This document shows, piece by piece, positions 1 to 64,000 of a stretch of DNA of 64,000 nt. The stretch covers positions 73,264-137,263 of the forward strand of contig JBBHKE010001162.1 of the NCBI GenBank assembly GCA_037447655.1. The letters run 5' to 3'. Numbering within the stretch: the first letter of the stretch is position 1; every line of letters begins with the position of its first letter. Both the position numbers and the translations under genes were made by a program. The stretch is from Zygnema cylindricum. Lineage: Eukaryota; Streptophyta; Zygnematophyceae; Zygnematales; Zygnemataceae. Under the pieces are notes generated by a model, which ran no database searches, was not told the origin of the DNA, and saw nothing but the letters and a program-made list of their open reading frames with translations.

Positions 1-700
1 AAATTAAACAATTCCCTATGTTTGTGATGTTTTACAACTTAGAGTTTCGTCGAATATTTCTTTCTCACTCACCTATGTTTGTGATTCCAGGCACTCTTTT
101 GTTATTTTCCTTTTTGAGAATGCAGCACAACTCTTTAGTTATGACCTAATTTGAGAACTCAACATAGTGTTTGTATCCTTTCTCGTAACGTACAATCCAA
201 AAATAAAGTGTATGTTTGACAATTCATTTTAGTGTTTGTATCCACTCACTCTTTCTTTATAAGCTGCTTTGAGATTCAACATTTTGTAGTGTTTGTATCC
301 CTTAACAAATTAAAACATGATTCTCCACTCACTCTTTAGTTATGACCTGCTTTGAGAATTCAGCATAGTGACGTGTTTCCACCCTTGAACAAATAAAACA
401 AGCTATTCTCCACTCACTCTTTACTTATGACCTGCTTCAAGAACTCAACACAGAGTTTATATCCTTTCTCCTAACAAACGTTCCAAAAATAAAGTGAATG
501 TTTGAGAATTCATTTTAGTGTTTGTATCCACTCACTCTTTATTTACAGTGAGGTTTAACAGTAAAGTGTTTGTATCCTTAAACAAAATTAAAACAACCTT
601 CTCGACTCACTCTTTACTTATGACCTGCTTCGAGAAGTCAACATAGTGTTTGTATCCCTTCTCGTAACGCTCCAAAAATGAAGTCAACGCTGCCAATTTT
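1..700. repeat. Degenerate AT-rich tandem repeat
   Basis: A loose repeat built from the phrases CTCACTCTTTA, TTATGACCTGCTT, GAGAACTCAACATAGTG and TTTGTATCC recurs at about 127, 240, 325, 409, 528 and 601. Spacings are near 84 bp, with a longer unit near 285 bp that includes a TCCAAAAATAAAGTG block. Copies differ by many substitutions, so it is old. It lies downstream of, and partly overlaps, the last exon of the minus-strand sugar transferase gene. The array may continue past the left edge. Confidence 0.7.
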
Positions 701-3700
701 TCTTCCAATCCGGTGATACAATCTGCATGAATGGTACTGAGTTCGACGAATGAAGTGGGGACGTCACACATGCAACCGCCGACCGAAGGTCGAACATAAA
801 GCATATTAATACCGATCTTGTGCTGTACTCCCTCGTTTATAGCAGGGAGAAGACTAGTCAGGGCATATTGGTCTCGCTTGCCCCTCGCCCTGTCACCCAA
901 ATAAGACACAACGAGACGTGACGATTTTTTCTAGGGTCTTCAAACTTTTTTAGCGTTTTTTTAAGGTTTTTTTGGGTTTGTACAGCCTTGTTAATTGCTG
1001 TAGCTAGTCAGGACACACTAGTCAAGCTTGTTCCTCGACCTACCACCCAAAGAAGATCATTTTAGGGCTTCTTCACACTAGGAAGTTGAGTCTTACAGAT
1101 CGGATCGAGCATCAAGCCAGTGTTTGAGAAAGGTCCGGGACCTCCACGTGTTTCTCATGAACCACAGACCGCTATTGGGAGCAATGTCATCCAAATCGGG
1201 ATACCATCGATCCATGGTGAGAAGCATGTCCGCCCAATTGTTCTTTTGAAGAGCGAAAGGAAAGGGAGGTGTCTACAGGAAAACACAACGAAACCAGTAC
1301 ACCACCCATCGCTATCAGAGTTAGCCAAAAAAACACGCACAAATTAGAGGGATGACACTCACTCGAATTAGAGTGATAGCACTCGACCGGAATTAGAGTG
1401 ATAATACTCAACTCGAATTAGAATGATAATACCGAACTTGAACTAGATTGATAACACTCACACAAATTAGAGTGATAACATTCAGCTCAAATTAGAGTGG
1501 TTAAGTTTAATAATGATGAGCAGTGTTCCTTTCAGCCTCCAAAGCTTGACCAGGCAGACGTGAAACAAATACTTTCACCTCTTTGAGATATACACCGCCC
1601 ATCACTATTAGGGTAAATCACTCTAATTCCAGTGAGTGTTTTTTGACTAACACTAATTATTAAGTGGCCCATATGCAGCCACGTCGCAAAACATAATTTA
1701 GTGTTAGTTGATTCTAGTGAAGAGTTAAAGCTATTACTTCACCAACTCTAATAGCAATGGCCATTGTAAGTAAACACTAATCGTAAAAGACTCGCATAAT
1801 GAATGTCAAGTCACTTTTGCTCATAAAAAACAAAACAAAATACCAAAAGCTGAACAGACAAAAGTCCAAGCTGACAGGACTATGAATGAATCCGATACGC
1901 CTTCATGAACAACCCAAATTAGTCAGAATATAGACTAATTAATATGTAGGCTAATATGTAGGCTAATGTATAGGTGATACATAGGCTAATATAGACTAAT
2001 ATATAGGCTTATGTATAGGCTGCCTTCCAGGGCCTTGACTTACAAAAAAATCAGATAGTAGTAAATAATTACCTTCAACCAAATGGCGTCAAGGTCCGAA
2101 AACACAACATGGTATCCGTCATGCATGATTTTTCGAATGACTTCCAGCCGCCTCCACGACTACCCATGAGCACCCGTATCGCAAATGTGAAACATTGTCA
2201 AGGTCAAAGTCGCAAATATGAAACATTGGCAAGGTTAAGGTCGTAAATATGAAACACAATGCCGGAAACATAAAACATTGTCAAACTTTTCGGCCATGAC
2301 CGACAGACAGCAAGTCAGTGAAGGTGAACGTCAAGCAGTACATTCCCGACAACGATGGGAAAACAAAAAAAGGACATCTATACTCACTTCCCGCCTGACA
2401 TTCTGGCGCAGAGCAAGGATTGAATAGAAATGATTTTCATTTTTGATACTACATTCAACTTGATCAAGTTATCATCAAACTGTAACGTTGTTTTGCTTCC
2501 TAACCGCGAAACTTTGCCTGCTTTAAAAGTGAAAAACCAGTCTTCACTTCGTTGCAGAGATATATAAAAAAGAAGACAGCAAAATTGAAGATCAAGTGCC
2601 AACCTGTTAAAAGGCTTTTGAAAATATTTTATCAACTACACCGTGAATCGCTATTAGCGGTAAGAGAAAATCAGTATGAGAACTGCTTTGGTGCAAATGG
2701 CGTGGATCTATGGCCAGACAAACTTTTCTCCTCTATTCCTAACATGCTTACCTTTAAACACCATTAAATTCAAGTAAAAGTTTAATAACACTAAATCGAC
2801 GCCTATCTTTTTTTGGCCCCTGACCATAAAAAAACGTCATTAATCCAGATTGTTTTTCTATTTATGCCATGGGAACACCGTCCACGTCGTCCAGACTTAA
2901 ATTAGAATCAAAAACACTAAAATAAACCCTGCAGTACATATTTCTTAGCAATTTACAGAGATACTTCCCGACAAAATTAAGGTATGTCACATGCCAAATG
3001 TAAGCACTAAAGCTTCTACGCGCAGCCTGCAGGAGAGTCACTCTCATGGCATCCCTGGAGGTCACAGTACAGTGTAAATCGCGTAGTTCCCAAAATACTA
3101 TCTCATAATCCTGTTCATTACATCACAAAAAAATAACATGAACTCCCTTATTGTTTTCTTATTCTGTGTACTTCCTCTATTTTCTGTATAGGCATGTTGA
3201 GGTAGAACATGGAGGATGTGCTTTCAGGGTTTTAATCTTGAATAGAACAGAAGGAGAAAAAACAATGTTTATACCGGTTACTGTTATGGAAGGATATAAA
3301 GTACTCTGAATAAGTGTTTAGAAAGTTGGTTATTCTGTTTTACACTCAAAGAGCTTGAAGCTACCTAAGCAAGCCAGTAATACAAGTTATAATGTAGAAG
3401 GATCGAGTTATGACTGTGTCTGAGTAGTGTTCTCTCTTTAAGACTTCCCTGACCTCCCTCTCGCTCCCTGCCAACGAAACTGCTTCTTTCCCTTCCTCCC
3501 TTCCCCCCTTCCCCCCTCCTCTCCCTCGACCTCCCTATTCTCTCTCCCCACCTCCTTACTCCCCCTCCAAAAAGGTTCCTTTCCCTCTCCCTCCCTGACT
3601 TGCAGCCAAAACACCGGAATTCACATGCGCGGGATTTCCTCAACCAGTGTTTTATTCATGACTGCAGTTAAAAGTTTTCCAAAAAAAATGTTCCATACAT

Positions 3701-5181
3701 AACCTAAAGAAACTCGACAGCTTCATCGGAAACCATAGTTTCAAATGTGCAAAAACAACAGGAAACTGGAAACGCTAGATACTATACACGTAATTTACTG
3801 TATAATACAATGTTACATGCAGTATAATAAACGTATAGTACGCAATAACCACATAGTGTTTCCAATTGTTTTCACAAATTTGAACAACGAATCCCGGTTG
3901 CCGTGCATTATGTGTATAGAATGGAGTTACCACATATAGCATTTCAATTGTTTTGCACATTGTATGGCAGAAATACTGACTGCAAAAACTGACTTGCAGC
4001 TTCCAAACTACTGTATGCACGGGTGACGGGGTACGCGGAACTGGGACGAAGACGGGGAGAGGAGAGAAGAGAGAGAGGGAGAGGGAGGAGAGGGAGAGGG
4101 AGAGGGAGAGGGAGAGGGAGAGGCAGAGGCAGAGGGAGGGAGAGGGAGAGAGAGAGAGGGAGAGGGAGTGGGAGGAGAAGGAGAAGAGAAGGAGCGGGAG
4201 AGGGAGAGGGAGCTGGTCAAGGGATTGCGAGGATTTATACCATAGCAATGTAAGCCGGAGTATCAAAGCGTACTTCGTCGCCTGAATATTGAAACGGTTC
4301 AACTGCGTCTGCCTGCAAACCAGCGAATGGAGGCGCTTCTTTTTTTCTTAGAAGAGTATAGTTGGCAATAGCTGATTCCTTCCAGCGGCTGGAACAGAAT
4401 GGTCTGGGATCAGTCGGCAAACCTTAGTACAAAAGGGTCAGAAGATGCAGTGTCCATCGCTACTATGTTAATAAGATCAACACAGTTACTGCCTTTTTTG
4501 ACCAAAAATCACAAAATAGTCTTAATAACAGTAGTTAAGGGAGTGGACGACAAGTCACCACGTCTCCCAACACTAAATTAGTATTATAAATTCAAATTCG
4601 GCATTTGCACTAATAATTTTTTACACTAATAGCGATGGACAGAGTAAACATTCCACTTAGCAGCAGAAATTCACAATTCTTAAGGGCTGGATTTCACTAC
4701 ACCATTCATCACTGTTAGGGTTAATAACCCTTATTTCAGTGAGGGTTTTTCTGACCCAAAATCGTAAATGAGTGTTAACAACACTATTTAATTAGGTGGC
4801 CCAAAATGAGCGGAGCGGTAAAATAAAACTTAGTGTAGACGATTCTAAAAAAGTGCTAACGTTAATAATTCACGAACTCTAATATTTATGTAGCCCTTGA
4901 CTTGAATGTACCGTGGAATTAGTTTCGAGCATAGGAAGAAGAGTGAAGAGAAGTGCACCTGGTCATCGTAATAGCATCGGATGTTCAGTGCTTGACAATA
5001 TTCATAAGCCCCTTTGTCTAATGTCAAAACTAAAACATGGCTGCCAAAGTTCATGGGGCGGTCAGGTACTTTATTCAAACGGTACAACCATAAGTCTAGC
5101 ATGTCCTTCCATGCTGACGTAAAAACTGTGACAATGACAACTCTCTTGGGAGTGGCCACATCGGCTAATGTTTGTCGCAAA
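607..5181 (-). CDS. Nucleotide-diphospho-sugar transferase-like gene (four exons, 5' end not found)
   Basis: I assemble four minus-strand exons: 5181-4959, 2159-2073, 1272-1097 and 889-607 (stop TGA). All introns are GT-AG, and the phases join without a break (0/0, 0/0, 2/1). Exon 1 encodes the start of the domain, VVIVTVFTSAWKDMLDLWL, then HVLVLTLDKGAYEYCQALNI. Exon 2 carries the DxD-type metal/nucleotide-sugar motif GYHVVFSDLDAIWLK. Exon 3 has PNSGLWFMRNTWRSRTFLKHW. Exon 4 has GKRDQYALTSLL and the C-terminal STIHADCITGLEEKL. This order of blocks is that of Nucleotid_trans (PF03407) plant proteins, usually Golgi type II glycosyltransferases. The donor sugar and acceptor cannot be told from sequence. 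The N-terminal exon with the membrane anchor was not found; exon 1 starts inside the domain. A short exon in the 2.8-kb intron cannot be excluded. The exon 2 acceptor lacks a strong pyrimidine tract. No exon contains a stop, so the gene may be functional. Confidence 0.72.
1342..1500. repeat. 25-bp minisatellite
   Basis: About 6.5 head-to-tail copies of a 25-bp unit close to AATTAGAGTGATAACACTCA plus 5 bp. Copies start at about 1342, 1366, 1391, 1416, 1441 and 1466. The first copy is 24 bp. It lies in the intron between exons 2 and 3 of the sugar transferase gene. Confidence 0.85.
1590..1775. repeat. MITE-like dispersed repeat, copy 1
   Basis: Begins with CACCGCCCATCACTATTAGG, runs through TCCAGTGAGTGTTTTTTGAC and AAGTGGCCCA, and ends near CCAACTCTAATAGCAATGG. 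The same blocks in the same order occur at about 4693-4890, so the two are copies of one dispersed element. There is no coding potential. The ends resemble the CACTACACCG termini of other short repeats here. Confidence 0.5.
1928..2021. repeat. Short TAGGCTAATATA-type tandem repeat
   Basis: Irregular 10-14 bp repeats of TATAGGCTAA / TATAGACTAA run for about 90 bp, close to the donor site of exon 2 of the minus-strand gene. They look like slippage products. Confidence 0.6.
2180..2285. repeat. 31-bp minisatellite
   Basis: Two full copies and two partial copies of a 31-bp unit containing CGCAAATATGAAACATTG and GCAAGGTTAAGG. It lies immediately upstream of exon 2 of the minus-strand gene, where the acceptor region should be. 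Confidence 0.75.
3440..3600. repeat. Pyrimidine-rich low-complexity tract
   Basis: An imperfect (CCCT/CTCC) tract of about 160 bp on the plus strand. Open reading frames over it encode only Arg/Glu/Gly strings and are not genes. Confidence 0.8.
3732..3886. repeat. MITE-like element, second copy of the 6871-7013 family
   Basis: The left end CCATAGTTTCAAATGTGC and the right end CACAAATTTGAAC are inverted and flank GGAAACGCTAG and AGTGTTTCCAATTG. The same arrangement occurs at 6871-7013 and, in part, near 7618-7710. It is non-coding. Confidence 0.5.
4045..4215. repeat. (GGGAGA)n purine tract
   Basis: About 170 bp of almost uninterrupted purines, mainly GGGAGA and GAGAGG. It lies in the long intron between exons 1 and 2 of the sugar transferase gene. 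Reading frames on both strands are low-complexity shadows. Confidence 0.9.
4693..4890. repeat. MITE-like dispersed repeat, copy 2
   Basis: Starts CACTACACCATTCATCACTG and shares TTAGGGTTAATAACCCT, CAGTGAGGGTTTTTCTGACC and AGGTGGCCCA with the copy at 1590-1775. CACTA-like ends suggest a non-autonomous CACTA-type element, but I could not define both ends or a target duplication. Confidence 0.5.
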
Positions 5182-5400
5182 CTGCACATGAACCCACAAA
5201 ACGACAAAATGTGTTTAAACTGCACATGAACCCACAAGATGACAAAATGTGTTTAAACTGCACATGGACCCATAAAACGACAAAATACGTTTAAACTGGA
5301 CATGAACCCACAAAATGACAAAATGTGTTTAGACTGCACACGAACCCGATAAACGACAACTTGTCTTTGTACTGCACATGAACTCACAAAAGTGCAAAAT
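5179..5400. repeat. 38-bp minisatellite abutting an exon
   Basis: Six copies at an exact 38-bp spacing start at 5179, 5217, 5255, 5293, 5331 and 5369. The unit contains AACTGCACATGAACCCACA and ACGACAAAATGTGTTT. On the minus strand each unit reads GGGTTCATGTGCAG followed by TTT, which is the same sequence as the acceptor used for exon 1 of the sugar transferase gene at 5181/5182. Confidence 0.92.
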
Positions 5401-5738
5401 CTCCTATATCATATGCGGATGGCTGAAATTCATCAGCCAGAAAGGCTTTGGAATTTGTTTTTGCAAGGCAGAAGATTTTGAGAGCACAAAAACTAAAAAA
5501 AAAAAGATCGATCCCTATGTTCCGAGGAAGAATCGGGGGAGATATAGGGGCAAGATGGAACTGGTCAGAGAAGGGCAGAAAAGGAGGAAAAAGTGGAGAA
5601 ATCGAAGGAGGGGAAAAGAGATGGAATGGGCGTAGAGGCACAGATGGCACAAAATGATGGCCCAGATGGTTCAAATACATGCTGAAACTCAATGGAAGAA
5701 CGAATTTAAAAAAAACATAAAGTGACAACCACTAAAAC

Positions 5739-5933
5739 CACACACCGTGTATCCCTATTAGCGTTAATGGCTTTTTCGCCACATAAAACAACTTTCCTCC
5801 ATGCACACTCGATTTCATTTGGAGACCGCTAATTGAAAGATAAGAACTGAATCTTCTCTTTCCGTGTGCACAGAAAAAGTGAGTTTAAGAGTCGAAAAAA
5901 CACATTAACGCTAATAACGATACATGGTATGGT
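5739..5933. mobile_element. MITE, about 195 bp with inverted ends
   Basis: The left end ACACCGTGTATCCCTATTAG and the right end (reverse complement ACCATGTATCGTTATTAG) form inverted repeats of about 30 bp, both followed by CGTTAATG. The interior has no reading frame. The interior phrases ATTTGGAGACCGCTAATTG and GTGCACAGAAAAAGTG also occur in the 6649-6863 element, so the two are copies of one family. Confidence 0.65.
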
Positions 5934-6648
5934 TGTGTTGATGGATTGCTTGTGAATGTTAACTTTCAAATTAAAAGAAAAAACAAGACGTTCTCAAGGT
6001 ACCTACAGTGGATCTCCAGTAACTTGGAACCATAAAGAAAGAAGAGTCACGACCACCAACAACGAAAATACTGCCACTCGTCCATCCAATACTTTTCGAA
6101 CAGCCTGCAAACCAACAGTCAATCGAGAATGAATTGATGATGAGTACCCCATGGTCAGACTTCAATGTTGACAAAAAACTCGTACAACTAAAAGCTGCTG
6201 TCTGCATTCGACCAATAAAGTTCTGTAAAAAGTACAAAAAAAAGGCAATGGAATGTCACAATGAGGAGCATGGTTAGATGCCACTGGCCCTCTGGTCCTA
6301 ACTTGAAATTATTTTGTGGCCTTGAGGAGGATATTAGGGCTTTTCTGTCAGAACAAGCAGCTTTCAAAACATCAATAAGGCTGAGTCTCGGATTCCATAA
6401 AAAGGACCTAATGATAAACAAGAGAGATTCTTACAGCTTTTGCGACATTGACACGTAAAAGAACAGGAAAACAGAGCTTGCCAGATTTGACTTTGATAAA
6501 TGGTAAACAAGCAAGGGAAATATGAACAGCAAAAGAACCATACTACAAGAGAGATTTTACCACAATAATTCCTTCTTCTCGTTGAACTAAAACTAGTGAA
6601 GACACAAAGACTCACTTGGTTCTATCAATGTCCACGCACCTGTTCCTA

Positions 6649-6863
6649 AACCATGAATTGCTATTAGCATCACTGTTTGCCGCAACATTAAGCAGCTTTT
6701 TTCCGTGCACATGTGTCCAATTTCTGTTTGGAGACTGCCAATCGGACAATAAGATCCTTACCTTTCCATTGCAGCCGTCTAATTAATGATCCAACAAGTG
6801 TGCACAGAGAAAAAATGTTCTAAGTGGCAAAAAAAACATCAGCACTAATAGCGATTCACGGTG
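6649..6863. mobile_element. MITE, second copy of the 5739-5933 family
   Basis: Ends ACCATGAATTGCTATTAGCA and (reverse complement) ACCGTGAATCGCTATTAGTG are inverted repeats. The interior carries TTTGGAGACTGCCAATCGG and GTGCACAGAGAAAAAATG. A single matching end, ACACCGTGAATCGCTATTAG, also lies at about 2638. Confidence 0.65.
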
Positions 6864-6870
6864 TAGTCTA

Positions 6871-7013
6871 GACCGTAGTTCAAATGTGTGACAACAATCG
6901 GAAATGCTACCTGGAGATTTCCCATATACTCAAAAAAACCATAAAATATGTGTAGAGTACGGAGTCACCACCTACAGCATTTCAAATTGTTTTCCTACAT
7001 TTGAACTATGGTC
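6871..7013. mobile_element. 143-bp MITE with TA target duplication
   Basis: GACCGTAGTTCAAATGT at the left end matches the reverse complement of the right end, GACCATAGTTCAAATGT. A second inverted block (GGAAATGCTACC / GAAATGCTGTAGG) lies just inside. TA is present on both sides, which fits a Tc1/mariner-type non-autonomous element. It is non-coding. Confidence 0.65.
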
Positions 7014-7617
7014 TAGATCAATTATATTGAACAATGGAGTCAGTTTGAACAAGTTGTGCGCCAACTAACTTTTCATATTATATTCAAAATGTTGTAAGAA
7101 TCATTGCATGAGTACCTTCTTTTGCAGATTACCAGAGATCAATAGCTAAGCAACTCCATTGTAAACAAATTTCACTTGCCAAATAAGAACCAGGTGCAAA
7201 GTAAGAGGATCTACATGCATGCTAATTATCCAGAACAAATGCACTGGTCGTTATCATAGTCCAGAATGATCAAGTACCAAACAATGTAACCTCCAAAAAA
7301 GTATGGTACAAATTTAGATTGGTCGAAAGTTGAGGCGTGGCTTCTCTTCGGCTAAAAGTCAGTCAATTAAATTTGTCAATTAGAGTTTGGAATTACAACC
7401 ATCGTCTTGTCCTTATCATCCTTCAATAAAGAGTCACGATGATGTGAGCTTGTCCCGCTTTTTAAAAGTCTAAATCAATCAATGATAGCAGTCTTTGCAT
7501 TCTTTGGGTTTCCCTTTTCTGAAATCAAGAATGAAATTCTTTGACAAATGAGTTTCCCTTTTTTGAAATCAAGAATGAAATTATTTGGCCAATGGGTTTC
7601 CCTTTGTAGAAATCATA

Positions 7618-7945
7618 TGTTAGTGTAAAAACGATCGGAAACGCTAGACGATGTTACCCCGAATAGTGCGCACAGCGTTTGCAATTGGTTTCGCACAATA
7701 AACCTATGATTGAAATAAAGAATGATTGGTTACCGCTGGCCAGCGTTTGATCCCCGCAAGTCGCAAAGACGCCCACGAGTCGCCTTCAAACATCCCCTCT
7801 CGTAAACGTCCCCACATAGTAGAGAGAGAAAGAGAGAGAGAAGGGGGGGGAGGAGGGAGGGAGGGAGAGGAGAGAGGGAGGGAGAGGAGAGAGGGAGAGA
7901 GAGGGAGAGTCCTTCGCGTTCTATTTTTAGGTTTTATGCCGTGAA
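7618..7945. repeat. Partial MITE copy and GA-rich tract
   Basis: From 7618 to 7710 there is a partial relative of the 6871-7013 MITE (GATCGGAAACGCTAGACG ... GCGTTTGCAATTGGTTTCGC). From 7820 to 7910 there is a GAGAGA/GGGAGG tract. Apparent reading frames here are low-complexity. Confidence 0.6.
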
Positions 7946-9482
7946 GTCACAGGTCAGCTGAGAAACCTACCAAGCACAAGGACCACAAACACAGAAAAAA
8001 CAAAACCGTCAAAAGAAAGTACAACTGATGGTTAGTCATAACCACAATACAGGGATTGCTACTGTTTCCATGGTTCAGTTGTAGTTCACAAAAACGAAAA
8101 CGACAAAGCTTTTACCAAGCTCGTGTTCATTTTCGCGACGTGGTTATTAGAATAACTACTTCACATTAAAACGGATATAAACCGGCGTAAGACATTAGTA
8201 ATTAATGTCACATGAGGTTTAATATAGTTGTAAAACATACAAATCGAGTGAGGACAAAGCACCTTTTTCTTTGCTTTTACATGAATGATTAAGTTAAAAT
8301 TTGTGATCATTTGGAAAAAAAGGTGTGTTTTCTCCATACATGAATTGGTGTGACCGATACTAATATAGATCCCATTCTAATTTGTTCTTGGAATGGCATC
8401 CAACCAAAGAAGAAAACTGCGAAACAAAAACCTAAATTTCATCATCGGAAACATACATACATAATACAACTAATGAAAAACATTCATTAAAAGAGTGAAC
8501 CAGACAGTGTAGAACTTGGTCTCGTAAGAGAAAAGGTTACGCACATAATATACAATTACTGAAAAACATCCATCACACTAATGAACTGCACGGTGCAGTA
8601 CTTAGTCTCATATTAAAACAGCTCCAATCGGAGGGCAGTGGAGTCTGTAGGGCAATGCTTCAGCGTCTGGCAGAAAGGAGAAAGAAAATGGGACCAGAAT
8701 TGAAGTGAAAGTACCAGAAACAAGAACTACAGTACAGAACTCAGAAGTACATATAGCACAGCCGTACAGAGATACAAGCAGTCAGAGTTAAGCCGTTTTT
8801 CCTTGTCATTTCCAAATCTTGGATCTAAACGAGATCTTCTGGCTCTTAGGACAGGATTCAAGAATCACAAGACGAAATTCAGACCATGAAAATTAGTAAA
8901 CCAAACGGCAGTTCAGGGTCCGTGATTCAAAGGTAATGCATTTCGCAAAACCTGGACACAGCGGATAGTAAGCGGGACAGCGAAGAAGTCATTAGTCTTT
9001 GTCATCTTCTGTAATAGATTTGTCGTTGTACGAACACGATAGCTTCTTCCACGTATTTTTTTTTCCCCTTTTTTTGAAACCCTTTGTACCCTATGGTTTT
9101 TTTCATCGCACTTTTTGAAATGAAAAAGTACACATTTTATGTCAGAGGTGATTTTAGGCCAACGGTCCTTAAATTTACTGCAGGACAGGTCCTTAACTCC
9201 AATTCCGTAATTAAAGAAATCATAATCTCGTTGGCGAATCAGAACTCGACTTGTCAGTGACAAGCTATGTACGCGCTCGAAGCTGTTCGCACATATGGTC
9301 AAACTCCTACACCGTGGACCTATGTAGCATCCGTAAACGAATAGACCAGTCCATGTGTCACGTTAAGATATCCACTTTACACACGCTTCGTGTTTGTACT
9401 GATTTTTGTCACGTGGGACATACCGGGTTGAAGACAAAAATGTAGTGTTGTTTATCGGTAGAGTTTTGCCAATAACCTATAT
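7946..9482. other. AT-rich interval, no gene recognised
   Basis: No conserved protein motif, RNA gene or ordered repeat was found. The longest reading frame (minus, 9302-8913) has no recognisable domain, basic low-information sequence and no splice or homology support. Confidence 0.5.
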
Positions 9483-9944
9483 CAGAGGTCGCAAAAGTCA
9501 AAATTTTAGATAACCGAAACCGACCGTTTTTTATTTTTCAAAATCTGAGTACCCAACGCCCGACCGGGTTATGTCACGCTCCTCAATTGTTAACCGTTAA
9601 CCGAAACGCGTTTACGAAAATAAAAGTTAACCGAAACTCGATTTCTCTCGACTACCCATAACCGCCCGTACCCGAATAAGTACAAAATTGGTGGTACATC
9701 TCCCGTATACCTTCCACGATAACAAGAGTACAAAGTACAATAATGTTGGATTGTATGGACAGTAAAAAATTTCTATTTTTTTTCATTTTTTGCTTACCCG
9801 ACGGTAACAGATTTGTTTTTTCTGTGAATCAACAGCCCGAATCCGCCCGGCCCCCCAAATTTGGCAACCGAATCCATTCTAGATCCGACGCGGGCGGTCG
9901 GTTAACAGTCGGTCACAGATTTGGTTGACCATTTGCGACCTCTT
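9483..9944. mobile_element. hAT-type MITE, 462 bp
   Basis: The left end CAGAGGTCGCAAAAGTCAA matches the reverse complement of the right end (AAGAGGTCGCAAATGGTCAA). The element is flanked by an exact 8-bp duplication ACCTATAT at 9475-9482 and 9945-9952. An 8-bp duplication and a CAG-type terminus are hAT features. The interior is rich in CCGAAACCGACC / CCGACCGGG motifs and has no transposase, so it is non-autonomous. Confidence 0.85.
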
Positions 9945-9952
9945 ACCTATAT

Positions 9953-12067
9953 GTCCCATTTTTTAGCTTACCCATAGTCGATATAGTAACGAGATGCATC
10001 GGTACAAATGTTATCCCAGTGAATAACCGATAGTATCGGTATTCCATCGCGACAACACCAAAACCCATAACTATCGGCGATAGCTGTACAATTTTTCGTA
10101 CTGAAATACGGTTAGCTGTCCGTACTAAACTCACGTTACACAGAGGACGGAACAGATTGTCATAAGTGGCACGCTACGCTGTATGCAGTAAAAAAAATAA
10201 TGCTTTAGTCGTACGAAAAAATCACTTTTACCACACTACGATGACCGTGTCAACCCGATACTTCGAATGTGCTCTATGTTTGTCGTCATGTAAACGCATC
10301 TTTTCGACCCTCGGGCAAGGGAATCCTGACCATCAAAAAACTTCATTGAAAATTACCTCGCGAGGTGATTTCAGCTAAAGTATCACCCAAACAACAAATA
10401 AAAACCGATCGACGCACGCGCCACACGAGTTCGATAATTTTAGGATAAGGAATAGTACTCACTATTTTTCTCCCTGTCTGTCGTGCGCATGTATGGAAAG
10501 TTTTTGCAAGGACCTCCACTTTCATTCATGGATCCACTGTAGAATCTTACTTCGTTGTCGCCTCTCCCTCCTTTCTCTCACGCTTTCGCTTTTATCCCAC
10601 ACTTTTTTAGAACGGGACACGACAATATTAGTCTAAAATTAAAGATCTTTGATTTTTTTTTCTTTTGACAATTTTAGGTATATTTTTATGGGAAGTCGAG
10701 TGAGAAAAGTCAAAAAAACGAAATGAGGAAACCATGGCGGAAAGTTCTTAGACTATTGACGTTGACATTGTCACAAGTGAGCATGACGCTACAATGTCAC
10801 AAAACCCTAAACATCTACAATGTCACAAAAAATTAGACGTCTACAGGCGGCGTTGTTTTGTATGTGTCACCAATTGTCCTAAGTTTCTTAGTCCTCTTCA
10901 ATCATCACAAGTTGCCCCCGTCTACAACTGTCACATTTTAAAGTTCCGATTTCATTTTCGCAAATTGGGACGCTCTTCAATGTAGTACGGAGAATCTTCC
11001 CTAAATTCCAAAATACTTCTTCAAAGTATCGATTACACGGGGACACCCGCTAAACATCGTTTTGGTTTTTGTGCACCCAAAAAATAACAGTGTTGTGCAT
11101 CAACAAGGAAATTATCGCGATTCCACCGATACCAATTGTTATCGGTTATCCGACGGTCAAAGGTCTTGGTATATTGATCCGAGACCAACAAATACCTCAT
11201 TGGCGATAAGTACGAAATGTAGCGCGCTATGTAATAGTTATTAATAATGTATTAAATGATATAATTGACTGTAAAGAGCGTGGCACGTCAAGTACAAAAA
11301 TATGTCCCATTCTCCCAATTACGAGAGTTTAGTATAGACAACAAAACACATTAGCGTTAACAAATTTATAATAGAAGTTTATAATACTAAACGTATAATA
11401 ACTCAACTTAAATATTAAATTACATGGTTATATCAAACTTTGGAACAAAACTATCAAACTGTCGCCATTTCCTGAAACCATTTTCTTCCCCCATTTCTTG
11501 CCACCATTTTCCATTTTATGAGAATTGTGTACACAGGCAACACCAATAAGCGTATAATTGTACGGTTCGCAATATTATGGCCTATGATCATCGGTATCGG
11601 TGTTATCTCGATAAAAAAACGATCGGCGATAACACTAGTGTTGATATATTGTGCTAGTATATCAATTATCGACAAGCAAAAAAAAAGATAAATATCGATT
11701 TTTGGTAAAACCTCACCGATACACAACACTAAAAAATATAGTACAGTACTGTAGTGAACACGTGAAGACACCATAACCATTAGATATGGACAAAATCTCG
11801 CACATTTAACGCGCGATGGTTGTGCAAACTGGGACATGTACACAACTACAAAATCTCCTCTAATACCTATAAAAGTATGTCCTCATGTACTTCTACCTTA
11901 GGGAACTTTGTATTTTAGCGCGGATCCGTCAAATTCGGTTTTTACGTGTTCTTATGTGTAAAAATGAAATCTTAACTTATATTTGTGACGATTGTATACG
12001 TCGACAATATCTGTGACGGTTGTCAATGTCTACAATTTGTGTAGTCGCAAGTAATTTTTTAGGGCTC
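9953..12067. other. AT-rich interval with degenerate TATCGGT-type repeats
   Basis: No gene recognised. Phrases such as ACCGATA, TATCGGTTA and CGGCGATA recur at about 9990-10090, 11100-11160 and 11590-11740, suggesting remains of an old dispersed repeat. Reading frames here are short and show no family motif. Confidence 0.45.
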
Positions 12068-12072
12068 ATTGT

Positions 12073-13503
12073 TGTTGTTTTTGGAAGATTCAGTTTCGCA
12101 CATGCGTGCACGTATTTGCGTGCGTACGTAATTTCCGAAGTTAATGTGGAGGTTCGAACGGATTTGCGGATTGGGGGTTTATTGTACAAGTAAAATTAAT
12201 TGACTAATTGAGTGGCGCTGAATGCGTAAGTGAAATGGACGGCGGATCGCGAAGCGATCCGATGTAAAATATTCTAAAAAGTCAAAATAGTACGTCGCAC
12301 GTACGAAACACAATGCGACGGGCGACAGCTATTGAAAAGGACGCTTCCGGTACGGAACGTCTTATTTGGACATGTGTACTCTATATGCGACAGGCGCATT
12401 TATTGCAAACGACGCATATCCAGTACGGAAAAGATTTGGAAGGTACGGATTAATTTCGGCAGTGGTTCGAGTTACACGTGGAGGGCGGACGACGTCCGCC
12501 GATATTTTCAAGGGATCGCATTATTTTTAATGACGTATTATTAGGTGGACCGTACATATGCGATGTCGGTTCACTACGTGGATTTATCTGCAAGTGACTA
12601 AGCGAGTTGTCGCTTATGACGCGTATTTTGCGGACGCGTCGGTGTAAATATTTGAAACAACATTGTTTTGTCGTATGTGTAATAATAATTTAGTATTGAT
12701 TATGACAGTTTTTATTTAGATGATCATTTAGGGTTTCGGCAGTTTAATTTGTGTGTTGTCGTACTTGCAGACAAGTGTACGCTTATGATTGGTTGACTTT
12801 CAGGTGTACACTTACAGTTAGGATTATTTGTTGTAATAGGTTCTCATGGTTTAATACTACTTAGTGGAAGTTACGTTGGTTAATTTGACACGTAGCGATT
12901 TGTTGACAGCTCGCAAGTGTATATATAGATTTGAGCTTCATTAGGAAAATCATCAATGCTGGTTAGAAAAGTAGGGACCAAAGATGTAGTATTTTAGGGT
13001 TGTCGATTAGGTCATGCACTTTGAATGATATAATGATTATTTGATTATACTTTGATTATACTTTTGTTTATGTGTGATGCATTCATTTATTATTATTTAT
13101 ATGTGTTATTTATATGCTTGTTTGTTATGCATTGTTAATGCATTTGTCCTAGGGTTTGTTTATGTTGATTATTCCATCAAACCTTAGATGTTATCCTAAG
13201 GTTTGTTTATGTTGATTACTCCATCAAACCTTAGTTGTGTTTGTTATGTTATGCGTTGTCTTAGGGTTTGTTATGATGATGGAGATATATTAAGCTTCTA
13301 TTCCATGAAACCCTAGATGATTTCATGCGTCTGTGTATGCATGCTTGCTCCGTCTGTGTGCGGATGAATGATTGCATCTGTGTATGCATGTATGTTAAAT
13401 GAAGGATGCATTTCAAATGATTGTTCATTGGCCTGGCTTCGCTTAGCTTTTTGCATGATAGTTTGGGTGGCTTCTGCGGTCTATTTTAGACCAAAGAACA
13501 ACA
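12073..13503 (+). mobile_element. Solo LTR D1 (1431 bp)
   Basis: Begins TGTTGTTTTTGGAAG and ends CCAAAGAACAACA (TG...CA). It is flanked by the exact 5-bp duplication ATTGT at 12068-12072 and 13504-13508. It is homologous throughout to the LTRs of the tandem array at 20228-26181 (opposite strand) and more distantly to D2 at 44661. Internal marks are a TATA box at 12920-12928, the hairpin CGGATCGCGAAGCGATCCG at about 12244, and an ATG 49 bp from the 3' end. It has no internal region, so it is a recombination-derived solo LTR. Confidence 0.93.
12920..12928 (+). promoter_or_regulatory. TATA box of solo LTR D1
   Basis: TATATATAG lies in the same position as TATATATAGG in the other D-family LTRs and in element C, just before the GAGCTTCATTAGGAAA block. 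Confidence 0.6.
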
Positions 13504-13508
13504 ATTGT

Positions 13509-14438
13509 AACCCTATGACCTCCATTGGCCCACTGAGTATCCAACTTATATGAAGCCTTTAGCATAGAATTTGCCCTTTTGACTATCTCACCAAATAAAA
13601 GCCACCCGGTCAAACAAGTGTTCCGACCAACCTCACTCTTGTGAGGGCTTGACTCCTCTAAGTCAGACGCAAAAAGAATCTCTGAATTTGCCCCCCGGAG
13701 CAGTAAGTTATGTGCGGCCAAAGTTGGCCGATTTATACAAAAGGTCACCTAGGAGAGGCGCCTCAAAAAATTAATAAGTCCTTAAACCTCTACTCATAGC
13801 TACCTACTACTAAACCCTTGACCGATGAGAGGAGTGTAGAGTGCAAGAAGGTACAATGAATAATGTACTTCTTGTATGGCCATTGTACGACATGGTCTTC
13901 TAGTTGACGCTTGTTAGCTCGAAGCCATGGTTCCTCCTCCCATCTTCTCCAATGTCCAATGATATTTTGCTGCGTGGTATTGCGTGACATTTTTACCAAT
14001 AGCCGCCAAAAGATCATTCCGGGTTGGCGGCTACAGTGACGACTGTTGAATAAAGTTAATTTATAGGGTAAGATTTGCGTCCGTGCATTTCATCCAATTT
14101 AGATGTACCACTTTGTCGGTTCGTTGCGTTAAATTAATTAATGTCGCGTTACTGTTTATATAGTTATCACGCCCCATGTGTGTAACGATTCTTCTACTAT
14201 TGAGCCAATAAGGCAGACGGTTGTTTGACCGACGGTGACTGTGTACGACTACGATCAAATCCTGGTTAAGTCACATATTGTTTTGTCAGAGGTGAATCTG
14301 TTGGCTATCTATTTAGCAACCTAAGTGTCTTTTTAGCTGCATCAAGGCAGCTATGGCTACCTAAGTCTCAGTGACTACAACAAGTATATAGACTTTGAGT
14401 GTCAAATAGGATACGCAACTAGAAAACACATTTCAACG
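13509..14438 (-). mobile_element. LTR K, 3' LTR of an old minus-strand copia element
   Basis: Read on the minus strand it begins CGTTGAAATGTGTTTTCTAG (TG mutated to CG) right after a polypurine tract AATAAGGGGAG. It contains the AAGTACA...TGTACCTTCTTG inverted motif and a TTTGTATAAAT TATA box, and ends near CCAATGGAGGTCATAGGG, the usual in-LTR gag start context. Solo LTR D1 lies against its 3' end. Confidence 0.75.
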
Positions 14439-14454
14439 CTCCCCTTATTCTCTA

Positions 14455-14886
14455 GTCTGTCTTTTCATTTAGTCCACATTTATTTCAACAAAATATAAGT
14501 TTTGGAGATGGAACAAGTTTGGTTATCATAACTGCTACCATTTCTCCATCAATTTTTTAATCCATTTTTATAATTTAATTCTCAAATTTTTCTCTTACAA
14601 AGCCTTGTGTGAGATCCATATGTTTTGCCTTAAAGTGTTGTTTGGGATTAGCTACACCGCCATTGCAGCCTGATTATCACAGAACACACCCTGAACACCA
14701 CTTTTCATAAATCCCAGCTCTTTAAGTAAGGATTTCACCCACATTAATTCCTTTACAGTAGAGCAAGAGGCCATATACTCAGGTTCTATTGGGGACTAAG
14801 CAACGACCTTTTGTTGTTTACTACTCGAACAACAAGCTTCATTCCTAACATATAACATATACTCAGTTGTAGACAGTAGAAAAAAA
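14455..14886 (-). pseudogene. Copia RNase H remnant (element K)
   Basis: On the minus strand, with stops and small gaps, the RNase H block can be read: SSKQQKVVA, then EYMASCS, LMWVKSLLKELGF, FCDNQAA and KHMDL. These are the last catalytic parts of a copia Pol polyprotein and stand directly before LTR K. Upstream sequence is cut off by LTR H at 14887. It is clearly dead. Confidence 0.75.
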
Positions 14887-15803
14887 TGATTCTGAAAATA
14901 TTTTCTAGGTCTAATCAACAAAAAGAAAACAGGTCATGTAAGTTAGTTCAACCTGACTCCTAATCTCTCTCAAGTCTTCATACTTGTTGTAGTCACTTAA
15001 CACTAGGGAGAGAGATGGAGCCATGGCTAAGGAGAGGAGAAGGTAGGAAGATACGGAGAGGAAGAGTGACAAAGTCTCTCTTTACCAAAAAGGTGAGTTC
15101 GGCAGGGCTCGACTCTTTGACCGGCAGAGTTAGGCGTAGCCGTGCGCTTTAACCGGTTAATCGTAGAAGATCGCTAGAGTGCATAGGGTTTGAGAATTAT
15201 TTAACAATGTCATTGTACAAAAAGTCATTTAGCTAATTATATGGGCTTAGTATATAATATTTAAAGTTAAACGATACCTCATTTAAAACAAATGTACCGG
15301 ACATTTGTTTGGACAGTTGACATTGAAAGTTGGTCTACATTCGACGGCTCACATTCAAGCCGATATTGCAAAATGACCAAATTGGCGGTTTGCGGTCGTA
15401 ACGTCATTAGATGACACGTGGCGCACACTCATTGTTTAGCATAATTCCCGAATTTCATCGAAAAAAGTGAGGAGTAACGTGCGTCCGCCCCTTAGCCACG
15501 TAGTACAATGATCGTACAGAAAGTACTACGGCTTGTGTACCTTACTGTACGATATAGTCAATCTGATTAGTTAGGTACATCAGTACTAGAGGGTTTACAG
15601 AGGGGTTTTGGGACTTAGGAAATTCTGAGGCAGCCACCTCTCTCCGAGTGAGCTTGTATACAAAAGGTCAATTTTAACCTAAGATAATTAAACTGCTCAG
15701 TTGAGCAAATTCGGAGATTTCTTTTGCGTATGACACAGAGGAGTCAAGCCCTCGTAGGGGTGAGGCTCGACAGATCTGTTGGGGTGCACACTATTGATTA
15801 TTC
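14887..15803 (+). mobile_element. LTR H, left part (interrupted by E1)
   Basis: Starts TGATTCTGAAAATATTTTCTAGG and shows the LTR order seen across this lineage: TCTAGGTCTAA, CTTGTTGTAGTCACT, GAGCCATGGCT, an antisense tRNA-like block (about 15105-15185), GTACAGAAAGTACTACGG...GTACCTTACTGTACG, and GTGAGCTTGTATAC. It breaks off at 15803, where E1 begins. Its last part resumes at 36551. Confidence 0.7.
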
Positions 15804-16698
15804 TGTTGAAAAGAAGTTTTTAATATTCACTTTTTAATTTAGACTCTAGAGAGAAGAAAGAGAGAGTCATCATGGCTGCCCACATAGTCTGAAAGAAACA
15901 GGTAGTCACAAAGAAATAGGCAAACAAGCAGACATATTGAAAAATGACCAAAATGCTGCCTTGGATTGGATTTAATCGTTGGTCTACGTGTTACAACATA
16001 GATGTATTCCTTATCCATTAAGACTTTAATGAACGGTAAAGTTATGTGGTTTAATATTTATTTAAAATGTTACTCAAGGTCACATTCACTCAAAGAGACC
16101 AAATTGACGAAACAACGCATGCGGACGCGAATCTAGCCGTGTAAAATATATGATCAAACGGACGTCGACACCGTCGCCAAACCCGAGTGAATCTTCGGTT
16201 GATTTCAGACATAGCTGCGCGCTGTGCCACGTGGCGCCACATCATTGGACCTTAAAAAAGATGGGAGGAGGAACGATGGCTCCCAAGCTGACAAGTGTCA
16301 ACCAAAAGGCCATGCGGTATAATGGCCGTACAATAAGTACAATCGACCACTGTACCTTCTTATACTATATACTCTTTTGATTGGTCTAAGGTACATTAGT
16401 AGGTAGTTGTTAGTAGGAGTTTAGGGACTTAGCGTGTTTGAGGCGTTATTCTCCAGGTGACCTTTAGAATTTATAGGCCATCTTTGGCTAGCCATAACTT
16501 ACTGCTCAGGGGAGCTAATTCATAGATTCTTTTTGCGTTTGACTCAAGGGAGTCTTTTCCTCTCACGGGTGAGGGCGATGAGAGTATTTTTGTGCCTGGG
16601 CGGCACCTATTCAGTGGGAGAGTGAAAGGGGCAAATATTATCCCAGAGGCTTTACCTAAGCAGCTCACTATGTGGGAGAATGAAGACCACAAAATTTA
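15804..16698 (+). mobile_element. 5' LTR of copia element E1 (895 bp)
   Basis: Starts TGTTGAAAAGAAGTTTTTAAT and ends ACAAAATTTA, matching the 3' LTR at 35653-36550 along its length. A primer site GGTCATGGGTCCACC follows directly. It contains the GTACAATAAGTACAATCGACC...GTACCTTCTTATACTA inverted motif near 16325. The gag ATG lies at 16680, inside the LTR. Confidence 0.85.
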
Positions 16699-16713
16699 GG
16701 TCATGGGTCCACC
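16699..16713 (+). other. Primer-binding site of E1
   Basis: GGTCATGGGTCCACC follows the LTR end directly. It differs by two transitions from GGTTATGGGCCCACC, the complement of the initiator tRNA-Met anticodon arm. Confidence 0.7.
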
Positions 16714-17324
16714 CTCTAGGGTGACCATATTCAATGGATCTGACTTTCTTTAGTGGGAAATGATGATGGAGGGGGAACTTTTTGAGAAGCACCTATCGCA
16801 CATAGTGTACGGGCAAATTTAATGCCCACCTCCACCTGGGTTTGGAGGAAAACGTTTTTTTGGCACCTCCGTCACAACACCTGTTAAAACATCAGCCTCC
16901 ATCACGAACGATGACGAGGAAGGGGAGGAAATAATCATGGAAGGAGAAAAGGGAGAAGTTGCTTCTCGAGAGACTCCATTGTGAAGGACGATACCAACAG
17001 CAACACCGCCAACAATGGTGACAAGTTGTCAGACCGAACGGTTAGAATATTAAAATTGGTACTATATGGACAAGTTTGCTAAGCTCTAAATTCTCAAAAG
17101 TGTAGTGAAGGGTATTTCCATTCCCCTTATGCATGTTAGATCTTCCTCTCAAATTTGGGTATCTCTTGAAAACAAATATAAGAGTGGGTCATTGTAGGAG
17201 CAACAACTTGCGGAAAAAATGATTTCAACTTATACTTACAAACGAGGAAGTATGGATGATTATTCCTATGACTTAGAAGCATTATTTGGAGAACTAGAAA
17301 GCGCAAGTAACTGATGGTGTGAGA

Positions 17325-18628
17325 TGTTGATATTTGGGTATTTTCTAGGTCTTTATTAGATAGAAAAGGGTAGAGGCAGTCTGCCTCTGACTCCCTTCTC
17401 CAAGCCCCCACACTTGTCGTAGTCACTGAAGGCTGGAGAGGGAGCTAGAGCCATGGCTGCCTAAGCTCTTCAGAGAGACAGGAGTAGATAAATATGTTTA
17501 CTAAAAAGATGTTTGACGGATCCAGGAATTGATCCCGGTACCTACCGGCCGTCAAACATCCCGCAGTCGTTAGCATTGTCCATTTAGTCTAGGACTAGTA
17601 CTTGTACGTATAGGGTTTGATAAATATCTAAATAGTTAAAGGTAGGATTTTCCATTTAACTGGGTTACGGTATATAGGGCATAGAAACAGTTGTACTTTT
17701 AGTACCGGACGAAATAAATAGTACGGACATTTATTTCGACGGTCCGTTTTAATTACGATGTCAATCGGACGGCCGTGGTTAGCGCCGACATCACGGAAAG
17801 TAAAATTGGCAGTTTGTAAACGCCGCCACTCTGGATGACACGTGGCAACATCGTACGGGATTACGGAATTTCCGGAACGGGAGAAAACAAATCCGAGAGT
17901 GACAAATGTCGCACTCTGGCGACATCGTACAATGTACGTACAGAAAGTACTCCGGCACTTGTACTTTCTTGTACGGTACCATTTTTATGACGCGGCATGA
18001 CCTGGCGCCACGTGGAGAGATAAGATTTGGAGGCAGGAATTCCGGAGAATACAAGAGCGAATCCGGATAAGACATTTGTTGACTTATTAGCCATGTCGTA
18101 CGATGTCCGTACAAAAGGTACACCGGCATTTGTACCTTTATGTACTATACAGTAATGTGATTGGTCCGTACCTCAGTACTAGAGGGTTTAGAGAGGGGTT
18201 TAGGACTTAGAATATTTCGGGTAGGTAGGTGACTCTCCCAGAGAGCACCTTGTATAAATGGCAAACTTTGGCAAGCCATAACTATCAATTCAGTTGACCA
18301 AATTCAGTGATTCTTGTTGCTGCGGACTCAGGGGAGTCCAGGCTACACAGGGGTGTAGTCGGTCAGAGTTTTTGCCTGCCTGGGTGGCTGCATTTCTAAG
18401 GGAAAGTCAAAGTGGGGAATGTTATCCTATACTCATATTCAAACTTTGCATTCTGTAGTGAAAGTGAGCACACAGAGAGTCTTACTTCACAGGGGTGAAG
18501 CTGTAATGGGGTTCAGATTGTCAAGGGGTCAATCATTTGGGTTTATATTAACTTGGAGTCGGTACTATCTAGATTAGCTTCCTTTGGACCTGCGAATTCT
18601 GTGTGGCAATGGAGCCCATAGAATTTCA
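17325..18628 (+). mobile_element. Solo LTR G1 (1304 bp) inside E1 gag
   Basis: Starts TGTTGATATTTGGGTATTTTC and ends CATAGAATTTCA. The 5-bp duplication TGAGA lies at 17320-17324 and 18629-18633, and removing the LTR and one copy restores the gag reading. The GTAC-type inverted motif occurs twice (17937-17978 and 18107-18150). A TATA-like CTTGTATAAATGG lies near 18251, and an in-LTR ATG (MEPIEF) starts 20 bp before the end. Confidence 0.92.
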
Positions 18629-21483
18629 TGAGAGAAAAAGAGTAAATGCATTGATAATGCAACTCCTTGAAGAGTATAAAAATATCATTAATTAGTTGCA
18701 AGATCTAGGTGATAGCAATTGGAATTGAGATGATACAGTGGGGATGATTTTAGTAAAAGAGACAACCATAGAACTTGGGAGAGGAAGTCCGAGTGTTCAA
18801 GCATTGGCTCTAGTATCTGATTGGCGGAAGCGTGGTGAGAAAAAGGGAAAGGATCCCTATCGAAACTTAGGAGGAAGAGGACATAAAGGTGGCAGATTTG
18901 ACCGACAGGGAACAAGAGCTCATCGAGGTGGACAATGTCACTTCTACAAAAAACTGGGACATTATATGGCAGATTGTGTCAATCTTTCAAATCTTCGACT
19001 GAAAGATGGACAAGATTCCTCAAGAGATAAAGGAAAGAAAAATGCTTTTTCTGACTCTCGTTCATGAAGAGGAAGAAGATGAAGTAACCGAACTGGAAGA
19101 GGAACTTACGAAGCTTCTTTTTAATCAGAAAAACCACTGACAAACATGTTGACATTCCAAAGAGACAGGCGTGTGCTTTCGAAGGTAAGAGGGATCCAAT
19201 TGAGGATGGGTGGATCATAGACTCGGGGGGCTCAATGTTGAAATTGTTAGATTTATGTGGTATTTTCTAGGTCTAAATAGTTCAGTACAAAAAGGAAAAG
19301 AAAAAGGCGGACAACCTGCCTCCACCTCCTCTCTCTACCCACCATATTTGTTGTAGTCACTGAGGGATAGAGAGGGTGGTTGAGCCATGGTTGTCCTACC
19401 TCAGTAGGCGAACTAAAGAGTGACTTAAGTCACCGTTAACAAAAGGTTGAGTCTGGCAAGACTCGAATCTCCGACCGGCAGAGCCGGCGTAGCCGTTAGC
19501 ACTAACCAGTCTGTCGTAAAAGTCCGTTAAAAGATATAGGGTTTGATATGTATTTAAGCTATTGTATGGTACTGAAATTAATTAACAGGAACTTGAACGA
19601 AGGAACATAGAAATTGTAAAAGTTTTGTGCGGACGTCATTTCGCAAGAAACAAATGAATCGGACATTTGTTTCGACGGTCGACATTTAATGTCAGATTTA
19701 ATCCGACAGCACATATCATCGCCGAGATCGAGGAATGGTCACTTTGGCTTTTATGGACGTGGCATGACTTGGCGCCGAATGGAAGGATGACATTCGGTGG
19801 CGGGAATTCCAAGGAATGTACGGACGAGGATAAAAGTGACACGCGTCTACTCAGTGGCCTTGTCGTACACAGGCCGTATAGAAAGGACATCGACCGTAGT
19901 ACCTTTCTGTACTTTACAGTCATATGATTGGTGTTTTTTTTAAAAGCTTTAGTCCTCTCTATATTTTGTGAGAAGAAGCCTCAAGACTTAGAAATATTTT
20001 TAGAGTTGTTACTTGATTCTACGTAGCACAATTAGTATGAAGACGTCACTACAGTTTTCTTCGTGACAAGACATACTCTATGACAAGATTTACAAGAAAG
20101 TCCTTTATCGAACAATATTTATGTGATAAGAAAGATTACGAAATGGCGCGCACTACTTAATTATGACATATCGTCCGATAGACAAAATCGGACCGACAAA
20201 GACATACCAGAATCTGGAAGTGGACCATGTTGTTCTTTGGTCTAAAATAGACCGCAGAAGCCACCCAAACTATCATGCAAAAAGCTAAGCAAAAATAGGT
20301 CGACGAACAATCATTTGAAATGCATCCTCCATTTAACATACAACAACATTTAGGGTTTTATGGAATAATCAACATAAATAAACCCTATGACAACATCTAA
20401 GGTTTGATGGAATAATCGACATAAACAAACCCTAGGACAAATGCATAAACAATGCATATCAAACATATATAAAATAACATAAAAAAAAAAACAAATGCAT
20501 CACACATAAACAAGAGTATAATCAAAGTATAATCATTATATCATTCAAAGTGCATGACCTAATCGGCAACCCTAAAAGTCTACATCTTCGGTCCCCACTT
20601 TACTAACCAGCATTGATGATTTATTCCTAACAAAGCTCATTCCTATATATACACTTGTGAGCTGTCAACGAATCACTAAGTGTCAAAATAACCAACGTAA
20701 ATTACGTAGCTGTCATTAAGTCATATTTAACCATGATAGCCAATTACTAAGAAACACTAATCGTAAGCGTACACCTGAAAGTCAAGCAATCGTAAGCGTA
20801 CACTTGTCTGCAAATACGACACATAAATTAAAGTGTCGATATCCTCATTAATCACGTAAAATATAACTATTTTAATCAACACTAAATCATTAATTCAAAT
20901 AAGACAAAACATTGATGCTTCAAATATTTACACCGACGCATCCAAAAATCCGCGTCATAAGTGACAACTTGCTTAGTCACTTGTCGATAAGTCCACGTAG
21001 TGAACTGACATCGCATATGTACGGTCCACTAGATAATGCGTCATTAAAGATATTGAGATCCCTTGAAAATATCGGTAGACGACATTCGCCCTCCACGTGT
21101 ACCATGACCAACTTGCCGAAATCAATTCGTACGATCCAATTCTCTCCGTACCGAAATCACGTACTTCGTCATAAATGCGCCTTGTCGCATTTAAGGTACA
21201 CGTCATTTTCGATAAATGCATGTCGCAATAAGCGACAACTTAAAGTACACCTGTCAAATACGACGCTCCGTACCGGCGGCGTCCCATGTAATAAATTTCA
21301 TCTGTCGCATTATGTTTCGTACGTGCGACGTACCATTTTATCTTCGTCGATTATCTCACGTCGGATTGCTTCGCGATCCGCCGTCCATTTCCTCTCACAT
21401 TTCGCGCCACTCAATTACTCCATTAATTTTACGTGTACATTTAATTCCCCAATCCATAAATCCTTTCGAACCTCCACAATATA

Positions 21484-21547
21484 TCGCGTAAATGCGTACG
21501 CACGAAACATCGCGTACGCACGAAACTATGTGTTCGCACGAAACTAA
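21484..21547 (-). repeat. Short direct repeats at the D-family LTR start
   Basis: Three tandem copies close to CGCGTACGCACGAAAC (about 18 bp) lie at the start of the LTR, and again in the other two array LTRs and, altered, in D2 at about 44685. The position in U3 suggests regulatory repeats; that is inference. Confidence 0.55.
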
Positions 21548-22520
21548 CTTTTCAAAAACAACACTACCTCGAAAATTTAGTTTCGTGCATCCATGATGCC
21601 ACGTCATCATCTGTCACACTTCATGGAACTACGTCATCAGCTGTCACCAATGTCACCTTCAGCTGCCTCCTCCATTTGAATCCGCCTTCGCTACACCACT
21701 GCTTCCGCTTCCTCCATAAATCTTTCCAAATATCATAATACACAATATATATTTTCATTTTCCGATTACAACAAATTTTCTTTTTTTCTCAACAATATCT
21801 AAATCCAAAAATTTCCCATAAAAATACATAAATAATAAACTATTTTCCGAAAATCAATTCTACCAAAAATAAACAAAATTACCACATTTTCCTCTAACTA
21901 CTATAACAATTTCCAAAAATAAAACTTTCCAAATTTTCAACCAGCGCACTTAATCCCACAAAATAAAACATTAAAAATAGAAATAAATAAAATCTACATT
22001 CTCTATCCCAATTTTAAGCTCCAATAATGTTACATTTCCCAAAACTACCAACAATCCGAAAAAATAAAATCTCATAACATCCCATAATTATAGATCCACA
22101 AATTCGGATCTTTCACCAAATGCCACAACTCCACCTTTCGGATCTCTCTCCCCCAAACGTCGAAACTCCACCTTCCGCATCTCTCCACTAAATGTCAAAT
22201 CTCCACCAAATGTCAAAACTTCATATTCCACATTTCGAAATGCTTCATCAAAAATAAACATGTATTTTCCAAAAATTATAAAATATCCTTTCTCAAAATA
22301 AATAATTTTCATTGAGGGTAGTCATTTCGGCACTGTCACTAAGTTAACCCTTGGGGCGATGCAAGATTAAACTCGGCACATACCAACACTATGATAAGGC
22401 CGATCTCATGGGTACACAGACACCATTACTGCAATACAACCAGCAAGAACAAAATTAACCCGCTACAATGCGTGTGACACAAACCTATCTCGACTTAACC
22501 TAACATATGATAGATGGGGT

Positions 22521-22534
22521 GTGGGCCCATAACC
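22521..22534 (-). other. Primer-binding site, array internal region 1
   Basis: On the minus strand GGTTATGGGCCCAC follows the LTR end AACAACA with no gap. Fourteen bases match the complement of the plant initiator tRNA-Met anticodon arm as I recall it. Confidence 0.8.
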
Positions 22535-24829
22535 TGTTGTTCTTTGGTCTAAAATAGACCGCAGAAGCCACCCAAACTATCATGCAAAAAGCTAAGCAAA
22601 AATAGGTCGACGAACAATCATTTGAAATGCATCCTCCTTTTAACATACAACAACATTTAGGGTTTCATGGAATAATCAAAATAAATAAACCCCATGACAA
22701 CATCTAAGGTTTGATGGAATAATCGACATAAACAAACACTAGGACAAATGCATAAACAATGCATATCAAACATATATAAAATAACATAAAAAAAAAAAAA
22801 CAAATGCATCACACATAAACAAGAGTATAATCAAAGTATAATCATTATATCATTCAAAGTGCATGACCTAATCGGCAACCCTAAAAGTCCACATCTTCGG
22901 TCCCCACTTTACTAACCAGCATTGATGATTTATTCCTAACAAAGCTCATTCCTATATATACACTTGTGAGCTGTCAACGAATCACTAAGTGTCAAAATAA
23001 CCAACGTAAATTACGTAGCTGTCATTAAGTCATATTTAACCATGATAGCCAATTACTAAGAAACACTAATCGTAAGCGTACACCTGAAAGTCAAGCAATC
23101 GTAAGCGTACACTTGTCTGCAAATACGACACATAAATTAAAGTGTCGATATCCTCATTAATCACGTAAAATATAACTATTTTAATCAACACTAAATCATT
23201 AATTCAAATAAGACAAAACATTGATGCTTCAAATATTTACACCGACGCATCCAAAAATCCGCGTCATAAGTGACAACTTGCTTAGTCACTTGTCGATAAG
23301 TCCACGTAGTGAACTGACATCGCATATGTACGGTCCACTAGATAATGCGTCATTAAAGATATTGAGATCCCTTGAAAATATCGGTAGACGACATTCGCCC
23401 TCCACGTGTACCATGACCAACTTGCCGAAATCAATTCGTACGATCCAATTCTCTCCGTACCGAAATCACGTACTTCGTCATAAATGCGCCTTGTCGCATT
23501 TAAGGTACACGTCATTTTCGATAAATGCATGTCGCAATAAGCGACAACTTAAAGTACACCTGTCAAATACGACGCTCCGTACCGGCGGCGTCCCATGTAA
23601 TAAATTTCATCTGTCGCATTATGTTTCGTACGTGCGACGTACCATTTTATCTTCGTCGATTATCTCACGTCGGATTGCTTCGCGATCCGCCGTCCATTTC
23701 CTCTCACATTTCGCGCCACTCAATTACTCCATTAATTTTACGTGTACATTTAATTCCCCAATCCATAAATCCTTTCGAACCTCCACAATATATCGCGTAA
23801 ATGCGTACGCACGAAACATCGCGTACGCACGAAACTATGTGTTCGCACGAAACTAACTTTTCAAAAACAACACTACCTCGAAAATTTAGTTTCGTGCATC
23901 CATGATGCCACGTCATCATCTGTCACACTTCATGGAACTACGTCATCAGCTGTCACCAATGTCACCTTCAGCTGCCTCCTCCATTTGAATCCGCCTTCGC
24001 TACACCACTGCTTCCGCTTCCTCCATAAATCTTTCCAAATATCATAATACACAATATATATTTTCATTTTCCGATTACAACAAATTTTCTTTTTTTCTCA
24101 ACAATATCTAAATCCAAAAATTTCCCATAAAAATACATAAATAATAAACTATTTTCCGAAAATCAATTCTACCAAAAATAAACAAAATTACCACATTTTC
24201 CTCTAACTACTATAACAATTTCCAAAAATAAAACTTTCCAAATTTTCAACCAGCGCACTTAATCCCACAAAATAAAACATTAAAAATAGAAATAAATAAA
24301 ATCTACATTCTCTATCCCAATTTTAAGCTCCAATAATGTTACATTTCCCAAAACTACCAACAATCCGAAAAAATAAAATCTCATAACATCCCATAATTAT
24401 AGATCCACAAATTCGGATCTTTCACCAAATGCCACAACTCCACCTTTCGGATCTCTCTCCCCCAAACGTCGAAACTCCACCTTCCGCATCTCTCCACTAA
24501 ATGTCAAATCTCCACCAAATGTCAAAACTTCATATTCCACATTTCGAAATGCTTCATCAAAAATAAACATGTATTTTCCAAAAATTATAAAATATCCTTT
24601 CTCAAAATAAATAATTTTCATTGAGGGTAGTCATTTCGGCACTGTCACTAAGTTAACCCTTGGGGCGATGCAAGATTAAACTCGGCACATACCAACACTA
24701 TGATAAGGCCGATCTCATGGGTACACAGACACCATTACTGCAATACAACCAGCAAGAACAAAATTAACCCGCTACAATGCGTGTGACACAAACCTATCTC
24801 GACTTAACCTAACATATGATAGATGGGGT

Positions 24830-24843
24830 GTGGGCCCATAACC
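24830..24843 (-). other. Primer-binding site, array internal region 2
   Basis: Identical to the site at 22521-22534 and placed identically next to the rightmost LTR, which is the true 5' LTR of the array. Confidence 0.8.
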
Positions 24844-27075
24844 TGTTGTTCTTTGGTCTAAAATAGACCGCAGAAGCCACCCAAACTATCATGCAAAAAG
24901 CTAAGCAAAAATAGGTCGACGAACAATCATTTGAAATGCATCCTCCTTTTAACATACAACAACATTTAGGGTTTCATGGAATAATCAAAATAAATAAACC
25001 CCATGACAACATCTAAGGTTTGATGGAATAATCGACATAAACAAACACTAGGACAAATGCATAAACAATGCATATCAAACATATATAAAATAACATAAAA
25101 AAAAAAAAACAAATGCATCACACATAAACAAGAGTATAATCAAAGTATAATCATTATATCATTCAAAGTGCATGACCTAATCGGCAACCCTAAAAGTCCA
25201 CATCTTCGGTCCCCACTTTACTAACCAGCATTGATGATTTATTCCTAACAAAGCTCATTCCTATATATACACTTGTGAGCTGTCAACGAATCACTAAGTG
25301 TCAAAATAACCAACGTAAATTACGTAGCTGTCATTAAGTCATATTTAACCATGATAGCCAATTACTAAGAAACACTAATCGTAAGCGTACACCTGAAAGT
25401 CAAGCAATCGTAAGCGTACACTTGTCTGCAAATACGACACATAAATTAAAGTGTCGATATCCTCATTAATCACGTAAAATATAACTATTTTAATCAACAC
25501 TAAATCATTAATTCAAATAAGACAAAACATTGATGCTTCAAATATTTACACCGACGCATCCAAAAATCCGCGTCATAAGTGACAACTTGCTTAGTCACTT
25601 GTCGATAAGTCCACGTAGTGAACTGACATCGCATACGTACGGTCCACTAGATAATGCGCCATTAAAGATAATGAGATCCCTTGAAAATATCGGTAGACGA
25701 CATTCGCCCTCCATGTGTACCATGACCAACTTGCCGAAATCAATTCGTACGATCCAATTCTCTCCGTACCGAAATCACGTACTTCGTCATAAATGCGCCT
25801 TGTCGCATTTAAGGTACACGTCATTTTCGATAAATGCATGTCGCAATAAGCGACAACTTAAAGTACACCTGTCAAATACGACGCTCCGTACCGGCGGCGT
25901 CCCATGTAATAAATTTCATCTGTCGCATTATGTTTCGTACGTGCGACGTACCATTTTATCTTCGTCGATTATCTCACGTCGGATTGCTTCGCGATCCGCC
26001 GTCCATTTCCTCTCACATTTCGCGCCACTCAATTACTCCATTAATTTTACGTGTACATTTAATTCCCCAATCCATAAATCCTTTCGAACCTCCACAATAT
26101 ATCGCGTAAATGCGTACGCACGAAACATCGCGTACGCACGAAACGATGTGTTCGCACGAAACTAACTTTTCAAAAACAACAGACCACAATGACGCCGCGG
26201 CAAGTTTGGTCACGTATAATGTTTTAATGTCGGTGGTGACTTTGTGGAAACGGGAGTTTGTCATCTCACGTAATTGTATATTAGTGTGTACGGTTAGTAA
26301 TAGAAGTCCGTAGACAATTGAGGTTCGTCTGTACTGTACTAAACAATAGACACCGAAGTTGAATTTAACATATATCAGGTATTTAGTTAGTGTACATTAG
26401 AGTACGGTTAAATAGTACCGTAACATTCTTTAGAGTGCTGTGATTGGCTAATTAGACAGTAGTAGAATTTATTTTTATAAATTCTAGGACTTAGTTACTT
26501 TCATGTATTCCTTGTACAAGGTTTCAAAGGGCACATTTGTGCATTTTAAGGGATATTCTTTGGGCTATATCTCTTGGTTTATTTGAGCGTTTTGCTTGAA
26601 ACTTTGTGAGTTGTCAGCACACGTGGTAAACTACACGCTGGTGTAGTTTGGGGCCATTTGGCCATATTGACTGCTTTGTGCAGTGGGCCGAAGTCGGTAT
26701 CTTGAGTGCTTCCCCTTTTGGTTCTGTGATGGCTTGTGATCTAGTGGCAGTTGGTGCTACTACGGTTGTCACAGAACAACAATTGGTTCGTACTTCAATA
26801 GATCGGGGTTGTAAGAGGGGTTTAGGACTTAGGAAATTTGGTAGGCAGTTACCTGTCTCGAAGAGAGCTTTGTATAAAATTGGCATTCTTTGCCGACTAT
26901 TAACTAATCGCCTGGTTGGGCGTTTTTAGAGATTCTTTTTCCTACGGACTCACGGGAGTCGAAGCTGCACATGAGTTCCGCATATTATCTGTTTGTCTAC
27001 TTAGGTAGTAGTGGTTGCCATTGGAAGTGGGTTAGTTAATAACTATCTAGAGGCTTCTTGAATTTTGTAGTCCAA

Positions 27076-28190
27076 TGGAGGACACAGAATTGTAGTTATG
27101 GGCCCACCCTCTAGGGTGCCCACCTTCAATTGATCGAGGTTCATCTATTGGGAAGCCATGATGATGGGAGCTTTGTGCGAAAAACGATACTGGGGTATCT
27201 TCAGTGGACAAGTGAAACGTCCACCTTCGAGAACTCCACCACGAATTGGAGGACTAAGGTTTCCTGCAGCAACGGCTGCCTCAGCGGAGGAGGCAGATTA
27301 TGTGGACAACAGTGTGTAAATGGGCAAGGGAAGGAGACACCTCTCACTCTTATTGCTAGAGTACCGGGAGCGGCGACTGTAAAGACCGCGAGAACGATAC
27401 TCAACTGTGGGAGGATGTAAACATGGCTGCAAAGAACTTTATTTTGAGGCACCTCAATCAAGGTTTGGTCACCCCTCATCTTCAGATTTACTAGGCTGAG
27501 GAGTTGTGGGTGAGTTTGGTGGAGATCTATAGAGCTAGAACTATTTAGGAGCTCCAGTTGGCTGAACAAAAGCTAGCTAGTTACACTTACAGAGGAGGAA
27601 AGATGTTAGATTACTGTAATGATCTTTCTTGTTTGTATAAAGAGACGGAAAGCGCTGGGTGGACAGGTACAATGAAAATGAAAGTCAACACTCTAATCAT
27701 GAAGCTACCACATGGGTACGAGAACATATTGTACCGAGTACAGGAAATGCTTGATAGTTCATGGAAATGAAACACAGTGGTCCAGATGATACTTGTGCAG
27801 AAAAACACAATGGAGATTAGGAGAGGAGGAAAGAGCATTTAAGCTCTAGCAGTAGGAGGGGACCGATGGGGGAAGGGCCCGAAGAAACCGTACAAAGGGG
27901 CAAGAGATCACTTTGGAGGACCGAGGCCCCCAAAGGGTCTTTGTCATTTTTGCAAAAAGTCGGGACACTTCATAACAGATTGTGTCAAGTTGTCGGAGCT
28001 AAAGCTCTTAGAGAACCGTGGAGGGAGTTCTTCCAGAGGGAAAAAACAAGCACTTGTGGTCACAAAAGTGACAGGAGAAACCGAGGACGAGTCCTCAGTG
28101 GAGGATAGGGAGCTTCTTCTTAACGAGAGTATAGAGGAGAAGGAGATCCCTCGGAGACAGAAGTGTGCCCTAGGAGCAATTCGGGAAGGG
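27076..28190 (+). pseudogene. gag of copia element A1
   Basis: The start ATG at 27076 lies in the LTR. The seventh codon is TAG at the LTR/primer-site joint, so the frame is closed at once. Further on, homology to the intact-like gags runs through several frames: MMMGALCEKRYWG near 27160, LAEQKLASYTYRGGKMLDYCNDLSCLY from 27558, and NTLIMKLPHGYENILYRVQEM. The zinc knuckle CHFCKKSGHFITDC near 27942-27985 is complete (CCHC). The acidic linker DESSVEDRELLLNESIEEKE precedes protease. Confidence 0.85.
27095..27108 (+). other. Primer-binding site of A1
   Basis: GTTATGGGCCCACC lies right after the LTR end TTGTA; one leading G is missing relative to A3. Confidence 0.8.
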
Positions 28191-29890
28191 CCACAGGAAG
28201 GTCGGATCATTGACTCAGGTGCATCCATGCATATGTGCCGTGATAAGGAACTCTTCACTAAGCTAAGAAAGATCCCTACTATAGAGATAGAGTATGGGGA
28301 TGGGTGAGTGGTTACTACAGGTCTAGTGGGGGTAGTAGATCTGAAAGTCTTAGTGGAGGGTAAAACTTCTATACTGACATTCTCAGATGTACTCTACATT
28401 CCTCAGCTGAGTAAAAATCTTGTCTCTACGTCTGTGTTAGATGACAAAGAGTTTGATACCTTCACTTGAATGGGAGTCAGTACAGCTAAGTATGGGGATG
28501 AAGTTTACTTCACGACAGATAAGGGTAGCCAAAGAATGTTGAGGCTTAACTTGAGTAATGAAAAGAAGAATGCTTACTATGTTGTTCCTCAGTTCACGAT
28601 TTGGCATAAGCGTTGTGGCATGTGCATTTTGATAGGTTAAGGGAAATGAAAAAGCTTAAGGTAGTAGAAGGCATTCGTTTTGGGGATAGTAGAAGGCATT
28701 CGTTTTGGGGATAATGAAATGATTGATGATTGTAGTGGCTGTGCTCATGGTAAGGCTCACAGACTTCCGTTTCCTAAAGCTGCCACATATAGAGGTGAGA
28801 AAGTACTAGATTTGGTCCACACAGAAATTTGGGGACCTGCAAAAGTACCTTCGGTTGGAGGAAAGAGGTTTATGTTGACAATAACCGATGACTGGTCTAG
28901 ATACTCTAGAGTGTATTTCCTAAAAAGTTTGAAACATCAACTTACTTCAAAGAATATAAAGCTTGGAGTGAGAAGTTGCATGAAACCCCTATTAAGAGAA
29001 TAAGGAGTGATAATGGGGTGAATATACCTCTAACCAGTTTGAGGAATATCTGAGAGATGAGGGAGTGCAACACTAGAAAATTGTACCATTTAACCCTGAA
29101 CAAAATGGGGTAGCTGAGAGGCTGAATCGAACACTAGGAGATAGTGCATGTAGTATGTTGGCCGAAAAGAAAATATGATAGAGTTTTTGGGCCGAGGCAA
29201 TGAACTGTGCTAACTACATTAAGAATAGAGTCCTTACCTCAGCTGTAAAGGGAGTGACACCTTATGAGAGATGGGTTGGAAGGAAACCAAATATCTCACA
29301 CCTTAAAGTGTTTGTTAGCCAAGTATAGAGTCTTGACACGGATAGGAAAAAATGGAAACTAGATGCTAGGGGAAAACCTGGATACTTTGTGGGATATGAT
29401 GAGGATGTTAAGGGGTATAAAGTCTTTGACTTAGCAAAGAAAAATATCATTCTGGTCAAACACCTAGTTGTCATGGATGAAAGGAAGTCATTTTACCCCT
29501 TCAAATATACAAAGAAAATAAGAATCAGATTTGAGTCCTAAAATGAGGAGAACTGGGTCGTTCCCGAAAGGGACATGAGTAAAATCGTGATTGCAGATTC
29601 AGCGGAGATGCGAGATACATGATACTCACCGGAAACCTCACATACTCCTATGGACTTCGAGGAGATAGAAGAATTGGGACCAGAACCGTCTTCCATGGAC
29701 AAGGGAGCCGATGAGAGAGTGAGGAGAAATCCAAGACTTCCATCCATTCTAGCTTTGGACTTTGACGGAGGGAGAAGGAGCAGCAAAAGGATACAAGAAA
29801 AACAGGCCACTCATAAGGTAACTAAGCTATCTCACCCAGATGAGCCTCATTCTTACTCGAGGCACTAAATAGTCCAGAGAAAGAAAGATG
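28191..29890 (+). pseudogene. Protease and integrase region of A1 Pol
   Basis: Protease: RIIDSGASMHMC with the DSG catalytic triplet. Next come ILTFSDVLYIPQLSKNLVS and the gag-pre-integrase zinc finger (IWHKRCG...FDRLREMKKL, CSGCAHGKAH). The integrase core has KVLDLVHTEIWGP, where the first catalytic Asp is replaced by Glu, then IRSDNG and NPEQNGVAERLN. The tail has GVTPYERWVGRKPNISHLKVF and GYFVGYDEDVKGYKVFD. Stops and frameshifts occur at about 28307, 28470, 28950, 29075, 29180, 29330 and 29540. This copy cannot make a working Pol polyprotein. Confidence 0.85.
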
Positions 29891-31432
29891 GATTAGAGCC
29901 ATAAATGTTGAGATGGCCACCATCATGGAAGCAAATACTTGGGAACTAGCGGATTGTCCTCCAGACAAAAAACCTATTGGGTGTAAATGGGTATTTAAAC
30001 TAAAACTGAACCCATATATTACCATTGAGAGATATAAGGCTCGATTGGTAGCGAAGGGGTTCACCCAAAAAGAGGAGATTGACTATGAGGAGACCTTTGC
30101 TCCAGTTGTTCGGTTCCCATCAGTAAGGATTCTCCTTAGTCTCGCAGCAGCGAAAGACATGGAAATACACAAGATGGACATTAAGACTGTATTTTTTAAT
30201 GGTGAGTTAGAGGAAGAAATTTTCATGAGACAATCCGAGGGGTTCGTGGAGGAAGGAGAAGAGAGCAAAGTCTGCAAACTCATAAAGTCCTTGTATGGAC
30301 TGAAGCAGGCTCCCCGACTGTGGAATAAGAAACTAGATGAGTTTCTCACCAGTCTAGGATATATCAAGATCAGCTACGACCATTCTATCTATATGTTTGA
30401 AGATGAGAATAGTGTCATTTTTATTGCAATTTATGTGGATGATCTGCTTGTGTTGAGTAAATCATTGGAAAAAATCAATAAGTTAAAGAAAGATCTTAGA
30501 GCAGATTTGATATGAAGGACTCAGAGGAGGCAAGATATATTTTGGGGATTCAAATGGAGAGAGATAGGGCGAAGAAGATTATCAGACTTACTCAGAAAGA
30601 AGCAATAGGTAATATGCTTGAGAAATTCCAGATGGAAAATGCTAACAGTTGTACCACTCCCATGGACATGGAAAAAGTAAGTGATGGGAGTGTGAAAGGA
30701 GGAGTGATGATCTTACATGATCAGATGAGTCCAAAGAAGAGAGAGTTTATGAAGTCTATTCCTTATAGACAAGTCGTAGGAAGTATGATCTATTTTATTA
30801 ATTGTACCAGGCCGGACATAGCGACAGTAGTTGGAGTACTTAGTAGGAGTCATATTCATCCTAATAAGAGAGAATGGGAGGCAACCAAGAGAGTCATGAG
30901 ATATCTGGTGGGAACCAGAGAGTTATGGTTACATTTGGGAGGGTAGCACACAGACATCACTACTTGGAATCATGTTATTTATAGGGACGCACCTATGAGA
31001 AGATGCATTTCTGGGTATGTCTTTTATTTTGGGGAAGGTGCTTGCTGTTGGAGAAGTAAGCAACAAAAGGTGGTTGCTCAGTCTACTATAGAGGCTGAGT
31101 ACATGGCCTCTTGTTCTGCTGTGAAAGAGTTGATGTGGGTCAAGTCCTTGTTGCAAGAACTGGGGTATATGAAAGAGGGACTGCATGAAGTGTTTTGTGA
31201 TAATCAAGCTGCCATTGCAATTGCAGCTAATCCAAAACATCATTTTAAGGCTAAACATATGGACATAAAATTGAGTTTTGTAAGAGAAAAAGTTGAGAAT
31301 AAGATTGTGAATCTTGTATATAGATCTGATGAGGAAATGGTGGCTGATATGATGACAAAATCGGTGCCCTCTCCCAAGTTAAAATATTGCAGAGAAAAGT
31401 GTGGATTCAAACTAAAGTTAAAGTTAGACTAG
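29891..31432 (+). pseudogene. Reverse transcriptase and RNase H of A1 Pol
   Basis: RT reads without a stop from 29913 to 30515: [65 protein letters not shown], and the catalytic IAIYVDDLLVLSKS. A frameshift near 30510 leads into RFDMKD..EARYILGIQMERD, and a second frame to 30946 carries MIYFINCTRPDIATVVGVLSRS. RNase H follows at 30995-31432 with SKQQKVVAQSTIEAEYMASC, VFCDNQAAIAIA and KHMDIKLSFVREK. It ends 13 bp before the 3' LTR, as usual for copia. Confidence 0.88.
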
Positions 31433-31445
31433 AAAAACAGGGGAG
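31431..31445 (+). other. Polypurine tract of A1
   Basis: AGAAAAACAGGGGAG immediately precedes the 3' LTR and is the expected plus-strand primer. Equivalent GGGGAG tracts end at 35652 (E1), 43086 (C) and, on the minus strand, start at 53565 (A2) and 56480 (A3). B has AAAGGGAG ending at 51289. Confidence 0.75.
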
Positions 31446-31627
31446 TGTTGTAATTGTTAGAATTATGTGGAATTTTCTAGGTCTAAATTGTTCAGTACAA
31501 AAAGGAAAAGAAAAAGGCGGACAGTCTGCCTCCACGTCCTCTCTCTACCCACCATACTTGTTGTAGTCTCTGAGGGATAGAGAGGGTGGTTGAGCCCTGG
31601 CTGTCCTAGCTTAGCTGGTAGGACTAA

Positions 31628-31647
31628 AGAGTGACTTAAGTCACTCT
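31628..31647. promoter_or_regulatory. Conserved 20-bp palindrome in LTR
   Basis: AGAGTGACTTAAGTCACTCT is a perfect palindrome followed by CAACAAAAGGTTG, a second hairpin. The same pair is seen, with TTAAG or CTTAG centres, in LTRs A, B and I-like copies at about 19430, 37470, 51480, 53365, 56280 and 61655. It could bind a dimeric factor (a TGAC...GTCA bZIP-like site) or form an RNA hairpin. Confidence 0.6.
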
Positions 31648-32087
31648 CAACAAAAGGTTGAGTCTGGCAAGACTCGAATCTCCGACCGGCAGAGCGCGGC
31701 GTAGCCGTTAGCACTAACCAGTCTGTCGTAAAAGTCCGTTAAAAGATATAGGGTTTGATATGTATTTAAACTATTGTATGGTACTGAAATTAATTAACAG
31801 GAACTTGAACGAAGGAACATAGAAATTGTTAAAGTTTAGTGCGGACTTCATTTCACACGAAACAAATGAATCAGACATTTGTTTCGACGATCGATATTTA
31901 ATGTCGGATTTAATCCGACGGCACATATCATCGCCGAGATCGCGGAATGGTCACTTTGGCTTTTATGGACGTGGCATGACTTGGCGCCGCGTGGAAGGAT
32001 GACATTTGGTGGCGATAATTCCAAAGAATGTACGGACGAGTTGAAAAGTGACACGCGTCCACTCAATGACCTTGTCGTACACAGGCC

Positions 32088-32128
32088 GTACAGAAAGAAC
32101 ATCGACCGTAATACCTTTCTATACTTTA
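32088..32128. promoter_or_regulatory. Conserved inverted GTAC motif in U3
   Basis: GTACAGAAAGAACATCGACC followed by TAATACCTTTCTATAC. It is an imperfect inverted repeat placed about 100 bp upstream of the TATA box. Its consensus, GTACAGAAAGTAC - spacer - GTACCTTTCTGTAC, recurs in most LTR families of this window. Confidence 0.6.
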
Positions 32129-32229
32129 CAATCATATGATTGGTTCGTATTTCAGTAGATAGGGGTTGTAAGAGGGGTTTAGGACTTATGAAATTTGGTA
32201 GGCAGTTACCTGTCTCTAAGAGAGCTTTG

Positions 32230-32236
32230 TATAAAA
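32230..32236 (+). promoter_or_regulatory. TATA box of A1 3' LTR
   Basis: TATAAAA in GCTTTGTATAAAATTGGC; the same context occurs at 26873 in the 5' LTR. Confidence 0.6.
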
Positions 32237-32458
32237 TTGGCGTTCTTTGCTGGCTTAAAACTTATCGCCTAGTTGGGCGTTTAAAGAGATTTTTTTTTCC
32301 TACGGACTCAGGGGAGTCCAGGCTGCACAAAGGGGCAATCAGATTGTTTGCTTATCTGCTTGGGTAGCAGTGGTTGCCATTGGAAGTGGGTTAGTTAATA
32401 ATTATCTAGAGGCTTCTTGAATTCTGTAGTCCAATAGAAGACACAGAATTGCACTCAA

Positions 32459-35400
32459 GACATATGTGCATGGATCACAGGTGGTTTACTAAATTGAAAA
32501 AAATTCCAACAGTTGAGATAGAGTACGGAGAAGGTAGAGTAAAAACCATAAGTCTTGTTGGATCGGTTGATTTAAAAGTTCTAGTTGATGGAAAGGCTTC
32601 AATTATAACTCTCTCAGATGTTCTTTACATTCCACAACTTAACAAAAATCTAGTTTCTACAACTATTCTATATGAAAAAGAATTGGACACAGGAACTAAG
32701 AAAGGAATCTTCACAACTAGCTTTGATAATGAGGTTTATTTCATAGCTGAAAAAGGTAATCAACGAATGTTCAAAATTGTACTTTGCAATGAAACGAGTG
32801 TTCTCTACTCGTGTGAAAGTAATATGATGCTTTGGCACAAGAGGTTGGGTCATGTGCATCTAGATAGATTAAAGAAAATGAAGAAAAATGGAATAGTGAA
32901 TGGAATTCAGTGTGGAGATGATAAGATCTCAGATGATTATAGTGGATGTGCCCAAGAGAAGATTTATAGACTCTCATTCCCAAAGGCATCCACATTTAGA
33001 AGAGAGAAAGTATTAGATCTTGTTCACACTGATTTTTGGGGACCAGCTAGGTATGCTTCACATGGGGGAAAAGTTGGATGCTAACCATTAAAAATGATTG
33101 GTATAAATACACTAAGGTATACGTTTTTCGACACAAGTCAGAGGTACTAAGATGTTTCAAAGAATAAAAAGTATGGAGTGAAAAATTACATGAAACCTCA
33201 ATAAAAGAGATAACAAGTGATAATGGGAAAGAATACACCTCAAAAGAATTTGAAAAATTTCTTAAAGAAAAAGGAATTCATCATGAGAAAACAGTTCCTT
33301 ATAATTTGGAACAAAATGGAGTAGCAGAATGAGTAAATAGAACTTTAGGAGATATGTCTAGAAGTATGCTAAGTGATGAAAAAATAGGATTGCAATTTTG
33401 GGCTGAGTCTATGAAATATGCTACCTTCATCAAAAATAGAGTGTTAACTTTGGCAAATAAGAAGGAAACTCCGTATGAAAGGTGGACAGGAAGAAAACCA
33501 GATTTGTCTAATTGAGAGTGTTCGAAAGTCAAGTCTAGAGTTTGGATTTCGATAAGACTAAATAAAAGTTAGAGAGAAGAGGGAAACCAGGATATCTTGT
33601 AGGATATGATGAGAGCACAAAAATATATCGAGTGTATGACTTGAAAAAGAGAGATATCATTTTGGTAAAAAACATAGTGGTGATGAATGAAGTGAAGTCT
33701 ATTGATCCATTCAAATTTAACAAAGAAGTCAAAATAAAATTTGAATCAGGTCAGTATTCTGACTTTGACTTTCGAAATGAAGAGAAGGAAGACGGGGACA
33801 AGGAAAAATCTGCAAATGTGTTAAAAGAGAAGGACAAAAGTACAACATCCGAGGTAACACCACAATTCGAAATGGAAACCGACAAGGAACTTGATCAAAC
33901 ACCGGAATTCGAAGATAGGGGAGATGAAAATCTTCCTAAACGAAATCCTAGGATGACTTCCATACCGACGTCATATTTTAAAAGAGGAAGAAAAAGTAGT
34001 AAACGGATTCAAGAAAGACATTTAAAAAAACAACTCACAAAGATGTCTCACCCTGAAGAACCTCAGACATACTTTGAGGCGATAAATACCCCAGAAAGCA
34101 GCCGGTGGATCATTGCTTTCATTGAAAAAATGGCCTCTTTCATGGAAGCCAATACATGGGAGTTGGTAGATTGTCCACCGAATATAAAACTGATTCGATA
34201 TAAGTGGGTTTTTAAGCTTAAACTAAACCCAAATAATACCATTGAAAGATATAAAGACAGGTTGGTTGCTAAAGGTTATACTAAGAAAGAAGGAATTGAC
34301 TATGAAGAAACCTTTGCACTTGTAGTCATATTTCCATCTGTCAGAATCCTCTTAAATTTAGCCGCAGCAGAAGATATGGAAATACATCAAATAGATATTA
34401 AAATTGCTTTTTTACATGGAGAGTTAGAAGAAGAGATCTACATGAGGCAACCAGAAGGATTTGTGGAAATAGGAGAAGAAAGCAAGGTATGCAAACTGTT
34501 AAAATCACTTTATGGTCTTATGTAAGCCCCACGACAATGGAACATTGGACGAAATTCTAACCGGTTTGTGATACATCAGAATAAGTTTATATCACTCATA
34601 TATCTATTTAAAGATGAAAATCGAGTGATAGTTATTGCTATTTATGTTGATGATTTGTTAGTCTTAAGCAAGTCCTTACATAAGATTAACAACCTCAAAC
34701 AGGATTTGAAAAGTCGGTTTGACATGAAAGATCTCGGCGAAGCAAAATACATTTTGGGGATTCACATGGAGAGGGATAGAGGGAATATAATTATAAGACT
34801 CACTCAAAGGAAAGATATCGGTAACATGCTATAAAATTTTTAGATCGAGAGAGCAAATGGGTGTACCACTCCCATGGATCTAAAAGAAACATCGAAGGGG
34901 AGTGAAGAGGAACGGATATTGATTTTGAATGATGAGATAGATGAGGAAGAAAAGAGGTTTATGGAAGGAATTCCTTATTGGCAAATTATAGGCAGTTTAA
35001 TTCACTTTATGAATTGTACACGTCCGGACATGGCTGTAGTAGTAGGTGTTCTCAAAAGAAGTCTAAATGAAACCCAGAAAAAGAGACTGGGAAACAACCA
35101 AAAGAGTGATGAGATATTTGGTGGGAACAAGGAAATTATGGTTGCATTTGGGAGGGGAGCACATTGACATCACCACTTGGAGTGATGCTAGTTATTGAGA
35201 TGTGCCTTTAAGACGATGTACAACTGGATATGTGTTGCAAATTAGATCTGGTGCATGCTGTTGGAGTAGCAAATAACAGAAAGTAGTAGCTCATTCCACT
35301 ATGGAGGCTGAGTACATGGCTTCCTGTGCTACCACCAAAGAATTAATGTGGGTAAAATCTCTCCTCGATAAACTTGGGTTCATAAAACCGCGGACTCACA

Positions 35401-35639
35401 ATGTCGTTTGTGATAATCAAACAACTATTTTTATTGCAACTAGTCCAAAACACCATTTCAAAGCTAAACATATGGATATAAGACTAAACTTTGTTAAAGA
35501 AAAGGTTGAGAATAAAATAATTAAACTAGTTTATAAAAGAGACAAAGAGATGATTGCGGACATGATGACAAAACTAGTGCCTTCCCATAAGTTGATTTAT
35601 TGCAGAGAATATTGTGGACTTAAATTAAAAGTTGACTAA
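32459..35639 (+). pseudogene. Pol of E1 (end of protease to RNase H)
   Basis: Continues the protease cut at 19235. Frame 32449-33084 holds MCMDHRWFTKLKKIPTVEIEYG, LSDVLYIPQLNKNLVS, LWHKRLGHVHLDRLKKM, CSGCAQEKIYRLSFP and VLDLVHTDFWGPA (first catalytic Asp present). The integrase core to about 33630 is broken by stops. Frame 33632-34525 carries the integrase tail and RT blocks [17 protein letters not shown] and MRQPEGFVEIGEESKVCKLLKSLYGL. YVDDLLVLSKS is at about 34640. RNase H (35301-35639) has MEAEYMASC, VVCDNQTT and KHMDIRLNF. Stops fall near 33330, 34525, 34830, 35200 and 35275. It is AT-richer than A1, consistent with a separate subfamily. Confidence 0.87.
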
Positions 35640-35652
35640 GAATTAAGGGGAG

Positions 35653-36550
35653 TGTTGAAAAGAAGTAATTAATATTCATTTCTTAATTTATACACTAGAG
35701 AGAAGAGAGAGAGAGAGAGAGGCACCATGGCTGCCCATATAGTCAGAAAGAAACAGGCAGACAGGCAGATAGACTGAAACATGACCAAAATGCGGCCTTG
35801 GATAAGATTTGATCCTTGGTGATCGCCCTACAACATAGACGTAATCCTTATCCATTAATGCGTTAAAAAACCATACACCTATGTGGTTTGATATTTATTT
35901 AAATCGTTATTCAACGTGACTTTCACTCAAAGAGACTAAATTGACGAAACAACACATATACACAACGGCGCTCGCGGACATGAATCTAACTGTGTAAAAT
36001 ATATGATCGGACGGGCGTCGTCGTCGCCGCCAAACCCGAGTGAATCTTTGACGGCTTTTGAACATAAGTGCCCGCTTTGCCACGTGAAGCCACATCATTG
36101 AACGTCGAAAAATAAGGGAGGAGGAACGATGTCTCCCAAGCTGACAAGTGTCAACCAAAGGCCATGTTGTACAATGGTTGTACAATAAGTACAATCGACC
36201 ATTGTACCTTCTTGTACTATACACTCTTCTGATTGGTCTACGGTACAATAGTAGGTAGTTGTGAGTACGAGTTTAGAGACTTAGCGTTTTTGAGGCGCCA
36301 CTCTCCAAGTGACCTTTTGTATTTATAGGCCATCTTTGGCCAACCATAACTTACCGCTCAGGGGAGCAAATTCAATGATTCCTTTTGTTTTTAACTCAGC
36401 GGAGTCTTGTCCTCACACGATGAGGGTGGTCAAAGTATTTGTGTCCCTTTGTAGCACCTATTCAGTGGGAAAGTGGAAGGTGAAAATATTATCTTAGAGG
36501 CTTTACATAGGTTGCTTATTCTGTGGGAAAATCGAGGCCAAAGAATTTTA
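35653..36550 (+). mobile_element. 3' LTR of E1 (898 bp)
   Basis: TGTTGAAAAGAAGTAATTAAT to AAAGAATTTTA, preceded by the tract AATTAAGGGGAG. It shares the GTACAATAAGTACAATCGACC motif (about 36181) with the 5' LTR. I could not find a clean target duplication for E1. Confidence 0.85.
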
Positions 36551-36647
36551 GTTGTGCAAAGTAGGAAATATATTTTTATCTTAGAGGGCGTATAATAGTC
36601 TACCAATTCTGTAGGTCAATGGCGATCATAGAATCATAGGTTATAGG
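36551..36647 (+). mobile_element. LTR H, right end, plus start of its primer site
   Basis: Sequence resumes with GTTGTGCAAAGTAGGAAATA and reaches the usual LTR end context GTCAATGGCGATCATAGAATCATA, then GGTTATAGG, a truncated primer site. LTR I starts at 36648. So H was a 5' LTR split by E1, and its own gag region was then cut by I. Confidence 0.65.
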
Positions 36648-36838
36648 TGTTGAAATTAAAGGTTTACTTAGGTATTTTCTAGGTTACTTAATTGACTTAA
36701 ATAGGAGAAGGAAAAAGCAGAGGTAGCCTGCTTCTAACTTCTCTCTCTAGCCCCCATACCTGCCGTAGTCACTAAAGGCTGTAGAGGAAGCTAGAGCCAT
36801 GGCTGCATATGCTTCCCCTAGAGTTAGAAGGCAGCCCT
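36648..36838 (+). mobile_element. LTR fragment I
   Basis: TGTTGAAATTAAAGGTTTAC, then TATTTTCTAGGTTAC, CTGCCGTAGTCACTAAAGG and GAGCCATGGCTGCAT: the first 190 bp of an A-type LTR. It stops where minus-strand LTR J begins. The rest of I is not found on the far side of the stack. Confidence 0.7.
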
Positions 36839-37281
36839 TGAAACTCTGTGACCTCCATTGGTCCTCACAGTAGGCAGCTCTCAAAAAGCTTATCTAGTTA
36901 GTGCCGACTCCAAGTTGATACAAACCCAAATGATTGACCCCTTGACAATCAAAATCCTTATACAACTTCACCCTTGTGAATTAAGACTTTCTGTGTGCTC
37001 AGTTCCACCACAGAATGCAAAGTTAGAATATGAGTTTTGGACACATTCACCCACTTTGAATTTCCTCTAGATATACGGCCATCCTAGCAGCCAAAATCTC
37101 TAACCAACATCATCTCGTGTAGCATGGACTCCTTTGAGTCCGCAGCAAAAAGAATCACTGAAAATGGTTTACTGAGTGAGTTTTTATTAAATGGCAAAGT
37201 TTGCCGATTTATATAGATGCTCTCTGGGAGAGAGGTGGCTACCTACGAAAATGTTCTAAGTCCTAACACCCCTCTCTAAAT
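36839..37281 (-). mobile_element. LTR fragment J
   Basis: Read on the minus strand, its 3' end is ACCAATGGAGGTCACAGAGTTTCA and it contains TTTATATAAATCGGC and GAGAGAGGTGGCTACC. The 5' part is missing because element B is inserted at 37282. Confidence 0.75.
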
Positions 37282-37978
37282 TGTTAAAATCACTAGATTA
37301 AGGGGAGGTATTTTCTAGGTCTTAATTAGTTAAAATAGCTAAAAGAAAAGCATAGGCAGCTTGCCTTCACCATCTCTCTCTAGCCCCCATACTTGTTGTA
37401 GTCACTAAAAGAGAGAGAGGGTGGTTGAGCCATGGCTGCCTCAGCTCCATAGGAAGGACTAAAGAGTGACCTTAGTCACTCTCAACAAAAAGGTTGTGTC
37501 CGGCAGGACTTGAACCTCCGACCGGCAGAGCGAGGCGTAGCCGTCAGCTCTTACCGGTTTCTCGTAGTAGTCCGTTAGGATATATAGGGTTTGATTTCTA
37601 TTTAAACATTAGTTAGATAATTAATCCGATTAACAAAATAACAAAGTGCGGACATAGAAACTTGTTGACTTTTAGTAGGCACGAAACAAATGTACCGGAC
37701 ATTTGTTTTTGAATGTCGAACATTTAAAGCCAGTTTGGATCTAACGGCCCTCATCATCGGCGAGATCGTGTAATGGCGTCTTGGCAGTTTTTGGACGTGA
37801 CATGTGTTGTTTTGGAAACCTTGAGTTCTCCCTATATCTTGCTGCTATGCTGCCATGCTGCGCTAAGTCTGACATCGCAGCTAGAAACCTTGAGCACTCT
37901 ACACTTGTTGCTGTGTTGCTATGTTGCTCGGATCTGACATCGCAGCTGCGCTGCTCTAATATCACAACTGCGCTGACA

Positions 37979-38040
37979 AATCATAGCAGTCATAGCAGTC
38001 ATAGCAGTCGTAGCAGAGTCATAGCAACTATAGCAGTCTG
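37979..38040. repeat. 9-bp TCATAGCAG repeat in the C LTR
   Basis: Tandem ATAGCAGTC / GTAGCAGAG units, about seven, repeated at the same place in the 3' LTR (about 43254-43315). Confidence 0.8.
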
Positions 38041-38490
38041 CGTAACAAAGGTGTTCTGAATATAAGTCAGTTTGTGTGAAGATAAATTGACGAGGACATG
38101 ATTTAGTGAGTATGTAAACTCGAAAGGGAGTACACAGATTTGGTGCACTCCAGACACACGTGTCGGTCCGTGAGAAAGTCAAGTTTGGTTGTTCTAGAAG
38201 AAAAGGTACAGTTAAATTTGAGGACCAAAGTTACATGTGGAGGTTTATCTTCGGTGATGAAAGAATACGTGGATAGCGGACGGAACCCGCCGTCATTTTT
38301 GGAAGAGAAGTATTGACTGTACCGTCATTTCAGCGGACGAACTTTAACCGCGTACTATTTCATTTCTAGCTGCTGTCTGATTGGTGGAAATAATTATGTG
38401 CATTCGACGGTGGGATTTTGTAAATGAAGAGTAGTGTACCAATTGACCACGCTAGTTGTAGTAAAGTGTGATCAACCGTAGGCTCACTTG

Positions 38491-38500
38491 TATATATAGG
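38491..38500 (+). promoter_or_regulatory. TATA box, element C 5' LTR
   Basis: TATATATAGG followed by ACTTATATTACTTTAG; identical at 43765-43774 in the 3' LTR. Confidence 0.65.
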
Positions 38501-38758
38501 ACTTATATTACTTTAGAAAAAGTAGGATTGTTGTGTAGGAAAAACTGCGAAGCAGTTTTTTGGGTGTGTTTGAATTATAAGATCACTGTGATCTTTTGGC
38601 GGAACTTTGTGAAATTCTGCTTGTGGTTTCTTTGGTGTATATGTTATATTGTGGCAAATTTGCAGACCTAGGGTGTGTCTGGTTTGCTTGGGGCTTCATT
38701 GTGAAGTTGGTTGTTTGTGGGATTTCGTGAGAGTTTCCTCTTTGCACAATTGATTATC

Positions 38759-39765
38759 ATGGCAACTGCCGGTGCTTCTTCATCTTCTTCAGTGGCACCA
38801 GCTGCCTCAAATCAACAGGTCACGGGCCCTCCCTCACGGATGTCGGTGTTTAATGGGCAAAAGTATCTTTATTGGGCGGATTTGACTAAGTCTTATTTGA
38901 AACAAGTGAAATTATATGATGTGATTTCTGGTATTCTTCCACATACGGATCCGGACTTTGGAAAGAAAAACGAAGATGCATTGCATGTGTTGAAGTTACT
39001 TTTGTCAAAAGATCTTAACATGACATATATCAATATCTCTACGGCATCTGAAATATGGAAGGCCTTGAGTGAATCTTATGTCTTAGCTAATGAGCAGAAT
39101 GAGGTTGTTACTGCCGGATAAATTTGGGACTATAAATATACTGGGGGTGACATTAACTGATATTGTAATTGCTTGAAACTTCTATTATTGGAGAATGCAT
39201 GTTCTGGGGGGAGTTTTCCTCCTAATCATAAAGCTATGATTCTAATGAGAGGGCTTCCTACTCAATATAGAGGAGCAGCAGAGCAGCTAAGATGGTTAGA
39301 GAAGAGTAAATGGAATATAGCAGTAGCTCACGCTTATATCCTAGACGAAGTGGCAACTCAGATAGCATTAAATGGTGGTCAATCAGTGGTGGCTTACAAT
39401 GCACAAACATATAAGTCGGCTGGTTTTTCTGGAAACAGAAACTTTACCCCCAATCCGAATTATAGGCAATATGATAGGTGTGTCTATTGCTTTGGTCAAG
39501 GTCATGTTATCCGGCTGTGTACGGTATTTATAAAAGCGTGTGAAACAGGAATTTATCGTGCGGGATGGAGGGTGCGATCGGAGGAATCATCACCAAAATT
39601 TCCGACATCAAAACTGCCGATTAAAAATGCGGCGTTCCTTGTGTTTGATGAGACGTCACAAGATGAACTACCGGAAGGAAAGGAAGACGTGGTCAGATTT
39701 TTGCAATCGGATGATGACGAATTCTTTGCTCTTGCAAAAGATCTCATGGAGGGACCTCGAGAGAA
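38759..39765 (+). pseudogene. gag of copia element C
   Basis: ATG 38759 is inside the LTR; the first 19 codons (MATAGASSSSSVAPAA...) are LTR sequence, and the primer site encodes part of QQVTGPPSR. The frame runs to a TAA at 39119, then a shift leads into 39173-40024. The capsid-like part shows the usual copia pattern (VFNGQKYLYWADLTKSYL, SEIWKALSESY, ILMRGLPTQYRGA). The zinc knuckle CVYCFGQGHVIRLC is complete (CCHC). Gag would assemble the particle and package RNA. One stop and one frameshift separate this copy from an open frame. Confidence 0.87.
38818..38832 (+). other. Primer-binding site of C (diverged)
   Basis: GGTCACGGGCCCTCC follows LTR end AACA. It keeps GGT.A.GGGCCC of the tRNA-iMet complement and encodes VTGPP in the same frame in which A encodes VMGPP. 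Confidence 0.65.
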
Positions 39766-41159
39766 CGGATGGATTATGGACTCCGGATGCTCCTCCCACA
39801 TGTGTAGCAACCGGGCTTACTTCAAAACGCTTACTCCAATTCCCACTCGTCGGATTTATTACGCGGATGACAGCGGTGTGGAGGCTACGGCAAAGGGAAG
39901 CGTGGAGTTAGCATGTGACATCAATGGTCAGATTGTAAAGAGAACCTTGCATGATGTTCTCTATATCGAAAAGTTTACAAAAAAAATTGTTTTCCACTTC
40001 GGTAGCAGAAATGAAAGGTTTTGAAATTTTACAAAAGAATGGGAAAAAGGTAGTAAGCGAAAATGGGAAGGTAGCTTTGGTACGAACTAGAGGCCCAAAC
40101 TTGTTGTACCGGATAGACTTGGCTAATGAAATTGACTTTGCATACTCTAGTGTCCTTCTGGAAAATGTTTTGTGGCATAAAAGGCTCGGTCATGTTCATC
40201 ATGAAAGGCTTGATAAAATGGTAAAGTAAAATATGATAGATGGTGTTAAATTAGGACAAACAGATTCCCATGTATGTGATGGATGTGCTTTGGGAAAACT
40301 TCATAAGCTGCCACTACCTCAGACAGCGGATAACCGGGCAACGAATTTGCTGCAAATTATTCATTCGGATGTGTGGGGGCCATCAAAAGTTCCTTCACTC
40401 ACTGGCAACCGGTTTTTGGTCACTTTTACGGATGACTTCTCAAGATATAGGAAGGTTTATTTTATGAAAGAAAAGAGTGAAGTGCTCACTCACTCTAAGC
40501 ATTTTCGGGTATGGGCCGAAAAACTTCATGGGAAACCGATCCTTTCCCTTCGGTCCGACAACGGACGGGAATATATTTCTCATACATTTTCTGAATATTT
40601 AAAAGACAATGGCATTTCTCAGCAATTTACAGTTTCTTATACTCCGGAACAGAATGGAGTATCCGAAAGACTCAACCGAACTCTAACAGAAAGTGCTAAA
40701 TCTATGTTACAAGATAAGGGAATAGATTTCAAATTTTGGGGTGAAGCTTTCTCGTGTGCGTCGTATATTAGAAATAGAATAGAGACTAGAGCAGTAAAAG
40801 GGAAAACACCATATGAAGTGTGGACCGGAAGAAAACCGAATGTTAGTCACTTCAAGGTTTTTGGGAGTAAATGTTTTATTTTGGATAATCTCCCTATTTC
40901 TTAGCTTAGTCCGAAATCGATTCCAAGAATTTTTATGGGTTATGATGATGAATCCGTGGGCTATAGAGTATTTAATAGGGATACGAATACTCTTCAGACT
41001 GCTAGAAATATTCAGGTTAAAGAAGAGAGCAGATTGGTAGATGTTTTTGGTATGACATATTTTGAAAAAGATTCCAAAATAAAAGAATATGTTGTTTTTG
41101 AAAGTGTTCCTCTCACTTCTTCTAGTCCCACTTTGGACCCTCCGGCTGGTCCCCTTGTG

Positions 41160-41215
41160 GAGAATCCTCCTCCTCCACCACCTCCTCCTCCTCCACCACC
41201 TCCTCCTCGGCGACA
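41160..41215 (+). repeat. CCT/CCA proline-codon run in C Pol
   Basis: CCTCCTCCACCACCTCCTCC-type repeats encode about 14 prolines between the integrase and RT domains. Confidence 0.85.
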
Positions 41216-41279
41216 ACCTACGGATCCAACAATTCCAGCCTCAGATTTTCCGGGGGGAAAAAGGCAAAGCAGCAGGCTG

Positions 41280-41470
41280 CGAAACTGCGAAGCTGCTCTA
41301 TTTTCCGTCGGTTCAGTGGATCTGAATGAAAACTGCGACGCTGCGAAACTACGAAGCTGCGATGTTGCGAAGCTGCAAAGCTGCGACGTTGCGAAATTGC
41401 GAAGCCGCGATGCTGCGAAGCTGCAAAGCTGCGACGCTGCGAAATTGCGAAGCTGCGAAACTGCTCTATT
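41280..41470 (+). repeat. 24-bp coding repeat in C Pol
   Basis: Roughly seven units of GCGAAGCTGC AAAGCTGCGA-type sequence encode an 8-residue repeat (SCDAAKLR, SCDVAKLQ, SRDAAKLQ). It sits where other copies have only a short Ser/Lys linker between integrase and RT. It stays in frame with both flanks. Confidence 0.88.
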
Positions 41471-41594
41471 ATCTGCCAGCATGATGGAACCGGTCACAAT
41501 ACAGGAAGCCTTTTCAGCTCCGGAAAAAGATCAATGGATCGCTGCGGCTAACGATGAAATGCGATCGATAATAGAGGCTCAAACTTGGTAGCTT

Positions 41595-42940
41595 GTGGAG
41601 CTTCCACCAGACCGAAAAGCCATCTGCTGTAAGTGGGTCTTTAAGCTAAAGTTGAATCCAGATAACTCTATTGAAAGATATAAGGCTAGGCTTGTTGCTA
41701 AAGGCTATAGTTTTAAGGAGGGAATTGACTATGAAGAGACTTTCTCTCTGGTTGTCCGGTTTCCAACTGTTAGAATTTTGTTATCCTTAGCGACCATTGA
41801 GAATATGGAACTACATCAAATGGATGTTAAGACAGCTTTCTTGCATGGAGATTTAGAGGAAGTAATTTATATGAAGCAGCCTGAAAGGTATGAAGAGACT
41901 GGAAAAGAAAATCTGGTCTGTAAACTGTTGAAATCCTTGTATGGTTTGAAGCAGGCTCCACGTCCGTGGAACGAAAAACTAGATGACTTTCTAACCAGTC
42001 TAGGATTTGTTAGGATTAGCTCAGATCACTCAGTCTATGTTATGGAAGGGAAAGATGGGATTATGTACATTGAGGTATTTGTAGATGATTTGCTGTTGTT
42101 AAGCAAGTCATTAAATGAAATAAATAAAATAAAGGGATCCTTGAATTCAAGATTTGAGATGAAAGACTTAGGTGAGGCAAAGTATATTCTTGGAATTCAA
42201 GTAGAAAGGGATAGAGATAGGAGAACAATCCATCTAACGCAGCGTGAAGCGATAGGAAATTTGCTTGAAAAGTTTGGCATGGCAGAGGGAAACAAAAGTG
42301 CCACTCCCATGGAATTTAAGCAGAAAGTGGAAGGCATGGAGACCAATGGAGGAATCATTTTTGACGATACCTTGGAGTCAGGGGAGGCAGATTTTATGGC
42401 CACCATTCCATACTGGCAGATTGTTGGTAGCCTAATTTACTTCATGAACTGCACAAGGCCGGATATTGCGGCAGTAGTTGGCGCTTTGAGTCGAAGTTTT
42501 CAAAATCCAAGAAAAACAGATTGGGAGGCCGCAAAGAGGGTTCTTCAGTACCTTCTAGGAACACGCGATCTTAGACTTGCTCTCGGTGGAGATGAAGTCA
42601 AAATTCAGACATGGAGCGATGCTAGCGATAGAGACATGCCAAGCCGCCGTTCCACCACTGGATTCATTTTGAAGATTGGAACTGGAACATGCAGCTAGAG
42701 CAGCAAGCTTCAAAAGGTAACAGCTCAGTCTACAATGGAGGCTGAATATATGGCAGCAAGCTCAGCTGTCAAGGAGTTACTATGGGTGAAGTCGGTCCTC
42801 CAAGAACTTCATTTTATGCAATCCGGACCTCAAATAGTGTGGTGTGACAACCAAGCAGCTATTGCGATTGAATCCAACCCGAGTCATCACTTCAAAAGCA
42901 AGCACATTGACATCAAGCTGCATTTTGTAAGAGTATAGGT
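41595..42940 (+). pseudogene. Reverse transcriptase and RNase H of element C
   Basis: One open stretch 41595-42698 covers all [70 protein letters not shown] and the catalytic IEVFVDDLLLLSKS (FVDD). It continues to YFMNCTRPDIAAVVGALSRS and RNase H TWSDASDRDMPSRRSTTGFI. A TAG at 42696 replaces the W of CSWSS. RNase H resumes at 42735 with MEAEYMAASSAVKELLWVKSV, WCDNQAAIAIE and KHIDIKLHFVR, and a second TAG falls at 42936. This is the best preserved RT in the window, with full-length RT motifs and no internal stop. Confidence 0.9.
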
Positions 42941-43086
42941 GATGAACAAAATTTTAAAGCTAAGTTATCTTTCGGATGAAAGATGGTAGCAGATATGATG
43001 ACTAAGTCTTTACCTGCACCTAAGTTGAAGTTATGTAGAGAGGAATGTGGACTCAGTGGCTAAGAGAGTCTAAAGGTTTAGGGGAG

Positions 43087-44091
43087 TGCTATTTTGGAAA
43101 CCTCGAGTTCTCTCTATATCTTGCTGCCATGCTGCGCTAAGTCTGACATCGCAGCTAGAAACCTTGAGCACTCTACAGTTGTTGCTGTGTTGCTATGCTG
43201 CTCTGATCTGACATCGCAGCTGCGCTGCTCTAATATCACAGTTGCGCTGATAGATCATAGCAGTCATAGCAGTCATAGCAGTCGTAGCAGAGTCATAGCA
43301 ACTATAGCAGTCTGCGTAAGAAAGGTGTTCTGAATATAAGTTAGTTTGTGTGAAGATAAATTGACGATGACATGATTTAGTGAGTATGTAAACTCGAAAG
43401 GGAGTACACAGATTTGGTGCACTCCAGACACACGTGTCGGTCCGTGAGAAAGTCAAGTTTGGTTGTTCTAGAAGAAAAGGTACAGTTACATTTGAGGACC
43501 AAAGTTACATGTGGAGGTTTATCTTCGGTGATGAAAGAATACGTGGATAGCGGACGGAAACCGCCGTCATTTTTGGAAGAGAAGTATTGACTAAACCGTC
43601 ATTTCAGCGGACGAACTTTAACCGCGTACTATTTCATTTCTAGCTGTTGTCTGATTGGTAGAAATAATTATGTGCATTCGACGGTGGGATTTTGTAAATG
43701 AAGAGTAGTGTACCAATTGACCACGCTAGTTGTAGTACAGTGTGATCAACCGTAGGCTCACTTGTATATATAGGACTTATATTACTTTAGAAAAAGTAGG
43801 ATTGTTGTGTAGGAAAAACTGCGAAGCAGTTTTTTGGGTGTGTTTGAATTATAAGATCACTGTAATCTTTTGGCGGAACTTTGTGAAATTCTGCTTGTGG
43901 TTTCTTTGGTGTATATGTTATATTGTGGCAAATTTGCAGACCTAGGGTGTGTCTGGTTTGCTTGGGGCTTCATTGTGAAGTTGGTTGTTTGTGGGATTTC
44001 GTGAGAGTTTCCTCTTTGCACAATTGATTATCATGGCAACTGCCGGTGCTTCTTCATCTTCTTCAGTGGCACCAGCTGCCTCAAATCAACA
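43087..44091 (+). mobile_element. 3' LTR of element C (1005 bp)
   Basis: TGCTATTTTGGAAACC to TCAAATCAACA, preceded by the tract TTAGGGGAG. It repeats the 5' LTR almost base for base, including the TCATAGCAG repeats, the TATA box and the first gag codons, and is followed by TCATG. Confidence 0.93.
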
Positions 44092-44205
44092 TCATGACCT
44101 AGAGACACGTGGCTAGGTATCATTGAGAAGAGGAAATCACGAAGCACATGAGAACGAGTCTGAAAGAGACAAACGTCTATTCCATAGCCTTGTCGTACAC
44201 AGGCC

Positions 44206-44243
44206 GTACAGAAAGTACATCGACTTTAGTACCTTTTTGTACT
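44206..44243. promoter_or_regulatory. Inverted GTAC motif in B LTR
   Basis: GTACAGAAAGTACATCGAC then TAGTACCTTTTTGTAC; the 5' arm is the unmutated consensus. Confidence 0.6.
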
Positions 44244-44570
44244 ATAAATTCCTTTGATTGGTTCGTACATCAGTAGATATGGGTTGTGAGAGGGGTTTAG
44301 GACTAAGAGGATTGAGGTGGTAGCCACCTCTCTCCCAACAAGCTTGTATAAATATTGGCATCTTTGCCACTTGATAACTAATCGCCTGGTTGGGCATTTT
44401 CAGTAATTCTTTTTGCTGTGGACTCAGGAGAGTCCAGACTGCACAAGAGAGCAGTCAGATTATCTAGTTGCGTGCTTGGGTAGCAGTGATCATAATTGAG
44501 AGAGGGCTAGCCAAAAGCTATCTAGTGCCTTTCTGAATTTTGTGATCTAATAGGGGACACAAAATTGCAT

Positions 44571-44584
44571 GTTATGGGCCCACC
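44571..44584 (+). other. Primer-binding site of B
   Basis: GTTATGGGCCCACC, one base after LTR end TTGCA; the leading G is a T. Confidence 0.78.
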
Positions 44585-44660
44585 CTCTAGGGTTACCATC
44601 TTCAACGGATCTAGGTTCATTTACTGGGAAGCCATGATGACAGGGGCATTGTGTGAAAAA

Positions 44661-45829
44661 TGTTGTTTTGAAAAGTTAGTTTCGTGCGTACGCGACATTT
44701 TGTGCGCACGCGACGTTCATGCGTAAATTATTACCGGAAGTAATATGGTCGTACGAATGGAGGTTTGAATGGATTTGCGGATTGGGGGGGTAGTTATACG
44801 ATCAAAATTAAAGGGACGTGAGGAACTATTTGAGTGGTGTGTAATGCGGTGAGAAATGGGCGGGGGATCGCGAAGCGATCCGATCCGAAATATTTGAGAT
44901 GTTGAAAAATGATGTCGCTCGTACGAAACATAATGCGACATGCGCATTTATGGAAAAAGGACGCCGCAAGTACGGAGCGTCTTATTTGGCAAGTGGACGT
45001 GAATGCGTTTCGCGACGTTACGAGATATTTGACGACTCACGTGGATTTCGTTTGGATTTTGTTGCCACGCGGAATCGCGTCAATCACACAATGCTTATTT
45101 TTGGACGACCCGGATTCTTTGAATAAATTCAAGGAATCTCGTTGAGTGACGTAGCGTGACTCAACATACGATTTTGTGAGATTGTGTGTACGTATAAATA
45201 TTTGGTCGAACATTGTTTTGTCTTTTTGTGTATTAAGTAGTAGTGTAGGTTTACTCACTTTGACATACCTTGAAATATTCAGGTATACCAACATTAATAG
45301 AGGTAGCTGGTAGACAGCGTACGGCTGGTATGCCTCCGTACATTCAGCAGTAAGCTCTTGTATATATTTGTAGGACTTAGTCATTTTAGGACTTAGGAAC
45401 CTTTTGGACCAAAAACTGTTTATGGTTATTTTTGGTAATTTTATCTGAGGATTACTCTCACATCTATTGGCAAAATTGTCTAAAATTCTGTATGTGTGTT
45501 CCTCTATATACTTTTAATATTGTCACAGATTTGCAGGCCTATTGTGTGCCTGGTCTGTGCTTTAATTCATTGTGAAGTTAGTCTGTTTTATCAAAGTTCT
45601 GGCACACTGTTTTTCTGCAACTTTGACTAGATGGTGTGATCACTCTGTGCATTATTTTTTTCTGAAACTTTTTGAGGTTATTTTGTAGCCTAGAAACTAC
45701 GTGTGTTTGTAGTTTCAGCTTGTTTTGATATTTTTGTAGAATTCTGTGTTGATTCAAAGTAGGCTGTTTTTGGGTAGTCTGTGGTGCTTCCGAGGGTAAA
45801 TCCATGACTGAAAATGGCTATGGACAACA
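44661..45829 (+). mobile_element. Solo LTR D2 (1169 bp)
   Basis: TGTTGTTTTGAAAAG to GCTATGGACAACA. Flanks are AAAAA at 44656-44660 and 45830-45834; removing the LTR restores GTGTGAAAAACGATAG, the gag sequence seen in relatives. It shares TTTCGTGCGTACGCGAC and GATCGCGAAGCGATCC with the array LTRs. The last 26 bp start with ATG (MTENGYGQQ). Confidence 0.92.
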
Positions 45830-47026
45830 AAAAACGATAGTGGGGTATCGTTAGTGGACAATTGAAACGTCCATCTTAGGGGACTCCACCAGGGTTTGGT
45901 GGAGTGAGAGTTTCTGCAGCAGCATCTGCTCCAACGGAGGAGACAAACGATGAGGACAGCAGTGTATCTGAAAAGGAGAAAGGAAAGGAGAAACCTCTTA
46001 CTCTTATTGCCACGGCACCCGGAGTGGTGGTTATGAAGATCAAGGAAAATGATATTCAAATGTGGTAGAAAACCAACATAAATGCCAAGCATTTCATTCT
46101 GAGGCATCTCACTCAAGCGTTGTCGACCTCTCATCTTCACATCTTCAAGGCGGAGGAGTTGTGGATGACTTTAGTGGAGATCTATAGAGCTGGTACCATT
46201 CAAGAGCTCCAGCTGGCTGAGCAAAGGTTGGGGTGTTATACTTACAAAGGAGGAAAGATGTTCGATTACTTTAATGATCTCTCTTGCTTGTATATGGAGA
46301 TGGAGAGTGTTAGATGGACAAGCACGATGAAGATGAAAGTTAACACTCTAATCATGAAGTTGTCTGAGGAGTATGAAAACATAGTGTACCGAGTGCAAGA
46401 AATGGATGACAATTCTTGGAAGTTGAACACCGTGGTCCGAATGATACTCATGCAGGAGAACAGTATCGAGATCTGTAGAGGAGGTAAGAGCGTTCAAGCT
46501 CTAGCTGTCGGAACGGACCGGTGGAGGAAGGGTACGAAAAAGCCGTAAAACGACTTCAAAGGGGAAAAGGACCAATCTAGAGAACCTAGGGCTCCAAAGG
46601 GTCTTTATCATTTCTGCAAAGGCAGGGACACTTCATAGCTGATTGCACCAAGCTATCAGAGCTGAGGCCTCAAAAAAATCGTGGAGGGGGTTCTTCCGGA
46701 GGGAAGAAGAAGGCACTTGTGGTCACACGAGTAAAAGGAGAGACCAAGGAGGACGAGTCCTCTGAGGATAAGGATGGCTAGCTTCTTGACGAGAATCTTG
46801 AGGAGAACCAGATCTCTCATAAACAGAAGTGTGCTCTAAGAGCCATTCGGGAAGCTCCATCGGAAGGATGGATCATCAATTCAGATGCATCCATGCATAT
46901 GTGTCGTCACATGCACCTTTTCACTAAGCTAAGAAAAATCCCTACTGTAGAAATAGAGTATAGGGATGGGAGAGTATTTACTACAGATCTAGTGGGCTTG
47001 GTAGATCTGAAAGTCTTACTGGAGGG

Positions 47027-48217
47027 TGAAATTCTTTGGGCTGCATTGCCCACAAAATTGTAGATCCAAAAGAAGCTAATCTAGATTGTGCCGACTCCAA
47101 GTTGATATAAACCCAAATGAATGATCCCTTGACAATTAGAAGCCAAATACACCTTCACCCGTGTGAAGAGAGGACCTTGTGTGTGCTCAGTTCCACCACA
47201 GAATGCAAAGCTTGAATATGTGTTTTGGACAATATTCCCCACTTTGACTTTCCCACTGAATAAGTGCCACCCTAGCACGCAATGACTCTGACCGACTACA
47301 CTCTTGTGTAGCTTGGACTCCCCTGGGTCCGCAGCAAAAAGAATCACTGAATTTGCTCACTCGAGCATTAAGTTATGGCTGGTCATAGTTACAAGCTCTC
47401 TTAGAGAGAGGTACCTAAATATCACTAAGTCTTGGTCTGCCTACTCACGACTACCTACTAGAACACTATATAGTACAAGAAGGTACAATAGGAGATGTAC
47501 TTATGTACGACCATTGTACGACATGGTCTACAAGATGACACCTGTCAAATCGTGAGCCATGGTTCCTCCTCCCATCATCTCCGGTATCAAATAATGTGAC
47601 GCCACGTGGTAATCTCCGAATGCCGCCAAAAGCTCATTTTGCGTGGCGGCTACAATGCCGGCCGTTCGATCAAAACATATTTTACACGGTTCAGATTCGT
47701 GTAGATGCATGAATTATTCCTCTTCGTTAGTTTGGTGTTAATTAGCTGTCACGTTAATGTTTATATATCTTTGAAACCCGTCACGTGTATCGTTTCGTTA
47801 ATGCCTTATTGGATAAGGCATACCACTACCAATATTTCTATTGACCCAGATTAAAATCTGGTTTAGAGCAGTTTTTGGTTAATTGTTAGTTGTTTAGAAT
47901 TCTCTACTTGTATATTAATAAATACCTATTGTACCCTACACATTTCATCAATGACTCAAAGCTATATGCTAAAGCTAACGGCTATTAAGGATGGTAGGCA
48001 CCAGGATCAAAATCCTGATTCTAGCAGTCCTCTTTTGGTACAAACTACGAATTAGCCTATCCTCTTTAGACAACCATGGCTCTAGCTCACACTCTGGTCT
48101 TCAGTGACTGCAACAAGTATGGGGACCAGAGAGAGTTGAGCGAGAAGCAGGCTGCCTTTGCTGACTTACTCTATTTATTTTTCCAATATAGTCCTAGAAA
48201 ATACATAAATTTCAACA
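47027..48217 (-). mobile_element. Solo LTR G2 (1191 bp)
   Basis: On the minus strand it runs TGTTGAAATTTATGTATTTTC to GCCCAAAGAATTTCA, in the same family as G1. Flanking duplication is GAGGG at 47022-47026 and 48218-48222. Removing it joins the protease and pre-integrase parts of B. It has an in-LTR ATG (MQPKEF), the GTAC-type motif near 47470-47520 and a tRNA-like block with AGGATCAAAATCC near 48002. Confidence 0.92.
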
Positions 48218-51200
48218 GAGGGTAAGACTTCTATACTTAACTTTTCAAATGTACTCTACATTCGTCAGTTGAGTAAAAATCTTGTGTTTACTTCTGTATT
48301 AGATGAAAAGGATTTTAATACCTTCACGAGAAAGGGAGTCTTTACAGCTAAGCATGAGATGAAGTCTACTTCAGAACAGATAAAGGTAGGTAGAGAATGT
48401 TTAGGCTTAACCTGAGTAATGAAAAAAAAAGTGCTTACTATGGTGGTGTCCCGAGCTTGATGATCTGGCATAAGCCGTTGGGGCATGTGCATTTTGATAG
48501 GTTGAGGGAAATGAAGAAGCTTGGTGTAGTAGAAGGCATTCTGTTTGAGGCTAATGAAATGATGGATGATTGTAGTGGTTGTGCCCAAGGTAAGGCTCAT
48601 AGACTGCCCTTTCCCAAAACTGCCACATATAGAGGTGAGAAGGTACTAGATCGGGTCCACACAGATATCTGGGGACCAGCAAGAGTACCTTCGGTTTGGA
48701 GGAAGAGGTATATGTAGACAATTATTGATGACTGGTCCAGATATTCTAGAGTCTATTTCCTAAAGACAAAGTCTGAAACACCAAAGTACTTGAAAGAATA
48801 CAAAGCCTGGAGTGAGAAGTTGCACGGAACCCCCATTAAGCCAATAACGAGTGATAATGGGGGAGAGTACACCTCTAACCAGTTTGAGGAATACTTGAAA
48901 GATGAGGGAGTTCAACTTTAGAAAACTTTACCGAATAATCTTGAACAAAATGGGGTAGCTGAGAGGTTAAACCGGACCGTGGGAGATGGTTTATGTAGTA
49001 GGTTGGCTGATAAGCAAATAGGAAGAAGATTTTGGGCAGAAGCCATGAACTTTGCTAACTACATTAAGAATATAATGCTCACTATAGCCATATAAGGAAT
49101 GACACCTTATGAGAGATGGGTAAGAAAGAATCCGAATATTTCTCACTTGAAAGTATTCGGTAGTCAAGTTTATAGTCTTGACATAGATAAGAAAAACTAG
49201 AAATTAGATGCTAAGGGAAAACCAGGATATTTTGTGGGATATGATGAGGATGTCAAAGGATATAGAGTCTATGACTTAGCAAAACAAGATATCATTCTGG
49301 TAAAGCATCTAGTTGTCATGGATGAATGGAAGTCTTTTGATCCCTTCAAATACACTAAGAAAATCAGAATCAACTTTGAGTCCGAGAGTGAGGAAGACTT
49401 AGATCTTCCCAAAAGGGTCACTAGTGAAAACATGATTGCAGATCCAGGGGAGATAAAAGATGGGGGAGATATACTAAAATCTCCTCATATTCGTACACCC
49501 TTTGAGGAGAGAGAGGAAAAGGAGTCAGAATCGGTTCCCATGGATAGGGGAGCTGATGAGACAGTTCGGAGGAATCTAAGGCTTCCCTGTATTCCTTCTT
49601 CGAACTTTAAGGGAGGACGGAGGAGCAGCTAAAGGCTTCAAGGAAAACAGGCTGCTTGCAAGGTAACAAAGCTTTCTCATCCAGATGAGCCTCAGTCATA
49701 CTCGGAGGCAATGGACAGTCCGGAGAAAGAAAGGTGGGTCAGAGCCATAAATGATGAGATGGCTTCAATCATGGAAGCCAATACTTAGGAGCTGGTGGAC
49801 TGTCCTCCAGATAGAAAACCCATAAAGAACAAATGGGTGTTTAAACTAAACTGAACCCAGATAATACCTTTGAGAGATATTAGGCTCGATTGGTAGCAAA
49901 GGGGTTCACTCAAAAGGAGGGAATAGATTATGAGGAGACCTTTGCTTCGGTGGTTCGATTCCAATCTGTAAGGATTCTCCTTAGTCTAGCCGCAGCGGAA
50001 GACATGGAAATACACCATATGGATATTAAAACCGCCTTCCTCAACGATGAACTAGAGGAAGATATCTTCATGCGGCAACCCAAGGGATTTATAGAGGAGG
50101 GAGAGGAGAGTAAAGTCTGTAGACTCATAAAGTCTTTATATGGACTGAAGCATGCTTTTATGCTATGGAATAAGAAACTAGATGAGTTTCTCACCAGTCT
50201 AGTATATTTCTGGATAAGTTTTGACCAATCTATTTATATGTTTGAGGATGAGACTAGTGTTGTTTTCATTGCAATTTATGTGGATGATTTATTGGTATTA
50301 TTTAAGTCTATGGAAAAGATCAATAAGCTAAAGAAAGATCTTAGAAGCATATCTGACATGAAAGATTTAGGGGAGGCAAAATACATATTGGGAATTCAAA
50401 TGGAAAGAGATAAGGAGAAAAATATTATCAGACTTACTCATAAAGAAGCTAAAGGAAATATGCTTGAGAAATTCCAAATAGAAAAAGCAAACAGTTGTAC
50501 CACTCCCATGGTTTTGAAGAAAGTAAGTGATGGAAGTGTAGAAGGAGGAATGATAATCTTAGATGATCAGATGAGTCCAAAAGAAAGGCAATTTATGAAG
50601 TCTATTCCTTATAGACAGGTTGTAGGAAGTTTAATCTACTTTATGGATTTTACCAGACTAGACATAGCAGCAACAGTTGGAGTCCTCAGTAGGAGTCTTA
50701 ATGATCCTACGAAGAGAGATTGGGAGGCAGCCAAGAGAGTTATGAGATACTTGGCAGGAATTAAGGATTTGTTGTTGTATTTGGGAGGGGAGCACATTGA
50801 CATCACTACTTGGAGTGATGCAAGTTATGGGGATGCACCTATGACAAGATGCACTTCTAGATATGTGTTATATGTGGGGGAAGGTGCTTGCTGTTTGAGT
50901 AGCAAACAACAAAAGGTCGTTGCTCAGTCCACTATGGAGGTTGAGTACATGGCCTCTTGTTCTGCTGTGAAAGAGGTGATGTGGGTCAAGTCTTTATTGC
51001 AAGAACTGGGATATATGAAAAAGGGAGTGCATGAAGTGTTTTGTGATAATCAGGCTGCAATTGCTATCGCACCCAATCCAAAACATCATTTAAAGCTAAG
51101 CATATGGATATAAGATTGAGCTTTGTGAGGGAAAAGGTTGAAAACAAAATTGTGAATTTGGTGTATAGAGGTGATGGGGAAATGGTGGCTGATATGATGG

Positions 51201-51280
51201 CAAAGCCTGTGCCATCTCCCAAGTTAAAATACTGTAGAGAAAATGTGGCATAAAAGAGAAACTAAAATTGGACTAGAAAA
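48218..51280 (+). pseudogene. Pol of element B (integrase, RT, RNase H)
   Basis: Pre-integrase and zinc finger (LMIWHKPLGHVHFDRLREMKKLGV, CSGCAQGKAHRLPFP) and VLDRVHTDIWGPARVP lie in 48397-48717. The core shows ITSDNGGEY and EQNGVAERLN between stops. The tail frame 49234-49632 has GYDEDVKGYRVYDLAKQDIILVKHLVVMDE. RT and RNase H are open from 49890 to 51113: YEETFASVVRFQSVRIL, MDIKTAFLNDELEE, SLYGLKH, IAIYVDDLLVLFKS, TTWSDASYGDAP, KQQKVVAQSTMEVEYMASC and FCDNQAAIAI, then a frameshift at about 51095. The conserved QAP after YGLK is mutated (HAF). Confidence 0.87.
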
Positions 51281-51289
51281 TAAAGGGAG

Positions 51290-52101
51290 TGTTAAAAATC
51301 ACTAGATTTAGGGGAGGTATTTTCTTGGTCTTAATTAGTTAAAATAGCTAAAAGAAAAGCATAGGCAACTTGCCTCCACCTTCTCTCTCTAGCCCCCATA
51401 CTTGTTGTAGTCACTGAAGAAGAGAAAGGGCCGTTGAGCCATGGCTGCCTCAGCTCCAGAGGAAGGACTAAAGAGTGACCTTAGTCACTCTCACCAAAAA
51501 GGTTAAGTCCGGCAAGACTCGAACCTCCGACCAGCTGAGCGAGGCGTAGCCGTCAGCTCTTACTAGTTTGTCATAGTAGTCCGTTAGGATACATAGGGTT
51601 TGATTTCTATTTAAACATTAGTTAGATAATTAATCCGATTAACAGAATAACAAAGTGCGGACATAGAAACTTGTTGACTTTTAGTAGGCACGAAACAAAT
51701 GTACCAGACATTTGTTTTTGAACGGCGAGCATTTAAACTTGGTTTGGATCCGACGGCCCACATCATCGTCGAGATCTTGTAGTGGCGTCTTCGCGGTTTT
51801 TGGACCTGATATGACCTGGAGACACGTGACAAGGTATCATTGAGAAGAAAAAATCCCGGAGAACATTAGAACGAGTCCGAAAGAGACAGACGTCTACTCC
51901 ATGGCCTTCTCGTACACACGCCATACAAAAAGTACATCGATCTTTATACCTTTCTGTACTATACAGTCCTCTGATTCGTTTGTACATCAGTAGATATGTG
52001 TTGTGAGAGGGGTTTAGGACTTAGAGGATTGAGGAGGAAGCCGCCTCTCTCCTAACAAGCTTGTATAAATATTGGCATCTTTGCCACTTGATAACTAATC
52101 G
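51290..52101 (+). mobile_element. 3' LTR of element B, 3' end deleted
   Basis: TGTTAAAAATCACTAGATTT to GATAACTAATCG (812 bp). The remaining part, starting CCTGGTTGGGC in the 5' LTR, is missing. Sequence after 52101 is not LTR. The rest of J and I and B's outer target copy are also missing, so a deletion removed all of them. Confidence 0.85.
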
Positions 52102-52553
52102 AGTGAATCGAAAGTCTTATCTATAATGAGTATCTGCTTGTAATCCAGATCCTGCGAAAAATCCTGCAAATAACGTGAAGCACCAATCTTGGCATGCTCC
52201 TTAATAGTGATGTTATCTGCACCCTCTGAACTAAACAACCCATTAGAAGTTGTATTGACGATCAAGAGAATGCATGAAGAGATGTCAGTATCTAATGTAT
52301 CGATATCAACATAAGCCGGAAGTGCCGTCGCCAAATGAGCCATGATAGACAATGGTATCCGTGCCAAAATAAGTGGAAGGTAAATCTTCCGCTCAAGAAA
52401 ATAATAGGGTATGTAAGAGAAGGTTTAGTCATGCATATCTACAACATAACCGACCCGAAATATAACGTCCTCTCCCAGCAATAGTAGAAAATCATAGGAA
52501 ACGCAAGGCCACTCACGACGAGATTACAAGCAAAGAAAGCTAGGAAATGAAAG
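52102..52553 (-). other. Unique segment with a coding-like stretch, possibly a host gene exon
   Basis: No homology to any repeat in the window. On the minus strand, from about 52425 to 52095, one frame is open for about 108 residues: YIPYYFLERKIYLPLILARI, then MAHLATALPAYVDIDTLDTD, ISSCILLIVNTTSNGLF, EGADNITIKEHAKIGASRYL and DLDYKQILIIDKTFDSLD. The composition looks like real protein rather than a shadow: mixed, no low complexity. I do not recognise the family. It ends at the deletion joint with LTR B. It may be an exon fragment of a host gene, or captured DNA; no function is assigned. Confidence 0.4.
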
Positions 52554-53564
52554 TGCAATTTTGTGTCCTCCATTGGACTACAGAATACAGGAAGCCTCTA
52601 GATAGTATTTAACTAACCCACTTCAAGCCACAACCAATGCTGCCAAAAAAGGCAAAATGACAATTTGATTGCACCCCTATGCAGCTTAGACTCCCCTGAG
52701 TCCGTAGCAAAAAGAATCACTGAAAACGACCAACCAGCCGATAAATTATAAGTCGGCAAAAATGCCAAGTTTATACAAACTCTCAAAGGGAGAGAGGTTC
52801 CTATCTACCAATATTCTCTAAGTCCTAAATCCCTCTCACAACCCCTATCTATTGAAGTACGAACCAATTAGATCACTGTAGGGTACAGAAAAGTACTATG
52901 GCCGATGTACTTTCTGTACGGCCCATGTACGGCAACGCCATTAAGTGGACGCGTGTCCACTTTTCACTTGTCCTCATGTTCGCCGGAATTCCTGCGACCA
53001 AATGTCATCCCTCAGCGTGGCGCCACGTCACGCCACGTCCATAAACGCCAAAAGTGACCATTCCGCGATCGCGGCATTGATGTACGCCGTCGGATCAGAT
53101 TCAATATTAAATGTCCGCCGTCAAAACAAATGTCCGATTCATTTGTTTTCGTGCGAGATAATGTTCGCACTATATAATACTTGGTTCCATATTCGTCCGT
53201 TCGTAATTCCGTTAACTGAATTCATACACGTAACATTGTATAAATAATAATCAAAACCTAATGTATCTCAACGGACTCCTACGACAGACTGGTTAGAGCT
53301 AACGGCTAAGCCGTGCTCTGCCGGTCGGAGGTTCGAGTCCTGCCGGACTCAACCTTTTGTTGAGAGTGACATAAGTCACTCTTTAGCCCTGCCTGCTTAA
53401 GCTAGGACAGCCATGGCTCAGCCACCCTCTCTATCCCTCAGTGACTACGACAAGTATGGTGGGAAGAGAGAGGAGGCGGAGGCAGGCTGTCCGTCTTTTT
53501 CTTTTTTCTTATTTGTACTAAATTCAGACCTAGAAAATACCAAATAAAACTATTAATTTCAACA
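52554..53564 (-). mobile_element. 3' LTR of copia element A2 (1011 bp)
   Basis: On the minus strand TGTTGAAATTAATAGTTTT to GACACAAAATTGCA. It follows the tract AAGGGGAG and the end of RNase H. Its outer flank is GAAAG; the matching 5' flank lies beyond the right edge of the window. Confidence 0.9.
53278..53350 (+). other. Antisense tRNA-like block in A2 LTR
   Basis: Reading opposite to the element: GACTGGTTAGAGC (D-arm / A-box-like) at 53287-53299, and GGTTCGAGTCC, a perfect Pol III B box, at 53330-53340. The block ends TGCCGGACTCA. No complete cloverleaf: the 5' acceptor strand does not pair. Confidence 0.55.
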
Positions 53565-53577
53565 CTCCCCTTATTTT

Positions 53578-55423
53578 CTAGTCTAATTTAAATTTCAGTT
53601 TTAATCCACACTTTTCCCTGCAATATTTTAACTTGGGAGAAGGCATCGGCTTTGTCATCATATTAGCTACCATTTCCTCATCAGATCTATATACAAGATT
53701 CACGATTTTATTCTCAACTTTTTCTCTTGCAAAACTAAATGTTATGTCCATATGTTTAGCCTTAAAATGATGTTTTAGATTAGCTGCAATTGGAATGGCA
53801 GCTTGATTATCACAAAACACTTCATGCACTCCCTCGTTCATATACTCATTTCTTGCAGCAAGGACTTGACCCACATCAACTCTTTCACAGCAGAACAAAA
53901 GGCCATGTACTCAGCCTCCATAGTGGACTAAGCAACCACCTTTTGTTGCTTACATCTGCAACAACATGCACCTTCCCCAACATACAACACATACCCTGAA
54001 GTATATCTTCTCATAGGTGCATCCCCATAACTGGCATCACTCCAAGTGGTGATATCAGTGTGCTCCCCTCCCTAATGCAACCATAACTCTTTGGTTCCTA
54101 CCAGATATCTCATGACTTTCTTAACTGCCTCCCAGTCTCTCTTCCTAGGATCATTAAGACTTCTACTGAGTACTCCAACTGCTATCGCTATGTCCGGTCA
54201 GGTATAGTTCATAAAATAGATTAAACTTCCTACGACCTATCTATAAGGGATAGACTTCATAAATTCTCTCTCTTCTGGAGTCATTTGATCATCTAAGATC
54301 ATCACTCCTCCTACTACACTCCCATCACTTATTTTTTTCAAGTCCATGGGAGTGGTACAACTGTTAGCATTTTCCATCTAGAATTTCTCAAGCATATTAC
54401 CTATTGCTTCCTTCTGAGTGAGTCTGATAATCTATTTTCCCTATCTCTCTCCATCTGAATCCCCAAAATATATCTTGCCTCCCCTAAATCCTTCATATCA
54501 AATCTGCTTCTAAGATCTTTCTTTAACTTATCGATTTTTTCCAAAGATTTACTCAACACAAGCAAATCATCCACATAAATTGCAATAAAAATTACACCAT
54601 TCTCATCTTCAGACATATAGATAGAATGGTCAGGGCTGATTAGGATATATCCCAGACCTGTAAGAAACTCATCTAGTTTCTTATTCCATTGTCGGGGAGC
54701 CTACTTCAGTCCATATAAGGACTTTATGAGTCTGCAGAATTTCCTCTCTTTTCCTTCTTCACGAACCCCTCGGGTTGTCTCATAAAAATTTCCTCCTCTA
54801 ACTCACCATTAAAAAAAGCAGTCTTAATGTCCATCTGGTGAATTTCCATGTCTTCCGCTGCTGCCAGACTGAGGAGAATCATTACTGAGAGGAACCGGAC
54901 AACTTGAGCAAAGGTCTCCTCATAGTGAATCCCCTCCTTTTGGGTGAACCCTTTCGCTACCAATCGAGGCTTATATCTCTCAATGGTGTTATCTGGGTTC
55001 AGTTTTAGTTTAAATACCCATTTACACCCAATAGATTTTGTGTCTGGAGGGCAATCCGCTAGTTCCCAAGTATTTGCATCCATGATAGAAGCCATCTCAT
55101 CATTTATGGCTCTAATCCATCTTTTTTTTTCTGGACTATTCACTGCCTCTGAGTAAGACTGAGGCTCACCTGGGTGAGATAGCCTAGTTACCTTATGGGC
55201 GGCTTGTTTTTTCTTGTATCCGTTTGCTGCTTCACTTTCCTCCATCAAACTTCGAAGCTGGAATAGATGGAAGTCTTGGATTTCTTCTCACTGTCTCATC
55301 GGCTCCCCTGTCCATGGAAGCCGGTTTTTGTCGCGCTTCTTTTATCTCCTCAAAGTCCATAGGAGTATGTGAGGTTTTCGATGAGTCTCTTTCATCTTGG
55401 ATCTCCTCTGAATCTGCAATCAC
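53578..55423 (-). pseudogene. RT, RNase H and integrase tail of A2 (part before A3)
   Basis: Going down the minus strand from the A3 insertion: MIADSEEIQDERDSS linker (55423-55232), RT from 55248 (LADCPPDTKSIGCKWVFKL, DYEETF changed to HYEETF, MDIKTAFFNGELEE), a stop near 54720, FIAIYVDDLLVLSKS at about 54590-54545, and RNase H to 53578 (VFCDNQAAIPIA, KHMDITFSFAREK). Stops and frameshifts occur near 54415, 54235, 54075 and 53930. The 5' portion of this Pol resumes at 61866. Confidence 0.85.
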
Positions 55424-55428
55424 GATTT

Positions 55429-56479
55429 TGCAATTTTGTGTCCTCCATTGGACTACATAATATAGGAAGCCTCTAGATAGTGTTTAACTAACCCACTTTA
55501 AGCCACGACCACTTCTTCCCAAGAAGGCAAACTGATAATTTGACTGCACCCTTGTGCACCCTAGACTCCCCTGAGTCCGTAGCAAAAAGAATCACTGAAA
55601 ACGGCCAACCAGCCGATAAGTTATAGGGTGGCAAAGATGCCAATTTATACAAACTCTCACAGAGAGAGGACTATCTACCTAAATTTTCCTAAGTCCTAGT
55701 TTTTCCTAATTCCCCTCTCACAGCTCCTATCTACTGCATGTACGAACCAATCACAAAACTGTATAGTACTAGAAAGTAATACTGCCGATGTACTTTCTGT
55801 ACGGCCTCTGTACGACAAGGCCATTAAGTGGACGTGTGTCCACTTTCCACTCGTCCGTACGTTCCTCGGAATTCCCGCGACCGAATGATGTCTTCCCACG
55901 TGGCGCAAGGTCATGCCATGTCACTAAATGCCACAATTACCATTCCGAGATTTCGGCGATGATGTGCGCCGTTAGATTTGACGCGAAATTCAATCTTGAC
56001 CGTAATAAATACTTGCGCGATATTTGTTTCGCTGTTGAAACAAAATGTGCGATATCCATTTCAAACAAGTATAGTACTTCGTACTTTGTAGAACTGTATC
56101 TATGTGTGGCGTTAAGAGTTTCAGTTAAATGAATCTAGTATGTTACAATAGTTTAAATAGTAATGAAACCCTATATCTCCTAACGGACTTCTACGACAGA
56201 CTAGTTAGAGCAAACGGCTACGCCGCGCTCTGCCTGTCGTGGGTTCGAGTCTTCCCGGACTCAACTTTTTGTTGAGAGTGGCTTAAGCCACTCTTTAGTC
56301 CTTTTATGGAGTTGAGGCAGCCATGGCTCCATTGCTCTCTCTCTCTCTCCTTCAGTGACTACAACAAGTATGGAGGCGAGAGAGAGAGAAGAGATAGAGG
56401 CAGGCTGCCTACATTTTCTTTTCATGTTTTCTAATAAATTTAGACCTAGAAAATATACTAAAAACTACTTATTTCAACA
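55429..56479 (-). mobile_element. 3' LTR of copia element A3 (1051 bp)
   Basis: Minus strand TGTTGAAATAAGTAG to GACACAAAATTGCA. It is near-identical to the 5' LTR 60806-61860. The outer flank is GATTT (55424-55428). Confidence 0.93.
56187..56262 (+). other. Antisense tRNA-like block in A3 LTR
   Basis: GACTAGTTAGAGC at 56199-56211 and GGTTCGAGTCT (B box) at 56242-56252, followed by CCCGGACTCA. The same block is at about 61565-61640 in the 5' LTR with GGTTCGAGTCC. Confidence 0.55.
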
Positions 56480-56492
56480 CTCCCCTTATTTT

Positions 56493-58040
56493 CTAGTCTA
56501 ATTTTATTTTTTCTTTTAAGCCACATTTTTCCCTACAATATTTTAACTTTGGAGAGGGCACAGGTTTTGTCATCATGTCAGCCACCATTTCCTCATCAGA
56601 TCTATATACAAGATTCACTATTTTATCCTCCACTTTTTCTCTTACAAAACTTAATCTTATGTCCATATGTTTAGCCTTAAAATGATGTTTTGGATTGGCT
56701 GCAATTGCTATGGCCGCTTGATTATCACAAAAAACTTCATGCACTCCCTATTTCAATACCCCAGTTCTTGCAGTAAGGACTTGACCCACATCAACTCTTT
56801 CACAGCAGAACAAGAGGCCATGTACTCAGCCTCCATAGTGGACTGAGCAACCACCTTTTGTTGCTTACTGCTCCAACAGCAAGCACCTTCCCCAACATAC
56901 AACACATACCCAGAAGTGCATCGTCTCATAGGTGCGCCCCTATAACTGGCATCACTCCAAGTAGTGATGTCAGTGTGCTCCCCTCCCAAATGCAACCATA
57001 ACTCTCTAGTTCCCACCAGATATCTCATGACTCTCTTGGCTGCCTCCCAATCCCTCTTCCAAGGATCATTAAGACTCCTACTGAGTACACCAACTGCCCG
57101 CCGCTATGTCCGGCCAAGTACAATTCATAAAATAGATTAAGCTTCCTACGACCTGTCTATAAGGGATAGACTTCATGAACTCTCTCTCCTCTGGACTCAT
57201 CTGATCGTCTAAGATCATCACTCCTCCTTCTACACTCCCATCACTTACTTTTGTCAAGTCCATGGGAGTGGTACAGCTGTTAGCATTTTCCATCTGGAAT
57301 TTCTCAAGCATATTACCTATTGTTTCTTTCTGAGTAAGTCTAATAATCTTCTTCCCCCTATCTCTCTCCATTTGAATCCCCAAAATATATTTTGCCTCCC
57401 CTTAATCCTTCATATCAAATCTGCTTCTAAGATCTGTTATTAACTTATTGATCTTTTCCAAGGATTTACTCAACACAAGCAGACCATCCACATAAATTGC
57501 AATAAAAATGACACCATTCTCATCTTCAAACATGTAGATAGAATGGTCAGAGCTAATACGGATATATCCCAGACTGGTAAGAAACTCATCTAGTTTCTTA
57601 TTCCACTGTCGGGGAGCCTTCTTCAGTCCATATAAGGATTTTATGAGCCTGTAGACTTTGCTCTCTTCTCCTTCTTCCACGAACCCCTCGGGTTGTCTCA
57701 TGAAAATTTCTTCCTCTAACTCACTATTAACAAACGCAGTCTTAATGTCCATCTAGTGGATTTCCATGTTTTCCGCTGCTGCGAAGTTGAGGAGAATCCT
57801 TACTGATGGGAACCGAACAACTGGAGCAAAGGTCTCCTCATAGTCAATCCCCTCCTTTTGGGTGAACCCCTTCGCTACCAATCGAGCCTTATATCTTTCA
57901 ATGGTATTATCAGGGTTCAGTTTTAGTTTAAATACCCATTTACAGACAATATGTTTTTTGTCTGGAGTACAATCTGCTAGTTCCCAAGTATTTGCTTCCA
58001 TGATAGAAGCCATCTCATCATTTATAGCTCTAATCCATCT
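56493..58040 (-). pseudogene. RT and RNase H of A3
   Basis: From 58013: [58 protein letters not shown]; a TAG at 57753 replaces Q in HQMDIKTAF. Then SLYGLKKAPRQW and IAIYVDGLLVLSKS: the second catalytic Asp of YVDD is Gly. A TAA at 57402 and a frameshift near 57085 follow. RNase H (57028-56493) has TTWSDASYRGAPMRRCTSGYVL, TMEAEYMASC, VFCDNQAAIAIA and KHMDIRLSFVREK. LTRs of A3 are near-identical, so these lesions are either very recent or were copied from a defective RNA. Confidence 0.88.
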
Positions 58041-59799
58041 TTATTTCTCTGGACTATTCACTGCCTCTGAGTAAGACTGAGGCTCATCAGGGTGAGATAG
58101 CTTAGTTACCTTATGAGCGGCTTGTTTTTCCTGTAATCTTTTGCTGCTCTTCCTTCCTTCCTCAAACTCCGAAGCAAGAATGGATGGAAGTCTTGGATTT
58201 CTTCTCACTGTCTCATCGGCTCCCCTGTCATAAAAACCATATCTTGTCCCGCTTCTTCTATCTCCTCGAAGTCCATAGGAGTATGTGAGGTTTTTCGGTG
58301 AGTCTCCTGTATCTTCGATCTCCCCTGAATCTCTAATCACGGTTTCACTCATGTCCTTTTCGGGAACGACCGAGTTCTCCTAACTTTCGGACTCAAATCT
58401 GATTCTTATTTTCTTTGTATATTTGAAGGGGTCAAATGACTTCCCTTCATCCATGACAACTAAGTGTTTGACCAAAATGATACCTTTCTTTGCTTAGTCA
58501 TAGACTCTATATCCCTTAACATCCTCACCATATCTCACAAAGTATCCAGGTTTTCCCTTAGCATCTTGTTTCCAGTTCTTCATATCTGTGTCAAGACTGT
58601 AAACTTGGCTACCGAATACTTTAAGGTGTGAGATATCTGGTTTCCTTCCAACCCATCTCTCGTAAGGTGTCACTCCCTTTACAGCTGAGGTAAGGACTCT
58701 ATTCTTAATATAGTTGGCATAGTTCATTGCTTCTGCCCAAAATCTCTTTCCTATTTTCTTGTCGGCCAACATACTGCATGCACTATCTCCTATTGTTTGA
58801 TTCAACCTCTCAGCTACTCCATTTTGTTCCGGGTTATATGGTAGAGTTTTCTGGTGCTGCATTCCCTCATCACTCAGATATTCCTCAAACTGGTTAGTGG
58901 TATATTCCCCCCCATTATCATTCTTTATCCTCTTAATGGGGGTTTCATGCGAACTCTCACTCCAGGCCTTATATTATTTGAAGTAAGTTTATGTTTCAGA
59001 CTTTGTTTTTAGAAAGTAGACTCTAGAGTATCTAGACCAGTCATCGGTTATTGTCATCATAAACCTCTTTCCTCTAATCGAAGGTACTTTTGTAGGTCCC
59101 CAAATATCTGTGTGGACAAAATCTAATACTTTCTCACCTCTATATGTGGCGGCTTTGGGAAAGGGAAGTCTATGAGCCTTACCTTGAGCACAGCCACTAG
59201 AATAATCCATCATTTCATTATTCTTAAACTGAATGCCTTCTACTACCCCAAGCTTTTTCATTTCCCTTAACCTATCAAAATGCACATGTCCCAACCGCTT
59301 ATGCCAAATCATGAACTTAGGAACACCAACATAGTATACTCAAGTTAAGCCTAAACATTCCTTGGCTACCCTTATTTGCCGTAAAGTAAACTTTATCCCC
59401 ATACTTAGCTGTAAAGACTCCCTTTCTAGCGAAGGTATCAAACTTTTTCTCATCTACCACAGACGTAGAGACAAGATTTTTACTCAGCTGATGAATGTAG
59501 AGTACATCTGAGAATGTAAGTATAGAAGTCTTACCCTCCACTAAAACTTTCACATCTACTGATCCCACTAGATCTGTAGTAACCACTCTCCCATCCCCAT
59601 ACTCTATCTCTACAGTAGGGATCTTTCTTAGCTTAGTTAATAGTTCTTTATCACGACACATATGCATGGATGCACCTGAGTCGATGATCCATCTTCCTGT
59701 GGAGCTTCCCGAATTGCTCTAAGGGCACACTTTTGCCTCCGAGGGATCTCGTTCTCCTCCAGACTCTCGTCATGAAGAAGCTCCCCATCCTCCTCAGAT
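58041..59799 (-). pseudogene. Protease and integrase region of A3
   Basis: Protease near 59695 is frame-shifted inside DGSS/DSG, so WIIDSGASMHMC is broken; MHMCRDKELLTKLRKIPTVEIEYG then reads on to 59317. MIWHKRLGHVHFDRLREM, CAQGKAHRLPFP and VLDFVHTDIWGPTKVP (59312-58989) are followed by a damaged core, where NDNGGEY-type sequence lies near 58915 (consensus SDNGGEY). Next come YNPEQNGVAERLNQT and GVTPYERWVGRKPDISHLKVF (58862-58494). A stop lies at 58494. The linker has RGADETVRRNPRLPSI. Same domain order as A1. Confidence 0.85.
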
Positions 59800-60825
59800 G
59801 ACTCATCCTCGGTTTCTCCTGACACTTTTGTAACCACAAGTGCCTTTTTCTTCCCTCCGGAAGAACCTCCTCCACCGTTCTCTTGGAGCCTCAGCTCTGA
59901 TAGCTTGACACAATCTGCAATAAAGTGTCCCGGCTTTTTGCAATAATGACAAAGACCCTTTGGGGGCCTCTGTTCCCCAGAAAAGATCTCTTTCCCCTCT
60001 ATAAGGTTTCTTCGGGTCCTTCCTCCATCGGTCCCCTCCTGCTGCTAGAGCTTGAATGCTCTTTCCTCCTCTCCTAATCTCCATTGTGTTTTCCTGCACA
60101 AGTATCATCCTGACTACTGTGTTCCATTTCCATGAACTATCAGGCATTCCCTGTACTCGGTACACTATGTTTTCGAACTCATCTGGTAATTTCATGATAA
60201 GGGTGTTAACTTTTATTTTCATTGTACCTGTCCACCTGACACTTTCCATTTCCATATAGAAACAAGAAAGATCATTACAGTAATCTAACATCTTTCCTCC
60301 TTTGTAAGTGTAACTCAATAGCTTTTGCTCGGCCAACCGGAGCTCTTGAATAGTTCCAGCTCTATAAATCTCCACTAAACTCTCCCACAACTCCTCGGCC
60401 TTGTAAATGTGAAGATGAGGAGTGGCCTAACCTTGAGTGAGGTGCCTCAGAATGAAGTTCTTGGCAACCATGTTTACATCCTCCCACATTTGAGTATCGT
60501 TCTCCATGGTCTTCACGGTTGCCGCTCCCGAAACTGTGGCAATAGGAGTGAGGGGTGTCTCCTTCCCTTTTTCCTTTTCAGACACACTGCTGTCCCCATC
60601 ATCTGCCTCCTCCGCTGAGGCAGCCGTTGTTGCAGAAAACCTTACTCCCCCAAATCCTGGTGGAGTTCCCGAAGGTGGACGTTTCCCTTGTCCAGTGACG
60701 ATACCCCAGTATCGTTTTTCACACAAAGCTCCCATCATCATGGCTTCCCAATAGATGAACCCAGATCCATTGAAGGTGGGCACCCTAGAGGGTGGGCCCA
60801 TAACCTGCAATTCTGTGTCCTCCAT
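59800..60825 (-). pseudogene. gag of copia element A3
   Basis: ATG 60825 lies 20 bp inside the 5' LTR end. The frame reads MEDTELQVMGPPSRVPTFNG, FIYWEAMMMGALCEKRYWGI and FILRHLTQG to a single in-frame TAG at 60427. It continues in the same frame from 60390: WESLVEIYRAGTIQELRLAEQKL, GGKMLDYCNDLSCFYMEME, NTLIMKLPDEFENIVYRVQGM. In the zinc knuckle near 59940-59900 the third codon is TAT, giving HYCKKPGHFIADC-type sequence, before a frameshift near 59860. Except for these points it is the most complete gag here and shows how the LTR supplies the first codons. Confidence 0.88.
60791..60805 (-). other. Primer-binding site of A3 (exact 15-nt match)
   Basis: On the minus strand GGTTATGGGCCCACC follows LTR end AATTGCA with no gap. 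It is the exact complement of GGTGGGCCCATAACC in plant initiator tRNA-Met (anticodon CAT), quoted from memory of the tRNA. The site also encodes VMGPP of Gag. Confidence 0.85.
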
Positions 60826-61860
60826 TGGACTACATAATATAGGAAGCCTCTAGATAGTGTTTAACTAACCCACTTTAAGCCACGACCACTTCTTCCCAAG
60901 AAGGCAAACTGATAATTTGACTGCACCCTTGTGCACCCTAGACTCCCCTGAGTCCGTAGCAAAAAGAATCACTGAAAACGGCCAACCAGCCGATAAGTTA
61001 TAGGGTGGCAAAGATGCCAATTTATACAAACTCTCACAGAGAGAGGACTATCTACCTAAATTTTCCTAAGTCCTAGTTTTTCCTAATTCCCTCTCACAGC
61101 TCCTATCTACTGCATGTACGAACCAATCACAAAACTGTATAGTACTAGAAAGTAATACTGCCGATGTACTTTCTGTACGGCCTCTGTACGACAAGGCCAT
61201 TAAGTGGACGTGTATCCACTTTCCACTCGTCCGTACGTTCCTCGGAATTCCCGCGACCGAATGATGTCTTCCCACGTGGCGCAAGGTCATGCCATGTCAC
61301 TAAATGCCACAATTACCATTCCGGGATTTCGGCGATAATGTGCGCCGTTAGATTTGACGCGAAATTCAATCTTGGCCGTAATAAATACTTGCGCGATATT
61401 TGTTTCGCTGTTGAAACAAAATGCGCGATATCCATTTCCAACAAGTACAGTACTTCGTACATTTTAGAACTGTATCTATGCGTGGCGTTAAGAGTTTCAG
61501 TTAAATGAATCTAGTACATTACAATAGTTTAAATAATAATGAAACCCTATATCTCCTAAAGGACTTCTACGACAGACTGGTTAGAGCTAACAGCTACGCC
61601 GCGATCTGCCAGCCGGGGGTTCGAGTCCTGCCGGACTCAACCTTTTGTTGAGAGTGGCTTAAGCCACTCTTTAGTCCTTCCTATGGAGTTGAGATAGCCA
61701 TGGCTCCATTGCTCTCTCTCTCTCTCTCGTTCAGTGACTACAACAAGTATGGGGGCGAGAGAGAGAGAGAAGAGATAGAGGCAGGCTGCCTACATTTTTT
61801 TTTCATGTTTTCTAATAAATTTAAACCTAGAAAATAAACTAAAAACTACTTATTTCTACA
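60806..61860 (-). mobile_element. 5' LTR of A3 (1055 bp)
   Basis: Minus strand TGTAGAAATAAGTAG to GACACAGAATTGCA. Outer flank GATTT (61861-61865) matches 55424-55428. Removing A3 joins the A2 Pol reading across GTGAAATC / GTGATTGCAG, as in A1. Confidence 0.93.
61139..61180. promoter_or_regulatory. Inverted GTAC motif in A3 LTR
   Basis: TAGTACTAGAAAGTAATACT, then GCCGATGTACTTTCTGTAC; reading the element strand it is GTACAGAAAGTACATCGGC...TACTTTCTAGTAC. Confidence 0.6.
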
Positions 61861-61865
61861 GATTT

Positions 61866-63210
61866 CACTCATGTCCCTTTCGGGAACGACCGAGTTCTCC
61901 TCACTTTCGGACTCAAATTTGATTCTTATCTTCTTTGTATATTTGAAGGGGTCAAATGACTTCCCTTCATCCATGACAACTAAGTGTTTGACCAGAATGA
62001 TATCTTTCTTAGCTAAGTCATAGACTCTATATCCCTTAACATCCTCATCATATCCCACAAAGTATCCAAGTTTTCCCTTAGCATCTAGTTTCCTGTTTTT
62101 TCTATCCGTGTCAAGACTGTAAACTTGGCTACCGAATACTTTAAGGTGTGAGATATCTGGTTTCCTTCCAACCCATCTCTCATAAGGTGTCACTCCCTTT
62201 ACAGCTGAGGTAAGGACTCTATTCTTAATGTAGTTGGCAGAATTCATTACTTCTGCCCAAAATCTCTTTCCTATTTTCTTGTCGGCCAACATCTCTTAGT
62301 GTTCGATTCAACCTCTCAGCTACCCCCATTTTGTTCCGGGTTATATAGTATAGTTTTTTGGTGTTGTACTCCCTCATCTCTCAGATATTCCTCAAACTGG
62401 TTAGAGGTATATTCCCCCCCATTATCACTCCTTATCCTCTTAATGGAGGTTTCATGCAACTTCTCACTCCAGGCTTTGTATTCTTTGAAGTAAGTTGATG
62501 CTTCAGACTTTGTTTTTAGAAAGTAGACCCTAGAGTACCTAGACCAGTCATTGGTTATTGTCATCATAAACCTCTTTCCTCCAACCGATGGTACTTTTGC
62601 AGGACCCCAAATATTTGTGTGGACCAAATCTAACACTTTCTCACCTCTATATGTGGCGGCTTTGGGAAAGGGAAATCTGTTGAGCACAACCACTACAATC
62701 ATCCATCATTTCAATATCCCCAAACTGAATGCCTTCTACTACCCCAAGATTTTTCATTTCCCTCAACCTATCGAAATGCACATGCCCCCAACCGCTTATG
62801 CAAAATCATCAACTTAGGAACACCAACATAGTAAGCATTATTCTTTTCATTACTCATGTTAAGCCTAAACATTCCTTGGCTACCGTTATCTGCTGTGAAG
62901 TAAACTTCATCCCCATACTTAGCTGTAAAGTCTCCCTTTCGAGTGTAGGTATCAAATTCTTTGTCATCTAACACAGACGTAGAGACAAGATTTTTACTCA
63001 GCTGAGGAATGTAGAGTACATCTGAGAATGTAAGTATAGAAGTCTTACCCTCCACTAAGACTTTCAAATCCACTGATCCCACTAAATTTGTAGTAACCAC
63101 TCTCCCATCCACATACTCTATCTCTACTGTAGGGATCTTTCTTAGTTTAGTGAAGAGTTCTTTATCACGACACATATGCATGGATTCACCTGAGTCGATA
63201 ATCCATCTTT
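61866..63210 (-). pseudogene. Protease and integrase region of A2 (part beyond A3)
   Basis: From the high-coordinate side: protease RWIIDSGESMHMC (DSG kept) in a 270-codon open stretch 63580-62768, with LTFSDVLYIPQLSKNLVSTS. A frameshift near 62790 breaks HKRLGHVHF. The core (62702-62316) has DLVHTNIWGPAKVP, where the first catalytic Asp is Asn, then IRSDNGGEYTSNQFEEYL and YNPEQNG, then a frameshift. The tail (62292-61866) has GKRFWAEVMNSANYIKNRVLTSAVKG and the GYDEDVKGYRVYDLAKKDIILVKHLVV block. It is cut at 61865 by A3. Confidence 0.87.
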
Positions 63211-64000
63211 TTTGTGGAGCTTCCCGAATAGCTCCAAGGGCACACTTCTGTCTCCGAGGGATCTCCTTCTCCTCCAGGTACTCGTAAAGAAGAAGCTCCC
63301 CATCCTCCTCAGAGGACTCATCCTCGGTTTCTCGTGTCACTTTTGTAACCACAAGTGCCTTTTTATTCCCTCTGGAAGAACCCCCTCCACGGTTCTCTTG
63401 GAGCCTCAGCTCCGACAGCTTGACACAATCTGCGATGAAGTGTCCCGGCTTTTTGCAAAAATGACAAAGACCTTTAGGGGCCTCGGTCCCCCAGAATGAT
63501 CTCTTTCCCCTTTGTAAGGTTTCTTCGGGTCCTTCCCCCATCGGTCCCCTCCTGCTGCTAGAGCTTGAATGCTCTTCCATCCTCTCCTAGTCTCCATTGA
63601 GTTTTCGTGCACAAGTATCATCCTGACCACTATGTTCCATTTCCATGAACTATCAGCCATTTCCTGTACTCGGTACACTATGTTCTCGAACTCATCTGGT
63701 AACTTCATGATAAGAGTGTTAACTATCATTTTCATTGTACCTGTCCACCCAGCACTTTCCATCTCCATATACAAACAATAAAGATCATTACAGTAATCTA
63801 ATTTATTTCATCCTTTGTAAGTGTAACTCACTAGCTTTTGCTCAGCCAACTAGAGCTCCTGAATAGTTCCAGCTCTAAAAATCTCCACCAAACTCACCCA
63901 CAACTCCTCGGCCTTGTAAATGTGAAGATGAGGAGTGGCCAAAGCTTGAGTGAGGTGCCTCAGAATGAAGTTCTTGGCAGCCATGTTTACATCCTCCCAT
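63211..64000 (-). pseudogene. gag of A2, truncated by the window edge
   Basis: Enters at 64000 with EDVNMAAKNFILRHLTQALA, then LHIYKAEELWVSLVEIFRAGTIQEL, a TAG, KLVSYTYKG, another stop, and from 63774 YMEMESAGWTGTMKMIVNTL, EFENIVYRVQEMADSSWKW. After a frameshift near 63560 the zinc knuckle CHFCKKPGHFIADC (about 63462-63421) is complete, followed by the acidic ETEDESSEEDGELLLYE linker. The first 80-100 residues, the primer site and the 5' LTR lie outside. Confidence 0.85.

Follow-up and report, generated by a model that had tools for sequence, protein, structure and literature searches.

A tandem LTR array with a mosaic middle LTR in Zygnema cylindricum

Within the window, that is, the whole stretch of 64,000 nucleotides that was analysed, self-comparison and alignment delineate a tandem array at 20228-26181, in which three LTRs in the same orientation (left, middle and right; 1336, 1338 and 1338 bp) alternate with two internal parts of 971 bp each. 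The target-site duplication GACCA flanks the whole array once and does not occur inside it; the inner LTR borders adjoin the primer site and internal sequence, not a duplication. In the assembled sequence, this combination of three LTRs, two internal parts and a single outer duplication is the layout of an L3I2 tandem LTR-RT, and the preliminary description, which had placed one GACCA pair around an LTR-int-LTR-int-LTR array here, proved exact in its coordinates. No copy of the empty insertion site was found elsewhere in the window at E 1e-3. The features of the array and of two related solo LTRs are the following.

12073..13503, plus strand: related solo LTR, 1431 bp, 84% identical in aligned columns, duplication ACAAT
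20223..20227, unstranded: target-site duplication GACCA, left copy
20228..21563, minus strand: left LTR, 1336 bp, TGTTG...CAACA; the 3' LTR in sense orientation
20620..20651, minus strand: candidate TATA box and AATAAA in the left LTR, possible U3/R/U5 junction (motif matches only)
21564..22534, minus strand: internal part 1, 971 bp; ORFs tested had no Pfam match at the cut-off
22521..22534, minus strand: primer binding site GGTTATGGGCCCAC, abutting the middle LTR
22535..23872, minus strand: middle LTR, 1338 bp, right-type to 22890 and left-type from 23327, with no private change
22891..23326, unstranded: switch interval of the middle LTR, 436 bp, the same in all three LTRs
23873..24843, minus strand: internal part 2, equal to part 1 (971/971)
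24830..24843, minus strand: primer binding site abutting the right LTR (the sense 5' LTR)
24844..26181, minus strand: right LTR, 1338 bp; the 5' LTR in sense orientation
26182..26186, unstranded: target-site duplication GACCA, right copy
44661..45829, plus strand: distant related solo LTR, 1169 bp, target-site duplication AAAAA

The outer LTRs differ from each other by 11 substitutions and one 2-bp indel in an A-run, amounting to 12 independent differences, and at none of these sites is the middle LTR the odd one out. It matches the right LTR at all seven sites of a left block (20331, 20359, 20373, 20386, 20431, the A-run at about 20480, and 20581) and the left LTR throughout a right block of five sites (21018, 21041, 21053, 21096 and 21527), with a single switch from right-type to left-type between 20581 and 21018 in left-LTR coordinates. 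The preliminary description had listed six sites in the left block, all of which hold, although its count was short by one (20386, CCCTATG versus CCCCATG); its five later sites were all confirmed by the alignment of the three LTRs and two internal parts. All 12 sites sort into two blocks. If each of the three LTRs had the same chance of being the odd one, the lack of private changes in the middle LTR would have a probability of 0.008, and perfect sorting into blocks of seven and five in the required order would arise by chance with P=0.0013. The switch falls in the longest stretch that is identical between the outer LTRs (436 bp; the runner-up is 430 bp), which adds little: homologous recombination permits a switch there, but the stretch makes up about one third of the LTR. 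Provided that the array is real, these sequence comparisons give good support to a middle LTR that was derived, after insertion, from the two outer ones.

The sense strand of the array was assigned to the minus strand on the basis of the primer site, which begins at the first base past the sense 5' LTR. Of the 14 bases in the complement of GGTTATGGGCCCAC, 13 agree with the anticodon arm of initiator tRNA-Met in a published human sequence; the plant initiator tRNA-Met presumably matches at all 14. The same half-tRNA-iMet primer site was also found in Copia elements of the window. The standard plant primer site is GGTATCAGAGC, for which a search yielded two one-mismatch matches, both in Copia-like stretches, a count equalled in 14 of 100 shuffles. 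From the 33 ORFs of at least 50 aa listed for 20000-26400, we tested 10 that belong to a single unit, one of them extending into the left flank; none matched Pfam at the cut-off (best E 0.059), and the RT and INT domains of the half-tRNA-Met Copia lineages were not found among them. Because no RT or INT was recognised, we do not file the array element as a member of these lineages but only as a possible dependant; it seems unable to make its own proteins. Structured RNA was likewise not detected, there being no Rfam match in 19500-27500 at E up to 1, and ARAGORN found no tRNA genes. Exact copies of the first 26 LTR bases were absent from viral_contigs and genome_contigs, as expected for a plant. 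The duplication is without evident function and would be a by-product of recombination.

The two internal parts are identical at 971 of 971 positions, and the outer LTRs have diverged at 11 of 1336. Were the duplication as old as the insertion, zero differences over the 2309 duplicated positions would have a probability of 5.5e-9; the 95% upper bound on the relative age of the duplication is 0.16. On the crossover reading favoured below, the duplication is much younger than the insertion. The LTR differences, having been gathered after insertion and split into two blocks, also date the duplication to after insertion, a conclusion with good support as long as the array is no artefact. We polarised the differences between the outer LTRs with the solo LTR at 12073-13503 as the reference, leaving out the distant solo LTR (56%), which aligns poorly. 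Eight of the nine informative substitutions look derived in the right LTR and one in the left (two-sided binomial 0.039, calculated by hand), the other two of the 11 being uninformative. This tells against equal ageing of the two outer LTRs, but the result is weak because the reference differs by 16% and, owing to repeated units, can in part be misaligned. Five of the 11 substitutions cluster within 101 bp (P=0.038). Part of the right-type stretch might, as a weak suggestion from the sequence, have come from another copy.

The reading that we favour, with a probability of roughly 0.66, is that the array arose when the two LTRs of a single older insertion underwent unequal crossover. Under this model, a single insertion flanked by GACCA would have been the starting state, and its two LTRs would then have accumulated the 12 differences, whose later origin we infer from the fact that reverse transcription yields matching LTRs. 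Later, two chromatids or homologues would have paired out of register, left LTR against right LTR, and a crossover within the 436-bp identical stretch would have produced L-int-(R/L)-int-R, with a solo LTR of L/R type as the reciprocal product; no such product appears in the one sequence analysed. What such an event would leave is what the array displays: a middle LTR that is right-type on its left and left-type on its right, one switch, and internal parts identical at 971/971 positions. Unequal crossover is also the simplest route to the middle LTR. The preliminary description had already proposed this origin, and the part of its claim that stands is that the middle LTR comes from both outer LTRs, with crossover as the simplest explanation; the mosaic itself is not diagnostic, however, because crossover, the re-entry of a circle or cDNA and a loop in the assembly all predict it equally.

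Among these other routes, an artefact of assembly is unlikely but carries some weight. Here, the genome would hold one L-int-R unit and the assembler would have rounded the LTR-int loop twice via a stretch shared by the outer LTRs, which predicts exact internal parts, a middle LTR lacking private changes and a switch point within sequence common to both outer LTRs, all of which are observed; the zero private changes and the exact internal parts are therefore equally predicted by misassembly. However, the window contains no N, other repeat pairs in the self-comparison were kept apart at up to 97% identity, and such a loop would be unlikely with reads longer than 6 kb. Moreover, published tandems that were checked proved real, namely, a rice insertion by long reads (PMC11899658) and maize TRIM arrays by PCR (PMC4717578). 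Less probable again is an origin from a one-LTR circle, whether made from cDNA of the L-int-R element and recombined into the parent, or excised from the genome and re-entered. During strand transfer, a daughter element takes U3 from the 3' LTR (here the left) and U5 from the 5' LTR (here the right), so that in plus coordinates a daughter LTR is right-type on the left and left-type on the right, as the middle LTR is; the minus sense strand indicated by the primer site fits this geometry. If the junction is set by the TATA match at sense 913 and the AATAAA at sense 939, it would fall near plus 20620, within the switch interval 20582-21017, and one-LTR circles have been raised for tandem formation, there as transcription templates (PMC11899658). 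Nevertheless, the cDNA form requires an active element whose LTRs had already diverged, together with recombination into its own locus. This junction, moreover, is one of several motif choices, given two TATA matches (913 and 1093) and three poly(A)-signal matches (119, 688 and 939) on the sense strand of the LTR; the second TATA match puts the start outside the switch interval, and the AATAAA is not conserved in the solo relative. The specific conjecture that the middle LTR was reverse-transcribed from this very element, that a one-LTR cDNA circle rejoined the parental copy and that arrays grow by such self-homing is a long shot; if it were true, other mosaics read as crossover products would be equally ambiguous. 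A survey of switch positions would separate crossover from re-entry of a circle or cDNA.

We strongly disfavour, as very improbable, the insertion of the tandem as such, by a template switch from one RNA to another or by transcription from a circle. This origin accounts for the single target-site duplication and has been described for Triticeae, rice and maize (PMC1950507), but three LTRs inserted together would diverge independently, which is hard to reconcile with the absence of private changes in the middle LTR (P=0.008) and the ordered sorting (P=0.0013), and about eight internal differences would be expected (971 x 11/1336, by hand) where none is seen. Recombination between two neighbouring independent insertions of one family, which also produces a chimeric middle LTR (PMC1950507), is the least credible: the flanking 5-mers would then differ and the internal parts would usually have diverged, but here both ends carry GACCA and the internal parts are identical. 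Barring coincidence, the shared duplication refutes it.

According to published work, tandem LTR elements are frequent and polymorphic among plants, and their origin, at insertion or through later recombination, has been stated as open (PMC11899658). The tandem LTR-RTs of rice and other plants (Morales-Diaz et al. 2025, PMC11899658) likewise have the LTR-int-LTR-int-LTR layout with one short duplication, and in one locus the internal parts are up to 99% alike. Those authors remained undecided for their own locus between tandem insertion and later recombination, whereas the LTR markers of the present array set the duplication later than the insertion; the same authors also suggest that gypsy elements are more prone to tandems, whereas the present element has a Copia-type primer site. 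Tandemly arrayed TRIMs, including maize Wukong, are likewise small elements, and their arrays often consist of three LTRs, two internal parts and one duplication, and unequal crossing over has been suggested for the Wukong arrays (PMC4717578, PMC4528315). A unit of the present array spans about 3.6 kb and has LTRs of 1.34 kb, as against 532 bp with 230-bp LTRs in Wukong, and with LTRs of 1336-1338 bp and an internal part of 971 bp the element is too large to be classed as a TRIM. The template-switch complexes of Triticeae (Sabot and Schulman 2007, PMC1950507) similarly have three LTRs, two internal parts and a flanking 5-bp duplication. However, their outer LTRs are reported to be highly alike, whereas in the present array it is the outer pair that differs most, the middle LTR being identical, part by part, to one or the other of them. 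The Ty1/copia half-tRNA-Met lineages (Osser, Bryco and part of Gymco-II; REXdb, PMC6317226) share the tRNA-iMet anticodon-arm primer site beside the 5' LTR, but the array has no recognised coding sequence and thus cannot be placed in a lineage by protein. The 5-bp duplication and TG...CA ends are usual for LTR elements. The array is a clear-cut instance of a type of event already documented, with the reservation that a misassembly would be indistinguishable from it.

LTR recombination can also have the reverse outcome and leave solo LTRs; two of these, each with its own target-site duplication, lie in the window and belong to related families. The solo LTR at 12073..13503 lies antiparallel to the array, with its sense strand on the plus strand, and that at 44661..45829 sits 77 bp behind the primer site of a Copia element. 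Two Copia RT stretches of the window have 7752 and 3601 relatives, respectively; among the best 120 of each, the named ones are mostly plants with a few bacterial, and the full-coverage matches are about 37-50% identical.

The mosaic array is a real pattern in the sequence, of a known kind, and the preliminary description was right about it in outline. It had placed an LTR array at 20228-26181, and exactly there three LTRs alternate with two internal parts, the LTRs all on the same strand.

Features of the array and the related solo LTRs
20228-21563, left LTR, 1336 bp, ends TGTTG...CAACA
21564-22534, internal part 1, 971 bp
22535-23872, middle LTR, 1338 bp, ends TGTTG...CAACA
23873-24843, internal part 2, 971 bp
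24844-26181, right LTR, 1338 bp, ends TGTTG...CAACA
12073-13503, related solo LTR, 1431 bp, antiparallel to the array, duplication ACAAT
44661-45829, distantly related solo LTR, 1169 bp, duplication AAAAA

Copies of GACCA stand at 20223-20227 and 26182-26186, and the motif was not found at any inner border of the array. The left and right LTRs differ by 11 substitutions and by 2 bp in the length of an A-run. Pairwise alignment bore out the claimed sorting of the middle LTR into two blocks: it equals the right LTR at 7/7 sites (20331, 20359, 20373, 20386, 20431, the A-run and 20581) and the left LTR at 5/5 (21018, 21041, 21053, 21096 and 21527), an ordered sorting with P=0.0013. The diagnostic sites listed previously behave as claimed, except that 20386 had been left out. 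The three-LTR alignment contains no private change in the middle LTR (P=0.008, given equal chances for the three LTRs of being the one that differs), and the two 971-bp internal parts are identical to each other. In the self-comparison of the window (E up to 1e-8, at least about 120 repeat pairs listed), the listed pairs outside the array reach at most about 97% identity. The switch from right-type to left-type sequence falls within a 436-bp stretch common to all three LTRs, the longest they share; because the next longest is 430 bp and the switch stretch makes up about a third of the LTR, its position says little.

Read on the minus strand, the internal end at the right LTR is GGTTATGGGCCCAC, directly after ...CAACA; the complementary sequence, GTGGGCCCATAACC, is that of the anticodon arm of initiator tRNA-Met. 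Plant initiator tRNA-Met has GTGG. In a published sequence, human initiator tRNA-Met reads CTGGGCCCATAACC and is 13/14 alike to GTGGGCCCATAACC (PMC8216282). Because this half-tRNA-iMet primer site adjoins the right LTR on the minus strand, as in Copia elements, minus is taken as the sense strand of the array. The window contains five exact copies of the 13-mer GTGGGCCCATAAC: two belong to the array, and those at 27095, 44571 and 60792 come after Copia LTR ends (recognized by self-comparison at 27095 and by likeness at the other two). With up to two mismatches allowed there is a sixth match, which has two, where 0.7 matches in total would be expected. The primer site is common to these three Copia elements and an apparently non-coding array; the 0.3-kb LTR of the Copia element at 27095 has no match to the array LTR among the self-comparison pairs listed. 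In Pfam searches, Copia-type reverse transcriptase, integrase or other pol domains were found in 7/8 tested ORFs at 27.8-63.6 kb. The array element itself looks non-autonomous, because 10 tested ORFs of one unit (of 33 listed) gave no Pfam match at the cut-off, and it is probably served by a Copia element with a half tRNA-Met primer. Osser is an algal group of Copia elements. A plant LTR-element survey detected half tRNA-Met primers in no lineages other than the Copia groups Osser, Bryco (a moss group) and part of Gymco-II, Gymco being a gymnosperm group (PMC6317226). The host may accordingly belong to one of these three kinds of organism.

A crossover between the left and right LTRs of one insertion would yield a left LTR, an internal part, a middle LTR with right-type left part and left-type right part, a second internal part and a right LTR. 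We regard such a crossover as the simplest account of the array, with a probability of roughly two in three. The mosaic fits this reading, as had been proposed, but the same mosaic can also arise by reverse transcription, circle re-entry or an assembly loop. An assembler passing twice round the LTR loop would produce the observed array too, an artefact that we consider unlikely. Less likely still is recombination of a one-LTR circle, whether cDNA or genomic excision, into the parent element, which could also give the observed array. In the strand transfers of reverse transcription, the daughter LTR takes its U3 from the 3' LTR and its U5 from the 5' LTR; with minus as sense, U3 corresponds in plus coordinates to the right part, which comes from the left LTR, and U5 to the left part, which comes from the right LTR, so that reverse transcription of a two-LTR element would generate the same mosaic. 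The cDNA route needs a U3/R/U5 junction between 20581 and 21018, and a TATA match (sense 913) with AATAAA (sense 939) marks a candidate near 20620. However, another TATA match, located at sense 1093, would place the start outside the switch interval, two further poly(A)-signal matches lie at 119 and 688 (sense), and the AATAAA is not present in the relative at 12073-13503.

The duplication appears much younger than the insertion. The left and right LTRs differ by 11/1336 substitutions, whereas the 2309 duplicated positions contain none (P=5.5e-9 were both events equally old; 95% upper bound of the duplication/insertion age ratio, 0.16). A rate of 1.3e-8 is in common use for grasses; at this rate, which may not be that of the host, the insertion would date to about 0.3 Myr and the duplication to <0.05 Myr, both dates presupposing a real array and outer LTRs that were alike at insertion.

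Three-LTR insertions as a kind are well known. Published cases include 266 tandems in a rice pangenome of 76 accessions, in a study whose authors regard both origins, insertion as a tandem and later recombination, as possible (PMC11899658), tandemly arrayed TRIMs in 35/43 plant genomes, with three LTRs in 63/93 maize arrays (PMC4717578), three LTRs in 8/89 intact Wukong elements (PMC4528315), and template-switch cases (PMC1950507). The value of the present array is that of a clean marker case of duplication after insertion, with the caveat that crossover cannot be told from the other routes by the mosaic alone.

Both relatives are solo LTRs, the form that deletion by LTR recombination usually leaves. 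The one at 12073-13503 has 84% identity to the array LTR in aligned columns; towards its TGTTGTTC end, at the upper coordinates, additional copies of a unit of about 45 bp can be made out by eye. The other, at 44661-45829, is about 56% identical overall and about 70% across 344 columns at one end, and is placed 77 bp behind a Copia primer site. Its AAAAA duplication is simple sequence, yet the Copia matches on either side, when placed on the uninterrupted Copia element, share exactly five bases (27180-27184), as a 5-bp duplication demands.

With 12073-13503 as reference, the derived-looking state lies in the right LTR at 8/9 informative substitutions and in the left at 1/9 (2/11 were uninformative), and 5/11 substitutions are packed into 101 bp, 20331-20431 (P=0.038), the majority of these five also with a derived-looking state in the right LTR. 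Both the skew and the cluster are mildly unexpected if the two LTRs aged equally. Possibly, part of the right LTR was converted by another copy before the duplication, leaving an older tract at 20331-20431. Site 20359 may be misaligned, as repeated units are visible by eye in that region, and C-to-T homoplasy is another possible source of error in the polarization.

Beyond the array, 26782-64000 holds decayed Copia copies, densely nested on both strands, with listed pairs 64-97% alike. Between the integrase and reverse transcriptase of one copy lies an ORF (40905-41591) with a run of prolines as well as short tandem repeats (type CDVAKLQS / CDAAKLRS).
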